From Duganella sp. 1411 (GTDB taxonomy: Bacteria > Pseudomonadota > Gammaproteobacteria > Burkholderiales > Burkholderiaceae_D), in contig NZ_JAFICD010000006.1 of assembly GCF_017833525.1 (NCBI RefSeq), positions 124,001 through 188,000 on the forward strand: a stretch of DNA of 64,000 bases. The letters run 5' to 3'. The translations under genes were made by a program, and so were the position numbers. The notes under the pieces are model-generated. The model saw only the letters and a list, made by a program, of their open reading frames with translations, made no database searches and had not been told where the DNA came from. Shown one piece after another: positions 1 to 64,000 of this stretch. Within the stretch, counting starts at the first letter, position 1, and the number at the start of each line of letters is the position of its first letter.

Positions 1-448
1 GGCCGAGCCAGGCGTACAGCTTGCCCATGGTCTCGGCGTCGCGCTGGGCCAGGTAGTCGTTGACGGTGACGATGTGCACGCCCTTGCCCGACAGCGCGTT
101 CAGGTAGGCCGGCAGGGTCGCGGTCAAGGTCTTGCCCTCGCCCGTGCCCATCTCGGCGATCTTACCGAAGTGCAGAACCATACCGCCCAGCAATTGCACG
201 TCGAAGTGGCGCATCTTGAAGACGCGCTTGCTCGCCTCGCGGCAGACGGCAAAGGCCTCGGGCAACAGCGCGTCGAGCGTCTCGCCGTTGGCGATGCGCG
301 CCTTGAAGGCGGGCGTCTTCGCTTGCAGCTCGGCATCCGACAGTTTTTCCATCGCGGGCTCGAGCGCATTGATCTCGCGTACCGTTTTTTGGTATTGCTT
401 GAGCAGTCGCTGGTTGCGGCTGCCGAAAATCTGGGTCAGTAATGACAT
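1..448 (-). CDS. secA: Preprotein translocase ATPase SecA, N-terminal part (cut by window edge)
   Basis: SecA is the ATPase motor that drives unfolded preproteins through SecYEG. Only the first 149 residues are inside the window; the rest lies to the left. The translation begins [19 protein letters not shown], the usual SecA N-terminus, and carries the Walker A stretch MGTGEGKT at residues 100-107, followed by [10 protein letters not shown]. All of this belongs to nucleotide-binding domain 1. The start is the ATG at 448-446; no strong ribosome site is visible before it. It is divergent from the DUF721 gene, so the 236-bp gap between them should hold both promoters. The identification is secure; completeness cannot be judged. 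Confidence 0.95.
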
Positions 449-684
449 GCTTGAATTCTTGAAAAAACGCCGTTAAAAAAAGCTCTGTAGGTGGAAAACG
501 CCTTACCGCACGGAGTTCGACTATGGCAAAAGACGGTGATTTTATCATGCGTCCGTCCCAAGGTTGGGTTATTGGCCTATATAACAATAGCCCAGACGTG
601 AACAATGTCACAAAATCAATCTATTTTACCCGCTGGCCGGGTGGCGGGCACGACGGGCGGATGACGGCGAGCGGGCGCTGTGAT

Positions 685-1176
685 ATGTTTCGCCGCATGC
701 GATTTAATTCCTCCAACGTCTCGATCAACCGCCGCACGCCTGTCGGGGCGACCGACTTCCTGCGCCGCGACGACAAGCTGGCGGCCATGCTGCCGGCCAT
801 CGAGCGCATGGCGGCGCTGCAAAAAGATTGTGCGACGGCCCTGCCGGCGATGTTCAAGTATTGCGAGATCCTGGCCTTCGAGGGCGGCCAGCTGGTGTTG
901 TCGTTGCCGAACGCCGCGCTCGCGGCAAAGCTCAAGCAGCAAATCCCGAAGCTGCAGGAAACCTTGGCGCGGCGCGGCTGGCAGGTGCAGGGCGTCAAGC
1001 TCAAGGTGCAGATGAGCAAGCCGGCCGAGATCAAGGAGCAGATGCGGGCGCTGTCGCTGCCGGAGGCGGCCGTGACGGCCTTCGACCAGTTGGGCGAGAC
1101 CCTGGAGGACACGCCGCAGAACGCCACCTTGATCGCGGCGTTGAAAGCGATGGTGGCCCGGCGCCGCCCGGCTTAA
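685..1176 (+). CDS. DUF721 / DciA-like protein
   Basis: A 163-residue protein, of which the first four residues are uncertain because ATG at 697 is an equally possible start. The region around residues 25-110 (DKLAAMLPAIERMAALQKDC, then a beta-rich part with LVLSLPNAALAAKLKQQIP) resembles the DUF721 family. DciA, the replicative-helicase operator of bacteria that lack DnaC/DnaI, belongs to that family. A DUF721 gene beside secA and lpxC is common in betaproteobacteria, which supports the call. The DNA replication role is inferred from the family only. It stands alone between divergent secA and convergent lpxC. Confidence 0.7.
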   Translation: MFRRMRFNSSNVSINRRTPVGATDFLRRDDKLAAMLPAIERMAALQKDCATALPAMFKYCEILAFEGGQLVLSLPNAALAAKLKQQIPKLQETLARRGWQVQGVKLKVQMSKPAEIKEQMRALSLPEAAVTAFDQLGETLEDTPQNATLIAALKAMVARRRPA

Positions 1177-1195
1177 ACCCGCACCGCGCGCGCCC

Positions 1196-1246
1196 TGGGG
1201 TCGTACGGGGGCGCCGAGTCCCCGTACGGGGTACGCCCCCGTCGTT
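1196..1246. repeat. GC-rich inverted repeat at a convergent gene end
   Basis: The stretch between the DUF721 gene and lpxC contains GGGGTCGTACGGGGG and CCCCGTACGGGG, which can fold back on each other. Its GGGGTCGTAC core also occurs in the repeat copy near 31350 and, with two changes, near 8920. It may act as a bidirectional terminator, but there is no T tract. Confidence 0.45.
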
Positions 1247-1257
1247 GCCGGGTTCGA

Positions 1258-2193
1258 TTAAGTTAGCGCCCACTCGCGCGCCATCTGGCGCAGATACGAC
1301 GGCGGCGCCGCCTCATTGGTCTCGAACGAGACGATCTCATACGCGTCCGGATGCTTGAGCAGCTCCAGCAGCAGCTGGTTGTTCAGCGCATGGCCGGACT
1401 TGTGCGCCTCGTAGCTGGCCAGCAGCGGATGGCCGACCAGATACAAATCGCCGATGGCATCCAAAATCTTGTGCCGCACGAACTCGTCGTCATAGCGCAG
1501 CCCGTCCGAATTCAGTATCCGGTACTCGTCCATCACGATGGCGTTCTCGAGCGAGCCGCCGCGCGCCAGGCCTATGCCGCGCAGCATCTCCACGTCCTGC
1601 ATGAAGCCGAACGTGCGGGCGCGCGCCACGTCGTGCACATACGAAACGTCGCCGAAGTCGACGTTGGCGCGCTGCTGCGTGCCGTCGACGGCGGGATGGT
1701 TGAACTCGATGAAAAAGTCCAGCTTGAAGCCGTTGTGCGGGGTCAGGCGCGCCCATTTTTCCTTGTCGCCCTTGCCTTCGCGCACCTCGACCGGCTTCAG
1801 CACGCGGATGAATTTCTTCGCGGCGGGCTGCTCGAGCACGCCCGCCTGCTGCAGCAGGAACACGAACGACGACGCCGAACCGTCCATGATCGGGATTTCC
1901 TCGGCGCTGACCTCGATGTACAGGTTGTCGATGCCTAGGCCGGCGCAGGCCGACATCAGGTGCTCGACGGTCGACACGCGGGCGCCGTCCTTGACCAGCA
2001 CCGACGCCATGCGGGTGTCGCCGACGGCCATGGCGCTGGCCGGAAATTCGACCATGGGCGACAGGTCGACGCGGCGGAAGACGATGCCGGTATCGGGCTC
2101 GGCCGGGCGCAGGGTCAGTTCGACCTTGGTGCCGGAATGCAGGCCCACACCCGTGGTGCGGACCAGTTCTTTGATGGTGCGTTGTTTTAACAT
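1258..2193 (-). CDS. lpxC: UDP-3-O-acyl-N-acetylglucosamine deacetylase LpxC
   Basis: LpxC is a zinc hydrolase that performs the committed step of lipid A synthesis in the cytoplasm. The 311-residue product has the family length. The zinc ligands are visible: His78 in [16 protein letters not shown], and His241 and Asp245 in [11 protein letters not shown]. The catalytic base is His268 in KSGHALNNQ. The N-terminus [21 protein letters not shown] is canonical, so the ATG at 2193 is secure. In many proteobacteria lpxC directly follows ftsZ at the end of the dcw cluster. Here about 7 kb of other genes intervene, and lpxC has its own TATAAT box just upstream. Confidence 0.97.
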
Positions 2194-2210
2194 GGGACTG
2201 ATTATAGCGA

Positions 2211-2216
2211 AGTTGA
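2211..2216 (-). promoter_or_regulatory. Probable -10 box of lpxC
   Basis: A perfect TATAAT on the minus strand, 17 nt before the lpxC start codon. The expected -35 position has no good match, so the promoter is weak, activated or has a very short leader. Its presence suggests lpxC is transcribed independently of the dcw operon. Confidence 0.4.
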
Positions 2217-2248
2217 GATCGCCGCGCTGCGCCCCGCGTTTCCCTCAA

Positions 2249-3091
2249 TCAAGGATGCTCGGCCTCGGCGTGCACCGCCTCGCGCCGCACCAGGTAGACG
2301 CCGCTGGCGATGATGATGCCGGCGCCGAGCAGCGTGTAGCCGTCGGGCAGCGCCTGCCACAGCAGCCAGTCGATCGCCACACCCCAGGCCAGCGCCGAGT
2401 ATTCGAACGGCGCCACCACCGACGCCCTGCCGGTGCTGAAGGCCTTGGTGATGGCCAGTTGGCCGAAAAACCCCGACAACGCCAGCGCCAGCAGCACCCA
2501 GCCGTCCTCGGCGCGCACCGGCACCCAGCGCTGGTACGACAAGGCCACGGCGCCGGCCGCCATCATCGTCAGCAGCCAGAACATCATCGACTCGGTGCTG
2601 TCGGTGCGCGCCAGCACGCGGGCGGCGATGGCCGACATCGCGTAGCAGGCGGCCGCGGCCAGAATGGCCAGCCCGCCCAGGGTCAGAAAGCCGGTGCCCT
2701 CGGGGCGCAGCACCACCAGCACGCCGACCAGGCCGACGACGATGGCCACCCACTGGCCCGGGCCGACCTTTTCCTTCAGCACAAACACCGACAGCGCCGT
2801 GATCAGCGACGGCGCGATGAAGAAGATCGAATACGCCTCGGCCAGCGAGAGCGACTTCAAGCCGAAGGCGAAGGTGGTCAGCATGGCGACGCCGAGCACG
2901 GCGCGGAAAATCTGCATCGACCACCGCACCTCGAAGATGCCGCGGAAAGCGCCGCGATAAATGATGTAGCCGCACAGCAGCGGCAGCGAGCTCAACGCCC
3001 GCAAGGCCGTCACCTGCATGGCCGGATAGTGGGCGGACAGCAGCTTCATGGCCGTGTCCATGAACGAGAACATCATCACGGCGATCAGCAT
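2249..3091 (-). CDS. DMT-superfamily (EamA) transporter
   Basis: An inner-membrane protein with about ten hydrophobic segments arranged as two EamA repeats; the substrate is unknown. Opening residues such as VMMFSFMDTAMKLL and the LGVAMLTTFAFGLKSLSLAEA segment are typical of the family. The ATG at 3091 is placed at the very edge of the first helix. In-frame codons continue upstream and encode ISRKENLHSIYA, which matches the usual pre-helix segment. A strong AAGGAG (3160-3155) precedes an in-frame CTG at 3148-3146 with 6-nt spacing. The true protein is therefore probably 19 residues longer and starts at CTG. It is transcribed alone from the promoter at 3263-3291. Confidence 0.85.
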   Translation of the reverse strand: MLIAVMMFSFMDTAMKLLSAHYPAMQVTALRALSSLPLLCGYIIYRGAFRGIFEVRWSMQIFRAVLGVAMLTTFAFGLKSLSLAEAYSIFFIAPSLITALSVFVLKEKVGPGQWVAIVVGLVGVLVVLRPEGTGFLTLGGLAILAAAACYAMSAIAARVLARTDSTESMMFWLLTMMAAGAVALSYQRWVPVRAEDGWVLLALALSGFFGQLAITKAFSTGRASVVAPFEYSALAWGVAIDWLLWQALPDGYTLLGAGIIIASGVYLVRREAVHAEAEHP

Positions 3092-3262
3092 CGCGTAGAT
3101 GCTGTGCAGGTTTTCCTTGCGGGAGATGGGAGTGGGAACAGAAGACAGAAGAAGCTCCTTGCTACAGGCCGGACGCGGGCCGCTGGGAACGTCATCATGG
3201 CGACGTCCGGAGCCAGGATCGCGGGCGGCGCCAGAGGGTCCCGGGCGGCGCGATCGATGCTG

Positions 3263-3291
3263 ATTATAGCAAGTTGATAATTTCCTTGCAG
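3263..3291 (-). promoter_or_regulatory. Sigma70-like promoter of the DMT transporter
   Basis: Minus strand: perfect TATAAT (3268-3263), 17-bp spacer, weak CTGCAA -35 (3291-3286). The start point would be near 3256, giving a leader of about 108 nt to the suspected CTG start. Confidence 0.45.
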
Positions 3292-3364
3292 CCGCTAAGC
3301 GGCTTCAGCCGGCCGTGACGATTGGTGAATTTTCAAACCGAACAAAATGTTATCCTGAGCTCAA

Positions 3365-3712
3365 ATGATTTCGCATATCAAACACCTCGCCGCGGCTTGT
3401 TTGGCCGCCGCCGCGCTAACCTACCTTTCGCTGCTGGTGCCAGGACGCGTCATCGCGGTGTGCGCCAATTTGGGGGCGCCGGAGTATTGTCCGGTGCTCG
3501 CCTATGGTTTTCCACTTCCGTTCATCGCCGATAGCCAGGGGATTTCGCCTGTTGGATCGGTGGCGAGGGACCCGCTATCGCTCTTGATCGGCGAAGACGA
3601 CGTGCTTTGGGCACGGCTCGCAATATCGGCCTTGTTTTGGTTCCTGGTTGTCCTGCTAAGCAAGGCCACGTGGCGATACCGGCGAGGCCAACGCAAACCA
3701 AGATTTTTCTAG
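3365..3712 (+). CDS. Small membrane protein of unknown function
   Basis: A 115-residue protein I do not recognise. It has a hydrophobic N-terminal segment (about residues 7-30, AAACLAAAALTYLSLLVP), a middle part of about 50 residues that would be periplasmic (with two cysteines, CANLGAPEYC), a second membrane helix (about residues 80-100, ISALFWFLVVLLS) and a basic tail (KATWRYRRGQRKPRFF). This suggests a two-helix inner-membrane protein with both ends in the cytoplasm. There is no clear ribosome site before the ATG. It lies between the DMT transporter and a VOC protein and is probably monocistronic. Confidence 0.55.
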   Translation: MISHIKHLAAACLAAAALTYLSLLVPGRVIAVCANLGAPEYCPVLAYGFPLPFIADSQGISPVGSVARDPLSLLIGEDDVLWARLAISALFWFLVVLLSKATWRYRRGQRKPRFF

Positions 3713-3794
3713 CCGGGCTGTCGAATTTAGGCGCGCTCGTTCGTCGTCACCATGAATTACCCTTCATTCATCCACTTTTCGACATGGAGACGTC

Positions 3795-4193
3795 ATGAAC
3801 AAACAGATCATCTTTAGCCTCGCGGTCAAGGACCTCGACCAGTCCAAGGCCTTTTTTTCCGCCCTGGGCTTCGGCTTCAATCCGGAATACAGCAACGAAA
3901 AATCGGCCTTCATGGTCATCGTGGACGGCAGCGTCTACGCCATGCTCATGACGGAGCCGTTCTTCCAGTCCTTCATCGACAAGCCACTGGCGCAGGCCAG
4001 GGAAGCCAATGAGGTCGTCATCGGCCTGAGTTGCGAGAGCCGGGACGAAGTGGACAGCCTGATCGCCAAAGCCGTCGCCGCCGGCGGCCGCACCCCGCAT
4101 CCGCCCGAGGACCACGGCTTCATGTACGACCAGGGCTTCGAGGATCTCGACGGCCACCTGTGGAATCTGGTCTGGATGGCGCCCCCGGCCTGA
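3795..4193 (+). CDS. VOC-family (glyoxalase / bleomycin-resistance fold) protein
   Basis: A 132-residue cytoplasmic protein with one VOC module made of two beta-alpha-beta-beta-beta units. The first runs from MNKQIIFSLAVKDLDQSKAFF to the MLMTEPFF region. The second includes EVDSLIAKAVAAGG and ends in the typical FEDLDGHLWNLVWM. Family members bind a divalent metal and handle small molecules; the substrate here cannot be predicted. The start follows GGAGACGTC with reasonable spacing. It stands alone, with 139 nt to the oxidase gene. Confidence 0.85.
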   Translation: MNKQIIFSLAVKDLDQSKAFFSALGFGFNPEYSNEKSAFMVIVDGSVYAMLMTEPFFQSFIDKPLAQAREANEVVIGLSCESRDEVDSLIAKAVAAGGRTPHPPEDHGFMYDQGFEDLDGHLWNLVWMAPPA

Positions 4194-4331
4194 ACCGGTC
4201 GATCGGACAGTCCCCGTCCTCCCCGGATTTTTCCGAAAAAATGCTGGCGCCCGCGCCTACGCCCACGCGGCGTGCGGGGTGACAGGCGGCGCGCCTCATC
4301 CATCATAAGCTGGCCTGACTCAGGGAGCGCG

Positions 4332-5975
4332 ATGATGGCCATCGAAACGATCGACGAAGCATTCCAACCCACCGCCAAAGCCACGCCGGAGGGCTACGTC
4401 CACGCCGACGACCCGACGCACGCGCACCCGCACGAACATCCCCACGGCTGGCGCCGCTGGCTGTACGCCACCAACCACAAGGACATCGGCACGCTGTATT
4501 TATGGTTCGCGCTGGCGATGCTGATGGCCGGCGGCCTGCTGGCCATGCTGATCCGCGTCGAACTGTTCCAGCCGGGCCTGCAGTTCTTCGAGCCCGAGTT
4601 CTACAACCAGATGGTCACCATGCACGGGCTGGTGATGATCTTCGGCGCCATCATGCCGGCCTTCGTCGGCTTCGCCAACTGGATGATCCCGCTGCAGATC
4701 GGCGCCTCCGACATGGCGTTCGCGCGCATGAACAACTTCTCGTTCTGGCTGCTGCCGCCGGCCGCGCTGCTGTTGACGGCGTCGTTCTTCAGCGCCGGCG
4801 GCGCCGCGGCCACCGGCTGGACCCTGTACCCGCCGCTGTCGGTGCAGATGGGCGTCGGCATGGACCTGGCCATCTTCGCCATCCACCTGATGGGGGTGTC
4901 GTCGATCATGGGCGCGCTCAACATCATCACCACCATCCTCAACCTGCGCGCCAAGGGCATGACCCTGATGCGCATGCCGATGTTCTGCTGGACCTGGCTG
5001 ATCACCGCCTACCTGCTGCTGGCCGTCATGCCGGTGCTGGCCGCCGCCGTCACCATGATCCTGACCGACCGCCACTTCGGCACCACCTTCTTCAACGCCG
5101 CCGGTGCCGGCGACCCGGTGATGTACCAGCACATCTTCTGGTTCTTCGGCCACCCGGAGGTCTACATCCTGATCCTGCCGGCGTTCGGCATCATCTCCGA
5201 GGTCATCCCGGCGTTCTCGCGCAAGCAGCTGTTCGGCTACGCGTCGATGGTGTACGCGGCCGGCGCCATCGCCATCATCTCCTTCATCGTCTGGGCGCAC
5301 CACATGTTCACCACCGGCATGCCGGTCACCGGCCAATTGTTCTTCATGTACGCCACCATGCTGGTGGCCGTGCCCACCGGCGTCAAGGTGTTCAACTGGA
5401 TCGCCACGATGTGGCGCGGCGCCATGACGTTCGAGGCGCCGATGCAGTTCGCCGTCGGCTTTTTGTGGGTATTTACGATCGGCGGCTTCTCCGGGCTGAT
5501 CCTCGCGGTCGCGCCGATCGACGTTCAGGTGCAGGACACGTATTACGTCGTCGCCCACTTCCATTACGTGCTGGTGGCCGGCTCGCTGTTCGGGCTGTTC
5601 GCCGGCTACTACTACTGGGTGCCGAAGTGGACCGGCCACATGTTCGATCAATGGCGGGCCGGCTTCCACTTCTGGAACTCGCTCGTCTGGGTCAACGTCA
5701 CCTTCTTCCCGATGCACTTCCTCGGGCTGGCCGGCATGCCGCGCCGCTACGCCGACTACTCGACCCAGTTCACCGACTTCAACCAGGTGGCGACGGTGGG
5801 CGCCTTGCTGTTCGGGCTGACGCAGGTATACTTCCTGTTCGCCATCGTGCTGCCGACCATCCGCGGCGGCAAGCCTGCCCCGGCCAAGCCGTGGGAGGGC
5901 GCCGACGGCCTGGAATGGACGGTGCCCAGTCCGGCGCCGTTCCACACCTTCGAAAAGCCGCCGGTGGTGGTGTGA
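4332..5975 (+). CDS. Haem-copper oxidase subunit I (cytochrome c oxidase, CtaD-like), orphan
   Basis: Catalytic subunit of a terminal oxidase, 547 residues with about 12 membrane helices. Cofactor residues are intact: His98 (MVTMHG, haem a), His274 and Tyr278 (GHPEVY, CuB with the His-Tyr crosslink), His323-His324 (AHHMF, CuB), and His409 and His411 (VAHFHYVL, haems a3 and a). The K-channel lysine is Lys352 (VPTGVKVFNW). The N-terminus is unusually His-rich (THAHPHEHPHG). The motif that usually reads AFPRMNN is AFARMNN here. AGGGAG at 4322 supports the ATG at 4332 or 4335. No subunit II or III lies beside it; the only partner is the DUF2244 gene 13 nt downstream. It probably uses subunits encoded elsewhere or represents an accessory oxidase. 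Confidence 0.93.
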   Translation: MMAIETIDEAFQPTAKATPEGYVHADDPTHAHPHEHPHGWRRWLYATNHKDIGTLYLWFALAMLMAGGLLAMLIRVELFQPGLQFFEPEFYNQMVTMHGLVMIFGAIMPAFVGFANWMIPLQIGASDMAFARMNNFSFWLLPPAALLLTASFFSAGGAAATGWTLYPPLSVQMGVGMDLAIFAIHLMGVSSIMGALNIITTILNLRAKGMTLMRMPMFCWTWLITAYLLLAVMPVLAAAVTMILTDRHFGTTFFNAAGAGDPVMYQHIFWFFGHPEVYILILPAFGIISEVIPAFSRKQLFGYASMVYAAGAIAIISFIVWAHHMFTTGMPVTGQLFFMYATMLVAVPTGVKVFNWIATMWRGAMTFEAPMQFAVGFLWVFTIGGFSGLILAVAPIDVQVQDTYYVVAHFHYVLVAGSLFGLFAGYYYWVPKWTGHMFDQWRAGFHFWNSLVWVNVTFFPMHFLGLAGMPRRYADYSTQFTDFNQVATVGALLFGLTQVYFLFAIVLPTIRGGKPAPAKPWEGADGLEWTVPSPAPFHTFEKPPVVV

Positions 5976-5988
5976 ACGGGAGCGAGCG

Positions 5989-6456
5989 ATGCCGCGCGAT
6001 GTGCCCTCGGAACGACGCAGTTGGCTGTTGCAACGCCGCGCCGTGCTGCGCCGGCCGCAGTTGCTGCTGCTGTTCGCCACCTTGTGCGGCCCGACCGTGG
6101 GGATCAGCATGGTGTTCCTCTACTTCGGCTACTGGCACATGCTGGCGTACGCGCTGCTGGAGATGGCCGCGCTGGGCGCCTGCCTGTCGCACTACGCCCG
6201 GCACCTGGACGACTACGACCGCATCGACATTTCGGAGAGCGCGATCGTGGTCGAACAGCGCCGGGGTCGCCGGCGCAACCGTCTCCAGCTCGACCTTTGG
6301 ACGACGCGCTTGCTGCCGCCGGCAGGCGATGGCGCGCCGATCCGCCTTAACGACCGCCACGATCATACGGTGGTACTGGGGGGCTTCCTCGGCGCCGCCG
6401 AACGCCGCCACCTTGCCGCCGAGCTAGGCCAATGTTTGCGCAGCGGACCAAGCTAA
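5989..6456 (+). CDS. DUF2244 membrane protein
   Basis: A 155-residue protein with two adjacent hydrophobic segments (about residues 23-46 and 48-66), then a soluble C-terminal half (IDISESAIVVEQRRGRRRNR, a tryptophan, then VVLGGFLGAAERRHLAAELG). This is the usual DUF2244 layout. Genes of this family are often found with haem-copper oxidase genes, and here it follows subunit I with a 13-nt gap and GGGAGCGAGCG before its ATG. Co-transcription with the oxidase is therefore likely. A role in oxidase assembly or function is inferred from context only. Confidence 0.75.
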   Translation: MPRDVPSERRSWLLQRRAVLRRPQLLLLFATLCGPTVGISMVFLYFGYWHMLAYALLEMAALGACLSHYARHLDDYDRIDISESAIVVEQRRGRRRNRLQLDLWTTRLLPPAGDGAPIRLNDRHDHTVVLGGFLGAAERRHLAAELGQCLRSGPS

Positions 6457-6538
6457 ACACTATTATTGCCGATAATCAATATTCGACCTTTCCCGCGATG
6501 ACATGATGAGGACACCCACCCTCTTCGCGGAGCCTCTC

Positions 6539-6991
6539 ATGTCGACCTGCCAGCAATGCGGTATCGGAAATTCACCAACCCGTGCGAACTGCACAACTTG
6601 CGGCGCCGCCATTCCCAAAGCGGTGGCGGGCGAAGAGGCCGAACTGTCGGCGTTGTGGCGCATCCGGTTCGACCTGGTCGAAAAAGCGGGCGGCCCCACG
6701 CTGCCACCGCTCAAGAAATTGCGGCTGGGCGAGTGCTTCCGACTGGTATGCAATTTTTGGGCTCTGCTATTCGGACCGTTTTATTATCTGGCCAAAGGGA
6801 TGTGGCGCAAGGCGCTCATCGCGGCGTTCATCGGTCTGCCATTGATGCTCTTAATCAACGTGATAGCACCGCACGGCGAACTGGAGCAGCTGAAGTTCGC
6901 CATCAACATGACGATCAACGTTTGGTTCGCCGTCCACGCCAACGTGAACTACTATAAAAAAGTCGTGTTGGGCGACAATGGCTGGTGGTGA
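6539..6991 (+). CDS. Zinc-ribbon plus DUF2628 membrane protein
   Basis: A 150-residue protein. A zinc ribbon is formed by Cys4, Cys7, Cys18 and Cys21 (MSTCQQCGIGN, then ANCTTCGAA). The rest has two hydrophobic segments and the pattern FWALLFGPFYYLAKGMWRKA, typical of DUF2628, and ends with VHANVNYYKKVVLGDNGWW. GGAG at 6529-6532, 6 nt before the ATG at 6539, decides the start over an in-frame ATG at 6503. Function is unknown; DUF2628 proteins are small inner-membrane proteins. It lies just before the repeat-rich segment at 7000-7200. Confidence 0.75.
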   Translation: MSTCQQCGIGNSPTRANCTTCGAAIPKAVAGEEAELSALWRIRFDLVEKAGGPTLPPLKKLRLGECFRLVCNFWALLFGPFYYLAKGMWRKALIAAFIGLPLMLLINVIAPHGELEQLKFAINMTINVWFAVHANVNYYKKVVLGDNGWW

Positions 6992-7016
6992 GCAACTCCA
7001 GGGTCAGGTCCCAACT

Positions 7017-7113
7017 CCGGGGTCAAGTCTAACATTGCTACACGACCTCGACGCTATGGCCGCCGACGGCTCATCCATGGCGGATTACGCCTTCGGCTAA
7101 TCCGCCCTACGTG
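7017..7113 (+). repeat. Composite dispersed repeat, copy A (ends in a REP-like palindrome)
   Basis: This stretch matches, with scattered changes, the reverse complement of 62610-62700. Shared blocks in order are CCGGGGTCA, CTACACGA, CTCGA, GGCGGATTACG and CTAATCCGCCCTACGTG. The last 36 bases are an imperfect palindrome of the REP-like family also found at 43612, 50349 and 62521. A short GGGTCAGGTC echo precedes it at 7001-7010. Confidence 0.75.
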
Positions 7114-7193
7114 ATTCCGTGGTTTTTAAATTCCGTGGTTTTTAAATTCCGCAGTTTTTTAATTCCGCGGTTTTTTAATTCCGTGGTTTTTCG
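7114..7193. repeat. Five-copy 16-bp tandem repeat
   Basis: Five consecutive 16-bp units, ATTCCGTGGTTTTTAA or one-to-three-base variants, run without spacers from 7114 to 7193; the last unit ends in TCG. A degenerate ATTCCGTGGTTCCGG follows at about 7206. The array is far richer in T than its surroundings. It lies between the REP-like repeat and the 3' end of the HTH regulator gene. Confidence 0.85.
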
Positions 7194-7239
7194 GTTCCGG
7201 GGGGCATTCCGTGGTTCCGGAGGCGGTGGTTCGGCGCCA

Positions 7240-7998
7240 CTATGCCGGCAGCAGCATCACCAGCTTCAGGTCGTGCCGTTTGGCCAGATGCAAGGTGACC
7301 TGATTGAAGCGGAGCTCCCCGCCCGACGGCGGCTGGAAACGCCGCAGCCCGCCCTCCCTGCCGACCACATCCTGCAGACGCCACAGCTCGCGGAACTCGG
7401 CACTGTCGCGCGCCACGTCGGCGATCAGTTGTTGCACGGCCGGATGGTCGGCGTGCTTGCCGATGTCGGCGCGGAACTCGGCCACCAGCCGCCGCGCGCG
7501 CTCCGGCCAGTCGACGATCAACCCGCGCGCCGCCGCCGACTGGAACATGAAGCGCAGCAGATTCGGCCCCGGCCCGTCCAGCCAGCCGGCGAACAACGCC
7601 GCCGCCGCGCCGTTCCACGCCAGCGCGTCCCAGCGCAGGTCGAGGATGTACGCCGGCGCGCCCACCGCCGCGACGATCGCGTCGAGCGAGTCGTCGGCCT
7701 GCGCCTGATCGGCGTCGCCCTGCGGATCGAGCCGCTCGGCCAGACTGAACAAATACACCCGCTCGGCCGCGCTCAGCCGCAACACTTCGGCCAGCCGCGC
7801 CAGCATCTTGCCCGACGCCGACACCGGCCGGCCCTGCTCCAGCCACGTCAGCCATGTCGGGCTGACCTCGCACAGCTGCGCCAGCTCTTCGCGCCGCAGC
7901 CCCGGCGTGCGCCGCCGTCCGCCGCCCGCCAGCCCGACGCTGGCCGGCGTGGTGCGCTCCCGATGGGCGCGGATGAAATCGCCTAATTTGTTCTGCAT
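7240..7998 (-). CDS. HTH (XRE-type) regulator with MmyB-like ligand domain
   Basis: A 252-residue transcription factor. Residues about 1-75 form a helix-turn-helix of the Cro/C1 type with the signature RRTPGLRREELAQLCEVSPTWLTWLEQGR. The C-terminal part (about 105-250, AYILDLRWDALAWNGAAAALF, then LLRFMFQ) is the MmyB-like ligand-binding domain. Such proteins are usually regulators of a neighbouring divergent gene. Here that is the methyltransferase at 8090, with 91 bp between the two ATGs. The start at 7998 gives the usual MQNKLGDFIRAHRER N-terminus; further in-frame codons upstream run through the promoter region and are not credible. Confidence 0.88.
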   Translation of the reverse strand: MQNKLGDFIRAHRERTTPASVGLAGGGRRRTPGLRREELAQLCEVSPTWLTWLEQGRPVSASGKMLARLAEVLRLSAAERVYLFSLAERLDPQGDADQAQADDSLDAIVAAVGAPAYILDLRWDALAWNGAAAALFAGWLDGPGPNLLRFMFQSAAARGLIVDWPERARRLVAEFRADIGKHADHPAVQQLIADVARDSAEFRELWRLQDVVGREGGLRRFQPPSGGELRFNQVTLHLAKRHDLKLVMLLPA

Positions 7999-8029
7999 GG
8001 TGGTTTTTATACCAGGATAAGTAGTTGTC

Positions 8030-8058
8030 TTGTTACAGGATATAAACCCGCCTATTCT
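8030..8058 (+). promoter_or_regulatory. Promoter of the methyltransferase in the divergent region
   Basis: TTGTTA (8030-8035), 17-bp spacer, TATTCT (8053-8058), start near 8065. The heptamer CAGGATA occurs twice on the + strand (around 8013 and 8036), 23 bp apart. The second copy lies in the spacer, so these could be contacts for the divergent HTH regulator. Confidence 0.45.
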
Positions 8059-8089
8059 GCCCTGACCCGCCCACTTCAGGAGAAATAAA

Positions 8090-8863
8090 ATGCAACAGCA
8101 CGCCGTCGTCGCCCAGCAGTTCGGCCCCACCGCCAGCGCCTACCTGACCAGCACCGTCCACGCCCAGGGCGCCGATCTGGCCAGTCTGCGCGAGCTGGCC
8201 GCCGGCCTCGGCACGCCGCTGGTGCTCGACCTGGGCTGCGGCGCCGGCCACGCCAGCTTCGCCGTCGCGCCGGTGGCCAGGTCGGTGACCGCGTTCGACC
8301 TGTCGGCCGAGATGCTGGCCGTGGTGAGCGGCGCGGCGCGCGAGCGCGGCCTGCACAACATCACCACCGAACAAGGCAACGTCGCCAGCCTGCCGTTCGC
8401 CGATGCCTCGTTCTGCATGGTCGTCACGCGCTTCTCGGCGCACCACTGGCTCGACGTGCCTGCCGCGCTGCGCGAGGTCCGGCGCGTGCTCAAGCCCAAC
8501 GGCCTGCTGGTCGTCATCGACATCACCGCGCCGGAAGCGCCGCTGCACGACACCACCTTGCAGGCGGTCGAACTGCTGCGCGACGGCTCGCACGTGCGCG
8601 ACTACCGCCCGTCGGAATGGACCGCGATGCTGCAGGCGGCCGGCTTCCAGCCGGAGCGCGCCGGCGACTGGAAGCTGCAAATGGTGTTCGACGAATGGAC
8701 CGCGCGCATGCGCACGCCGGCCGAGCGGGTGGCCGCGATCCGCAGCCTGTTCGCCAGCGCGCCGCAAGAAACGCGCGACTACTTCGACGTGCGGCCAGAC
8801 GACTCGTTCACGATCGACTCGACGCTGTTCACCGCCACGCGCAATTTAGGCGAGATTTACTAG
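8090..8863 (+). CDS. Class I SAM-dependent methyltransferase (UbiE/Coq5-like fold)
   Basis: A 257-residue soluble enzyme. Motif I of the SAM site is VLDLGCGAGHASF (residues 45-57). The acidic strand end is TAFDLSAEML, and post-motif blocks include GNVASLPFADASF and REVRRVLKPNGLLVVID. This is the Methyltransf_11 pattern seen in UbiE-like enzymes. The substrate is not predictable. AGGAG lies 7 nt before the ATG. The gene is divergent from the MmyB-like regulator, which probably controls it. Confidence 0.88.
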   Translation: MQQHAVVAQQFGPTASAYLTSTVHAQGADLASLRELAAGLGTPLVLDLGCGAGHASFAVAPVARSVTAFDLSAEMLAVVSGAARERGLHNITTEQGNVASLPFADASFCMVVTRFSAHHWLDVPAALREVRRVLKPNGLLVVIDITAPEAPLHDTTLQAVELLRDGSHVRDYRPSEWTAMLQAAGFQPERAGDWKLQMVFDEWTARMRTPAERVAAIRSLFASAPQETRDYFDVRPDDSFTIDSTLFTATRNLGEIY

Positions 8864-8881
8864 GCCCACCCGTCCCGCTTA

Positions 8882-8951
8882 CCCCGTGTGCTTTTAGCGA
8901 TACGCCGGCGCCGCCGCTTAGGGGACGGACCCGGTGGGGTCCGTCCCCGGC
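8882..8951. repeat. Dispersed GC-rich repeat, family 2, copy 1
   Basis: From ACCCCGTGTGC through GCGATACGC and GCCGCTTAGGGGACGGACCC this matches the copy at 31315-31366. The right part, GGGGACGGACCC ... GGGGTCCGTCCCC, is a strong inverted repeat that can form a hairpin just after the methyltransferase stop codon. Confidence 0.65.
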
Positions 8952-8963
8952 CGGCCGTGCGGG

Positions 8964-8993
8964 TTAAAAAAAAGGCGCCGTCGCCGGCGCCTT
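8964..8993 (-). terminator. Rho-independent terminator of the peroxiredoxin gene
   Basis: On the minus strand AAGGCGCC and GGCGCCTT flank a short GC-rich loop and are followed by a run of eight or nine T residues. It is correctly placed about 25 nt after the peroxiredoxin stop codon. Confidence 0.85.
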
Positions 8994-9017
8994 CTCACTG
9001 CGTCACAGCTAGCCGGC

Positions 9018-9521
9018 TTACGCCTGGCCCAGCAGCGTCTCGGCGTTCGACACTTCGAACTTGCCGCCCTGCTCCACGTTCAGCTGCTTGACGACGCCGT
9101 CTTCGACCAGCATCGAGTAGCGCTGCGAGCGCGTGCCCATGCCGTGCTTGCTGAAGTCGGCGTCCAGGCCCAGTGCCTTGCTGTAAGCGGCGTTGCCGTC
9201 AGCCATCATGCGGACGGTGCCGGTGGCCTTCTGGTCGCGGCCCCACGCGCCCATGACGAACGCGTCGTTGACCGAGATGCACCAGATTTCATCGACGCCC
9301 TTGGCCTTCAGGTCGGCGGCGTGCTTGACGTAGCCCGGCACGTGCTGCGCCGAGCAGGTCGGGGTGTAGGCGCCCGGCAGGCCGAAGATCGCGATCTTCT
9401 TGCCCTTGACCAGGTCCTGCACGTTGAACGTGTTCGGGCCCAGCGAGCAGCCTTCGGTTTCGGTTTCGATGAATTCGGACAGGGTGCCTTCCGGCAGGGT
9501 ATCGCCAATCTTGATGGTCAT
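9018..9521 (-). CDS. Peroxiredoxin (Prx5-type redoxin)
   Basis: A 167-residue thiol peroxidase that reduces hydrogen peroxide and organic hydroperoxides. The peroxidatic cysteine is Cys56 in GLPGAYTPTCSAQHVPGY, the P-x-x-x-T-x-x-C pattern of the Prx5 group. The downstream motif GTRSQRYSMLVEDGVV fits as well. Cys25 and Cys81 are other cysteines; whether one resolves is unknown. AAGGAG precedes the ATG at 9521, which decides the start. The gene lies 140 bp after ftsZ on the same strand and ends in a clear terminator, so it may share ftsZ transcripts or have its own promoter in that gap. Confidence 0.93.
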   Translation of the reverse strand: MTIKIGDTLPEGTLSEFIETETEGCSLGPNTFNVQDLVKGKKIAIFGLPGAYTPTCSAQHVPGYVKHAADLKAKGVDEIWCISVNDAFVMGAWGRDQKATGTVRMMADGNAAYSKALGLDADFSKHGMGTRSQRYSMLVEDGVVKQLNVEQGGKFEVSNAETLLGQA

Positions 9522-9661
9522 AGTGGACTCCTTTTGTTGGGTAGTGAACGTGAAAAAGCCGCGGCAAGCGCGGCTCTTCCCGGCATAGAAGTCACAGTAT
9601 GCCTGAAGCCCGGCGTTCCTGCACAACCGTGCCGGAACGCCCAAGCGTCGTCAGGACGGAC

Positions 9662-10885
9662 TTAGTCCGCCTGCTTGCGCAGGAAGGCCGGAATGTCGTA
9701 GGTCTCCATGCCGTTCTTCTCCATCGCGCGCACCTGCTCGGAGGCCGACTCGCGACGCCATACCGCCGGCGCCTTCATGCCGTCGAAGGCCGGAGCGCCA
9801 CCGCCGCCCATGCCGCTGGTCGCACCCATCGACACGCCGGCCGACGCCGCGCCGCCCAGCGCGCCCGAAGGCATCATCGGGCTGTTGTGGGTACCGGTGC
9901 GCAGCAACTGCTGCGGCACCAGCTGCACGTGCTTCTTGTTCTTGCCCAGGCCCGTGGCGACGACGGTGACGCGGATCTCGTCGCCCATCGTGTCGTCGTA
10001 GGCGATGCCCTGGGCGATCGAGGCGTCCGGCGCGGCGAAGGCGCGCACCGCCGCCATCACTTCCTTGATCTCCTTACCCTTCAGGCCACGGCTGGCGGTC
10101 ACGTTGACCAGCACACCTCGCGCGCCCGACAGGTCGACGCCGTCCAGCAGCGGCGAGGCCACCGCCTGTTCGGCCGCGATGCGCGCGCGGTCGATGCCGG
10201 ACGCGGTCGCGGTGCCCATCATGGCCTTGCCCTGCTCGCCCATGATGGTCTTGACGTCGTTGAAGTCGACGTTGATGTGGCCCGGCACGTTGATGATCTC
10301 GGCGATACCGGCGACGGCGTTGTTGAGCACATCGTCGGCGTGCTGCAGCCATTCGATCAGCGATTCGTCCTCGTAGATCTCTTCGAGCTTCTCGTTCAGG
10401 ATCACGATCAGCGAATCGACGTGCTGCGACAGCTGCTCCAGGCCTTCGTCGGCGATGTCCATGCACTTCTGGCCTTCGTGCGAGAACGGCTTCGACACCA
10501 CGGCCACGGTCAGCGCGCCGAGCGACTTGGCCACTTCGGCCACGATCGGCGCGGCGCCGGTGCCGGTGCCGCCGCCCATGCCGGCGGCGATGAACACCAT
10601 GTGAGCGCCGCGCAGCGCGTCCTCGATGCGCGAACGCGAGTCCTCGGCCAGCTTGCGGCCGACGTCCGGCTTCATACCCGCACCCAGGCCGGTCTCGCCG
10701 ATCTGGATGACGTTGTGCGCGCGCGAGGTCGACAGCGCCTGCGCGTCGGTGTTGGCGGCGATGAACTCCACGCCGGACATGCCTTTAACGATCATGTGTT
10801 GAACTGCGTTGCCACCTGCTCCGCCGACTCCGACGACCTTGATGACGGTACCCAAAGCTGCGTTATCGACCATATCAAACTCCAT
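9662..10885 (-). CDS. ftsZ: Cell division protein FtsZ
   Basis: Tubulin-like GTPase that forms the division ring; 407 residues. The tubulin signature GGGTGTG is at residues 104-110, after the N-terminal GGAGGNAV loop. The conserved C-terminal peptide DIPAFLRKQAD, which binds FtsA and ZipA-like partners, closes the protein after a Gly/Ala/Met-rich linker. GGGAG lies 7 nt before the ATG at 10885. It is the last dcw gene and is separated from ftsA by 144 bp containing a long hairpin, so its expression is probably partly independent of the upstream operon. Confidence 0.98.
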   Translation of the reverse strand: MEFDMVDNAALGTVIKVVGVGGAGGNAVQHMIVKGMSGVEFIAANTDAQALSTSRAHNVIQIGETGLGAGMKPDVGRKLAEDSRSRIEDALRGAHMVFIAAGMGGGTGTGAAPIVAEVAKSLGALTVAVVSKPFSHEGQKCMDIADEGLEQLSQHVDSLIVILNEKLEEIYEDESLIEWLQHADDVLNNAVAGIAEIINVPGHINVDFNDVKTIMGEQGKAMMGTATASGIDRARIAAEQAVASPLLDGVDLSGARGVLVNVTASRGLKGKEIKEVMAAVRAFAAPDASIAQGIAYDDTMGDEIRVTVVATGLGKNKKHVQLVPQQLLRTGTHNSPMMPSGALGGAASAGVSMGATSGMGGGGAPAFDGMKAPAVWRRESASEQVRAMEKNGMETYDIPAFLRKQAD

Positions 10886-10905
10886 GATGTGCTCCCTATC
10901 AGAAT

Positions 10906-10961
10906 GCGGTTTTCAAGCGCCAGTCCTCATATTGGTAGAAGAACTGGGGATTGAAAACTGC
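10906..10961 (-). promoter_or_regulatory. Long hairpin in the ftsA-ftsZ gap (ftsZ leader)
   Basis: Arms at 10906-10916 and 10951-10961 (GCGGTTTTCAA and TTGAAAACTGC, one mismatch) enclose a second pair, CCAGT (10920-10924) and ACTGG (10943-10947). There is no T tract toward ftsZ. It could be an RNA structure in the ftsZ leader or an operator; nothing in the sequence decides this. Confidence 0.5.
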
Positions 10962-11029
10962 GGTTTCAATTTAAAAAAAATTTAGTGAAAAAACCACCCG
11001 TTTTTGCTTCGTCTTTTACTCGTACCGCT

Positions 11030-12262
11030 TTAGAAATTACCGAGGAACCATTCCTTCATGCGCTGCCATACCGCCTTCACCGACCCATCCTGGCGCGTGA
11101 CGATATGCCCGCGCAGGTACTGCTTTTTCGCTTCCAACAACAGGCCAAGCACGGTCGCGTAGCGCGGGCTGCGCACCACGTCGGCCAGCTGGCCGCGGTA
11201 GTCCGGCGTGCCAAGGCGCGCCGGCTTGAGGAAGATGTCCTCCGCCATCTCGACCATGCCCGGCATGATCGCCGTGCCGCCGGTCAGCACGATGCCCGAC
11301 GAGAGCACGCCCTCGTAGCCGGACTCGCGCACCACCTGGTGCACCATCGCGAACAGCTCCTCAACGCGCGGCTCGATCACCGCCGCCAGCGCCTGGCGCG
11401 ACAGGTTGCGCGGACCGCGATCGCCCAAGCCCGGCACCTCCAGGCTCTCGCCCGGATCGGCCAGCACCTGCTTGGCCACGCCGTAGCGGATCTTGATCTC
11501 TTCGGCTTCCGAGGTCGGCGTGCGCAGCGCCATCGCGATGTCGTTGGTGATCTGGTCGCCGGCGATCGGGATCACGGCGGTGTGGCGGATCGCGCCGTCG
11601 GAGAACACCGCCACGTCGGTGGTGCCGCCGCCGATGTCGATCAACACCACGCCCAGTTCCTTTTCGTCGGGCGTGAGCACGGCGTCGGCCGATGCCATCG
11701 GCTGCAAAATCAGGTCGGACACTTCCAGCCCGCAGCGGCGCACGCACTTGACGATGTTCTGCACCGCCGACACGGCGCCGGTGACGATATGGACCTTCAC
11801 CTCCAGACGGATGCCGCTCATGCCGATCGGTTCGCGCACATCCTCCTGGCTGTCGACGATGAACTCCTGCGGCACCGTGTGCAGCAGCTGTTGATCCGTC
11901 GGGATGTTAACCGCCTTTGCCGTTTCGATGACGCGCGCCACGTCGGTCGCCGTCACTTCCTTTTCCTTGATCGCCACCATGCCGCTCGAATTGAAGCTGC
12001 GGATATGGCTGCCCGCGATGCCCGCGTAGACATTGCGGATCTTGCAGTCGGCCATCAGCTCCGCTTCTTCCAGCGCGCGCTGGATCGATTCGACGGTCGC
12101 TTCGATGTTGACCACCACGCCCTTCTTCAGGCCTTTCGATTCGTGCTGACCCAGCCCGATCACCTCGTGGCGTCCATCGCCCATCACCTCGGCCACCACG
12201 GCCACCACTTTCGAGGTGCCGATGTCGAGACCGACGATCAGGTTTTTAGCGTCTTTTGTCAT
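11030..12262 (-). CDS. ftsA: Cell division protein FtsA
   Basis: Actin-like ATPase that tethers FtsZ to the membrane; 410 residues. Nucleotide-binding blocks are visible: LIVGLDIGTSKVVAVV (phosphate 1, residues 8-23), VVLIDIGGGTTDVAVF (phosphate 2) and SSGIVLTGGTAIMPG (adenosine). The C-terminal amphipathic membrane-targeting helix is VWQRMKEWFLGNF. It lies 12 nt after ftsQ. A 144-bp gap with a hairpin follows before ftsZ. Confidence 0.98.
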   Translation of the reverse strand: MTKDAKNLIVGLDIGTSKVVAVVAEVMGDGRHEVIGLGQHESKGLKKGVVVNIEATVESIQRALEEAELMADCKIRNVYAGIAGSHIRSFNSSGMVAIKEKEVTATDVARVIETAKAVNIPTDQQLLHTVPQEFIVDSQEDVREPIGMSGIRLEVKVHIVTGAVSAVQNIVKCVRRCGLEVSDLILQPMASADAVLTPDEKELGVVLIDIGGGTTDVAVFSDGAIRHTAVIPIAGDQITNDIAMALRTPTSEAEEIKIRYGVAKQVLADPGESLEVPGLGDRGPRNLSRQALAAVIEPRVEELFAMVHQVVRESGYEGVLSSGIVLTGGTAIMPGMVEMAEDIFLKPARLGTPDYRGQLADVVRSPRYATVLGLLLEAKKQYLRGHIVTRQDGSVKAVWQRMKEWFLGNF

Positions 12263-12274
12263 GTCTGTTGCTAC

Positions 12275-13081
12275 CTAGTGTTGGGGTTTAACGCTTATCG
12301 TTTTTTTTGCTGCCGGTTTTGGCTTCACGCCCTCTTTCGGAATCTTCAATCCCGTCGCGCTCAGGGCCAAGCCGTTCTGGTACCGCATATCTATCGTCTC
12401 TATATCGGACAGGTGCTCCACCAGTTGCGGATAAATCCCCGTCAGCCGGTCCACCCTTTCCTTCAACGTGGTGCTGGTCTGCTCGCGCCCCAGCGCCACG
12501 CTCATGCCGTTGTTGAGCCGTACCGTCCACGCGTAGCGGCTCGACAGCGACAACGCCTCCGGCACCAGCTTGAGCGGCGCGAACCAGCCACGCAGCTCGT
12601 CGTACCGCGACAGCACTTCCTTCTCGCTGCCTTCCGGTCCGTCGAACGCCGGCAGGTCGTGATCCTCTTCCGCCTCGGCCAGGTTGGCGGTGAACACGTC
12701 GCCCTTGGTCGACAGCAGCCGTCCGTCCTCGCCCCACGTGCCCAGCGCCTCATGCTCCTCCAGCGCCACGATCAACTGATCGGGCCACTCGCGGCGCACC
12801 GTTGCGCGGCGTACCCAGGGCACCGATTCGAACGCCTGGCGCACCGCGTCCAGGTTGGTCGTGAAGAAGTTGCCCTTGATGCGGCCCAGCGCGTTGTTGC
12901 GCAAGGTCAGATGGTTCACGTGCTGTAACTCGTCATGCCCGATGCTCTCGATACGAATGGTGCGCAGGTTGAACGCCGGGCGCTGCGCCACCCACCACAC
13001 GCCGGCGGCGATGCATGCCAACAGCACCAGGGCGAAAATGCCGTTGGCGGTTGCATTCAAGGCTTTAGCGTCTTGCCACAT
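12275..13081 (-). CDS. ftsQ: Cell division protein FtsQ
   Basis: Bitopic divisome protein that links early and late division proteins through FtsB/FtsL. The 268-residue product has a short cytoplasmic part, one membrane helix (about residues 14-34, GIFALVLLACIAAGVWWVA), a POTRA domain (about 38-105, FNLRTIRIESIG to VRREWPDQLIVALEEHEALGTW) and an FtsQ-type beta domain. A basic tail follows (KPKPAAKKTISVKPQH). It starts 7 nt after the ddl stop codon. Confidence 0.95.
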   Translation of the reverse strand: MWQDAKALNATANGIFALVLLACIAAGVWWVAQRPAFNLRTIRIESIGHDELQHVNHLTLRNNALGRIKGNFFTTNLDAVRQAFESVPWVRRATVRREWPDQLIVALEEHEALGTWGEDGRLLSTKGDVFTANLAEAEEDHDLPAFDGPEGSEKEVLSRYDELRGWFAPLKLVPEALSLSSRYAWTVRLNNGMSVALGREQTSTTLKERVDRLTGIYPQLVEHLSDIETIDMRYQNGLALSATGLKIPKEGVKPKPAAKKTISVKPQH

Positions 13082-13088
13082 CTGCTGC

Positions 13089-14048
13089 TTATCCCTTCAT
13101 CTTCAAACAGGCCGTGCGCAGGATTTCCACGCACAGGTCTTCATAGCTGATGCCCGTCGCGCGCGCCGCCATCGGCACCAGCGAGTGGCCGGTCATGCCG
13201 GGCGAGGTGTTCACCTCTAGCAGGAAGGGCTTCTGATCGCGCTCGCGCAGCAGCACGTCGACCCGTCCCCAGCCCTGGCAACCGAGCGCGCGGTACGCCG
13301 CCACGGCGATGCGCTGCATCTCGGCGCTCAGCGCGTCCGGCAGCACCGCCGGACAAACGTATTTGACGTCGTCGGTGAAGTACTTGTTCTGATAGTCGTA
13401 GTTACCGGCCGGCGCGATGATCTCGACGATCGGCAGCGCGCGCGCGTCGGCGCCGCCACCCAGCATCGCGACCGTGAACTCGCGGCCGGTGACGAATTCC
13501 TCCGCCAGCACCGAGTGGTCCAGCGCGGCGGCGATATCGTAGGCGGCCTTGAATTCCTCGGTCGCGTTGACCTTGGTGATGCCGATGGTCGAGCCCTCGT
13601 GCGGCGGCTTGACGATCAGCGGCAGGCCCAGATCGGCGGCGACCTTGGCCAGGTCCGAGTTCGCGTCCAGCACCGCATAGTTGGGCGTCGGCAGGCCGGC
13701 GGCCAGCCACACGATCTTGGTGGTGATCTTGTCCATGCCGACCGAGCTGGCCATCACGCCGCTGCCGGTGTAGGGAATGCCCAGCAGTTCCAGCGCGCCC
13801 TGCAGGCTGCCGTCCTCGCCGTAGCGGCCGTGCAGCGCGATGAACACGCGGTCGAATTTTTCCGCCGCCAGTTCGGCCAGCGAACGTTCGGCGGTATCGA
13901 AAGGATGGGCGTCCACGCCCTTGCTGCGCAGCGCCGCCAGCACGCCGGTGCCGGACATGAGGGAGACTTCGCGCTCGGCGGAACGGCCGCCGAGCAGCAC
14001 GCCGACCTTGCCGAAAGCTTTTACATCAACAGGAGTAAGCTGGTTCAC
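13089..14048 (-). CDS. ddl: D-alanine--D-alanine ligase
   Basis: ATP-grasp enzyme that makes the D-Ala-D-Ala dipeptide for peptidoglycan. The 319-residue product shows [48 protein letters not shown] and the C-terminal [15 protein letters not shown]. Its place between murC and ftsQ is that of ddlB in the E. coli cluster. Only 2 nt separate it from murC. Confidence 0.97.
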
Positions 14049-14050
14049 GA

Positions 14051-15442
14051 TCAGACCTTTGGATAATTAGTCAGTTTGGCCGGGACGCCGCTGATCGAGC
14101 CTGCGCCCATGGTGATGACGACGTCGCCGTCGCGCACCACACCCATGATGGTTTCCGGCATATCGCCGATTGCTTCCACAAAAATCGGTTCCGTCTTGCC
14201 GCGCGCGCGCAGGGCGTGCGCCAGCGCGCGGCCGTCGGCCGCCACGATGGGCGCCTCGCCGGCGGCGTAGACTTCGGCCAGCACCAGCACGTCCGGCGTG
14301 CCGAGCACCTTGACGAAGTCCTCGAACAGGTCGCGCGTGCGACTGAAGCGGTGCGGCTGGAACGCCAGCACCAGGCGGCGGCCGGGATAGGCGGCGCGCG
14401 CGGCGGCGGTGGTCACTTCCATCTCCAGCGGATGGTGGCCGAAATCGTCCACCAGCGTGAAGCTTCCGCCGCCCGGGATCGCGACCTCGCCGTATTTGGT
14501 GAAGCGGCGGCCGACGCCGGCGAAACCGGCCAGGCCGGCCTGGGTGGCGCTGTCCTCGATGCCGATCTCGCGGGCGATGGCGATCGCCGAGCAGGCGTTC
14601 TGCACGTTGTGCATGCCGGGCTGGTTCAGCACCACGTCCAGGTCCGGATAGCCTTCCTGGATGACGGTGAAGTGCATCTCCACGCCGACCGCGCGCGCGT
14701 TCACGGCGCGCACTTCGGCGTCCTCGTGGAAGCCGTAGGTGGTCACCGGCTTGGTCACGTGGGGAATGATCGAGCGCACATTGGCGTCGTCGATGCACAG
14801 CATGGCGCGGCCGTAGAACGGCAGGCGGTGCGTGAAGTGCACGAAAGCCTGCTTGAGCTTTTCGAAATCGTGCTCGTAGGTTTCCATGTGGTCGGCGTCG
14901 ATGTTGGTGATCACCTCGATCATCGGCGTCAGGTTCAGGAACGAGGCGTCCGATTCGTCGGCTTCCGCCACCAGATACTCGCCGCTGCCCAGTTTGGCGT
15001 TGGCGCCGGCGGCCGTCAGGCGGCCGCCGATGACGAAGGTCGGGTCCAGGCCGCCCTGCGCCAGCACCGACGCCACCAGGCTGGTGGTGGTGGTCTTACC
15101 GTGCGTGCCGGCGATGGCGATGCCGCGCTTCAGGCGCATCAACTCGCCCAGCATCACCGCGCGCGGCACGATGGGGATCTTGCGGCTGCGCGCGGCGACG
15201 ATTTCAGGATTATCCTGTTGTACAGCGGTCGAGGTCACGACGGCGTCGGCGTCGCCGATGTTTTCGGTCGCGTGGCCCTGGAACACTTTCGCGCCCATGT
15301 CCGCCAGGCGCTGGGTGACAGCGTTGCTGCCCAGGTCCGAGCCGGAGACGGTGTAGCCGAGCGTGAGCAGCACTTCGGCGATGCCGCTCATGCCGCTGCC
15401 GCCGATGCCGACGAAGTGTATGTTCTGTACTTTATGCTTCAC
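14051..15442 (-). CDS. murC: UDP-N-acetylmuramate--L-alanine ligase
   Basis: Adds L-Ala to UDP-MurNAc in the cytoplasm. The 463-residue product starts with the Rossmann-like [18 protein letters not shown] (residues 8-25) and has the Mur-ligase P-loop GTHGKTTTT near residue 113. Later blocks are [20 protein letters not shown] and [14 protein letters not shown]. It sits 3 nt after murG and 2 nt before ddl, clearly in one operon. Confidence 0.98.
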
Positions 15443-15445
15443 TGC

Positions 15446-16525
15446 TTAACCTTTAACCTTTGCCAGTTTTTCCAATACCTGCGCGATCGATTCGTTCGCA
15501 TCGCGTTTTCCCACCTTGTGCGCCGCCGTCGCCATCGTCAGGCAGGCGGTACGCGTCAGCGTTTCGAGCAGCGTCGCCACACTGCGCGCGCTCATTTCCG
15601 TCTGCGGCATATGGATCGCCGCGTTTTGCTTGGCCATCCACTGCGCGTTGTCGCGCTGATGGCTGGTGGTCGACGCCACCAGCGGCACCAGCACGCTGGC
15701 CACGCCGGCGGCGGTCAGCTCCGACACGGTGATGGCGCCGGCGCGGCAGATCACCACGTCGGCCGCGCTGTAGGCGGCGGCCATGTCGTCGATGAAGTCG
15801 ACCACGTTGGCGTGCACGCCGGCCTGCGCGTACGACGCGCGCAACGCGTCGATATTCTTCTTGCCCGACTGGTGCGTCACCAGCGGACGCTGTTCGGCCG
15901 GGATCAGCGCCAGCGCCGCCGGCAGGTTGTCGTTGAGCGCCTTCGCGCCCAGGCTGCCGCCGACAACCAGTATCCGCAGCGGACCTTCGCGGCCGGCGAA
16001 ACGCTGCGCCGGCAAGGCCATGTCCAGGATCTCCTTGCGCACCGGATTGCCGGTGACGACGGCCTTGCCGGCGGCCTTGCCGAAATCGGCCGGGAAGCCG
16101 AAGCACACTTGGTCCGCGAACGGCACCAGCGTCTTGTTCGACAACAGCAGCGCCGCATCGGCGTTGACCAGCGCCAGCGGCACGCCGCCCATGCGCGCCA
16201 TCAGGCCGCCCGGCACCGTCACGTAACCGCCCATGCCCAGCACCACGTCCGGCTTGCGCTTGCCGATGTAGCCGCGGCAGGCGATGAAGGCCTTGACCAT
16301 CTTCAGCGCGCCGCCGAGCGAGTGCTTCAAGCCCTTGCCGCGCATGCCGGTGAAGTCGATGCTGTCCATCGCGATGCCGTGCTTGGGCACCAAGTCCTGT
16401 TCCATGCCGGCGGAGGTGCCCAGCCAGGTCACGTCCCAGCCGCGCGCGCGCATCGTCTGCGCGATCGCCAGGCCGGGGAAAATGTGACCGCCGGTGCCGG
16501 CCGCCATGATCATCAATCGTTTCAT
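15446..16525 (-). CDS. murG: Lipid II synthase MurG (GlcNAc transferase)
   Basis: GT28 glycosyltransferase at the inner membrane that adds GlcNAc to lipid I. The 359-residue product has the glycine-rich [15 protein letters not shown] (residues 8-22), a hydrophobic membrane-association patch ([16 protein letters not shown]), [17 protein letters not shown] and the UDP-GlcNAc site [17 protein letters not shown]. Its start overlaps the ftsW stop codon in ATGA. Confidence 0.98.
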
Positions 16526-17742
16526 AATCTACCGCCACGCATCAGGACCCGGTTCTCGTAGTCGATCCGGAGCAGGATCGCGAGTCCGACGCAGTTAATC
16601 ACCACACCCGTGCCGCCATAGCTCATCAGCGGCAAGGTCAGGCCCTTGGTCGGCAGCAGGCCAAGGTTCACACCCATGTTAATAAACGTCTGCACGCCGA
16701 TCCAGATGCCGATGCCCTTGGCCGTCAGGCCGGCGAAGGTCTGGTCGATGGCGATGGCCTGGCGGCCGATATCGAAGGCGCGCTTGATAATCCAGTAGAA
16801 CAGCGCGATCACCACCAGCACGCCGACCAGGCCCAGTTCCTCGCCGATCACCGCCAGCAGGAAGTCGGTGTGCGCCTCCGGCAGGTAGTGCAGCTTCTCG
16901 ACGCTGCCGCCCAGGCCCACGCCGAAGATTTCGCCACGGCCGAACGCGATCAGCGAATGGGTCAGCTGGTAAGCCTTGTTCAGGGCGTTGTCCTCTTCCC
17001 ACGGATTGAGGTAGGCGAAGTAGCGCTCGCGCCGGAACTTCGACAGCGCGATAATCGAACCGAAGATCACCACCAGCACCGCGCCGATGCCGCCGAACCA
17101 GATGGCGTTGATCCCGCCCAGGAACAGGATGCCCATGGCGATGCAGACGATCACGCCGAACGCGCCCAGATCCGGCTCCAGCAGCAGCAACAGGCCGACA
17201 AAGCCGACCGCCGCCGCCATCGGCATGAAGCCCTTGGTCAGCTTGTGCATGTACTGCTGCTTGCGCACCGTGTAGTCGGCCGCGTACAGCACCGCCACCA
17301 CTTTCATCAGCTCCGACGGCTGGACGTTGAACACCTTCAGCGACAGCCAGCGGCGGCCGCCGTTGACGACCACGCCCAGGCCGGGAATGAGCACCATCAC
17401 CAGCAGCACCAGGGTGCCGATGAACAGATACGGCGCCGCCTTCTGCAAGTCGGAGACGCGCGTGCGGAAGACGAACAGGCCGACCACCAGCGACACGGCG
17501 ATGAACATCGCCTGGCGCTGCAGGAAGTAGGTGTTCTGCCAGCGGATGTAGTTGGCGAACTTGGGCGAATCGGGCAGCGAGATCGACGCCGAATACACCA
17601 TCACCATCCCCAGTAGCATCAGCAACAAGGTGACCCAGACCAGCGGCTGGTCGTACTCCATCATCTTCGATTGCCGCGCGCGGCTGTCTATCGACGGTAC
17701 CGTCGATTTCGCGCCAAAACGGAACGGCAGCTGGAGCGGCAT
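16522..17742 (-). CDS. ftsW: Peptidoglycan glycosyltransferase FtsW
   Basis: SEDS-family septal peptidoglycan polymerase with about ten membrane helices, 406 residues. Characteristic blocks are [49 protein letters not shown] and [11 protein letters not shown]. The start is the ATG at 17742, which shares one base with the murD stop (TGATG). An open frame extends far upstream over murD but encodes only a shadow. It works with FtsI (PBP3), encoded in the same operon. Confidence 0.97.
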
Positions 17743-19250
17743 CAGATCTCCTGTCCGTTGTCGAGGGCGATATCGCGCACGGTGTCGATAAACACCTGCG
17801 CGCGATGCGCGTAGTTCTTGAACATGTCCATGCTGGCGCAGGCCGGCGACAGCAGCACGGCGTCGCCGCCCTTGGCCAGCTCGCTGGCGCGCTTGACGGC
17901 CGCCGGCAGATCGGTGCCGCAGTCCACCAGCTCCACGCCGGACGGCTCCAGCGCGGCGCGCAGCAGCGGCGCGTCGCGGCCGATCAGCAGCACGGCGCGC
18001 GCGTAACGCGACACCGGCTCGGCCAGCGGCGCGAAGTCCTGGCCCTTGCCGTCCCCGCCCATGATGACCAGCAGGCGCTGCTCGGCGCCGGTGAAGGCCT
18101 TGCCCAAGCCGTTCAACGCGGCCACGGTGGCGCCGACGTTGGTGCCTTTGCTGTCGTCGTAGTATTCGATGTCGTTGATCGCGCCGACCAGTTCCACGCG
18201 ATGCGGCTGGCCGCGATATTCGCGCAGGCCGTGCAGCAGCGGCGCCAATGGCAGATCGATGGCGCGGCACAGCGCCAGCGCGGCCAGCGCGTTGGCGGCG
18301 TTGTGCACGCCGCGAATCTGCAGCGCGTCGGCCGGCATCAGGTTCTTGACCATGCATTCGACCGGCGGCGGCGGCGGATCGTTCTTCTTGCGTTTTTTCG
18401 GCTCGGCTTCTTCTTCCGACGGAATCGCGGTCGCCAGCCACAACACGCCGCGCTCGTTATTCAGGCCGAAATCGTCGCGCAAGGTCGGCGCGTCGGTGCC
18501 GAAGGTAACGTTCTGGCCGGTGGCGCTGGCCATGCGCATGACGGTGGCGTCGTCGCGATTGAGCACGCGCACGGTGTCCGCCGCGAAGACGCGGTGCTTG
18601 GCGGCGGCGTAGGACGGCATGTCGCCGTGCCAGTCCAGATGGTCCTGGGTCACATTCAGCACCGTCGCCGCATCCGGCTCCAGCGTGAAGGTGGTCTGCA
18701 GCTGGAAGCTGGACAGCTCAAGCACCCACACCTCCGGCAAGACGTCTTCGTCCAGCACATGGCGCAGCACGTCCAGCGCCGCCGGGCTGATATTGCCGGC
18801 CACGCGCACGCTCTTGCCCGCGCGCTCGCACAGCTGTCCGACCAGCGTCGTGACGGTGGTCTTGCCGTTGGTGCCGGTGATGGCGATGATCTTCGGCGTG
18901 TAGGCGCGTTCCTTCTCCAGCGATTCCAGCGCTTGCGCGAACAGCTCGATCTCGCCCCAGACGGGAATACCGGCGGCGCTGGCGGCCGGCCCGATCTCGG
19001 CCAGCTCGCGGTAAGGCGCCAGACCCGGGCTGACGGCGGCGAAATCGACGCCATCGAGCAGCGCGGCGCCGAAAGGACCGGCGATGAATTCCACATCGGC
19101 GATCGCTTCCTTCAGCGCCGGCAAACGCTCCGGCGACTCACGGGTATCGGCAACGCGCACGCGCGCGCCGCTGCGGGCGAGCCACAGCGCCATCGCCAGG
19201 CCCGATTCCCCGAGCCCCAATACCAGTGCGTTTTTGCCTTCGTAAATCAT
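17742..19250 (-). CDS. murD: UDP-N-acetylmuramoyl-L-alanine--D-glutamate ligase
   Basis: Adds D-Glu to the peptidoglycan precursor. The P-loop GTNGKTT is at residues 126-132 and the fold matches MurD. At 502 residues it is longer than the E. coli enzyme (about 438). Part of the excess is a low-complexity insert at about residues 277-299, [20 protein letters not shown], which is charged and proline-rich and probably a surface loop. It overlaps mraY (1 nt) and ftsW (1 nt). Confidence 0.97.
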
Positions 19251-20419
19251 CAGCGCAGTTTCAAAGTAGAGAGTCCAACCAGCACCAGCATCATCGTGAT
19301 AATCCAGAAGCGCACGACGACCTGGGTCTCTTTCCAGCCTTTTTGTTCGAAGTGGTGGTGCAAGGGCGCCATCAGGAACACGCGGCGGCCGACGCCGAAG
19401 CGCTTCTTGGTGTACTTGAACCAGCCCACCTGCATGATCACCGACACCGTCTCGGCGACGAAAATACCGCCCATGATGAACAACACGATCTCCTGGCGCA
19501 CGATGACGGCGATGGTGCCCAGCGCGCCGCCCAGCGCCAGCGCGCCGACGTCGCCCATGAACACTTGCGCCGGGTGCGTGTTAAACCACAGGAAGGCCAA
19601 GCCCGCGCCGGCCAATGCGCCGCAGAAGATAATCAGTTCGCCCGCGCCAGGGATGTGCGGAATGAACAGGTACTTCGAATACGTCGCGCTGCCGGTCAGG
19701 TACGCGAACAAGCCGAGCGCCGAACCGACCATAATCGTCGGCATGATCGCCAGGCCGTCCAGGCCATCGGTGAAGTTAACGGCGTTGCTGGTGCCGACGA
19801 TGACACAATATGTCAACGCGATGAAACCCCACACGCCCAGCGGGTAGCTGATGGTCTTGAAGAACGGGACGATCAAGTCGGCCTTGGGCGGCAAATCCAT
19901 CGAAAAGCCCGACTGCACCCACGCGAAGAACAGTTCGAACACCTTGCCGGCGTTGGGCGCCGACACCGAGAATGCCAGGTACAGCGCGGCGGCCAGGCCG
20001 ACCAGCGACTGCCAGAAGTACTTTTCCGCCGAACGCATGCCTTCCGGGTCCTGGCGCACCACCTTGCGGTAGTCGTCGACCCAGCCGACGGCGCCGAAGC
20101 CCAGCGTGACGACCAGCACCGGCCAGATCAAACGGTTCGACAGGTCGCACCACAGCAGCGTCGACACGCCGATGGCGATCAGGATCAACACGCCGCCCAT
20201 GGTCGGCGTGCCGTGTTTTTTCAGGTGCGTCTGCGGACCGTCGGTGCGCACGGCCTGGCCGTACTTCATGGCGGTCAGCATGCGGATAACGGCCGGACCG
20301 GCGCACAGGCCGATCAGCAACGCGGTGGCGGCGGCGAACACCGCGCGAAAGGTGATGAAGTTAAAGACCCGCAGGGGGCCGATCTCGTCCTGGAAAAACT
20401 GTGCGAGCCAGAGCAGCAT
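19250..20419 (-). CDS. mraY: Phospho-MurNAc-pentapeptide transferase MraY
   Basis: Integral membrane enzyme that makes lipid I from UDP-MurNAc-pentapeptide and undecaprenyl phosphate; 389 residues, about ten helices. The catalytic motif [10 protein letters not shown], the first motif [10 protein letters not shown] and the C-terminal [15 protein letters not shown] are all present. It lies 2 nt after murF and overlaps murD by 1 nt. Confidence 0.98.
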
Positions 20420-20421
20420 GA

Positions 20422-21834
20422 TTAGTGACTTTCCTTGTTAGCTTGTTGCGATCCAATCAAATGCTGCACGACCCGTTCCATTTTCATGAAGCGGGAGCCC
20501 TTGATTAATACGGTTGCATTCGGTGCGACGGCTGCCTCCACGGCAGCCAGCAAGTCGCCGAACTGTTCGAAATGGCGAATGGCGTCCCCCTTCATGTGGG
20601 ATGCCAGTTCGCCGACGGTCAGCACCTGTTCGATGCCTTTACTGTGCGCGTAAGCGCCGATTTCTTCGTGAAACTCGCGGCCCTGCGTGCCCACTTCGCC
20701 CATGTCGCCCAGCACCAGCACGCGCGGCGCGGCGGCCCTGGACAGCACGTCGATCGCCGCGCGCACCGAATCCGGATTGGCGTTGTAGGTGTCGTCGATG
20801 ACGACGGCGCCGTTGGCCGCGGCCTTCTTTTGCAGCCGGCCGCTGACGGGCGCGAAGGTGTCGAGTCCCAGCTTGATCTTTTCCAGCGCGATGCCGGCGG
20901 CGTAGGTGCACGCCACGGCGGCCAGCGCGTTGCGCACATTGTGCTCGCCCGCCGCCTGCAGGTTGACGAAAAACTGCTCCGGCGCGGCGTCGTCCGAGGA
21001 GCGGATAGTGACGAACATCTCGCTGCCGAAGTCGCCGGCGCGGAAGGTGCAACTGACCTCGGCGTCCTTGGTCAGGCCGAAGCGGATCATGCGGCGGCCG
21101 GCCGACAGCTCTTCCCAGATCGGCGTGAACTCGTCGCCATGCGGGAATACGGCCACGCCATCGGCGGGCAGGCCGGCCAGCACGGCGCCGTTCTCGCGCG
21201 CGACCGCTTCCACCGTGTGCATGAACTCCTGGTGTTCGCGCTGGGCGTTGTTGACCATGGCGATGGTCGGCTCGGCGATGGCGACCAGGCGGCCGATCTC
21301 TCCCGGATGGTTCATGCCCATCTCGATGACGGCCGACTCCTGCTTCGCCTCCATGCGGAACAAGGTCAGCGGCACGCCGATTTCGTTATTCAGATTGCCG
21401 CGCGTAGCCAGCCGGCCCTCTTCGCCATGGGCGGCGGCCAGGATCGCCGCGATCATTTCTTTGACCGTGGTTTTGCCGTTGCTGCCGGTGACGCCGATGA
21501 CGGGCATGGCAAACTGCCGGCGCCAGTGGTTGGCGATCCGCCCCAGCGCGGCCAGGGTGTCCGGTACGACGATCGCCGCGATCTTGGTCGACTCGGACCA
21601 GCCCTCCGGCAGCTCCTCGACCACGACGGCGGCGACGCCCTTCTCCGCGACCTGCGCGAGGAAGTCGTGGGCGTCGAAAACTTCGCCGCGCAAGGCGACG
21701 AACAAAGAACCTGCGAATACATTGCGGCTGTCGGTCGACACGCCGGAAAATACAACTTCACCCGATTCGGCGGAGGCATTCACCAGCCGCGCGCCCGGGA
21801 GGGAAGGCAGAATCTGTGCGAGTGCTGCACGCAT
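20422..21834 (-). CDS. murF: UDP-MurNAc-tripeptide--D-Ala-D-Ala ligase
   Basis: Adds D-Ala-D-Ala to the tripeptide precursor. The 470-residue product has the P-loop [14 protein letters not shown], the metal/ATP region [14 protein letters not shown] and [13 protein letters not shown]. The start is the ATG at 21834, sharing one base with the murE stop codon (TGATG); a TTG codon directly before it is in frame but less likely. Confidence 0.98.
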
Positions 21835-23411
21835 CAATTCGTCCTCATCATGGTTAAACGTGCCGACAACGCCAGCTGCGCGTGGTCGACATCCGAAAAT
21901 GGCAGTTTCTTGCCTTTGATTTCCTGGTACGGCTCATGGCCTTTGCCGGCCAGCAGAATGACATCCGGCTTGGCGGCGTGCTTGATCGCCGACAGGATGG
22001 CGGCGGCGCGGTCGTCCAGCGTCTGCACCGTCGATGCCGGATTGTTGCGGTCCATACCGGCGACGATCTGCTCGATGATCGAGTGCGGATCCTCGCTGCG
22101 CGGATTGTCACTGGTGACCAGCACATGGTCGGCCATCTGCGCGATCTTGCCCATCTGCGGGCGCTTGCCCGGATCGCGGTCGCCGCCGCAGCCGAACACG
22201 CACCACAGCTGGCCACCACGGTCGGTGGCCACGGCACGCAGCGCCGCCAGGGTTTTTTCCAGCGCGTCCGGCGTGTGCGCGTAATCGATGACGATCATCG
22301 GCGCGTCCTGGCCGCCGACCTGCTGCATGCGGCCCGGCGCCGGCCGCAGCGCCTCGAGCGCCTCGATGGCGGCGCGCAGGCCCAGGCCCTTGGCCAGCAT
22401 CGCGCCCATCACGCCGAGCGCGTTGCTGATGTTGAAGTGGCCAACCAGCTTGGTCTTGATCAGCGCCACGCCCAATGCCGACTCCAGATGGAACTCGGTG
22501 CCGGCGCTGCGGGTGCTGCGGAACTGGCTGGCGCGCAGCATCAGCACGCCGTCGATGTCCGGCTGCGCGGCTTTGTCGCGCAAGGTATAGCCGATCAACG
22601 GAATGGCGCCAGCCAACGGCGCCTTCGATTTCAAATGCGCGATCAGGCGCAAGCCCATCGGATCGTCCAGGTTGACCACGGCCGTCTTCAGGCCCGGCCA
22701 GTCGAACAGCTTGACCTTGGCCGCCTCGTACGCGGCCATGTCGCCGTGGTAGTCCAGATGGTCGCGCGTCAGGTTGGTGAACAGCGCGACGTCGAAGTGC
22801 ATGCCCGCCAGGCGGTCCTGCGCCAGGCCGATCGACGATGCCTCGATCGCCAGCGAGGCCGCGCCCTGCTCGCGCAGGCCGGCCAGGGTGCGCGCCAGCA
22901 GCACCGCGTCCGGCGTCGTATAGCCGGTGACGTCGTATTCGACCTCGCCGCGCGCGCGGAACACGCCCACGCCCAAGGTGCCGATGACGGCGGCCGGCTC
23001 GGCGCCGCGCGACAAGGCCTGGCCCAGCCACACCGCGCTGGAGGTCTTGCCGTTGGTGCCGGTCACGGCGACGGTGAACATCGCCGCATCCGGCTGCTGG
23101 TAGAACGCGTGCGCGATCAGGCCGGCCTGCTGCTTAAGATTGTCGACGGCGATGTACGGCACGCTCCAGCTGTCGTTCCAGGTGAAGCCGGCGGGGTCCA
23201 GCACGATCAGCGCGGCGCCCTGCTCGATGGCGCCGTCGATGAAGGCGCGGCCGTCGGCGCCGTTGGTGGCATCCGCCGCGAAAGCAAAAAACACATCGCC
23301 CAGCTTGATGCGGCGCGAATCGGACGCCAGCTGCGCGTTCGGCGCCAGCTTGCGGATCGCCGCTGCAATGGCTTGGAAATCCGCCATCGGGTCGAAGTTA
23401 GAAGTCGTCAC
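21834..23411 (-). CDS. murE: UDP-MurNAc-L-Ala-D-Glu--meso-DAP ligase
   Basis: Adds the third residue of the stem peptide. The 525-residue product contains the P-loop GTNGKTSSAVW and the motif SDNPRSEDP. DNPR is the signature of meso-diaminopimelate-specific MurE, so the wall is of the Gram-negative DAP type. The start codon is GTG at 23411-23409, overlapping the ftsI stop in GTGA; no better ATG gives the conserved N-terminus. Confidence 0.97.
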   Translation of the reverse strand: MTTSNFDPMADFQAIAAAIRKLAPNAQLASDSRRIKLGDVFFAFAADATNGADGRAFIDGAIEQGAALIVLDPAGFTWNDSWSVPYIAVDNLKQQAGLIAHAFYQQPDAAMFTVAVTGTNGKTSSAVWLGQALSRGAEPAAVIGTLGVGVFRARGEVEYDVTGYTTPDAVLLARTLAGLREQGAASLAIEASSIGLAQDRLAGMHFDVALFTNLTRDHLDYHGDMAAYEAAKVKLFDWPGLKTAVVNLDDPMGLRLIAHLKSKAPLAGAIPLIGYTLRDKAAQPDIDGVLMLRASQFRSTRSAGTEFHLESALGVALIKTKLVGHFNISNALGVMGAMLAKGLGLRAAIEALEALRPAPGRMQQVGGQDAPMIVIDYAHTPDALEKTLAALRAVATDRGGQLWCVFGCGGDRDPGKRPQMGKIAQMADHVLVTSDNPRSEDPHSIIEQIVAGMDRNNPASTVQTLDDRAAAILSAIKHAAKPDVILLAGKGHEPYQEIKGKKLPFSDVDHAQLALSARLTMMRTN

Positions 23412-25183
23412 ATGTTCTCCTGTGCTGCTGACTCAGGAATGATGATATGGGTCAGGTCCGAATCCGGCGCGATGTTCTTCGCGCGCAGGGCCTGGGCGGC
23501 CAGCGCCGAGAACACCGGGCCGGCAACGTCGCCGCCGACGTGCACCGGACCACCCGGTTCGTCGATCATGACGGCGATAATGAAGCGCGGGTCCGACATC
23601 GGCGCCATGCCGACGAAGTTACCGATGTATTTGGTGTGCGAATAGCGGCCGCCGACGACCTTTTGCGCGGTGCCGGTCTTGCCGCCCACGCGGTAGCCGG
23701 GCACCTGCGCCTTGACGGCCGAACCGCCCGGCTGCGTGACCATCTCCAGCATCTCGCGCATCTCGGCCGCCGTCTTGGCGCTGACCACCGGCGTGCCGTG
23801 CGGCGCCTCGTGCACCTTCTGGAACGACAGCGGAATGATGTCGCCGTTGCGCGCGTAGACCGTGTAGGCGCGCGCCAGCTGGATCAGCGACACCGAGATG
23901 CCCTGGCCGAAGCTCATGTTGGCCTGCTCGATCGGGCGCCACGATTTATACGGACGCACGCGGCCGGCCACGGCGCCGGGGAAGCCCCACTTGGGCTGCT
24001 GGCCGAAACCGAGCTTGGTGAACATCTCCCACATGTCCTGCGCCGGCATGCCCAGCGCGATCTTGGAGGTGCCGATGTTGGACGACTTCTGGATGATGCC
24101 CTGCACGTCGATCATATAGTGCGGGTGGGTGTCGTGGATGACGCGGTCGGCGATCACCATCGAGCCGTTGCCGGTGTCGAACATGGTGTGCGGCTTGATG
24201 CGGCCCTCGTCGAGCGCCAGGCCCACGGTGAACGGCTTGAGCGACGAACCGGGTTCGAAGGTGTCGGTCATCACGCGGTTGCGCAGCTGCTCGCCGGTCA
24301 GCTTGGAGCGGTCGTTCGGATTGTAGGTGGGCCAGTTGGCCAGCGCCAGCACCTCGCCGGTGTGCACGTCCAGCACCACGGCGGCGCCGGCCTTGGCGTG
24401 GAATTTCTCCACCGCGTCCTTGACCTGCGTGAAGGCGATGTACTGGATCTTGCTGTCGATCGACAGGGTCAGGTCCTTGCCGTCGTGCGGCTCGCGGATC
24501 GATTCGATATCCTCGACGATGTGGCCCAGGCGGTCCTTGATCACGCGGCGGCTGCCCGGCTGGCCGACCAGCGTTTTCTGCTGCGCCAGTTCCATCGATT
24601 CCTGGCCCACGTCCTCGACGTTGGTGAAACCGACGACGTGGGTCGTCACTTCGCCCTGCGGGTAGAAGCGCTTGTATTCCTTGCGGGTCTGCACGCCCTC
24701 GATGCCCAGCTTGAGGATCTGGTCGGCGACGTCCTGCTCGACCTGGCGCTTCAGATAGACGAAGCCGCGGTCGGAGTCGAGTTTTTTCTGCAGCTCGGCG
24801 TTGCTCATGTCGAGCAGTTTGGCCAGCTGTTTCAGTTTATCGGCGGGCGCGTTCTGGACGTCGTCCGGGATCGCCCAAATGGCCTTGACGGGCACCGACG
24901 ACGCCAGCACCTGGCCGTCGCGGTCGGTGATCTTGCCGCGCGTGGCCGGCAGGTCCAGCGTGCGGGCGTAGCGGATCTCGCCCTGCTTTTGCAGGAACTG
25001 GGTCGACACGCCCTGCAGCCACACGGCGCGCCCGGCCAGCGCGGCGAAGGCGAAGAACAACACGAACAGCACCACGCGCGAACGCCATACCGGCAGGCGC
25101 ACCGCCAGCACGGGGTTCTTCGAAAACGGCACGCCCTTGGAGCGTGCCACGCGCGAGGTGCTCGCATTGCTGCCGCGGCTCAT
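23408..25183 (-). CDS. ftsI: Septal transpeptidase FtsI (PBP3)
   Basis: Class B penicillin-binding protein, 591 residues. One membrane anchor (about residues 36-54) follows a basic cytoplasmic tail. The dimerisation domain begins near ATRGKITDRDG (80-90). Catalytic motifs are the SxxK box Ser313-Lys316 (PGSSLKPF), SSN in SSNIGTSK, and KTG in GGKTGTAQK. The ATG at 25183 overlaps the ftsL stop in ATGA, which decides the start. Confidence 0.98.
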   Translation of the reverse strand: MSRGSNASTSRVARSKGVPFSKNPVLAVRLPVWRSRVVLFVLFFAFAALAGRAVWLQGVSTQFLQKQGEIRYARTLDLPATRGKITDRDGQVLASSVPVKAIWAIPDDVQNAPADKLKQLAKLLDMSNAELQKKLDSDRGFVYLKRQVEQDVADQILKLGIEGVQTRKEYKRFYPQGEVTTHVVGFTNVEDVGQESMELAQQKTLVGQPGSRRVIKDRLGHIVEDIESIREPHDGKDLTLSIDSKIQYIAFTQVKDAVEKFHAKAGAAVVLDVHTGEVLALANWPTYNPNDRSKLTGEQLRNRVMTDTFEPGSSLKPFTVGLALDEGRIKPHTMFDTGNGSMVIADRVIHDTHPHYMIDVQGIIQKSSNIGTSKIALGMPAQDMWEMFTKLGFGQQPKWGFPGAVAGRVRPYKSWRPIEQANMSFGQGISVSLIQLARAYTVYARNGDIIPLSFQKVHEAPHGTPVVSAKTAAEMREMLEMVTQPGGSAVKAQVPGYRVGGKTGTAQKVVGGRYSHTKYIGNFVGMAPMSDPRFIIAVMIDEPGGPVHVGGDVAGPVFSALAAQALRAKNIAPDSDLTHIIIPESAAQENM

Positions 25184-25455
25184 TTCGATCCCTCCGGCGT
25201 CAGGTACTGCGTGCGCGCCGCCGTCAGCGGCGTCATGCCCAGGTCGCGGCGCGCGATCTCCTCGATGCGCGCGTGCTTGCCCAAGGTCGACTGGTCCAGC
25301 TGCAGCTGCGCCCATTCGATGTCGAGCTGGCGCGCCTGCGACTGCGTGCGTTCCAGTTCGATGAACAGGTGGCGCGCCTGGTATTGCGCGTTGACCAGCG
25401 ACAGGCCGCAGCCGACCAGCAGCGCCGTCAGCACCAGGTTGATCTTGCCGCTCAT
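25180..25455 (-). CDS. ftsL: Cell division protein FtsL
   Basis: A 91-residue bitopic protein with an N-terminal membrane helix (about residues 3-22, [19 protein letters not shown]) and a coiled-coil segment rich in Gln, Glu and Leu (residues 25-65). Poor conservation is normal for FtsL; the position between rsmH and ftsI and the ATGA overlaps at both ends make the call safe. It forms the FtsQLB complex. Confidence 0.95.
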
Positions 25456-26423
25456 GCCGCCCCCTCTGGAATCGGGAGGCGCCGCGCCACCCGCATCACC
25501 GCCGAGCGGGAACGGGGGTTGGCGTCGATTTCAGCGTCGGACGGCTTCATCTTGGCCAGCAGCTTGAGCTCCGGCTGCGGCAAATCGGCCGCGCGGATCG
25601 GCAGGCGCCGGTCCGGCTGTTCGACATTGGCCTTGGACGCGAAGAAGCGCTTGACCATGCGGTCCTCCAGCGAATGGAAGCTGATGATCGCGATGATGCC
25701 GCCCGGCGCCAGGCTGGCGTAGGCCTGGTTCAAACCGACTTCGAGGTCTTCAAGCTCCTTATTGATGAAAATCCGGATAGCTTGAAATGTGCGGGTGGCC
25801 GGGTCCTTGCCCTTCTCCCGAGTCTTGACCGCGCCTGCCACGATACCGGCAAGCTGTCGTGTGGTTGAAATTGGTTCGACTGCCCTGCGAGCAACAATCG
25901 CCTTTGCAATCTGAAAAGCAAACCGTTCTTCCCCATATTCCTTGATCACCTTTTCCAGTGTCTGTTCGGTTTCCGTGGCAAGCCACGCCGCCGCCGACAT
26001 GCCGCGCGTGGTATCCATGCGCATGTCGAGCGGGCCATCGTTGCGGAAGCTGAAGCCGCGCGCGGCGTCGTCCACCTGCGGCGACGAGATGCCCAGGTCG
26101 AGCAAAATGCCGTCGACCTTGCCCACGCCGCGCTCGGCCAGCGCCGCCGTCATCGTGGCGAAGCTGTCGTGGACGATGGTGAAGCGCGGGTCGTCGATTT
26201 GTTCGGCGGTGGCGATGGCCTGCGGGTCCTTGTCGAAGGAGATCAGGCGCGCGTTGGCGCCCAGCTTGGACAGGATCAGGCGCGAATGGCCGCCGCGGCC
26301 GAAGGTGCCGTCGACGTAGACGCCGTTTGCGCGGGCGCCGTCGAGCGTCAGCGCCAGGGCGTCTACCGCTTCGTCCAGCAGCACCGTGCGATGCTGAAAT
26401 TCAGGCACCGTTGTGGATGTCAT
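25452..26423 (-). CDS. rsmH: 16S rRNA m4C1402 methyltransferase RsmH (MraW)
   Basis: Methylates N4 of C1402 in 16S rRNA. The 323-residue product has [13 protein letters not shown] at the N-terminus, the SAM motif [25 protein letters not shown], and the C-terminal [14 protein letters not shown]. The ATG at 26423 is preferred; the codon before it is an in-frame GTG. A short patch around 25750-25950 is visibly less GC-rich than its flanks but remains in frame and encodes conserved family residues. Confidence 0.97.
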
Positions 26424-26432
26424 CACGGGACC

Positions 26433-26861
26433 TTAGAAAGAGAAATTGGCGAGTACATCGGGGGTGCCGGCTTCAATCGCCTGCTGCTCTTTTTCCGCCT
26501 GTTTGGCGGCATCCCAGATTTCGAAGTGGGAGCCCATGCCCATCATCATCACCTCGCGTTCGAGGCCGACGGCGGCCCGCAGTTCCGGCGAAATGAGGAT
26601 GCGGCCGGCCGTGTCCATTTCGACGTCGGTGGCGTAACCGAGGAAGATCCGTTGCCACGCGCGGGCCTGCATCGGCCACTGGGCAATCTGTTGACGGTGC
26701 TGTTCCCACACCGGGCGGGGGAACAGCATGACGCAGCCATCGGGGTGGCGGGTCAGGGTGAGGCGGCCTTCGCATTGGATCGAAAGCGCGTCACGATGCT
26801 TGGCGGGGATGGACATCCTGCCTTTTGCATCGAGATTGATTGCGGACGCGCCTTGAAACAC
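26433..26861 (-). CDS. mraZ: Transcriptional regulator MraZ
   Basis: AbrB-fold DNA-binding protein that autoregulates the dcw operon; 142 residues. The two SpoVT/AbrB-like repeats are visible: [19 protein letters not shown] (about residues 8-26) and [20 protein letters not shown] (about 80-99). The start is GTG (26861-26859), preceded by AAAAGG with 8-nt spacing. It is the first gene of the cluster, and its presumed operator lies 91-125 bp upstream. Confidence 0.96.
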
Positions 26862-26951
26862 GGGATTACCTTTTGACCTCAGTATGGTTAGCGGAGCATG
26901 AGCGGCGCCTTTCCGGTTTTCATCTCCCCCGCCGCTAAGTCAGAGGAAATT

Positions 26952-26986
26952 TCCCACAAAAAGACACTTTTTCACACAGATGCCCA
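26952..26986 (-). promoter_or_regulatory. Predicted MraZ operator: four boxes at exact 10-bp period
   Basis: Minus-strand boxes TGGGC (26986-26982), TGTGA (26976-26972), TGTCT (26966-26962) and TGGGA (26956-26952) are each followed by a 5-bp spacer. E. coli MraZ binds TGGGN repeats with 5-bp spacers. The outer boxes match fully and the inner two keep only TG. The array begins at the -10 box and runs into the transcribed region, fitting repression. Confidence 0.7.
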
Positions 26987-27014
26987 CTTTAGAGGATGGA
27001 AGAATAGCGGTCAA
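26986..27014 (-). promoter_or_regulatory. Promoter of the dcw operon (Pmra)
   Basis: Minus strand TTGACC (27014-27009), exact 17-bp spacer, TAAAGT (26991-26986). The start point would be near 26979, inside the MraZ box array, giving a leader of about 118 nt. Confidence 0.7.
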
Positions 27015-27547
27015 GCGCTTTCAGGCAAACGAAACAGCGATTTTAGTAATGAAATTAAGGACTTAGCGCAATTCCTTGAAGCCAGCTAGAAATAAAATAA
27101 CTCGACAAATTAAGTACTTATGAAAGACTGTGAATGTGCTACCTCACTTGCACACATGTGTATGCGTGCACTAAAGCGGTGAAAATGAGCAGGCAAAATA
27201 ATTGAAATATTTACATATAGTTGCAAAGCGCCAACATTGAAGTGCCAAATTGACAACTAGCCAACAGGCGGACAAATGGCGTCGAAAATGGGGTGGTTTA
27301 GTCGGGGAATGGTCGAATGGCGCGCCAGCAGCGCGATGACGGGGAATGTGCAACCTTTTAATAACTACAACTTCAAATTTGCTAGTGAGCAATGACGCCC
27401 GGGGCGATGCCTTTTCGACAATCGAGTTGTCTATACAAATGTTGCAGTGCGGTACCGCACCAAAAGCGTCATTATACGCCTGCGGGCGGGTCCAATTCCA
27501 GCATGAATTGAAGTAAAAACGGTCAACTTCGATGACAGAATAATAAT
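27015..27547. other. AT-richer gene-free region between mraZ and glpK
   Basis: No credible gene is seen. Base composition is clearly less GC-rich than the rest of the window. It holds a minus-strand TATAAT (27477-27472), followed downstream by two palindromes: GTGCGGTACCGCAC (27447-27460, perfect) and TTGTCTATACAA (27427-27438, TTGT/ACAA arms as in some GntR operators). A transcript from that TATAAT would read toward mraZ with no gene in between. Confidence 0.4.
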
Positions 27548-29047
<1,500 letters not shown>

Positions 29048-29130
29048 CGGCACGTCCCCGGGTCGACGCGGTATGCGCGTCGGTCCCGCGGCAGCCGCGA
29101 ATGTGTATGGATTAGATACGTTATATAAGT

Positions 29131-29472
29131 TGAAGCAAGCCGATAGGCCGGATTTTGTTACGGCGCGGGCGAACCCGCGCTATGACAGCCATTCCTCTAG
29201 GCGCTGGATTACTCCAGCGCTCAAGCTTCCTACCCGCACGCTCCGCGAGCAGCATCATCGCGTGCCTATTTGGAATTGCACCAGGTGGAGGTTACCGCGT
29301 TTCACCGTAACTTAATACGCTCGTCTCTGTGGCCCTATTCCTCGCCTTATACCTTGGGCTTGCGCTTGCGGCTTTCGGCGGACGGCCGTTAACCGTCACC
29401 CCGCTCTATGGAGTCCGGACCTTCCTCCCGCCAGGCATTACGCGCTGGCCAGCGGCTGTCTGGCTTGCTTCA
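29131..29472 (-). ncRNA. rnpB: RNase P RNA (bacterial class A)
   Basis: Catalytic RNA that matures tRNA 5' ends. The terminal P1 helix is GAAGCAAGCC (from 29471) pairing with GGCTTGCTTC (to 29133). Conserved cores are present in order: AGACAGCCGC, GGAGGAAGGTCCGGACTCC, ATAGAGCGGGGTG, CCACAGAGACGAG, GGTGAAACGCGGTAA, CTCCACCTGGTGCAA, CCAAATAGG and the 3' stretch AAAATCCGGCCTATCGGC. Length is about 340 nt. A TACAAT -10 box lies 7 nt before the 5' end. Open reading frames crossing it are shadows. Confidence 0.96.
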
Positions 29473-29477
29473 GGCGG

Positions 29478-29483
29478 TATTGT
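29478..29483 (-). promoter_or_regulatory. -10 box of rnpB
   Basis: Minus-strand TACAAT 7 nt before the RNase P RNA 5' end. The -35 position falls at the edge of the palindrome at 29503-29520 and has no good consensus match. Confidence 0.5.
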
Positions 29484-29502
29484 AACAGCTAGCGCCAGGC
29501 CG

Positions 29503-29520
29503 ATATCGGAATTCCGATAT
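29503..29520. promoter_or_regulatory. Perfect 18-bp palindrome between rnpB and the ThDP enzyme gene
   Basis: ATATCGGAATTCCGATAT is a perfect inverted repeat. It covers the upstream edge of the rnpB promoter and lies 79 bp before the divergent ThDP enzyme gene. It looks like a dimer operator, but no known regulator can be named. Confidence 0.45.
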
Positions 29521-29535
29521 TTGGTGTCGCCATTA

Positions 29536-29560
29536 GAAAAGCCGGGCGCCGCGCCCGGCC
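29536..29560 (-). terminator. Hairpin with minus-strand T run upstream of rnpB
   Basis: GCCGGGCGC and GCGCCCGGC form a 9-bp stem with a single central base, followed on the minus strand by TTTTCT. It would stop leftward transcription before the rnpB promoter. No gene clearly needs it, so the role is inferred. Confidence 0.4.
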
Positions 29561-29598
29561 GTAGAATGACGCGTACCCTATCCCCTTGAGGCCAGACT

Positions 29599-31299
29599 AT
29601 GACGCACCCAACCCGCACCGGCGGCCAGATCCTGGTCGACGCCCTGAAGATCCACGGCGTCGACACCGCTTTCGGCGTACCCGGCGAAAGCTACCTGGAC
29701 GTGCTCGACGCGCTGCACGACTCCGACATCCGCTTCATCATCAACCGCCAGGAGGGCGGCGCCGCCTTCATGGCCGACGCCTACGGCAAGATGACGGGCA
29801 AGCCGGGCATCTGCTTCGTCACCCGCGGCCCCGGCGCGACCAACGCCTCGATCGGCGTGCACACCGCCTACCAGGACTCGACGCCGATGATCCTGTTCAT
29901 CGGCCAGGTCGGCAACGACTTCATCGACCGCGAAGCCTTCCAGGAGATCGACTACCGCCGCATGTACGGCCAGATGGCCAAGTGGGTGGCGCAGATCGAC
30001 CGCGCCGAGCGCATTCCCGAATACCTGGCGCGCGCCTTCCAGGTCGCCACCAGCGGCCGGCCCGGCCCGGTGGTGCTGGCGCTGCCCGAGGACATGCTGA
30101 TCGATACGGCCGAGGTCGCTGACACGCGCCGCTACCAGGCGGTGCAAGCGTCGCCGTCGGCGGCGCAGATCGACGTGCTGCGCGCCATGCTGGCCAGCGC
30201 CAAAAAGCCGCTGGTCCTGCTGGGCGGCGGCGGCTGGAACGCGCAGGCGTGCGCCGACCTGCAGCGCTTCGCCGAGGCCAACGAGCTGCCGGTCGGCTGC
30301 GCCTTCCGCTTCCAGGATTTGCTCGACAACGCCCACCCGAACTACATCGGCGACGTCGGCATCGGCATCAATCCCAAGCTGGCCGCGCGCGTGCGCGAGG
30401 CCGACGTCATCCTGGCCATCGGCCCGCGCCTGGGCGAGATGACCACCGGCGGCTACGCGCTGATCGCCGCGCCGGTGCCGGCGCAGCGGCTGATCCACGT
30501 GCACGCGGACGCCGAGGAACTGGGCAGCGTCTATCAGGCGGAATTGATGATCAACAGCGGCATGCCGCAGATCGCGGCCATGCTGGCGGCGATGGCGCCG
30601 GTCGACGCCGGCGCGTGGCGCGCCTCGGTGGCCGAGGCCAAGGCCGAGCTGGCGGCGTGGCAGCTGCAGCCGGCGATTTTCCAGGACGGCCAGGCGCCGC
30701 TGGACCTGTGGCAAGTGGTGCAGCAGATCGACAAGATCGCCCCGCACGACACCATCATCACCAACGGCGCCGGCAACTACGCCACGTGGGCGCACCGCTT
30801 CCACAGCTACGGCGGCATGCGCACGCAGCTGGCGCCGACCAGCGGCGCGATGGGCTACAGCGTGCCGGCCGGCGTCGCCGCCAAGATCATCGACCCGAAA
30901 CGCACGGTGATCACCTTCGCCGGCGACGGCGAATACATGATGAACGGCCAGGAGCTGGCGACGGCGGTGCAGTACCAGGCGGGGGTGGTCATCATCGTCT
31001 TCAACAACGGCATGTTCGGCACCATCCGCATGCACCAGGAGCGCGACTATCCGGGCCGCGTATCGGGGACGGAGCTGCACAATCCGGATTTCGCCGCGCT
31101 GGCGGTGGCGTACGGCGCGCACGGCGAGGTGGTCGACAAGACGGAGCAATTCGGCCCGGCGCTCGAGCGCGCGCTGGCGCACGCCAACCGGCACAATCTG
31201 CCGGCGCTGATCGAGTTGCGCTACGACGGCAACCTGATCACGCCCGGCGCCACGCTCGAGACGATCCGCAAGAACGCCGAGGCGGCGAAAAAAACCTAG
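29599..31299 (+). CDS. Thiamine-diphosphate-dependent acetolactate-synthase-like enzyme
   Basis: A 566-residue protein with the three-domain layout of acetohydroxyacid synthase large subunits. The N-terminal pyrimidine domain has FGVPGESYLDVLDAL and the catalytic glutamate in NRQEGGAAFMADAYG. A central domain follows, then a C-terminal ThDP/Mg motif running from FAGDGEYMMNGQEL to VFNNGMFG. No small regulatory subunit gene (ilvN) is next to it, so a catabolic or other 2-oxoacid lyase/ligase role is as likely as valine synthesis. The ATG is preceded by TTGAGGCCAG. It is monocistronic. Confidence 0.85.
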   Translation: MTHPTRTGGQILVDALKIHGVDTAFGVPGESYLDVLDALHDSDIRFIINRQEGGAAFMADAYGKMTGKPGICFVTRGPGATNASIGVHTAYQDSTPMILFIGQVGNDFIDREAFQEIDYRRMYGQMAKWVAQIDRAERIPEYLARAFQVATSGRPGPVVLALPEDMLIDTAEVADTRRYQAVQASPSAAQIDVLRAMLASAKKPLVLLGGGGWNAQACADLQRFAEANELPVGCAFRFQDLLDNAHPNYIGDVGIGINPKLAARVREADVILAIGPRLGEMTTGGYALIAAPVPAQRLIHVHADAEELGSVYQAELMINSGMPQIAAMLAAMAPVDAGAWRASVAEAKAELAAWQLQPAIFQDGQAPLDLWQVVQQIDKIAPHDTIITNGAGNYATWAHRFHSYGGMRTQLAPTSGAMGYSVPAGVAAKIIDPKRTVITFAGDGEYMMNGQELATAVQYQAGVVIIVFNNGMFGTIRMHQERDYPGRVSGTELHNPDFAALAVAYGAHGEVVDKTEQFGPALERALAHANRHNLPALIELRYDGNLITPGATLETIRKNAEAAKKT

Positions 31300-31314
31300 C
31301 CGGCGACGTTCCCA

Positions 31315-31377
31315 CCCCGTATGCGGTTGGCGATACGCGCGCCGCGCCGCTTAGGGGTCGTACCCCCGGTTCCGGAT
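31315..31377. repeat. Dispersed GC-rich repeat, family 2, copy 2
   Basis: ACCCCGTATGCGGTTGGCGATACGC followed within a few bases by CCGCGCCGCTTAGGGGTCGTACCC aligns almost base for base with 8884-8935. It also lies just after a stop codon. Further GC-rich inverted segments continue to about 31430. Confidence 0.65.
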
Positions 31378-31449
31378 AGGGGCTTCGCCCCGCCGGCCCA
31401 TTGGCCCGGCCCCCGCTTGGGGGCACGGGTTATCGGATCGCCAAACCAA

Positions 31450-31986
31450 TCAGGACGCCGCCTCGGACGCCGGCGCCTCGACTTCCTTCTCCTTGTTCTT
31501 CTTCGTCTCCGGGCACGCGCGGCAGGTGCCGGCCTTGCGCCCGAAATCGGTCACCAGCGGCAGCCGCATCGGCACCGCCTCGTCGCCGCAATAGCCGCCG
31601 TCGAGCACCAGCGTCTTGCCGCCGTCGGCGATCTTGCCGCTGATGGTGCGCTCCTCCTCGTCGGGCGGACGCACGGTGAAATACATCTGCCGTCCGCGCG
31701 GATCGATATTGACGTCGCTGGCCACCACGGGCCAGCTCAAGCCGCCCGCCGTGTACTCATACAGCACCGTGTCGACCTCCGCGAAGCGCTGCAGCGTGAT
31801 GCGCTGGCCGCCGAATTCGCCGCTGTCGGCGTGGATGCACAAATCGGAAAACACCACCATGCCGTAACGCGGCAGGCCGCCCGTGGCCGCCGGCTTGCGC
31901 GCCGCCTTGGGCGCGGCCAGCACGGCGCACGAAGCGAGCAGCATGGCGCCGAAGGCGGCGCGTCGTTTCATCATCATGGTCGTCAT
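31450..31986 (-). CDS. Exported or lipid-anchored protein of unknown function
   Basis: A 178-residue protein I do not recognise. A basic and hydrophobic start (MKRRAAFGAMLLASCAVLAAP) is a signal peptide; LASC fits a lipobox, so it may be a lipoprotein. The mature part has two cysteines in the middle (LCIH, GYCGD), a CRAC pair near the end, and a charged low-complexity tail (KKNKEKEVEAPASEAAS). Start is uncertain, since a run of four in-frame ATGs lies between 31986 and 31969. It is oriented like the porin gene but separated from it by a terminator. Confidence 0.6.
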   Translation of the reverse strand: MTTMMMKRRAAFGAMLLASCAVLAAPKAARKPAATGGLPRYGMVVFSDLCIHADSGEFGGQRITLQRFAEVDTVLYEYTAGGLSWPVVASDVNIDPRGRQMYFTVRPPDEEERTISGKIADGGKTLVLDGGYCGDEAVPMRLPLVTDFGRKAGTCRACPETKKNKEKEVEAPASEAAS

Positions 31987-32002
31987 CAATTAAAACGCTT
32001 TC

Positions 32003-32040
32003 AGAAAAGAACAACGGCTGCACCAGGCAGCCGTTGTTGA
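32003..32040 (-). terminator. Rho-independent terminator of the porin gene
   Basis: A 12-bp perfect stem, AACAACGGCTGC and GCAGCCGTTGTT with a 6-nt loop, is followed on the minus strand by CTTTTCT. It lies about 20 nt after the porin stop codon. Confidence 0.8.
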
Positions 32041-32061
32041 TACTAACTCTGAATGAACAGA

Positions 32062-33138
32062 TTAGAAGCTGTGTTTCACGCCAACGTTGAAGGCCTTGTC
32101 GCCCGTACCGGCTTCGGTGTTGTTACCAACGGTGTAGCCAGCGCCGTTTTTGTTTTTGATCTTAGCGTAAGCCAGGTAAGCGCTGGTGCGCTTCGACAGG
32201 TTGTACGAGTAGCCAACGCCCCACTGATCAGCGTCACGGTTCGCGAACTCTTTGTCGTTCTTTTTGATGTACGAAGCCATCACGGTGCCGTTGCCGACTG
32301 GCGCGGACACGCCGATCAGCGCGTCGGTGCTGTCTTGCGAAGCGACTGGAGCGACAACGTAGCCGAACGAGTTAGCGGTGTTGTTCAAAGGCGCGCTGTT
32401 CAGGCCCTTGTCTTTGCCGTAGGCTGCGAACACTTTAACGACTTTGAAGTCGTAGTTGGCGGCGATCAGCGCGTTGTGGCCGATGTTGTTGGTCTTGACG
32501 GTGCCGGTGTCGTTGTTACGGTTGTTGTAAGCAGCGGACACGTTCAGGCCCCAGTTGCTGTAGCCGATCGATGCACCCAGCTGACGCTGTGCGCTCGAAT
32601 CGCCAGCGGTTTCGCCCAGGCTGTACGAAGCAGCGCCCGAGAAACCGTACAGCGATGGGGTCTTGTAGACCACGGCGTTGTCGTTGCGGGTCATCGCGCC
32701 GGCAACCGGGAACAGGTTTTTAGCGGTGCCAGCGTAGCCCATTGCGAACGGGTCAGCCACGTCGCGCAGGGTTTCGTAGTAAGGCGTGTACTGACGACCG
32801 ATGGTCAGGGTACCGGCTTGCTTCGAGCTCAGACCGACGTAAGCTTCGCGGTTGAACAGGCGGTTGTTGGTGTTGTCCAGCGAACCGTCGTCGATGCGCA
32901 CGCCGGCTTCCAGCTTGAAGATGGCGCTCAAACCGCTGCCCAGGTCTTCAGTGCCTTTGAAACCGATACGGGAAGCCGAAGCGACGCCGCTCTGTACTTT
33001 GGTGACGTTACCAGCAGCACCGCCGCGCTCGGAGGTCAGGCCGGCATCGACGATACCGTACATAACGACGTTCGATTGCGCCATAGCTACGTTGCTCAGG
33101 GCGCCCAGGATGGCGATGGAGATCAGGGATTTTTTCAT
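32062..33138 (-). CDS. Gram-negative trimeric porin (Burkholderiales type)
   Basis: A 358-residue outer-membrane general porin. The signal peptide is MKKSLISIAILGALSNVAMA with cleavage before QSNVVMYGIVD. The start of the mature protein, SRIGFKGTEDLGSGLSAIFKLEAG and the C-terminal GVKHSF (Phe end, the BAM signal) are hallmarks of the Neisseria/Burkholderia porin family. It probably forms a 16-strand barrel. AAGGAAAC precedes the ATG. Codon use is visibly biased to a few codons, suggesting high expression. Confidence 0.95.
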   Translation of the reverse strand: MKKSLISIAILGALSNVAMAQSNVVMYGIVDAGLTSERGGAAGNVTKVQSGVASASRIGFKGTEDLGSGLSAIFKLEAGVRIDDGSLDNTNNRLFNREAYVGLSSKQAGTLTIGRQYTPYYETLRDVADPFAMGYAGTAKNLFPVAGAMTRNDNAVVYKTPSLYGFSGAASYSLGETAGDSSAQRQLGASIGYSNWGLNVSAAYNNRNNDTGTVKTNNIGHNALIAANYDFKVVKVFAAYGKDKGLNSAPLNNTANSFGYVVAPVASQDSTDALIGVSAPVGNGTVMASYIKKNDKEFANRDADQWGVGYSYNLSKRTSAYLAYAKIKNKNGAGYTVGNNTEAGTGDKAFNVGVKHSF

Positions 33139-33928
33139 TACATGTTTCCTTCAGTTGTGTTGCTGTAAAAAGGCATAGCTAGTAGTGCGGCTAAATACGG
33201 TGCTTATCGGCGTCACCAGCAGGCGCCGTATGTGCGTGAGGGCAAACTCCCCAGCTGCCACTGTGCGGTCCCATCAGGCGGAACGCGCTCACTTAGTTGC
33301 GGCCGATTTAATCGACGCTCGCAATGTCCGCGGTGCGCAAAGGCACCGGAGGCGGCACTATACTGATGCTTATCGACTCCAGCAAGGGTCAAAAACGTTC
33401 ATGCTGCAACGCGTCGATCCTTGTCAGATTTTTAAAACATCCGTATTTTACCGCATCGCAATATTTCATGCCGAGCAAGCGAACTAGCCCAGATTTCCGC
33501 ACGATGAACTTCATGCAGCGACCCGTTTTGCGAGCCGCCCTAGTGACAAATGCAAGATCAATGCATGCGTACTACATCGTTGTCGGACCAAGTAAAAATA
33601 GCCACTTTGCTATTTCTGGCGCTATTTTATACTGAAGCCCCGGGAAGGACCTCCCCACTCAATGGTAATAAGCTAACAACCCGCGACAATGTTTGGAGTT
33701 GAAATACAGCAAAATAGCCATCAAACCAACTTTGATCATAGTGTTACACCACTAAACCAGTGGTAAATTCTGTCCACGGAGCAACTATTGCGGTGCATCA
33801 GCAATTTGTAAGAAATTGCTACCTGTTGCGCACACACCACATATTTCGCACCAATCCGACACATTGTTGCCCCAAAGCAGTGAGAGTACGGCCCCGCCGG
33901 CGCCCGGCCCGCATGAGCCGCACTCATA
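33139..33928. other. Gene-free region between porin and chemoreceptor genes
   Basis: About 790 bp without a convincing gene; two open frames of about 100 codons lack ribosome sites and family features. It must hold the porin promoter. Noted elements are a hairpin ACCACT-AAACC-AGTGGT at 33746-33762 and several AAATAGC/GCTATTT inverted copies around 33595-33635 and 33711-33719. No function can be assigned. Confidence 0.4.
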
Positions 33929-35581
33929 TCAGGCACGCCGGCGCGCCGGCTCCGGCAGGCGCGCGGCCGGCACCTCGCGGCTGGCCGACGGCACCACGCG
34001 CATCGGCGCCCGCTGCGCCGGCGCCGCATCGAGCCGGAACACGGCCACCAGGCCGGCCAACGCGCCGGCCTGTTCCTGCATGCTGTGCGAGGCGGCCGTG
34101 GCCTGCTCCACCAGCGCCGCGTTTTGCTGGGTGACGGCGTCCATCTCGGCGATGGCCGCGTTGACCTGCTCGATGCCGGCCCGCTGCTCCTGGCCGGCCG
34201 AGGTGATCTCGCCCATGATATCGGTCACGCGGCGCACGCTGACGACCACCTCCTCCATCGTCGCGCCGGCCTGCTCGACCAGCCTGCTGCCCGCCTCGAC
34301 CTGGTCGACCGAATCGCTGATCAATTCCTTGATCTCCTTGGCCGCCGCCGCCGAGCGCTGGGCCAGGTTGCGCACCTCGGAGGCCACCACGGCGAAGCCG
34401 CGCCCTTGCTCGCCGGCGCGCGCCGCCTCGACGGCCGCGTTCAGCGCCAGGATGTTGGTCTGGAAGGCGATGCCGTCGATCACGCCGATGATGTCGACGA
34501 TCTTGCGCGACGACTGGTTGATGGAACCCATCGTGTCGACCACCCGCGACACCACGGCGCCGCCCTGTTGCGCCACCGCCGACGCGCTCAGCGCCAGCGC
34601 GTTGGCTTCGCTGGCGCTGGCCGCGTTCTGCTGCACCGTGCTGGTCAGCTCCTCCATCGAGGCGGCGGTCTCCTCCAGCGAGCTGGCCTGCTGCTCGGTG
34701 CGGGCCGACAGGTCGACATTGCCGGCGGCGATCTGGCCGGACGCGGTGGCGATGGTGTCGGTGCCGGCGCGCACCCGGCCGACGATGTCGGCCAGGCTGT
34801 CGCGCATCGACTTCATCGCGAACAGCAGGCTGTCGCGGTCGTTCGGGCGGGTGAGCACCTCGACCGCCAGCTGGCCGGCGGCGATCTGGCCGGCGATCTG
34901 GACCGCGTAGTCGGGCTCGCCACCGAGGCGCTTGACCAGCCAGTTGGTGATCGTGGCCGCGCCCAGCGCGCCGAGCACGACGCTGCCGGCCAGCAGGCCG
35001 ATGATCCACAGGCGCGCCGACGCGTAGGTGGCGTCGCCGTGCCGGGCGGCGTCGATGCCGCCGTCGCCGTACAGCTGGACGAGCTTGTCGATCTGGCCGC
35101 GCAACGACACGATCAGCTTGTTCGACTCGCCGCGGATCAGCGCCTTGGCGGCGGCGTCGTCGCCGGCGCGCACGGCCGCGCGGATCTTGCCGTCTTCCAC
35201 CATGTAGCGCTCCCACATCGACAGGAAGCCGTCATACAGTTGTTTTTCCTCCGCCGTGGCGATCAGCTTGACGTAATCGGCCTGCATCCTGCCCAGGTCG
35301 ACCAGGTCGTTGGCGATCACCTTGTCGTACTTGTCCATGTCCTTGGGGTCGCTGGAGATGATGTACTGGAACTCGCGGGTGCGCACGCGCGCCACCTGCG
35401 CCTTGAGGTCCTGCACCACGCGCATCGCCGGCATCCAGCGCGACGACAGCGCCGCCGCGGTGGCGTTGACTTGCGCCAGCTGGGCGATCGAGAACATGCC
35501 GACCACGGCGGTCAGCAGCAGCACGGCGGCGAACGCCATGCCCAGCTTGGTGGCCAGTTTGAGGTCTTGTAGCCATTTCAT
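33929..35581 (-). CDS. Methyl-accepting chemotaxis protein
   Basis: Inner-membrane chemoreceptor, 550 residues, about the size of Tar. TM1 is about residues 11-30 ([19 protein letters not shown]), followed by a four-helix-bundle sensor (to about 185), TM2 (about 192-210), a HAMP region and the signalling domain. The hairpin tip is the highly conserved [20 protein letters not shown] and [19 protein letters not shown]. There is no NWETF-like tail for CheR docking. The start at 35581 ([14 protein letters not shown]) is supported by AAGGA 8 nt upstream. The ligand is unknown and no chemotaxis kinase genes are adjacent. Confidence 0.95.
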
Positions 35582-36042
35582 GATTTGATTCCTTAAAAGA
35601 GGTCGTCCGGGGGCGGGTGTCGGCGCAGCGGCGACACGGCCCACCGGCATTAACAAGAAGCTAACTATGCTGTAATTTCCACAAGGCAATATCGTACTTC
35701 ATTGCAACATTTCCTGCTTGGAATGAAAGACCGGGCGGCCCGGCCAGGCCGCCGGTGCGGCCGAGGCCGCATGTTTCCTGGGAAAACCGCGCAAATGCCC
35801 GCCAAAACGGCCGCCAAACAATCCCTCAGGTATTGCCAAGACAACCAACATTCGCACGGCGAATACGTAGTTTCCACATGGACATATTTGTTATATCAAG
35901 GCACGGCTAAAGATTATTTAGTATGAACGATTGCTTAATATTTCATCAAAAACATCTTCTTTCATAGGAGAACTGGTCAGTGCTGTTATGAAAACTATCA
36001 TCTTGCAAGGAAACAATTCCAAAAGTTAAGATCCGGGCCCAT

Positions 36043-36058
36043 ATTTCCGATCGGAAAT
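36043..36058. promoter_or_regulatory. Perfect 16-bp palindrome upstream of the dioxygenase gene
   Basis: ATTTCCGATCGGAAAT is a perfect inverted repeat ending 19 bp before the dioxygenase start codon, directly before its ribosome site. Its position fits a repressor operator or an RNA hairpin in the leader. Confidence 0.45.
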
Positions 36059-36077
36059 TCATTCAAGGAGCCACCGG

Positions 36078-37073
36078 ATGCCCGCCATGCACGCACAACC
36101 CCGCAACATCATCGTCGTCCCGCGCGATTTCGCCTGGGCGCAGGACTTGACATCGATCGTCGACATCGTCGCGCGCCATTTCAGCGATTTCAACGGCAAC
36201 GGTTTTTATCCGCATCCGGACGAGGTGCGGCTGCAGCGCGAACTGCGCGCCGTGCCGGCGCTGGGCCGGCTCGGCGCCCTGCTCGGCCGCGTGAAGGCGC
36301 GCGGCGTGGCCATCTCCAACCTCGGCCTGGGCGCGCTCGGCGAAGCCCAACGCAACGCCGTGCTGTACGCGATCGCGCTATGCCGCGGCTTCCCGACGTC
36401 GACCGACCAGCGCACCCGGCGGGTGGCCTGGGACGTGCGCGCCCGCGCCGGCAGCGAGCGGCAGTCGCGCTTTGCGACCTTCTCCGAGCGCGTCGGCGGC
36501 GCCGACATGCATACCGACTCTTCGTTTTATCCGATGCCTGAGGAGCAGTTTCTTTTGTACGTGGTGGCGGCCGCCCGCTGCAACGGCGGCGAATCGCTGC
36601 TGATCGACGTCGAGGACGTCCACGCCGAATTGCTGCGCAGCCGCGAGGGCCGCGCCGCCTACGCGCTGCTGAGCAAGACGGCGCTGCCGTTCCGCGTGCC
36701 GTCGGTGTACGCGGCCAACGAGGAGCAGCTCGAATACCACATGGCGACGGTGTTCCACCGGCCGGCCGCGCTCGACGGCGCGCTGGCCATGCGCTGGCGC
36801 TACGACGCCATCGTCAAAGGCCTGGCCGCGCGGCCCGAGCTCGACAACGGCGCGCTGCGCGCCGCGGTCGAACTGGTCAACGACATCGTCGAGCGGCGCG
36901 CGCCGCGCTTCCATCGGCAGTTGCCGGACGATACACTGTTGTGGGCGGACAACCAGCGCACCCTGCACGGCCGCGCCCCGTACAGCGATCCGGAGCGTCA
37001 TTTGATCCGCATCCGCATTTCCAACACGCCCAACGCGGACCGTATCGGCCCGTCCGGCATTTCGGCAGATTAA
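36078..37073 (+). CDS. TauD/TfdA-like Fe(II)/2-oxoglutarate dioxygenase
   Basis: A 331-residue enzyme of the clavaminate-synthase/TauD superfamily. The metal-binding facial triad is visible: His and Asp in ADMHTDSSF (about residues 153-161) and the distal His in DNQRTLHGRAPYSD. The arginine expected to bind 2-oxoglutarate is in HLIRIRIS. Such enzymes hydroxylate or desaturate small acids, or release sulfite or amines; the substrate is unknown. AAGGAG precedes the ATG. The AEC transporter follows after 2 nt, so import or export of the substrate or product is probably coupled. Confidence 0.85.
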   Translation: MPAMHAQPRNIIVVPRDFAWAQDLTSIVDIVARHFSDFNGNGFYPHPDEVRLQRELRAVPALGRLGALLGRVKARGVAISNLGLGALGEAQRNAVLYAIALCRGFPTSTDQRTRRVAWDVRARAGSERQSRFATFSERVGGADMHTDSSFYPMPEEQFLLYVVAAARCNGGESLLIDVEDVHAELLRSREGRAAYALLSKTALPFRVPSVYAANEEQLEYHMATVFHRPAALDGALAMRWRYDAIVKGLAARPELDNGALRAAVELVNDIVERRAPRFHRQLPDDTLLWADNQRTLHGRAPYSDPERHLIRIRISNTPNADRIGPSGISAD

Positions 37074-37075
37074 GC

Positions 37076-37990
37076 ATGCTCGCAGCCATCCTTCCCGTCT
37101 TCCTGATCATTTTGCTGGGCGTGGCGATCCGCCGCTACGCCTGGCTGCCGGAGGCCTTCTTCCCGTCGATTGAAAAGTTCTCGTACAACATCTGCTTCCC
37201 GGCGCTGCTGTTCGCCGGCACCGCCCGCCTGAGCTTCCGCTCGGCCGAGGTCGGCGACCTGGCGCTGGCCACCCTGCTGCCGACGGCGCTGATCGTCGTC
37301 GCCGCGGTGCTGGCGCTGCTGGCGGCGCGCGCCCTGCCCGACGCGGCGCGCTCGTCGGTGGTGCAGGGCGCGATGCGGCCCAACACCTACTTCGGCATCG
37401 CCGTCTCGAGCTTGTTTTTCGCCCCGCCGACGGCCGCGCTGGTGATGCTGTCATTGGCGCTGTGCCTGCCGGTGGTGAACGTCATCGCGGTCGTCGCGCT
37501 GTCGTGGTGGAGCGGCGTGCCGACCGATTTCGCCAGGATCGCCAGGGCGCTGGCGGGCAACCCCATCATCCTGTCGACGCTGGCCGGCGTGGCGTTCAGC
37601 TTATCGGGCCTGCCGATGCCGGCGCCGTTGATGAACACGCTCGACATCCTCGGCCGCGCGGCCTTGTGCCTGGGGCTGGTCTGCGTCGGCAGCGGGCTGG
37701 TGTTTTCGTTGCGGGGGTTGCGTCCGCTGGCGCTCGGGTTCACGTCGCTGCTCAAGCTGATCGCCATGCCGCTGATCGCGGCCAAGGTGTGTTTGATGTT
37801 TGCCGTTTCGGCGCCGGTGGCGCTGGCGGCCTGCTTCTACTGCGCGCTGCCGACCGCGCCCAACGCCTACATCATGGCCAGGCAGATGGGCGGCGACACC
37901 CGGCTGATGGCGTCGCTGATCACGCTGCAAACGCTGCTGGCGGCGCTGACGGTGCCGCTGAGCCGCCATTTCCTGCAATGGCTGGCATAG
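37076..37990 (+). CDS. AEC-family (auxin efflux carrier-like) transporter
   Basis: A 304-residue inner-membrane protein with about ten helices in two inverted halves, as in bacterial AEC proteins (malonate and related acid carriers). Typical blocks are MLAAILPVFLIILLGVAIRR, EKFSYNICFPALLFAG, NTYFGIAVSSLFF and ALPTAPNAYIMARQMGGD. The ATG is 2 nt after the dioxygenase stop, so both genes form a two-gene operon. The substrate is likely an organic acid but cannot be named. Confidence 0.9.
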   Translation: MLAAILPVFLIILLGVAIRRYAWLPEAFFPSIEKFSYNICFPALLFAGTARLSFRSAEVGDLALATLLPTALIVVAAVLALLAARALPDAARSSVVQGAMRPNTYFGIAVSSLFFAPPTAALVMLSLALCLPVVNVIAVVALSWWSGVPTDFARIARALAGNPIILSTLAGVAFSLSGLPMPAPLMNTLDILGRAALCLGLVCVGSGLVFSLRGLRPLALGFTSLLKLIAMPLIAAKVCLMFAVSAPVALAACFYCALPTAPNAYIMARQMGGDTRLMASLITLQTLLAALTVPLSRHFLQWLA

Positions 37991-38570
37991 GACATTCCCG
38001 TCGCAAAACTGTGCGCTGCCGCCCTGCGCATCAAGGTATGATCCAACAGAAACTTGCGGCGTCGATCGGGAGCGCTGGCGCCTGGCGCCGTCGCGGCGGG
38101 CCCACACCGGCGCAGGTCACGCGGCGCGGGCCGGAAACCGGGCGGGTTTATGACCAAAAGTTACGTCCAAGGCAGGACCATGGCCTTCGGACGGCTTGCA
38201 CGGACGGCCCCGTCGGAACGTCCCGTGGCCACCCCGGACCAGGCGCACGACGTGGCACAGAGCAGAAATTCCGCTGCGCGCAACAGCCAGGGTCATTATT
38301 TTCCAAGGTTACAAAATATTTTGTCCCGGACAATTCAGGGGCAAAGGCGATAATCAGTTAATTAGTTCTCAATGTCAACTGCATGTCGTGGACAAGGTGT
38401 TTAGTACTGCTTGGCCGTACCGAAATCAACTTTGGACGTGGAAACTTTTGGGCCCAAAACGAAGGTAAAATGCAGGTCGCGCCGGATCAGAACCGCTTCC
38501 AGCGCAGCGCACCCCGACCCTGTGCCAACACTCGCGACTGTCAAAAACGGCAGCCGCTTAAGATTCTCTA
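37991..38570. other. Intergenic region upstream of the B12-binding MerR regulator
   Basis: About 580 bp without a credible gene. A perfect palindrome ACAAAATATTTTGT lies at 38311-38324. AT content rises from about 38280 onward, as expected for promoter DNA. No Shine-Dalgarno sequence is seen before the regulator start at 38571. Confidence 0.4.
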
Positions 38571-39518
38571 ATGACAACTACAGTTTCCTCTAAACCAGTT
38601 CCAAGCACGATCAGCGACGTCGAGCGAGACACCGGCGTTGCCAAGGAGACCCTGCGGGTATGGGAGCGTCGCTATGACTTCCCGCAGCCGCTGCGCGACC
38701 CCAACGGCGAGCGCGTCTACCCGATCGAACAGGTGCAAAAGCTGCGTCTGGTCAAGCGGCTGATCGACCTCGGCTTCCGCCCCGGCAAGGTGATCCAGTT
38801 CAGCGCGGAGGAATTGCAGACGCTGAGCGGCCAGGCCACCGGCGGCCTGGGCGGCCCGTCGCTGCCGCCGCCCGAGCTGCAACGCTATCTCGACTTGTGC
38901 AAAACCCATCAAATGGAAGCGCTGCGCCGCCAGTTGTCGCAGGCGCTGTTGATGATGGGGTTGAAGAGCTTCGTCATCGACCTGGTGGCGCCGCTGACCA
39001 CCCTGGTCGGCGACGCCTGGGCCAGCGGCCAGCTGGCCACGTTCGAAGAACACTTATATACGGAGTCGCTGACGGTGGTGATGCGCAGCGCCATCTTCGC
39101 CATGCCGCAGGCCGCCGCCAGCAACCTGGGCGCGCCGCGCATCATGCTGACCACCTTGCCGCAGGAGCGCCACGGCCTGGGCCTGCTGATGGCCGAGGCC
39201 ATGTGCGTGGCCGAAGGGGCGCATTGCATCTCGCTGGGCGTGCAAACGCCGCTGCTCGACATCGTCGAGGCGGCGCGCGTGCAGCGGGTCGACATCATCG
39301 CGCTGTCGTTCTCGGTGGCGATGAATCCGCGCCAGGCGCTCGACGGCCTGGCCGAGCTGCACACCCGCCTCAACGGCAGCGTCGAATTGTGGGCCGGCGG
39401 CGGCAACGCCGCGCTCAAACGGCGCCGTCCGCCCTATGTGCGGGTGTTCGCGCTGGCCGACATCAGCGCCGCCATCGCCGAATGGCGCCTGCGCAACGCC
39501 AACGTCGCCGCGGGCTGA
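38571..39518 (+). CDS. MerR-type regulator with B12-binding domain (CarH/LitR-like)
   Basis: A 315-residue protein. Residues about 13-82 are a MerR winged helix (ISDVERDTGVAKETLRVWERRYDFPQP). Residues about 105-180 form a helical cap and about 187-310 a cobalamin-binding Rossmann domain. Both diagnostic motifs of adenosylcobalamin photoreceptors are intact: W-x9-E-H (Trp150, Glu160, His161) in the cap, and E-x-H-x-x-G (Glu199, His201, Gly204) for the lower axial ligand. In CarH/LitR, B12-bound tetramers repress in the dark and dissociate in light. That function is inferred here; no carotenoid genes are nearby. The next gene, ftsY, is 120 bp downstream on the same strand. Confidence 0.85.
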   Translation: MTTTVSSKPVPSTISDVERDTGVAKETLRVWERRYDFPQPLRDPNGERVYPIEQVQKLRLVKRLIDLGFRPGKVIQFSAEELQTLSGQATGGLGGPSLPPPELQRYLDLCKTHQMEALRRQLSQALLMMGLKSFVIDLVAPLTTLVGDAWASGQLATFEEHLYTESLTVVMRSAIFAMPQAAASNLGAPRIMLTTLPQERHGLGLLMAEAMCVAEGAHCISLGVQTPLLDIVEAARVQRVDIIALSFSVAMNPRQALDGLAELHTRLNGSVELWAGGGNAALKRRRPPYVRVFALADISAAIAEWRLRNANVAAG

Positions 39519-39638
39519 AAAAGTTGTCATTCCGGTAGCAGCCCACGGCTGCCCGGCCGCGCTCTGGTAAAATAGCCGCATTTTCCCCGTGTCCGGCGCT
39601 GCCGGGCATCAGCTTGAAGCGCCCCCAACCACATATCC

Positions 39639-40682
39639 ATGTTTAGTTTCTTCAAGAAAAAACCTGTCGCCCCCGAGGCGCCAGAGGTCCAGATCCCCGC
39701 GCCGGCGCCCGCCGCCGCCGTCACCACTGCCACCGCCGACGCGCCCGTTCCCGCGCCGCTGATGCCGATCGAGGAGCCGGCGCAGAAGCAATCGTGGATG
39801 ACGCGCCTGAAGGCCGGCCTGTCCAAAACCTCGAACAACCTGTCGCTGCTGTTTGTCGGCGCCAAGATCGACGAGGACCTGTACGACGAGCTCGAGGCGG
39901 CGCTGCTGATGTCCGATGCCGGCGTCGACGCCACCGGATACCTGCTCGACGCGCTGCGGCAAAAGGTCAAGGACGAGAAGTTGCTCGACGCCGCCGCCGT
40001 CAAGGCCGCGCTCAAGCAGCTGATGATCGAACTGCTGACTCCGCTCCAGCGCCCGTTCGAGCTGGGCCGCCATCAACCGATGGTGATGATGATCGCCGGC
40101 GTCAACGGCGCCGGCAAGACCACCACCATCGGCAAGCTCGCCAAGCACATGCAGTCGAACGGCCAGTCGGTGCTGCTGGCCGCCGGCGACACCTTCCGCG
40201 CCGCCGCCCGCGAGCAATTGATGGTCTGGGGCCAGCGCAACAACATCACCGTCATCTCGCAGGCCTCCGGCGACCCGGCGGCCGTGTCGTTTGACGCCGT
40301 GCAGTCCGGCAAGGCGCGCGGGCTGGACGTGGTGATGATCGACACGGCCGGCCGCCTGCCGACCCAGCTGCACCTGATGGAGGAGTTGAAGAAGGTCCAG
40401 CGCGTCATCGGCAAGGGCATGGAGGGCGCACCGCACGAAACGCTGCTGGTTATCGACGGCAATACCGGGCAAAATGCGCTGGCGCAGGTCAAAGCCTTCG
40501 ACGACGCCCTCAAGCTGACCGGCCTGGTGATCACCAAACTGGACGGCACCGCCAAGGGCGGCGTGCTGGCGGCGATCGCCCGCGTGCGTCCGGTGCCCGT
40601 GTATTTCATCGGCATCGGCGAAAAAATTGAAGACCTGCAGCCCTTCGTGGCTGCCGAATTTGTCGACGCTTTGCTCCCATAA
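39639..40682 (+). CDS. ftsY: Signal recognition particle receptor FtsY
   Basis: SRP-type GTPase that docks ribosome-nascent chains at the membrane; 347 residues. A short Pro/Ala-rich acidic N-terminal region (residues 9-45) replaces the long A domain of E. coli. The N domain follows, then the G domain with GVNGAGKTTTIGKLA, AAGDTFRAAAREQL, DTAGRLPTQ, TKLDGTAKGG and the C-terminal GIGEKIEDLQPF. A TAAAAT -10 box at about 39567-39572 probably starts the ftsYEX transcript. Confidence 0.97.
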   Translation: MFSFFKKKPVAPEAPEVQIPAPAPAAAVTTATADAPVPAPLMPIEEPAQKQSWMTRLKAGLSKTSNNLSLLFVGAKIDEDLYDELEAALLMSDAGVDATGYLLDALRQKVKDEKLLDAAAVKAALKQLMIELLTPLQRPFELGRHQPMVMMIAGVNGAGKTTTIGKLAKHMQSNGQSVLLAAGDTFRAAAREQLMVWGQRNNITVISQASGDPAAVSFDAVQSGKARGLDVVMIDTAGRLPTQLHLMEELKKVQRVIGKGMEGAPHETLLVIDGNTGQNALAQVKAFDDALKLTGLVITKLDGTAKGGVLAAIARVRPVPVYFIGIGEKIEDLQPFVAAEFVDALLP

Positions 40683-40704
40683 TTGCTCGGATAACACTAC
40701 CTAC

Positions 40705-41361
40705 ATGATCGAATTCCGGAACGTCTCGAAACAATACTCCCCCGACGCGATGGCGCTGCGCGACATCTCGCTGACGGTGGAAAAAGGCGAACTGGTGTTC
40801 CTGGCCGGCCCCTCGGGCGCCGGCAAATCCACGCTGTTGAAGATGATCGCCGCCATCGAACGCCCCAGCGCCGGCCACGTCATCGTCAACGGCCAGGACA
40901 TCGCCCGCATCAAGCCGGCCGCCGTGCCATTTCTGCGCCGCAACCTCGGCCTGATCTTCCAGCAACAACGCCTGCTCAACGACCGCACCATCCTCGCCAA
41001 CGTCATGTTGCCGCTGCTGGTGACGGGCGCCTCGCACCACCATGCCGAGCAGCGCGCCCGCGCCGCGCTCGACAAGGTTGGCCTGGCCGACCGCGCCAGC
41101 GCGCATCCGCTGGCCCTGTCCGGCGGCGAGCAGCAGCGCGTGTCGATCGCGCGCGCCATCGTCAACCGGCCGCAGGTGATCCTGGCCGACGAGCCGACCG
41201 CCAACCTCGACCGCGCCAGCGCCAACAAGGTGCTCGACGCGCTCAAGGCCTTCCACTCGGTCGGCGTGACCTGCGTCATCTCCAGCCACGACGAGCAAAT
41301 GCTCGACGCGGCCGCGCGCGTCATCCACCTCAACCAGGGTCGGCTGGAGGTGGCGGCATGA
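40705..41361 (+). CDS. ftsE: Cell division ATP-binding protein FtsE
   Basis: ABC-type ATPase that, with FtsX, controls periplasmic amidase activation at the septum. The 218-residue product has Walker A GPSGAGKST, Q-loop IFQQQRLL, signature LSGGEQQRVSIARA and Walker B VILADEPTANLD. The start is the ATG at 40705 (MIEFRNVSKQYSPDA), giving the usual N-terminus; in-frame codons upstream lie within ftsY. It overlaps ftsX by 4 nt. Confidence 0.97.
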   Translation: MIEFRNVSKQYSPDAMALRDISLTVEKGELVFLAGPSGAGKSTLLKMIAAIERPSAGHVIVNGQDIARIKPAAVPFLRRNLGLIFQQQRLLNDRTILANVMLPLLVTGASHHHAEQRARAALDKVGLADRASAHPLALSGGEQQRVSIARAIVNRPQVILADEPTANLDRASANKVLDALKAFHSVGVTCVISSHDEQMLDAAARVIHLNQGRLEVAA

Positions 41362-42278
41362 CGCACTGGTTCCGCCAACACCGCTACGCGCTGGCCGCCG
41401 CGCTGGGCCATCTGCGCCGCGCGCCCGGCAGTTTCCTGTTCAACATCATCGTCGTGGCGATCGCGCTGGCGCTGCCGTTCACCGGCGTCACCCTGCTCGA
41501 CAACGTGCGGCCCATGTCCGAGCAGCTGTCGGTCGATCCGGAAATCAGCGTGTTCCTCAAGCAGGACACGCCGCGCGAGCAGGCCGAGGGGCTGGCCGTG
41601 CAACTGCGCCAGACCTTGCCGGACAAACAGGCCAAGATCATTTTCACGTCGCGCGAAAAAGCGCTCGACAGCATGAAGGAAAAAAGCGGCCTGGCCGACG
41701 TGCTGACCACCCTGGGCGAAAATCCCCTGCCCGACAGCTATGTGCTCAAGCTCGACGCCTTCCGCCTGGCCCAGTCCGGTGGCGACGTCGACCAATTGGC
41801 CGAACAGATCCGCGCCCTGCCCGGCGTCGACACGGTGCAGGTCGATTCGGCCTGGGTCAAGCGGCTGGCCGCGCTGCTCAACATCCTGCACCTGGGGCTG
41901 CTGTTGCTGGCGGTCACCCTCGGCACCGTGGTGGTGGCCGTCATCTTCAACACCATCCGCCTGCAGGTCATGACGCAGCGCGAGGAAATCCTCGTGTCCA
42001 AGCTGATCGGCGCGACCGACAGCTTCATCCACCGCCCCTTCTATTACACGGGCGCCCTGCTGGGCCTGTGCGCCGGCGGACTGGCGCTGGGCGTGGTATC
42101 GCTGGCGCTGCGCCCGCTGAACACCGCGATCGCCGAATTCGCCCGCCTGTACGCGTCCGAATTCCAGCTGACGCCGCTGCAGCCGCTGGCGATGGCCGGC
42201 CTGCTGGCGCTGTCGGCCGGCTTAGGGCTGATCGCCGCCGTGCTGTCGGTGCAGCGCCACCTGTCCCGCCTGAATTAA
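41358..42278 (+). CDS. ftsX: Cell division protein FtsX
   Basis: Membrane partner of FtsE; 306 residues with four helices. A first helix (about residues 25-45) is followed by a large periplasmic loop (about 50-170, with SVDPEISVFLKQDTPREQAEG), then three helices in an FtsX/MacB-type core (LLLLAVTLGTVVVAVIFNTI, then two more). Its ATG overlaps the ftsE stop in ATGA. A hairpin at 42290-42313 follows. Confidence 0.96.
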   Translation: MTHWFRQHRYALAAALGHLRRAPGSFLFNIIVVAIALALPFTGVTLLDNVRPMSEQLSVDPEISVFLKQDTPREQAEGLAVQLRQTLPDKQAKIIFTSREKALDSMKEKSGLADVLTTLGENPLPDSYVLKLDAFRLAQSGGDVDQLAEQIRALPGVDTVQVDSAWVKRLAALLNILHLGLLLLAVTLGTVVVAVIFNTIRLQVMTQREEILVSKLIGATDSFIHRPFYYTGALLGLCAGGLALGVVSLALRPLNTAIAEFARLYASEFQLTPLQPLAMAGLLALSAGLGLIAAVLSVQRHLSRLN

Positions 42279-42289
42279 TTCCCTCCGCC

Positions 42290-42313
42290 TTTCCGTGCGC
42301 TCCCGCACGGAAA
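42290..42313. terminator. Hairpin after ftsX
   Basis: TTTCCGTGCG and CGCACGGAAA form a perfect 10-bp stem with a 4-nt loop, 11 nt after the ftsX stop codon. No T tract follows on the + strand, so termination would be weak or factor-dependent. Confidence 0.4.
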
Positions 42314-42463
42314 CGGCCGCCGCACCGGCCTACGATCACACCATCCCACGTTTTCCTTATTAAGTCAGGCCTAAGCTCCATCGTGCATGCTTGATTTATC
42401 AAAAGCCATTATTCGTACAAAGCCGATAGTGTTTTTACTATGAGGCCCATAAAAATAAGGTGA

Positions 42464-42493
42464 TTGGCACTCAACCCAGGAGAGTGCTAATAT
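42464..42493 (+). promoter_or_regulatory. CIRCE element (HrcA operator) overlapping an rpoH promoter
   Basis: TTGGCACTC, 9 bases, GAGTGCTAA (42464-42490) matches the CIRCE consensus TTAGCACTC-N9-GAGTGCTAA with one change. The same DNA reads as a promoter, TTGGCA (42464-42469), 18-bp spacer, TAATAT (42488-42493). HrcA bound here would block it. The leader to rpoH is about 110 nt. Confidence 0.9.
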
Positions 42494-42608
42494 ATGAAAA
42501 CTGCAGAGTTAACAACACTCTGAAGAATTGGCAATAAGGCAATATTTTCCGTCCTGTGGCCCTTCAAGGCACATTGAGACTTAGCAATCTTCGAGCGAAG
42601 GAATGAAA

Positions 42609-43508
<900 letters not shown>

Positions 43509-43532
43509 AACCACGTGGCAGTCTGAGCAAAA

Positions 43533-43569
43533 AAATGCCGCCCGGTGTGCAAGCCGCGCGGCATTTTTA
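43533..43569 (+). terminator. Rho-independent terminator of rpoH
   Basis: AAATGCCGC and GCGGCATTT arms with a GC-rich loop, then TTTT on the + strand; starts about 25 nt after the rpoH stop codon. Confidence 0.8.
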
Positions 43570-43611
43570 CTTGGAACGACCATCCACCACGGACCGACCG
43601 AGCCAGGGAAC

Positions 43612-43649
43612 CACGTAGGGCGGATTAGGCGGCACGCCGTAATCCGCCA
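43612..43649 (-). repeat. REP-like palindrome, copy 2
   Basis: CACGTAGGGCGGATTAGG, GCACGCCGTAATCCGCCA: an imperfect palindrome with GGCGGATTA arms, matching the copies at 7078, 50349, 62521 and 62610. Confidence 0.75.
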
Positions 43650-43664
43650 AGCGCCGCCATCGGC

Positions 43665-43928
43665 CTACGCCGCCAGCCCCTTGACGAGCAACTCCGCCAC
43701 CAACTGATTCATCTCAACGCCGCGCTCCGTGGCCTGCGCGTTCAAGCGCGCCACCAGCTCGCCATTCAACTTCACCGCGAACGGCACCAACCCGGCCGCC
43801 TGGTCGCGCCGGCGCTGCTCGCGCTTGTCGACCACCTCGGCCACTTTGCCGAAGGTCGCCGCCCCCGGCCCGGCCATTTTTCCCATCAGTTTTTTGGCAT
43901 CGCTCTTCGCCAGGTCGGTCTTTTTCAT
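43665..43928 (-). CDS. Small protein with RHH-like C-terminal half
   Basis: An 87-residue basic protein. The C-terminal part (about residues 50-87) has a short strand, PFAVKLNGELVARLNAQA, followed by two helices, GVEMNQLVAELLVKGL. This is reminiscent of ribbon-helix-helix proteins that bind DNA as dimers. The N-terminal half (KKTDLAKSDAKKLMGKM) is lysine-rich. AGGA lies 8 nt before the ATG at 43928. No toxin gene accompanies it. Function is unknown; the RHH reading is pattern-based and uncertain. Confidence 0.6.
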   Translation of the reverse strand: MKKTDLAKSDAKKLMGKMAGPGAATFGKVAEVVDKREQRRRDQAAGLVPFAVKLNGELVARLNAQATERGVEMNQLVAELLVKGLAA

Positions 43929-44042
43929 GTCTTTAATCCTAAAATAATTCAGAGCAGGCATTCTACGCCGCTAGCGGTTCGTGCGCCGCCAAAATGATAC
44001 TTTTGCTAAGCTAACCGCCACTTTGCAATCAAGAGGTCGCAC

Positions 44043-44561
44043 ATGAAGAAGACAATATTGCGGCAGCTGATCGTCCTGCCCCTGCTCACCGCCGTCATGG
44101 CCATGCTGTACGCCTGCGGCGCCGCCTCCGGCATCAGCCGCGCCACGGACGGCGCCACCGCCAACAAACCGTTCAGCGCCACCTACGTGCTGCAGCAAGG
44201 CGCCAGCGCCGTCATCGCCCCGGCCGCCGCGCCGGGCATCGCCGGCGGCGCCACCGCGCCCACCGTCAAGCTCGAGCGCGTCAACGACAGCCGCTGCCGC
44301 GTCGGCGCGGTGTGCGTCTGGGCCGGCTACATCAGCTACAGCTTCACGCTCACCAAACCGGACGGCACCACCAGCAACTTCGTGCTGTCGGACAGCATGC
44401 CCGACGGCAAGACCAGCGTGACCCAGGACGGCCTGACCTTCACCCTGGCCGGCGTCGAGCCGCAGGCTGTGCCGGCCAAAAATGAACCGGCGCCGGATTA
44501 TCGGGTAAGCTTGAGGGTTAGTAATTCTCGCCCCTCCGACCCGACACCGCGCCCCTCATGA
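44043..44561 (+). CDS. Putative lipoprotein upstream of ggt
   Basis: A 172-residue protein I do not recognise by name. The signal sequence MKKTILRQLIVLPLLTAVMAMLYAC ends in a lipobox LYAC, so the cysteine at residue 25 is probably lipidated. The mature domain has a conserved-looking core RVNDSRCRVGAVCVWAGYISYSF, with two cysteines that may form a disulfide, and a C-terminal beta-rich segment. Its stop codon overlaps the ggt start in ATGA, so the two are co-expressed; a functional link is not known. Confidence 0.7.
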   Translation: MKKTILRQLIVLPLLTAVMAMLYACGAASGISRATDGATANKPFSATYVLQQGASAVIAPAAAPGIAGGATAPTVKLERVNDSRCRVGAVCVWAGYISYSFTLTKPDGTTSNFVLSDSMPDGKTSVTQDGLTFTLAGVEPQAVPAKNEPAPDYRVSLRVSNSRPSDPTPRPS

Positions 44562-46327
44562 CACCACACTCCCGTCCCGTCCGCACCGTCCTCGTTTCCT
44601 CCATTATTGTCACGCTGGTCCTGCCGTCCGCGGCCTGGGCCAAAACCCCGGTCGCCACCGGCACCGGCGGCGCCGTCGCGACGATCAGCGAGCCGGCCTC
44701 GAAAGCCGCGCTGGCCATCCTCAACCAGGGCGGCAACGCCATCGACGCCGCCGTCGCGGCCGCCGCCACCTTGGGCGTGACCGATCCGTTCAGCTGCGGC
44801 ATCGGCGGCGGCGGCTTCATGGTGATCTACCTGGCCAAGGACAAACGCGTCATCACCATCGACCACCGCGAAACGGCGCCGGCCAGCTTCACGCCGACCG
44901 TGTTCCAAGAAAACGGCGCGCCCATGACGTTCGAGACGGTGCGCGACAGCGGCATGTCGGTCGGCGTGCCGGGCACGGTGCGCGGCTGGCACGAAGCGCT
45001 GGACCGCTACGGCTCGATGTCGTTCAAGCAGGTGCTGGCGCCGGCCATCGCCGTGGCCAGCAACGGCTTCGTGGTCAACGATAATTTCTCGCACCTGGTG
45101 AGCAAGAACAAAAACAAGTTCGGCATGTTCCCCGCCACCGCTGCGCTGTACCTGAAAAACGGCGACGCGGTGGCCGCCGGCAGCACCTTGCGCAATCCCG
45201 ACCTGGCCAAGGCCTATCGCGAGCTGTCGGCCGGCGGCGTCAAGGCCTTCTACTCGGGCAAAATGGCGCGCGCGGTGGTCGACGCGGTCAACCACCCCGC
45301 CACCGCGCCGGGCGTGCGGGTGCGCGGCGGCGACATGTCCCTGGCCGATCTGGCCAACTACGAAGCGCGGCTGCGTCAACCGGTGCACAGCACCTATCGC
45401 GGCTACGACATCTACGGCATGCCGCTGCCCGGTTCGGGCGGCATCGCCATCGCCGAAGCGCTCAACATCCTCGAAGGCTACGACCTCAAGGCGATGCCGC
45501 GCGCGCAGGCCGAGCACCTGTACCTGGAAGCCAGCCGCCTGGCCTTCGCCGACCGCAACGCCTATCTGGCCGACCCGGAATACGTCGACGCGCCGGTCGC
45601 CGGCTTGCTGAGCAAGGACTACGCGGCGCAGCGCCGCCAGCGGATCGACGTGGCGCAGGCGCGCAGGCCGGCGGCGGCGGGCGATCCGTACGCCTTCCAG
45701 GCCGACCAGAGCGTGCCGCTGCGGCCCGCCAGCGCCGCCACCAGGATGCTGATCGAGGGCGCGCATACGACCCATCTGACGGTGTCGGACAAAGACGGCA
45801 ATATCGTCGCCTACACGTACACGATCGAGGACTGGGGCGGCAGCGGCATCGTGGTGCCGGGCTACGGCTTCCTGCTGAATAACGAGATGACCGATTTCGA
45901 CTTCTCCGGTCCGCGTCCGAACGTGCCGGAGGCGGGCAAGCGGCCGCGCAGCAGCATGTCGCCGACGTTGGCGTTCAGGGACGGCAAGCCGGCGTTCTCG
46001 ATCGGCAGTCCGGGCGGCGCGACCATCATCACCACCGTGCTGCAAACGATCGTCAACCATGTCGACCTCGGCATGACGATGCCCGACGCGCTGAACGCGC
46101 CGCGCATGTCCGAGCGCAACGGCGACGCCACCGATGTCGAGCCCGGCTTCGCGGGTGGCGCGCAGGCGGCGGCGCTGGAAAAGAACGGCCAACGCTGGGG
46201 CGACGCGCCGGAGGAGATCGGCGCCGCCAACGCGCTGGTGTTCAATCCGGACGGCACGGTCACCGCCGTCAGCGAAGCGCGCCGCCACGGCGCCGGCAGC
46301 GCGCTGGTGCAGAAAAGCGCGCATTAA
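44558..46327 (+). CDS. ggt: Gamma-glutamyltransferase
   Basis: Periplasmic Ntn-hydrolase that cleaves glutathione and other gamma-glutamyl compounds; 589 residues including a signal peptide (LVSSIIVTLVLPSAAWA). It is made as a proenzyme that self-cleaves before the threonine in GAHTTHLTVSDKDGN, about residue 407. Large-subunit blocks include GNAIDAAVAAAATLGV, GIGGGGFMVIY, DHRETAP and SVGVPGTVRGWHEAL. The small subunit contains LLNNEMTDFDF, RPRSSMSPT and GSPGGATIITTVLQ. All catalytic landmarks are present. Confidence 0.97.
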   Translation: MTPHSRPVRTVLVSSIIVTLVLPSAAWAKTPVATGTGGAVATISEPASKAALAILNQGGNAIDAAVAAAATLGVTDPFSCGIGGGGFMVIYLAKDKRVITIDHRETAPASFTPTVFQENGAPMTFETVRDSGMSVGVPGTVRGWHEALDRYGSMSFKQVLAPAIAVASNGFVVNDNFSHLVSKNKNKFGMFPATAALYLKNGDAVAAGSTLRNPDLAKAYRELSAGGVKAFYSGKMARAVVDAVNHPATAPGVRVRGGDMSLADLANYEARLRQPVHSTYRGYDIYGMPLPGSGGIAIAEALNILEGYDLKAMPRAQAEHLYLEASRLAFADRNAYLADPEYVDAPVAGLLSKDYAAQRRQRIDVAQARRPAAAGDPYAFQADQSVPLRPASAATRMLIEGAHTTHLTVSDKDGNIVAYTYTIEDWGGSGIVVPGYGFLLNNEMTDFDFSGPRPNVPEAGKRPRSSMSPTLAFRDGKPAFSIGSPGGATIITTVLQTIVNHVDLGMTMPDALNAPRMSERNGDATDVEPGFAGGAQAAALEKNGQRWGDAPEEIGAANALVFNPDGTVTAVSEARRHGAGSALVQKSAH

Positions 46328-46424
46328 CACGGAACCACGCAACGCGTAAGCCTCCAACTAAGCCGCGATTAAGTTTTTAACCACAAGATGACGTCACCCC
46401 CACCCCACACAAACCGGAGACGTG

Positions 46425-47108
46425 ATGAACAAATGGCTGCGCGCAAATAAAGGCTTTCTGATGTTCCTGATGCTGTTCGGGATCTTCCGCACCGCCGTCG
46501 CGGACTGGAACCCGATCCCGTCGGCCTCGATGCACCCCAACCTGCTCGAGGGCGACGTCGTCTTCGTCAACCGCCTCGCCTACAACGTCAAGGTGCCGCT
46601 GACCGACATCGTGCTCGGCGCCACCGGCGAACCGCGGCGCGGCGACATCGTCACCTTCTCCTCGCCCAAGGACGGCACGCGGCTGATCAAGCGCGTCATC
46701 GCCCTGCCCGGCGACCGCGTCGAGATGCGCAACGAGCGGCTGGTCATCAACGGCCAGCCGGCCGACTACGCGCCGATCGGCCAGGCCACCGAAACCATCT
46801 CCGGCATCGGCGCCATCGACGCCGTGCGGCTGGGCGAATCGCTGGGCCGCGACAGCCGCGACCACGCGATCCAGCTGCTGCCGCAAGTGACGGCGCGCCG
46901 CGATTTCGCCCCCGTCACCGTGCCGGCCGGCCAGTACATGATGTTGGGCGACAACCGCGACAACAGCGAGGACTCGCGCTACATCGGCCTGGTGCCGCGC
47001 GCGCTGCTGATCGGCCGCGCCGAGCGCGTGCTGGCCTCGGCCGACATCAAGGGCAACTGGCTGCCGCGCACCGAACGCTTCGGCATGAGCCTGTACCAAG
47101 CGCCTTAG
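46425..47108 (+). CDS. lepB: Signal peptidase I
   Basis: Inner-membrane serine/lysine protease that removes signal peptides; 227 residues with one N-terminal membrane helix. The catalytic serine is in IPSASMHPNL (about residue 35) and the general-base lysine in RLIKRVIALPGD (about residue 90). Box E is GDNRDNSEDSRYIG. It is shorter than E. coli LepB and is not next to lepA, so it may be a second, paralogous signal peptidase. GGAG 5 nt before the ATG at 46425 favours that codon over the in-frame GTG at 46422. Confidence 0.92.
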   Translation: MNKWLRANKGFLMFLMLFGIFRTAVADWNPIPSASMHPNLLEGDVVFVNRLAYNVKVPLTDIVLGATGEPRRGDIVTFSSPKDGTRLIKRVIALPGDRVEMRNERLVINGQPADYAPIGQATETISGIGAIDAVRLGESLGRDSRDHAIQLLPQVTARRDFAPVTVPAGQYMMLGDNRDNSEDSRYIGLVPRALLIGRAERVLASADIKGNWLPRTERFGMSLYQAP

Positions 47109-47140
47109 GCCGTCGACACCGGCGGGCTATCTGCGGCGTC

Positions 47141-47184
47141 GCCGCCGATGTTATGATGGATATCAATTCCTCAACATCGGCGGC
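47141..47184. promoter_or_regulatory. 12-bp inverted repeat before the ABC transporter operon
   Basis: GCCGCCGATGTT (47141-47152) and AACATCGGCGGC (47173-47184) are perfect complements separated by 20 bp. A TATGAT -10-like hexamer starts at 47152. It lies between lepB and the ABC genes; either an operator or an mRNA hairpin would fit. Confidence 0.45.
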
Positions 47185-47205
47185 CCGGCGTGGCCGTAAA
47201 AAACC

Positions 47206-47942
<737 letters not shown>

Positions 47943-47946
<4 letters not shown>

Positions 47947-50315
47947 TGCCCCAGGCGACACCGGCGCGCGCAATGTGGCTGATGGCGAAAATGCGCCTGA
48001 CGCGCCAGGCCAACCAGATCATGGCCAACGGCCTGTTCAAACGCTTCAAAAAGAAGAAGCCGCGCGACGGCATCGCCGTCAAGCGCGGCAACAGCTGGAT
48101 CATGACGCTGCTGGTCGCGACGGTGTTCGCATTCTCGTTCGGCAGCCTGGCGCGCACGGTGATCGTCAACCTGCAGTGCGGGCTGGTCGAAACCAGCACG
48201 TGCCGGAACGACGACCAGCACGGCGAGCGGCAAGTGAACCTCGAGCGGGCGGCGGTCGAACTGCACGCGGCGCCATTCGATCCGGCGCTGCTCAACGGGC
48301 TGACGATGGAGTTGAGTATCCTCTTCGTGCTGGCCGTGCTGCTGCCGCTGGGCGGCAAGGAACTGGCGCAACCCGACTGGGACCTGGAATGGCTGGTGAC
48401 AATGCCGGTCAAGCGCTCGACCCTGATGTGGGGCAGGCTGCTGGAGCGCAGCGCCAGCAACATCAGCGGCATGTTCGCGCTGGTCGCGCCGCTCGCGATG
48501 GTCGCCTGGTATTCGGGCTTGCGCTGGATGGCGCCGCCGGTCGCGCTGCTGGCGGCGGCATTGCTGCTGCCGCTGGCGGCGCTGCTGCAGACGCTCGCCG
48601 ACACCGGTCTGCGCATGTGGCTCCCGGCGTCGCAGCTGCGCAATCTGCAGGCGGTCATCTCGCTGTTCAACATGCCGCTGATGTACCTGGTCATGGCGCT
48701 CGGCATGCCGGCGGCCGACAGCTTCCCGATGGCGTGGGCGCGCGCCTTCCCGTCCTGGGCGCTGTGGGCGCCGCCGGGATTGGTGCTACAGGCGATACAG
48801 GCGCAAAGCCTGGCGCAGTTCGCGCCTGTCGCCGCGCTGCTGCTGGCGCAAATCGCCGCGCTGCTGTGGGGCGGCGTGGCGTTGATGCGCTACCAGCTGC
48901 GCAATGGCGTGGTCGGTTCCAGTTCGCGCGAAAGCACGCGCGGCAAGGATAGCGGCAAACACGATCGCAAAGACAGCAAGGCGGTGCCCTTCGCGCTGTT
49001 CGACAGGCTGCTGTCCACGCTGCAGCGGCGCGAATTGCGGCTGCTGGGGCGCGACCGCAACTTCCTGGTGCAAACGCTGCTGCTACCGGTCGTCATCGTC
49101 GGCAGCCAGCTGCTGTTCAACGGTAAGCTCGGCAGCATCGGCGAACTGGGCGCGCATCACACGGTGGCCGCCGCCGCGGCCTTCGGCATCGGCTCGTATG
49201 TGCTGATGCTGTCGGCCTTCCAGAACCTGAACACCGAAGGCCACGCTCTGTGGCTGCTGTACACCGTCCCGCGTTCGATCGAGAGCATCCTGCGCGAAAA
49301 GGCCAAGCTTTGGGGCACGCTGGCGCTGATCTATCCGTTGATGGTGCTGGCCTTCACCGCGATGCACACGGCGGTGCTGGACTGGCGGCTGCTGGTGCTG
49401 ACGCTGACGGTGATCGCCGGCATTCCAATCTTCTCGATGATCGCCGTCTCGCTTGGCGTCTTCGCGTTCGACTCGACGGCGGTAGAGATGCGCACCGGCA
49501 TACGGCCGACCTACGCCTACCTGTACCTGATGCTGGCGGGCTTTTACACCTGGTCGATCTACAACGAGCTATGGTCGCAGAAAGTGGTGGTCATGGTGTT
49601 GATCGCCGCGCTGGCGTTCGCGCTGTGGCAGAAGGCGCGCGACGCCCTGCCCTACCTGCTCGATCCCGCCGCCGCGCCGGCGCCGCGCGTATCGGCGTCG
49701 GACGGCTTGATGGCCGCCACGGCCTTCTTCATCCTGCAGACCGTCCTGGTGCTGATCCTCGCCGACGACATCAAGGCGCCCGGCCTGCACGTCATCACAC
49801 TCGCCTTCGGCATCTCCGGCCTGGTGGTGTATGGCCTGATGCGTTTGATTTACTGGCGCAGCAAGACCACCAACGTGCCGGTGATACTGCGCGGCGTGCG
49901 GCTGGGGCCATCGCTGCGTGACGCCGCCATCGGCATCGCCGTCGCCTGCGTCGCCGGTTTCGGCTACCTGTACGCGGTCAAGCACTCCCCACTCGGGGCG
50001 CAGCTGCCGCCAGTGGCCACGGGGGAGCATGCGCGCCTGTGGCTGTTCGCGCTGGCGGTGCTGGCAGCGCCGCTGTGCGAAGAGTTCATCTTCCGTGGTT
50101 TGATCTTCGGCGGCCTGCGTCGTTCGATGCCGGCGTGGCAGGCGATCGCGGTCAGCGCCGCCATCTTCGCGGTGGTGCATCCGGCGCTGTCGATGCCGGC
50201 GGTATTCGTGGTGGGGGTGTGCACCGCGTGGATCTATGAGCGCAACAAGACGCTGCTGGCGCCGATGCTGGTGCACGCGGTGTACAATGCCGCGATCCTC
50301 TCCACGCAAGTATAA
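47943..50315 (+). CDS. ABC-2 permease fused to a CPBP intramembrane protease domain
   Basis: A 790-residue membrane protein. The N-terminal two thirds (to about residue 600) look like a large ABC-2 exporter permease with many helices and long soluble loops (a charged loop near 330-350). The C-terminal part, about residues 640-790, is a CPBP (CAAX protease/Abi) domain with all three motifs: CEEFIFRG (EExxxR), FAVVH (FxxxH) and LVHAVYN (HxxxN). This family contains Rce1-like glutamic proteases and bacteriocin self-immunity proteins. A fusion suggests the exported peptide or the transporter itself is processed, which is inference. It overlaps the ATPase gene by 4 nt. Confidence 0.85.
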
Positions 50316-50345
50316 GAAACTACGAGAAACTACGAGAAACTACGG
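50316..50345. repeat. Three-copy 10-bp tandem repeat
   Basis: GAAACTACGA, GAAACTACGA, GAAACTACGG directly after the permease stop codon and directly before a REP-like palindrome. Confidence 0.7.
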
Positions 50346-50348
50346 AAA

Positions 50349-50384
50349 CACGTAGGGCGGATTAGGCGAAGCCGTAATCCGCCA
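50349..50384 (-). repeat. REP-like palindrome, copy 3
   Basis: CACGTAGGGCGGATTAGGCG then AAGCCGTAATCCGCCA. It lies between the convergent permease and uronate dehydrogenase genes and may help end both transcripts. Confidence 0.75.
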
Positions 50385-50397
50385 TCTACGCGCCGCC

Positions 50398-51207
50398 TCA
50401 GTCCTTGTAGCGCGGACCGACGGCGGCAAACCCGCCGCCCTGGTAGATCGTCGCCAGATCATCGGCCGGCGGATAAACGCCGGTGTCCGGGAACTTGTCT
50501 GCGAACTGCACCGAACTATCCTTCGGCACATAGCCCAGATGTGCGGCCTTGCTGTTGTCCCACCAGCTGGCCGGGTTGGCCGAAGCGCCGAACAAAATCG
50601 TATGGCCCACGCGCGGCGTGAACAGCGAGCAGCGCAGCGCCTCTTCCAGATCGTCGTAGCTCAACCAGGTCACCAGCATGCGCGGATTGGCCGGCTCCGG
50701 GAACGACGAACCGATACGCAGACAAACGGTTTCGAGGCCGGTGCGGTCGTAGTAGTAGCGCGACAGCGACTCGCCGAAGCACTTGCTCACGCCGTAGAAG
50801 CTGTCCGGGCGGGTCGGGCTGTCGGCGTCGATGTAGTCGGTCCACTTGTAGTAACCGATGGTGTGGTTGGAGCTGGCGAAGATGATCCGCCTGGTGCCGT
50901 GCTTGTGCGCCGCCTCGTACAGGTTGTAGGTGCCGAGGATGTTGGCCTGCATGATGTTTTCAAACGTGTTCTCGGTCGAGATGCCGCCGAAGTGCAGCAC
51001 CGCCTCCACGCCCTCGAGCAGCTTCATGACCGCGGCCTTGTCGGCCAGGTCGCACTGGATGATCTCCTCGCCCTCGCGCGCCTCGCCCATGTCGGCGATA
51101 TCGGACAACACCACCACGTCGGCCCAGGGCTTGATGCGGTCGCGCAGAACTTTACCCAGGCCGCCGGCGGCGCCGGTCAGCAGCAATCGTTTGAATGGCT
51201 TACTCAT
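50398..51207 (-). CDS. udh: Uronate dehydrogenase
   Basis: NAD-dependent short-chain dehydrogenase that oxidises D-galacturonate (and glucuronate) to the aldarolactone, the first step of the oxidative uronate pathway. The 269-residue product has the NAD loop TGAAGGLG (residues 11-18), SSNHTIGYY and the catalytic Tyr138/Lys142 in YGVSKCFGE. Spacing and sequence match the Agrobacterium/Pseudomonas Udh pattern as I know it. It lies 58 bp after galactarate dehydratase on the same strand, so the two form an operon. Confidence 0.92.
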   Translation of the reverse strand: MSKPFKRLLLTGAAGGLGKVLRDRIKPWADVVVLSDIADMGEAREGEEIIQCDLADKAAVMKLLEGVEAVLHFGGISTENTFENIMQANILGTYNLYEAAHKHGTRRIIFASSNHTIGYYKWTDYIDADSPTRPDSFYGVSKCFGESLSRYYYDRTGLETVCLRIGSSFPEPANPRMLVTWLSYDDLEEALRCSLFTPRVGHTILFGASANPASWWDNSKAAHLGYVPKDSSVQFADKFPDTGVYPPADDLATIYQGGGFAAVGPRYKD

Positions 51208-51265
51208 TATTATTTGTCTCTCGTTCGGTTTTTATTGAAGGATGATGGTAGCGCTGATCCGGATA

Positions 51266-52828
51266 TCAGGTCACTGGCGCCGGGTTGAACAGCACCAGCG
51301 CGTTATGCAGCTTCCACTTCTCGGCCCAGGTCTCGCGGCCGCTGGCCACGTCCAGCACCAGCTGGAACATCTCCCAGCCGACATCGGCGATGGTAGCCTC
51401 GCCGCTGGCGATGCGGCCGGCGTTGATGTCCATCAGATCGTGCCAGCGGTTGGCCAGGTCGTTGCGGGTGGCGACCTTGATCACCGGGACTTCGGCCAGG
51501 CCGTACGGCGTGCCGCGGCCGGTGGTGAAGATGTGGACGTTCATGCCGGCGGCCAGCTGCAAGGTGCCGCAAATGAAATCGCTGGCCGGCGTGGCCGCGT
51601 AGATCAAGCCTTTTTGCGTCAGCTTCTCGCCCGGCGACAGCACGCCGGAAATGGCGCTGCTGCCGGATTTGACGATCGAGCCCATGGCCTTCTCGACGAT
51701 GTTCGACAAGCCGCCCTTCTTGTTGCCGGGCGTGGTGTTGGCGCTGCGGTCGACGCCACCGCGTTGCAGGTAATTGTCGTACCAGGCCATCTCGCGGATC
51801 ATGGCGTCGGCCACTTCCGGCGTCGCCGCGCGCGAGGTCAACTGGTCGATGCCGTCGCGCACTTCGGTCGTCTCGGAGAACATCACGGTGGCGCCGGCGC
51901 GCACCAGCAGATCGGTGGCGAAACCGACGGCCGGATTGGCCGTCACGCCGGAGAAGGCGTCGCTGCCGCCGCACTGCACGCCGACCACCAGCTCGGAGGC
52001 CGGCACGGTTTCGCGCTGGCGCTTGTTCAGGTTGACCAGGTTGGCCTCGGCCTGTTTCATGATCGAGGCGATCATCGACATGAAGCCGACATGCTGCGCG
52101 TCCTGCAGGCACACCAGCGACGGCTCGGCGCCGCCGCCGTTCTGGATCGGGATCGAACCCTTGGGGAACAGGCGGGTCGGCTGCAGCTTCTCGCAACCGA
52201 GGCTGACCACCATCGCCTGTCCGCCGAAGTTCGGGTTGAGCGTGATGTTGCGCAGCGTGCGGATCGGGATCATCGCGCCCGGCGCGTCGATCGCCACGCC
52301 GCAGCCGTAGGTGTGCTCCAGCCCCACCACGTCGTCGACGTTGGGATACTTCGGCAGCAGTTCTTCCTTGATGCGCTTGACCGCGAATTCGACCACGCCC
52401 GATACGCATTGCACGGTGGTGGTGATGGCCAGGATGTTGCGCGTGCCGACGCTGCCGTCCGGATTGCGGAAGCCCTGGAAGGTATAGCCTTCGAGCGGTT
52501 CGGCCGGCGGCTGCAGGCGGGTGGAGATCGGCAGGTTGACCAGCTCGCGCGCGTCCGGCATGCGCACATTCTGCTCGTTGAGCCAACTGCCGGCCGGCAG
52601 ATCGTCGGCGGCGAAGCCGATGGTGACGTTGTAGCGGATCACCGCCTCGCCCTTGGCGACATCGCGCAGCGCGACCTTGTGGCCTTGCGGGACCGCTTCC
52701 AACAGGGTCAGGCCGTCGGCGAACACGGCGCCGGCGGGCAGGCCGCCATCGTTGACAACGATGGCGACGTTGTCGTTGTCGTGCATGAGGATGTAGCGCG
52801 GCGTCGCTGCGCTAGTCGGTGGCATCAT
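51266..52828 (-). CDS. garD: Galactarate dehydratase (UxaA/GarD family)
   Basis: Iron-dependent dehydratase that converts galactarate to 5-keto-4-deoxyglucarate. The product has 520 residues, close to E. coli GarD (523). An N-terminal SAF-like domain (about residues 10-90, [13 protein letters not shown]) is followed by the UxaA body with [46 protein letters not shown] and [10 protein letters not shown]. Motif cysteines are retained. AAGGAA before the ATG at 52828 decides the start over an ATG 17 codons upstream. It is next to udh and the GntR regulator, and its promoter region carries an operator at 52887. Confidence 0.88.
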
Positions 52829-52886
52829 TCTGGCTTCCTTTCCGGGCGTCTTAACCCGGCTAACGTTGTTTTTTGGCATCTTGAAT

Positions 52887-52897
52887 TGGTCAGGCCA
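52887..52897. promoter_or_regulatory. GntR (FadR-type) operator 1, before garD-udh
   Basis: TGGTCAGGCCA fits the TGGT-N3-ACCA pattern of FadR-type GntR regulators with one change. It is the exact reverse complement of the site at 53092-53102. It lies 59 bp upstream of the garD start codon. Confidence 0.6.
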
Positions 52898-53063
52898 CTT
52901 TGACTATTGGCCGGCCAGCGTTCTGTTTGTATCCGGGGCGCCACAACCCTACAGCCCTGATTCTACCGTGTTTTTTGAGCTTCTTCATCGGGAAAACACG
53001 GTTGGAAAGCGGTTACCTGGCGAATTTAGTATGACAGCTATAAATAAATTTGGCTAGTCCACG

Positions 53064-53092
53064 TTGCCCTTTTGGTCAGACCACCTTAGAAT
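53064..53092 (+). promoter_or_regulatory. Promoter of the GntR regulator
   Basis: TTGCCC (53064-53069), 17-bp spacer, TAGAAT (53087-53092). Operator 2 lies inside the spacer and operator 3 starts at the last base of the -10 box, which is classical repressor geometry. Confidence 0.6.
53073..53083. promoter_or_regulatory. GntR operator 2
   Basis: TGGTCAGACCA is a perfect TGGT-N3-ACCA palindrome inside the promoter spacer of the regulator gene. Confidence 0.7.
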
Positions 53093-53102
53093 GGCCTGAC
53101 CA
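53092..53102. promoter_or_regulatory. GntR operator 3
   Basis: TGGCCTGACCA, one change from the consensus, 19 bp from operator 2 (about two helical turns), over the expected start point. Confidence 0.6.
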
Positions 53103-53150
53103 GATGGCCATATCAAAAACGCCACGACCATAACACGACGAGACAAAAAG

Positions 53151-53849
53151 ATGCTGAAGAGAACTTTAGCTGCCAATGACGGCACCACTCCGGAGACGCG
53201 CTTGTACCGCCTCGTGGCCGACCGCATCCAGGAGCTGATCCGCAACGAACACATCTCCCCCGGCGAGCGCCTGCCGTCCGAGCGCGATCTGGCCACCAAG
53301 CTCAGTGTCAGCCGCGCCTCGCTGCGCGAAGCGTTGATCGCGCTGGAGCTGGGCGGCGTGATCGAAGTGCGCGGCGGCTCCGGCGTCTACGTCAGCGAGC
53401 GGCCCACGCCGGCCGACCTGCCCGAAGCCGGCCCCGGTCCGTTCGAAGTGCTGTCCGCGCGCCGCCTGATCGAATCGGAGATCGCCGCCATCGCCGCGCG
53501 CGTGGCCACCGACAGCGCCATCGACGCCATCCTCAAGGCGGTGGTCGAGATGGAACAGAACCACTCCAACTATTCAAGCAACGAGCAGGCCGACCGCAAC
53601 TTCCACATCGCCATCGCGCGCGCCACCGGCAACAGCGCGCTGGTGGGATCGCTGGACTACCTGTGGGACCAGCGCGGCCGCCTGTGGCACAAGCTCAAGG
53701 AGCACTTCCAGACCGAGGAACTGCGCCAGGAGACGCTCAAGGACCACCGCCGCATCCTGGAGGCGATCGCCGCCCACGATCCGGCGGCCGCGCGCAAGGC
53801 GATGCGCGCGCACCTGGAACGCGTGACCCGCACCTTCTCGCGCGGTTGA
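53151..53849 (+). CDS. FadR-family GntR transcriptional regulator of uronate catabolism
   Basis: A 232-residue repressor-type protein. The winged helix (about residues 15-82) includes ERLPSERDLATKLSVSRASLREALIALE and GSGVYVSERP. The FCD domain (about 97-220) shows LSARRLIESEIAAIAA, the metal-binding FHIAIARATGN and HRRILEAIAAHDP. FCD regulators bind small organic acids; here an aldarate or uronate is the likely effector. It is divergent from garD-udh with three operator-like palindromes in between, so autoregulation and control of garD-udh are strongly suggested. Control of the downstream receptor and pectinase genes is possible but no operator was seen before the receptor gene. Confidence 0.92.
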   Translation: MLKRTLAANDGTTPETRLYRLVADRIQELIRNEHISPGERLPSERDLATKLSVSRASLREALIALELGGVIEVRGGSGVYVSERPTPADLPEAGPGPFEVLSARRLIESEIAAIAARVATDSAIDAILKAVVEMEQNHSNYSSNEQADRNFHIAIARATGNSALVGSLDYLWDQRGRLWHKLKEHFQTEELRQETLKDHRRILEAIAAHDPAAARKAMRAHLERVTRTFSRG

Positions 53850-54074
53850 CGGCATAAGGAATTGCGGTACCCGAAGTAGCAGTAGACGCACGCAGGAGCG
53901 GCCATGACGCCGCCCGCTAAAAAAGTAATCAAGTTATTGACCGTTTGCGACCCCGGACTGTGCCCGCACAGCGACCCTCGTCTCAACGGCACGGAGTACG
54001 CGAGGTGCTCCACTCACGCTCATGCTGTCGCGGCAGGACGTATAACTTTATTCAAAAAGACGAAGGAGACTAGA

Positions 54075-56804
54075 ATGATCAAGCCCGAGCACCCGGTCCA
54101 AAACCGATCCGCACAACCACGGCTGCTGTTGTCGGCCATTACCCTGGCCGTGCTGACGCTCGCCAACCAGACCGCCGCGCAGGCACAGGAAGCGGAAGCG
54201 CCGATGCAGCGCGTCGAAGTGACCGGTTCGAGCATCAAGCGCCTGGCCACCGAAGCGTCGCTGCCGGTCAGCACCGTCAAGGCCGAGGACCTGGTCAAGA
54301 AGGGCATGACCACCCTGGCCGACCTGATGATGGCGCTGCCGCAATCGGCGTCGCTGGCGCCGTCCAACGCCGGCTCGGGCACCAATATCAATCTGCGCGG
54401 CCTGGGCGTGAACCGCACGCTGGTGCTGTTGAACGGCCGCCGCCTGGCCAACGAGGCGATCGCCGACGGCTACGCCAATCTGGATGTGATTCCGATGAGC
54501 GCGATCGCGCGCGTCGAGATCCTGCGCGACGGCGCCTCGTCGATCTACGGCTCCGACGCCATCGGCGGCGTGGTCAACTTCATCACCCGCACCTCGTACG
54601 AAGGCCTGGAAGCGACGCTGCAGCACGTCGAAGTGGCCCGCCGCGGCGGTGGCGAGGAGGAGCGCGGCACCCTCACCTGGGGCAAGGGCAACCTGGAACG
54701 CGACGGCTGGAGCCTGTGGGGCACGGTCGACGCGCACAAGCGCTCGGCGCTGGCCTCGCGCGACCGCGCCGGTCTGAGCTCGCCGGAACTGCTGACCAGC
54801 ATCGGCCGCTCGCCGACGCTGGCCACCGGCGGCAACGCCACGCCGGCCAATTTCACCACCGCCACCAACCGCACCGCGCGCAACCCGTACGCCGCCACCG
54901 GCTGCGTGGCGCCATACTCGATCCCCGGCCGCGCCAACACCTGCGTGCTGGACGCCAACGAATACGGTAACGCGCTGTACGAAAACCAGCAGGTCACCTT
55001 CTACGCCCGCGCCGCCAAAAAGCTGGGCGAAGACCACGTGATCTCGATCGACTACTCGCGCGGCGAGGAGCACATCATCGGCACCCGCAATCCGACCAAC
55101 GCGCTGGCGGTCAACGGCGTCCAGCCGCAGCTGCCGTCGACCAGCAAATGGTATCCGGGGAACAGCGGCGGCGTGCCGGCCATGTCCGGCCTGAACGGCG
55201 CCACCCTGATCCCCACCTGGGCCGTCGCCGACTACGGCGCCGCCGCCACCAAGGACGTGCAGCTGAACCAGCGCGTCGCCGTGGCGCTCGAAGGCACGCT
55301 GGCGGGCTGGGACTACAAGACCGGCCTGGTGGTCGGCATCTCCAACCGCGACAACTACTACGACAACGGCTACTTCACCGGCCAAGGCCTGCTCGATGGC
55401 CTGCGCAACGGCCAGCTCAATCCATTCGGCCTGCAGGACGCCGCCGGCCGCGCCTACCTGCAAAGCGTCAACGTCGACGGCCAGAAAAACCGCGAATCGA
55501 AGAGCACCTACACCGGCATCGACGTCACCGCCAGCCGTCCGCTGATGGACCTGGGCGGCGGCTCGCTGGCACTGGCGGTCGGCGCCGACTTCCACCGCGA
55601 CACCACCGAGGACACGCGCCTCGACATCGTGCGCCAGGTTACCTACGCCAACGCCAGCCCGTCGCATGGCGAAGGTGGCCGCAACGTCGCCGCGCTGTTC
55701 GCCGAGCTGGATATGCCGTTCACCAAAAAGCTGAACGTCAACGTCGCCGTGCGCGACGACCATTTCAGCGACTTCGGCAACACCATCAATCCCAAGGTGA
55801 GCTTCCGCTACGAGGCGACCAAGCAGTTGATGTTCCGCGGCTCGGCCAACACCGGCTTCCGCGCGCCCACCTTGTTCGACCGCTACGGCTACCGCCTGCC
55901 CGGCGCCACCGGCCTGACCTCGGCGAAATGGGACGATCCGGTACTGTGCCCGAGCGACCGCCCTGGCGTGGCCGGCACCGGCAAGCCGCTGCCTGGCTAT
56001 GTGGAGTCGACCGTCTGTAACACCACGCTGCCGAAGCAGACCGGCAGCAACGCCAACGTGCAGCCGGAAAAATCGAAGGGCTTCACCTTCGGTACCGTGT
56101 TCGAGCCGACCCGCACCTCGATGGTCTCGATCGACTACTGGAACATCAAGATGACCGACATGCTGGCGAACTTGCCGGAGCAGGTCTACTTCCTCGATCC
56201 GGTCAAGTACGCGTCGTACTTCGTGCGCAACGCCGACGGCACCATCAACTACATCCAGAACACCATCATGAATCTGGGTGGGCAGAAGGCGGCCGGTATC
56301 GACATCTCGGCGTCGTATGCCTTCCCGCGCAGCTCCTTTGGCGACTTCAAGGTGTCGATCGACGGTACGTATTTGACCCAGTTCGACAACCAGCTCGACA
56401 ACGGCAGCCCTTACGTGTCGAACGTCGGCCGCTTCGGTATCGCGTCCAACGGCACCACCAGCAACTTCCCGATCATCACCTACCGCTGGAAGCACGTCGC
56501 CACGCTGAACTGGGCGCTGGGTAACTGGAACAGCACGCTGACCCAGAACTACAACTCGAAGTACGAAGATCAGAACCTGGTGGCGCAGCAGTACTGGCGC
56601 GACATCAACTCGTACAAGAACTGGCAGTGGACGACGACCTACACCGGCTTCAAAAACATGTCGATCACCGCCGGCATCACCAACCTGTTCGACGCCAAGC
56701 CGCCGGTCACCAACAGCAGCCTGTATAGCTCCGGCTATCTGAGCAGCGCCGCCAGCCCGATCGGCCGCGCCTTCAACGTCCGCGCCACCTACAAGTTCTA
56801 CTAA
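54075..56804 (+). CDS. TonB-dependent receptor for pectin oligosaccharides (predicted)
   Basis: Outer-membrane active transporter, 909 residues. A signal peptide (LLLSAITLAVLTLANQTAAQAQ) is followed by the TonB box region MQRVEVTGSSIKR and the plug (about residues 55-165: NLRGLGVNRTLVLLNGRRL, RVEILRDGASSIYGSDAIGGVVNFIT). A 22-strand barrel ends in FNVRATYKFY. There is no N-terminal STN domain, so no sigma/anti-sigma signalling is expected. AAGGAG precedes the ATG at 54075. Its place just upstream of pectin enzymes suggests uptake of galacturonide oligomers (inferred). A strong terminator follows. Confidence 0.92.
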   Translation: MIKPEHPVQNRSAQPRLLLSAITLAVLTLANQTAAQAQEAEAPMQRVEVTGSSIKRLATEASLPVSTVKAEDLVKKGMTTLADLMMALPQSASLAPSNAGSGTNINLRGLGVNRTLVLLNGRRLANEAIADGYANLDVIPMSAIARVEILRDGASSIYGSDAIGGVVNFITRTSYEGLEATLQHVEVARRGGGEEERGTLTWGKGNLERDGWSLWGTVDAHKRSALASRDRAGLSSPELLTSIGRSPTLATGGNATPANFTTATNRTARNPYAATGCVAPYSIPGRANTCVLDANEYGNALYENQQVTFYARAAKKLGEDHVISIDYSRGEEHIIGTRNPTNALAVNGVQPQLPSTSKWYPGNSGGVPAMSGLNGATLIPTWAVADYGAAATKDVQLNQRVAVALEGTLAGWDYKTGLVVGISNRDNYYDNGYFTGQGLLDGLRNGQLNPFGLQDAAGRAYLQSVNVDGQKNRESKSTYTGIDVTASRPLMDLGGGSLALAVGADFHRDTTEDTRLDIVRQVTYANASPSHGEGGRNVAALFAELDMPFTKKLNVNVAVRDDHFSDFGNTINPKVSFRYEATKQLMFRGSANTGFRAPTLFDRYGYRLPGATGLTSAKWDDPVLCPSDRPGVAGTGKPLPGYVESTVCNTTLPKQTGSNANVQPEKSKGFTFGTVFEPTRTSMVSIDYWNIKMTDMLANLPEQVYFLDPVKYASYFVRNADGTINYIQNTIMNLGGQKAAGIDISASYAFPRSSFGDFKVSIDGTYLTQFDNQLDNGSPYVSNVGRFGIASNGTTSNFPIITYRWKHVATLNWALGNWNSTLTQNYNSKYEDQNLVAQQYWRDINSYKNWQWTTTYTGFKNMSITAGITNLFDAKPPVTNSSLYSSGYLSSAASPIGRAFNVRATYKFY

Positions 56805-56839
56805 TAGAACGTGACGATGTCGATAGACGCTTGATCAAC

Positions 56840-56877
56840 GGCGCCGGACCGCAGCAATGCGGCCGGCGCCTTTTTTT
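56840..56877 (+). terminator. Rho-independent terminator between receptor and acetylesterase genes
   Basis: Perfect outer stem GGCGCCGG (56840-56847) with CCGGCGCC (56863-56870), an inner CCGC/GCGG pair, then seven T. It ends only 13 nt before the acetylesterase start codon. Confidence 0.9.
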
Positions 56878-56890
56878 ATCCGAGACGCCC

Positions 56891-57691
56891 ATGAAATCCA
56901 CGATCAGCTTTTTCATCGCCGCCGCATTGTCGATAAGCGCCCATGCCGCCGAGACCACATCGCCGCCGCCGGCCAAGCCGGTGCGCGTCATCCTCGTCGG
57001 CGACTCCACGATGGCCAGCAACAGCGGCTATGGCGACGCCTTCTGCGCCCGCGTCCAACGTTCGAACACCTGTATCAACCTGGCCCGCGGTGGCCGCAGC
57101 TCCGGCAGCTTCCGCGCCGAGGGCCGCTGGGACGAGGTCGAGGGACTGTTGAAAGGTTCGGCCGCCTACCGCGCCACCTATGTGCTGATCCAGTTCGGCC
57201 ACAACGACCAGCCGGGAAAACCCGGCCGCTCGACCGACCTCAAAACCGAATTCCCGGTCAACATGACCCGCTACGCGCAGGAAGTGAAGGCGCTCGGCGG
57301 CGTCCCGGTGCTGGTCACGCCGCTGACCCGGCGCAGCTTCAAGGACAAGGTCCTGGAAAACAACCTGCAGCCGTGGGCCGACGTGATCCGCGCCACCGCC
57401 GCCGCCCAGCGCGTGCCGCTGCTGGACCTGAACGCCGACAGCTACGCCGCCGTGCAGGCGATGGGCGAGGACGAAGCCGACACGCTGGCGATGGCGCCGC
57501 GCCCTGAAAAGAGCACCGAGGCGGCAACGGCGGCCGGCAAGGTGGAAGTGGCCGGCGCGGCCAAATCGGCCTTCGACCGCACCCACGTTGGTGCCAAGGG
57601 CGCCGCCTACTTCTCGAACATGGTGGTGGAGGAGATGAAACGTGCCGTGCCGGAAAGCGCCGGCATGTTCAAACGGGAGGGCGAGCAATGA
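56891..57691 (+). CDS. Rhamnogalacturonan acetylesterase (SGNH hydrolase, CE12-like)
   Basis: A 266-residue exported esterase that removes acetyl groups from pectin. The signal peptide is MKSTISFFIAAALSISAHA. SGNH blocks are LVGDSTMASNSG (catalytic serine), NLARGGRSSGSF (glycine), QFGHNDQPGKP (asparagine) and DRTHVGAKGA (Asp and His). The GDSTMA and GHND forms are typical of rhamnogalacturonan acetylesterases. Its ATG lies just past a terminator, so expression depends on read-through or an internal promoter in the receptor gene. Its stop overlaps the next gene in ATGA. Confidence 0.9.
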   Translation: MKSTISFFIAAALSISAHAAETTSPPPAKPVRVILVGDSTMASNSGYGDAFCARVQRSNTCINLARGGRSSGSFRAEGRWDEVEGLLKGSAAYRATYVLIQFGHNDQPGKPGRSTDLKTEFPVNMTRYAQEVKALGGVPVLVTPLTRRSFKDKVLENNLQPWADVIRATAAAQRVPLLDLNADSYAAVQAMGEDEADTLAMAPRPEKSTEAATAAGKVEVAGAAKSAFDRTHVGAKGAAYFSNMVVEEMKRAVPESAGMFKREGEQ

Positions 57692-59112
57692 GGCTGGCGC
57701 CATCGGCCTTCGCCGCGACGCTGGCGATGGTTGTCGTCGGCCTTGGCATGGCGCAGGCCCAGGGCAATTCCGGCACCCGCCCGCAGCTCAGCGCCGCACA
57801 GGCCAGGCAATACGCGTACGGCGAGGTGCTCAAGTACGTCGGCGACGCCGGCAGGGAAGCCGTCGATCCGTGGGACCCGCTCACCGATCCGCTGGCCAAA
57901 GGCGCCGCGTTCACGCCCGACTATATCGTCGACCAGGGCGCGAAAGCGGACGGCGTCAAGACATTCAACACCGTGCAGCAAGCCGTCAACCGCGCGGTGC
58001 GCGACAGCCCGGCGCATCCGGCGAAGCGGCTGTATATGCTGGTCAAGCCCGGCACCTACCAGGGACTGGTCTACGTGCCCGCCGCCACCGCGCCGCTGAC
58101 GATGTACGGCGACGGCAAGGACGCAGCGGCCACGCGGATCACCGCCAAGCTCGATGCGTCGGTGACCGGCGCCGCTTACGCCGCCCGCCACGGCGCGCAG
58201 TTCGCCCAGGCCGCGCCGGACGCGCAGGCGATGTACGCCACCATCAAGGACCGCGACGTGATCGGCACCTTCGGCACCGCCACCGTCTGGGTGCGCAACA
58301 ACGGCTTCCAGGCGCGTAACATCACGTTTGAAAACGGCTATAACAAGGACACCGGCAACGCCCGCGCCGAGTCGCTCCCGAATATCAACAACGTGCACCA
58401 CCAGGCGTTGGCGTTGCAGGTCGACGGCGCCGACAAGGCGCAGTTCGAGAACATCCGCCTGATCGGTTTCCAGGACACGCTGTACCTCAAGTCGCCGCGT
58501 ATCGGCGCCACCTCGCGTAGCTTCTTCAATAAGTCCTACATCGAAGGCGACGTCGATTTCATCTTCGGCGACAGCACCGCCTACTTCCACCAGACCGAGA
58601 TCAAATCGATCGGCGACCGTGGCCTGTCGTACGTCGCCGCGCCGGACACGCATTGGAAGACGCGTTACGGCTTCGTCTTCGACAACTGCCGCTTCACGCA
58701 CGACGGCTCCGCCAACGCGCGGCAAGGCACCTTTTACCTGCTGCGCCAGTGGTTCCACAGCGCCCGCTGCACGCCGTACGCCGCGGTGCCGGTCGACGGC
58801 TACGCCTGCCTGCTGGGCGACGCCAACGGCTACCAGGCGCCCACCGGCACCATCGCCCGCGTTTCGCTGGAGGCGGTCGGCAAGATGGTGGTGCTCAATT
58901 CGCGCATCGGCGCCCATATCAACCGCAATCGCCCCTGGGCCGACTGGAACAAGAAAGGCGGCCTGCCCTACCGCCCGGTCCAATACAGCTCGGACGACTA
59001 CTGGAACAATTTGATCAAGGCCGGCATCGACCCGGTCAAGGATCTCGGCTACGCCGCCAAACCTACTCCCGCCGATATCTTCATCGGTGAGTTCAACAAT
59101 CAGGACGAATAA
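57688..59112 (+). CDS. Pectin methylesterase (CE8)
   Basis: A 474-residue exported beta-helix enzyme that demethylates pectin so that polygalacturonase can act. The signal peptide ends near AQAQ (residue 25). Catalytic residues are all visible: Gln239 in HHQALALQVDG, Gln262 and Asp263 in GFQDTLY, and Asp290 in EGDVDFIFG. It is similar in layout to the PemA-like enzymes of plant pathogens. It overlaps the acetylesterase gene by 4 nt and precedes the polygalacturonase by 10 nt, so one operon is certain. Confidence 0.94.
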   Translation: MRLAPSAFAATLAMVVVGLGMAQAQGNSGTRPQLSAAQARQYAYGEVLKYVGDAGREAVDPWDPLTDPLAKGAAFTPDYIVDQGAKADGVKTFNTVQQAVNRAVRDSPAHPAKRLYMLVKPGTYQGLVYVPAATAPLTMYGDGKDAAATRITAKLDASVTGAAYAARHGAQFAQAAPDAQAMYATIKDRDVIGTFGTATVWVRNNGFQARNITFENGYNKDTGNARAESLPNINNVHHQALALQVDGADKAQFENIRLIGFQDTLYLKSPRIGATSRSFFNKSYIEGDVDFIFGDSTAYFHQTEIKSIGDRGLSYVAAPDTHWKTRYGFVFDNCRFTHDGSANARQGTFYLLRQWFHSARCTPYAAVPVDGYACLLGDANGYQAPTGTIARVSLEAVGKMVVLNSRIGAHINRNRPWADWNKKGGLPYRPVQYSSDDYWNNLIKAGIDPVKDLGYAAKPTPADIFIGEFNNQDE

Positions 59113-59122
59113 GGAACATAGC

Positions 59123-60961
59123 ATGTCTATCAATACCCAGCGCCGCAGTCTGATGAAAGCCCTGCCGGCCGCCGGCCTGTCGCTCGGCCTCCCCGCCAGC
59201 GCCGCCACCGCGCCCGATCCGTGGCTGCAGGCGCAAGCCATCATCGACCACGTCTCCAAGCCGCTGAAGTTCCGCAAGCAGGATTTCGATGTCACCGCGT
59301 ACGGCGCCAAGACCTGCAAGCTGTCGAAGGTCAAGGCCTGGATCTCGTTCGAGGAACAGGACACGATCGACACGCCGGCCGCCGGCTCGCCCGACTGCTA
59401 CCCCGCGTTCCGCGACGCCATCAAGGCCTGCAGCGACGCCGGCGGCGGCCGCGTCGTCATCCCGGCCGGCGACTGGTATTGCGCCGGCCCGATCGTGCTG
59501 CTGTCGAACGTGAACGTCCACCTGAGCGCCAACGCCCACGTCTACTTCAGCCACAACCCGGCCGACTACGCCAAGTACGGCGACATCGATTGCGGCAAGC
59601 ATGGCAAGCTGTCGATCTCGCGCTGGCAGAGCAACGACTGCCTGAACTACTCGTCGATGATCTACGCCTACAACCAGCACAACATCGCGCTCACCGGCGA
59701 CGACTGGACCAGCACCCTGGACGGCCAGGGCGGCGTGCCGTTCAACGACGACGGCGACTGCTGGTGGACCTGGAAGGGCAAGCAGAAGACCATCAACTCC
59801 ATCGGCCAGGGCACCACGCCTAATTTCAAGGCCGGCAAAATGTCGGAGAACACCGAGAACCCGCTCAACGCCGTATCGCTGGCGACCGTCGCGCCGAACC
59901 TGACCGAGGCCGAGCGCCTGCTGATCCAGGGCGAAGGCCAGCGCTGGCGCGCGGACGCCCAGTATCTGCCGGCGTTGTCGGAGGCGGGCGTGCCGCTGTC
60001 GAAGCGCGTGTTCGGCATCGGCCATTATCTGCGCGCGCCGATGATCCAGCTGATCGGCTGCACCAACGTGCTGCTGCAGGGCTATCACGTGATGCGCACG
60101 CCGTTCTGGATGCACCACCCGGTCCACTGCCGCAATCTCGTCATCCGCAAGGTGCACTGCGAAAGCCATGGCCCGAACAGCGACGGTTTCGATCCGGAGG
60201 CCTGCGACCACGTGCTGGTCGACGGCTGCACCTTCGACACCGGCGACGACTGCATCGCCATCAAGGCCGGCAAGGATCTGGATACGCAATTCGGCCCGTC
60301 GCAAAACATCGTGATCCAGAACTGCGTCATGCACAGCGGCCACGGTGGAGTGACCCTGGGCAGCGAAATGGCCGGCGGCATCCAGAACGTGTTCGCACAA
60401 AAGCTGGTGTTCGAAAACGCCAACTGGAAAACCAACCCGCTCAACACCGCGATCCGCATGAAAACCAATATGAACCGCGGCGGTTATCTGCGCAATTTCT
60501 ACGTGCGCGACTGCACGGTGCCGAACGGCGTGCAGCTGTCGCCGTCGTTCTACGCGTCCCTGCCCGGATCGCCGATACAGTCGAAGACGGTGGCCACGGC
60601 GGCCGGCGCCATCGTCACCTTCGACTGCGACTACACGCCGATCAGCGACAATGTCCGTACCCGCCCGCCGGTGGTCTCGAACATCAATATCTCGAACATC
60701 AAGGTCGGCAACGTCACCAAGGACGGCAAGACGGCGTCGTGCTTCCAGGCGATCGTCATCCTCGGCCCGGTGGCGTCGGACTATAACGGCCCGGGACCGG
60801 TGCCGCCGGTGGTGCCGGTGACGGACGTGACGATCACCGACTGTGATTTCGGCATGCCGGTCAACACGGCGCAGCCCTGGTTCCTGTACAACGTCAAGGG
60901 GCTGCAGCTGAAGAACGTCAGCATCGGCGGCAAGGTGCACAACACCACGCTCAACGCCTGA
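59123..60961 (+). CDS. Polygalacturonase / GH28 glycoside hydrolase
   Basis: A 612-residue exported beta-helix hydrolase that cuts alpha-1,4-galacturonan. The N-terminus has a twin-arginine motif, QRRSLMKALPAAG, so export by Tat is likely. GH28 residues are intact: NSD at 352-354, Asp375-Asp376 (DTGDDCIAIKAG), His407 in SGHGGV, and Arg445/Lys447 (IRMKT). It is larger than fungal endo-enzymes, and a long loop around residues 205-300 suggests an exo- or oligogalacturonide-acting type. AAGGAA precedes the ATG at 59123. It overlaps the second pectinesterase in TGATG. Confidence 0.95.
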   Translation: MSINTQRRSLMKALPAAGLSLGLPASAATAPDPWLQAQAIIDHVSKPLKFRKQDFDVTAYGAKTCKLSKVKAWISFEEQDTIDTPAAGSPDCYPAFRDAIKACSDAGGGRVVIPAGDWYCAGPIVLLSNVNVHLSANAHVYFSHNPADYAKYGDIDCGKHGKLSISRWQSNDCLNYSSMIYAYNQHNIALTGDDWTSTLDGQGGVPFNDDGDCWWTWKGKQKTINSIGQGTTPNFKAGKMSENTENPLNAVSLATVAPNLTEAERLLIQGEGQRWRADAQYLPALSEAGVPLSKRVFGIGHYLRAPMIQLIGCTNVLLQGYHVMRTPFWMHHPVHCRNLVIRKVHCESHGPNSDGFDPEACDHVLVDGCTFDTGDDCIAIKAGKDLDTQFGPSQNIVIQNCVMHSGHGGVTLGSEMAGGIQNVFAQKLVFENANWKTNPLNTAIRMKTNMNRGGYLRNFYVRDCTVPNGVQLSPSFYASLPGSPIQSKTVATAAGAIVTFDCDYTPISDNVRTRPPVVSNINISNIKVGNVTKDGKTASCFQAIVILGPVASDYNGPGPVPPVVPVTDVTITDCDFGMPVNTAQPWFLYNVKGLQLKNVSIGGKVHNTTLNA

Positions 60962-62505
60962 TGATGGCCATGGCGATCGGCCGGCGTACTTTGCCAAGGA
61001 GGTTGCCGACGCTGCTGGCGGCCGTCACGATGCTGGCCGCCGGGGTGCCCGCCCTGGCGGAGGAAGTGGCGCCGGCGGTGTCGCCCGCCAGCGGCGCGCG
61101 CGATGTCAATCCGGATACCCATCTGGTGCTGCGCTTTGCGCAGCCGCCGGTGGCCGGCAAGTCCGGCCAAATCCGCATTTACGATGCGCACGACGACCGG
61201 CTGGTCGATAAGCTGGACATGGCCATTCCCGCCGGGCCGACCGAGCGCGCCAAGCTGCCGGCCGCGCCGTATCTGGTGACGCCCTACCCTTATCCGGAAG
61301 GGCCGCGCCGCACCAACGCCAACACCAAGGCCGGCACGCCATCGGCCGGTGCCGAACCGGCGCCGGCCGGCTACCAGCTCACCATCATCGGCGGCTTTAC
61401 CGATGGCTTTCACTTTCATCCCTTGATCGTGCGCGGAAATACGGCGACGGTCTACCCGCACCACAATCTGCTCGAATACGGGAAGCGCTATTACGTCCAG
61501 ATCGACGCGGGTGTGATCGAAGGCTTCGCTGGCATTCGTGGAAAGACCGCGTGGCGGTTCGCCACCAAGGCGCGGCCGCCGGCCGCGAACGTCGAACGCG
61601 TAACCGTCAACGCCGACGGCACTGGCGATTTCAATACCGTGCAGGGCGCGCTTGATTTCGTTCCCGATCATCCGGCGCGGCGCACCACGGTCTTCGTACG
61701 CGCCGGCGACTACGAGGAGATCGTCTATTTCCGCAACAAGTCGAACCTGACCATCGAAGGCGAGCATCGCGACAAGGTGCGGGTCCACTACGCCAACAAC
61801 GAGGTATTCAATCCGCATCCGGCCAATATCAGCACCAACGAGGCGCCCGGCACCTTTCCGTCGCGCCGCGCGGCTTTCGCCGCCGATAACGTCAAGGGTG
61901 TGCATCTGAAGAACATGACGCTGCAGACCACTTTGGAGGGGCAAGCGGAAGGCCTGCTGATCACCGGCGAGGAAAACGTCGTCAGCGATGTCACCGTCAT
62001 CGGCTCCGGGGATGCCTTGCAGGTCAACGGCAGCACCTATCTTGAGGGTGTGAAGGTTGTCGGCCACGGCGATACCATACTCGGGCGCGGACCGGCGTTT
62101 TTCCGGCGCTGCGAGATCGAATCGCGCGGACCGTTCATGTGGGTACGCAATACGTCCGCCAACCATGGGAATGTGTTCGTCGATTGCCGCTTCAGCGCCA
62201 TCGGCGACGGGCAGCCGCACCTCGCGCGCTCGCCGGTCAACAAGGGGAAGAGCTATCCGCATGCGGAGGCGGTGCTGATCAATGCCACGTTGAGCGGCGT
62301 CAGTCCCCAGGGATGGGGCGAGATAGGCGGCGACGCGTCGAATGTGCGCTTCTGGGAGTACAACAGCCGCCATGCCGACGGCACGCAGGTCGATGTGAGC
62401 AAGCGGCATCCGGCGTCGCGCCAGTTGACGATGGAGAGCGACGCGGAGTTGATCAAGAAGTACGGCACGCCGTCTTGGGTGTTGGGCGGCTGGGCGCCGC
62501 GTTGA
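60961..62505 (+). CDS. Divergent pectinesterase with N-terminal Ig-like domain
   Basis: A 514-residue exported protein. The signal peptide (ending near ALAEE, residue 35) is followed by a Big_5-like Ig domain in two parts (about residues 40-204, VSPASGARDVNPDTHLVLRF to GKTAWRFATKA). A CE8 beta-helix domain starts at VTVNADGTGDFNTVQGALD (about 215). Catalytic Asp351 and Asp371 and the first glutamine (Gln328) align with CE8, but the usual GFQDTL reads GSGDALQ, so the oxyanion-hole glutamine is a glycine. Activity is therefore uncertain. It is the last gene of the operon, followed by repeats. Confidence 0.88.
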   Translation: MMAMAIGRRTLPRRLPTLLAAVTMLAAGVPALAEEVAPAVSPASGARDVNPDTHLVLRFAQPPVAGKSGQIRIYDAHDDRLVDKLDMAIPAGPTERAKLPAAPYLVTPYPYPEGPRRTNANTKAGTPSAGAEPAPAGYQLTIIGGFTDGFHFHPLIVRGNTATVYPHHNLLEYGKRYYVQIDAGVIEGFAGIRGKTAWRFATKARPPAANVERVTVNADGTGDFNTVQGALDFVPDHPARRTTVFVRAGDYEEIVYFRNKSNLTIEGEHRDKVRVHYANNEVFNPHPANISTNEAPGTFPSRRAAFAADNVKGVHLKNMTLQTTLEGQAEGLLITGEENVVSDVTVIGSGDALQVNGSTYLEGVKVVGHGDTILGRGPAFFRRCEIESRGPFMWVRNTSANHGNVFVDCRFSAIGDGQPHLARSPVNKGKSYPHAEAVLINATLSGVSPQGWGEIGGDASNVRFWEYNSRHADGTQVDVSKRHPASRQLTMESDAELIKKYGTPSWVLGGWAPR

Positions 62506-62520
62506 GCCGTCGACGGAGCC

Positions 62521-62555
62521 TGGCGGATTACGCTACGCTAATCCGCCCAACGTGG
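62521..62555 (+). repeat. REP-like palindrome, copy 4
   Basis: TGGCGGATTACGCTACGC followed by TAATCCGCCCAACGTGG. It lies 16 nt after the second pectinesterase stop codon, head to head with the copy at 62610. Confidence 0.75.
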
Positions 62556-62609
62556 ATCACCGCGATGCATCCTTGCCGATGCCCTCGAACCTACGAAAAA
62601 ACGCGGATA

Positions 62610-62700
62610 CACGTAGGGCGGATTAGGCGGAACGCCGTAATCCGCCACGGAGCCGCCGACAACGCTCGAGCTCGTGTAGAAATGGTGGACCTGACCCCGG
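62610..62700 (-). repeat. Composite dispersed repeat, copy B
   Basis: The reverse complement matches 7017-7113: CCGGGGTCA, CTACACGA, CTCGA, GGCGGATTACG and CTAATCCGCCCTACGTG occur in the same order. Its REP-like part spans 62610-62647. Confidence 0.75.
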
Positions 62701-62703
62701 ATG

Positions 62704-62737
62704 AAAAAAGGGCGGACACCCCCGGCGTCCGCCCTTT
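62704..62737 (-). terminator. Rho-independent terminator of the lactonase gene
   Basis: On the minus strand AAAGGGCGGAC and GTCCGCCCTTT form an 11-bp stem, then T residues. It lies 7 nt after the lactonase stop codon. Confidence 0.85.
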
Positions 62738-62743
62738 CATCCT

Positions 62744-63622
62744 TCATCCAACGAACGGCGTTTCCGCCAGCCCCTTGACGCCGGGCCGCAGCAGCAGCAC
62801 CGCCCCGCCCCACTCCGCGTCCTCCGGCTTGCCGGACGGGATGGACGTGACGATCATCGTGTCCAGGTCCTTGCCGCCGAAGGAGCACATCGACGGCTTT
62901 TTCATCGGCACCTCGAGTCGCCGATCGAGCTTGCCGTCCGGCGTGAAGCGCAGCAGGCAGCCGCCGTCGTTGCCGGCGACCCAGTAGCAGCCGTCGGCAT
63001 CGACCGCCGCGCCATCGGGACGTCCGACCTCTTTCGTCAAATCGGCGAACACGCGCTGGTTCGACGGCACGCCGTCGGCGATGTCGTAGTCGAACGCCCA
63101 CACCAGGCGCCGCAGCGGATGCGAATCCGACAGGTACATGGTGCGGCCGTCCGCCGAGAAGGCCGTGCCGTTCTGCGTCAGCAGCCCCTCCACCAGCGGC
63201 GCCGAGATGCCGCGCGCCGTGTCGTAGCTGAACAACTTGCCGACCTGACGATTGGCCGACATGTCCATGAACATGGTGCCGGCGACAAAACGGCCCTGGC
63301 GATCGCAGCGCCCGTCGTTGAAGCGCATACCCTCTCCCAGCCCGACCGCCGGCGTGGCCAGCTTGCGCGCCACGGCCGCCGGACCGTCGCCCAGATCGAG
63401 ATTGAACACGCCCGTCTCCATGCCGGCGATCAGGCCACCACCGGCCCTGGTCGCGACACAGCCGGCCATTTCATCGAGCGTCCAGAAACGCGTGGCGCCG
63501 GACGACAGGTCCAGACGCCAGACGCGCTTGGCGGGGATGTCGGTCCAGTAGAAGGCCGATTCCGCCGCGCTCCACGTTGGGCTTTCGCCCACCGCGCATC
63601 GGATGTCGCTTACGCGTTCCAT
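62744..63622 (-). CDS. SMP-30/gluconolactonase-family lactonase
   Basis: A 292-residue six-bladed propeller hydrolase of the regucalcin family. Family features are [27 protein letters not shown], the metal-site [38 protein letters not shown] and [18 protein letters not shown]. In this locus it probably opens the galactarolactone made by uronate dehydrogenase (inferred from context). Its ATG at 63622 lies 13 nt inside the end of the dehydrogenase gene upstream, so the two are translationally coupled. Confidence 0.93.
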
Positions 63623-64000
63623 GCCAGGTCGCCGTTGACGACACGCGGCAGCTTCTGCGGGTTTTCGTCGGTCAGCGATTCAGGCAGCAGGTACGATGGC
63701 ACGTCCTGGTAGCAAACAGGGCGCAGGAAGCGGTCGATGGCCGAGGCGCCGACCGACGTCGAACGGCTGTCCGAGGTCGATGGGAACGGGCCGCCGTGCA
63801 CCATCGCGTGCGACACTTCCACGCCGGTACCAAAGCCGTTGAACAGGATGCGACCCACTTTGCGTTCCAGCACAGGCATCAGGCGCGCGGCCAGTTGGCG
63901 GTCGTCGGCGGTGGCGTGGACGGCGGCGGTCAATTGACCTTCGACGTGTTCGGCCACGGCCAGCAACTCGGCTTCGTCATTGGCGACCACCAGCAGCGAG
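63610..64000 (-). CDS. Alpha-ketoglutarate-semialdehyde dehydrogenase, C-terminal part (cut by window edge)
   Basis: The last 130 or so residues of an aldehyde dehydrogenase; the rest is beyond the right edge. The segment [36 protein letters not shown] and the tail [19 protein letters not shown] are typical of 2,5-dioxovalerate (alpha-ketoglutarate semialdehyde) dehydrogenases of uronate and pentose pathways. This is the last step of galacturonate oxidation, giving 2-oxoglutarate. The catalytic cysteine lies outside the window. Confidence 0.88.

Follow-up and report, generated by a model that had tools for sequence, protein, structure and literature searches.

The regulator described here most resembles CarH/LitR of Thermus thermophilus (TtCarH; PDB 5c8d, 3whp), in which a MerR helix-turn-helix (HTH) head is combined with a four-helix and a Rossmann B12-binding domain. 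TtCarH carries the motif W-x9-EH and a lower-ligand His, and a further residue, His132, is the upper ligand of its light state and drives its disassembly. Reports on the weight of this residue point in opposite directions. The H132A mutant of TtCarH is described as mostly tetrameric in the light in a paper that also quotes an earlier report of disassembly (PMC10442372), whereas Chloracidobacterium CtMerR (PDB 8jbs), a MerR photosensor that naturally has Arg at the upper-His position, is described as monomerising in the light (PMC11796333). GxxH is part of the published light signature (PMC11796333), and known CarH operators are given as tandem 11-bp direct repeats (PMC9304148).

Other described systems resemble the locus in part. 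In Pseudomonas, the class II LitR proteins PplR1 and PmlR2, a class defined by the absence of the Rossmann half, are reported to control light-inducible genes for a photolyase, an SDR, an FAD oxidoreductase and UfaM, and in Pseudomonas mendocina phrB and ufaM are induced 25-33-fold by light (PMC9758184). According to the same source, PplR1 binds T(G/A)TACA-N12-TGTA(C/T)A, PmlR2 recognises TGTACA-N12-TGTACA and has a LOV protein as its inhibitor, and the C-terminus of class III LitR has no likeness to known functional domains (PMC9758184). In Rhodobacter sphaeroides, the operon RSP1087-1091 contains UfaD and UfaO, the enzymes that form furan fatty acids, and these fatty acids are described as accumulating more on loss of chrR (PMC7380195).

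The present locus lies in a stretch of 64,000 bp from Duganella sp. 1411 (the window), for which a sequence-only reading had proposed a B12-dependent light sensor upstream of ftsY. The open reading frame is real, and homology and conservation support a regulator of the B12-dependent light-sensor type. We think it probable that the gene (carH; Table 1) encodes an adenosylcobalamin (AdoCbl)-dependent, light-responsive repressor of CarH/LitR type, orphaned from its operon, which acts on itself and perhaps on a photolyase gene, and not on ftsY. Its novelty would lie in being an orphaned AdoCbl repressor of this type, presumably sensing light, with Ala as the residue at the upper-ligand position and a predicted operator of unusual form. 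Our searches of the open-licence literature found no work joining CarH with Massilia, or light, Janthinobacterium, B12-binding and MerR; the only match for LitR and Janthinobacterium was, by its listing, a Listeria review, and nothing relevant to this system was found among the leading matches.

The mechanism that we propose is as follows. In the dark, an AdoCbl-bound oligomer would occupy two inverted-repeat operators with a spacing of 62 bp; green or blue light would break the Co-C bond and weaken binding, and promoters between or near the operators would fire. The ancestral main output would have been a divergent operon for an FAD oxidase, a DUF1365 protein and a CMAS methyltransferase (in Janthinobacterium also MFS_2, DUF3833 and SDR), the kind of operon that is light-induced in Pseudomonas. 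Its deletion in this genome would have left a scar, in the form of a pseudogene, that separates the upstream transporter gene from the first operator, O1. Because the sensor and O1 have been kept, the sensor probably continues to control its own expression and, by way of a promoter site, perhaps that of the photolyase gene phr.

Table 1. Features of the carH locus, in window coordinates (strand given where assigned)
Feature	Position	Strand	Basis
Decayed FAD/NAD oxidase gene remnant, possible start 38296, in-frame stop; best piece 38003-38097	38003..38296	-	Alignment with CF517 gene
14-bp palindrome ACAAAATATTTTGT, overlaps O1, not conserved	38311..38324		Sequence
Predicted operator O1 TTTTGTCCCGGACAATT, 17-bp inverted repeat, 2 mismatches to TTTTGTCCNGGACAAAA	38319..38335		Genome scan, shuffles, recurrence
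Promoter-like CGGACA-16-GATAAT overlapping O1	38327..38354	+	Sequence
Promoter-like TTGACA-17-GATTAT, leftward, flanked by O1 and O2 and directed at the lost operon	38350..38378	-	Sequence
Degenerate second site O2 GCATGTCGTGGACAAGG, 62 bp from O1	38381..38397		2.8 bits only; within conserved block
-10-like block GTAAAATG, candidate carH promoter	38465..38472	+	Recurs in relatives
CarH/LitR-type MerR regulator (carH), 315 aa, ATG start	38571..39518	+	ORF, domain, alignment and structure-model evidence
MerR-type DNA-binding domain, residues 13-74	38607..38792	+	Pfam MerR_1, E 1e-12, 48.4 bits
B12-binding_2 four-helix domain, residues 104-171, with W150, A151, E160, H161	38880..39083	+	Pfam 25.4 bits, cut-off 23
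Ala151, place of TtCarH His132 (light-state upper ligand)	39021..39023	+	TtCarH alignments
Rossmann B12-binding domain, residues 190-282, with lower-ligand H201	39138..39416	+	Pfam 32.5 bits, cut-off 32.1
ftsY promoter -10-like region CTCTGGTAAAAT	39562..39573	+	67/68 relatives, one by looser pattern
ftsY, conserved neighbour, not supported as target	39639..40682	+	Pfam SRP54

Family and cofactor residues of the sensor

All three domains (MerR_1, B12-binding_2 and B12-binding) exceed their Pfam cut-offs, and TtCarH aligns with the protein at an E-value of about 1e-25. When an AF2 model (pLDDT 89, from a 40-row alignment) was submitted to Foldseek, the top matches were full-length TtCarH structures, at 24-27% identity, and the B12 domain of TtCarH gave a TMt of about 0.8; CtMerR was matched structurally at 15-18% identity. 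Against the NCBIfam CarH equivalog NF052513 the protein scores 120.1 bits, which counts against our reading; as this is far under the curated cut-off of 400, we file the sensor as CarH/LitR-type and not as a CarH equivalog. In domain content only, it may be called class I-like LitR: the N-terminus is a MerR HTH (Pfam MerR_1), both the four-helix and the Rossmann B12 domain are present (Pfam; AF2 and Foldseek), and W-x9-E-H and the lower-ligand E-x-H are found as in TtCarH. The Rossmann half rules out class II (PplR), and the B12 domains at the C-terminus rule out class III (Burkholderia), as these classes are defined in PMC9758184.

The genome holds a gene of the CobA/BtuR family, the family of AdoCbl-forming enzymes, which makes a supply of AdoCbl plausible. 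A second carH copy was ruled out, since elsewhere in the genome there is only a CarH-like fragment (G000:C1:847738-848073; L006, L089). This fragment matches query residues 195-305, i.e. the Rossmann half, and has no MerR head and no four-helix match beside it.

For comparison we used a family-wide draw of 195 genomes, 68 of which match carH at E 1e-20 or better. The orthologue set comprised 132 loci, namely 52 stretches round the family-draw matches and the best 80 of 343 matches; these loci are interrelated, some being one record twice, and correspond to 120 distinct proteins, of which 68 are linked to ftsY. The nearest relative is Duganella sp. CF517 (locus L037), whose protein is 97% identical to the sensor.

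The sequence-only reading had stated that both motifs needed for AdoCbl photoreception are present. W150-x9-E160-H161 and E199-R-H201-G-L-G204 are indeed there, W, E and H being kept in 68/68 and H201 in 64/68 distinct ftsY-linked orthologues, but that statement left out the upper His and the Gly of GxxH. TtCarH has His132 where the sensor and 66/68 ftsY-linked orthologues have Ala (Arg in CtMerR, so that an upper His is not universal), and none of the 120 distinct orthologues has His there. The sensor contains three of the four elements of the published light signature (GxxW, EH, GxxH, GxxxP); its GxxH is QERH. Gln replaces this Gly in 93 of the 120 proteins, and a search by the published GxxH motif would miss most of the group.

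In two lineages (four orthologues, L096/L099 and L129/L133) the lower-ligand His201 is itself replaced by Asp or Gln while W, E and H are kept, with dN/dS values of 0.138 and 0.059, respectively. These four genes are naturally occurring variants suited to the study of function with a non-His ligand or with no cobalamin.

The missing upper His counts against our reading and is a real caution as to the light response, which is plausible but not given, because the H132A and CtMerR reports disagree. We considered the possibility that the protein senses AdoCbl, as a measure of vitamin B12 status, or redox state, and no longer has a useful light response: its domain would bind AdoCbl and form oligomers, but the light state would stay assembled for want of the upper His. 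The Ala at residue 151, the family-wide lack of His, the mostly tetrameric H132A mutant (PMC10442372) and the intact genes that have lost His201 would all fit this explanation, whereas the light-induced monomerisation described for CtMerR (PMC11796333) and the nature of the linked operon and the photolyase, which are by type light or photo-oxidative genes, speak against it. We regard it as unlikely, although it is the most serious of the competing explanations. With so many CarH-type sensors in this group carrying Ala for the key His, nature offers a test of the importance of the bis-His light state.

Predicted operators upstream of carH

The gap upstream of carH measures 580 bp (37991-38570), and its length and the 14-bp palindrome within it had been pointed out from the sequence. 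Both are real, and none of 100 shuffled versions of the window contained the palindrome, but it recurs exactly in just 2 of the 132 orthologue upstream regions, both belonging to the nearest relative, and we rejected it as the operator. The element that recurs is the overlapping inverted repeat O1. It is the only match to TTTTGTCCNGGACAAAA within 2 mismatches in the window, and was absent from 100 dinucleotide shuffles. No other place in the genome (7.6 Mb) matches as well; 15 places lie within 3 mismatches, versus 7 for a reversed control. The best 17-mer upstream of carH was at most 3 mismatches from TTTTGTCCNGGACAAAA in 100/132 loci versus 2/660 mononucleotide-shuffled sequences, a figure inflated by the fact that the consensus was derived from, and counted in, the same regions.

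The low score of O2 (2.8 bits) counts against our reading. In 47 of the 68 ftsY-linked orthologues, the two best sites upstream of carH are separated by 62 bp; among the 52 orthologues that are not ftsY-linked, 14 have them at a spacing of 62-64 bp. This predicted layout differs from the known ones, since CarH operators are direct repeats (PMC9304148) and PplR1 binds half-sites with an N12 spacer; the PmlR2 sites are likewise different. If correct, an operator made of 17-bp inverted repeats, in many cases as a pair with 62-bp spacing, would make the regulon of Duganella- and Janthinobacterium-type bacteria directly testable.

The motif GTA[AG]AAT[GA] occurs at most 200 bp from the carH start in 50/69 loci, mostly about 146 bp past O1, and at this distance a simple blockage of the carH promoter by O1 is uncertain. 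Self-regulation, which the earlier reading had allowed for, has support from homology and conservation as a possible output. No Rfam element reached its gathering score in positions 36000-44000.

The divergent oxidase operon and its loss

Genes for an FAD oxidase, a DUF1365 protein and a CMAS methyltransferase lie divergently, directly left of carH, in 23 of the 68 distinct ftsY-linked loci, including CF517 (L037); in the Janthinobacterium locus L046 they are followed by MFS_2, DUF3833 and SDR genes. Similar genes neighbour carH in the 54 non-ftsY loci: FAD amine oxidase in 29, CMAS in 21, DUF1365 in 17, glutathione peroxidase in 16, FolE2 in 9 and photolyase-related DPRP in 7, as named from one representative per cluster, eight of which were domain-searched. 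The gene set near the orthologues of the sensor resembles that of PplR1/PmlR2, although class II LitR keeps only the four-helix part and the sensor has the Rossmann half too. Judged from domain types and by analogy with R. sphaeroides (PMC7380195), the operon beside carH may make furan fatty acids; RSP1087-1091, unlike the carH-side operon, is ChrR-linked.

In the window, the operon has been reduced to a remnant between O1 and the transporter gene that ends at 37990. Its best piece aligns locally with the CF517 oxidase gene over 95 bp with a score of 89, versus at most 30 in 200 shuffles and at most 29 in 500. The 5' piece is weak by itself (24 residues, E 1.3), and its assignment relies on position and reading frame. 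Locus L040 has TauD and transporter genes to the left of an intact operon, so that the window looks like an operon deletion. DUF1365 was absent from the whole genome; among the 195 genomes, it was found in 52/68 with and 61/127 without carH. It had been noted that no light-response gene is adjacent to the sensor; this is correct for intact genes, but one has decayed there.

On a quick protein tree, in which 30/71 inner branches are poorly supported, the operon label requires at least 8 changes, at least 5 of them by well-supported branches. The window pairs with CF517, and the deletion probably dates after the split from this relative.

In L039 (G166), a transporter gene like that of L046, judged by eye, lies about 790-2020 bp left of carH. 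As oxidase, DUF1365 and CMAS are all missing there, operon losses may be piecemeal.

The regulator has repeatedly outlasted its neighbouring operon. The dN/dS of carH is 0.076 between the window and CF517 and 0.041-0.143 in 14 operon-less pairs; in three operon-bearing pairs it is 0.058-0.19. The sensor is, on these substitution ratios, under purifying selection despite operon loss. O1 scores at least 15 bits in 43/46 operon-less and 23/23 operon-bearing loci, whereas the leftward promoter keeps at least 9 of 12 positions in 21/23 operon-bearing versus 9/46 operon-less loci by hand count (Fisher 9e-9, kinship ignored), or 13/15 versus 8/41 among loci with a second site. This persistence of O1 while the operon promoter decays suggests that O1 is kept for a role other than the operon. 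In the window, the leftward promoter matches 10 of 12, as a recent loss would predict.

This orphan promoter (38350-38378, minus strand) is now aimed at the remnant of the pseudogene and, beyond it, the transporter gene's 3' end.

The at least eight changes of operon label, and the lack of a carH match at E 1e-20 in 2 of 12 genomes of the genus, could also mean that the sensor, having lost its operon, is a relic with no function that is itself being lost. Yet the low dN/dS, together with the retention of both the cofactor residues and O1 across operon-less loci, makes this very improbable. A wider reading is that an upper-His-less clade of B12 light-sensor-type repressors has repeatedly been cut from a photo-oxidative operon and kept as a stand-alone AdoCbl switch, for light, B12 status or both, with paired inverted-repeat operators and a rewired output, in this genome to the photolyase and its own promoter. 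We put this forward tentatively, as distinctly less assured than the orphaned light-responsive repressor that we favour for this locus.

ftsY, photolyase and other candidate targets

As had been described, ftsY, ftsE, ftsX and rpoH follow the sensor. The order carH-ftsY-ftsE-ftsX-rpoH is common to Duganella, Rugamonas, Pseudoduganella, Massilia and Janthinobacterium loci, and a check of this neighbourhood in relatives bore out carH-ftsY in 68 distinct loci but not outside the clade, the fetched flanks of carH from Noviherbaspirillum, Glaciimonas, Polynucleobacter and Limnohabitans containing no ftsY. The same strand, the conserved order, the gap of 120 bp and the lack of a plus-strand terminator match in it could indicate that the sensor regulates ftsY-ftsE-ftsX-rpoH directly or by read-through, as the sequence-only reading had suggested. 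This idea did not hold up. In 67/68 distinct ftsY-linked relatives, the carH-ftsY gap contains the promoter-like motif CTCTGGTA[AG]AAT or a near variant of it; the motif also precedes ftsY in genomes without a carH match (e.g. G040, G120), and an operator-like site of at least 12 bits was found in the gap in 0/68 loci. Since ftsY thus appears to have a promoter of its own, shared with carH-less genomes, and no site lies in the gap, we reject it as a likely target and regard such control as highly unlikely. For the targets, which the earlier reading had left open, the candidates come down to the ancestral divergent operon, which this genome has lost, and perhaps, in this genome, the photolyase.

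With regard to the latter, phr, the only PF03441 photolyase gene of the genome, has a site with 3 mismatches whose end lies 70 bp ahead of its first ATG. In the 90 of 162 genomes with a photolyase match, a site of at least 12 bits was present in 3/63 with carH (this genome, CF517, and G113 of another genus) and in 0/27 without it. The difference (Fisher p 0.55, Mann-Whitney p 0.25) counts against our reading and gives no support to the photolyase being a target in general. When 40 genomes of the genus were scanned at up to 2 mismatches, there were 95 sites versus 57 for the reversed control; this shows no larger regulon at that threshold and, amounting to about one extra site per genome, suggests that the present regulon may be carH alone. 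A carotenoid link, as in TtCarH, was not seen: the genome has three SQS_PSY matches, and none lies, by eye, less than 50 kb from any of the 15 operator-like places.

The operon itself was also looked at where it is distant from carH. Among 10 carH-bearing genomes in which carH and the DUF1365 operon are not neighbours, three had a strong site pair 63-64 bp apart just before the distant oxidase operon (G023, 380 kb from carH; G039, 14 kb; G088, on another contig), versus 0/10 genomes without carH. The other seven had no strong site there, which counts against our reading; five of them have a more diverged oxidase (49-53%, versus 55-70% in the positives), and the remaining two, G046 and G047, have only a distant carH (33-37%).

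A more diverged FAD oxidase-DUF1365 copy without a strong operator was found in six loci (L338-L342 and L348, in G166, G067, G155, G072, G113 and G120), with CMAS in five of them; L342 ends at a contig edge. These genomes have lost or lack the carH-linked operon, and the copy is perhaps a second, differently regulated version. Finally, a 3-mismatch operator-like site lies between what seem, by eye, to be a sensor-kinase gene and a Fur gene of the genome studied here (G000:C2:499741; L176).
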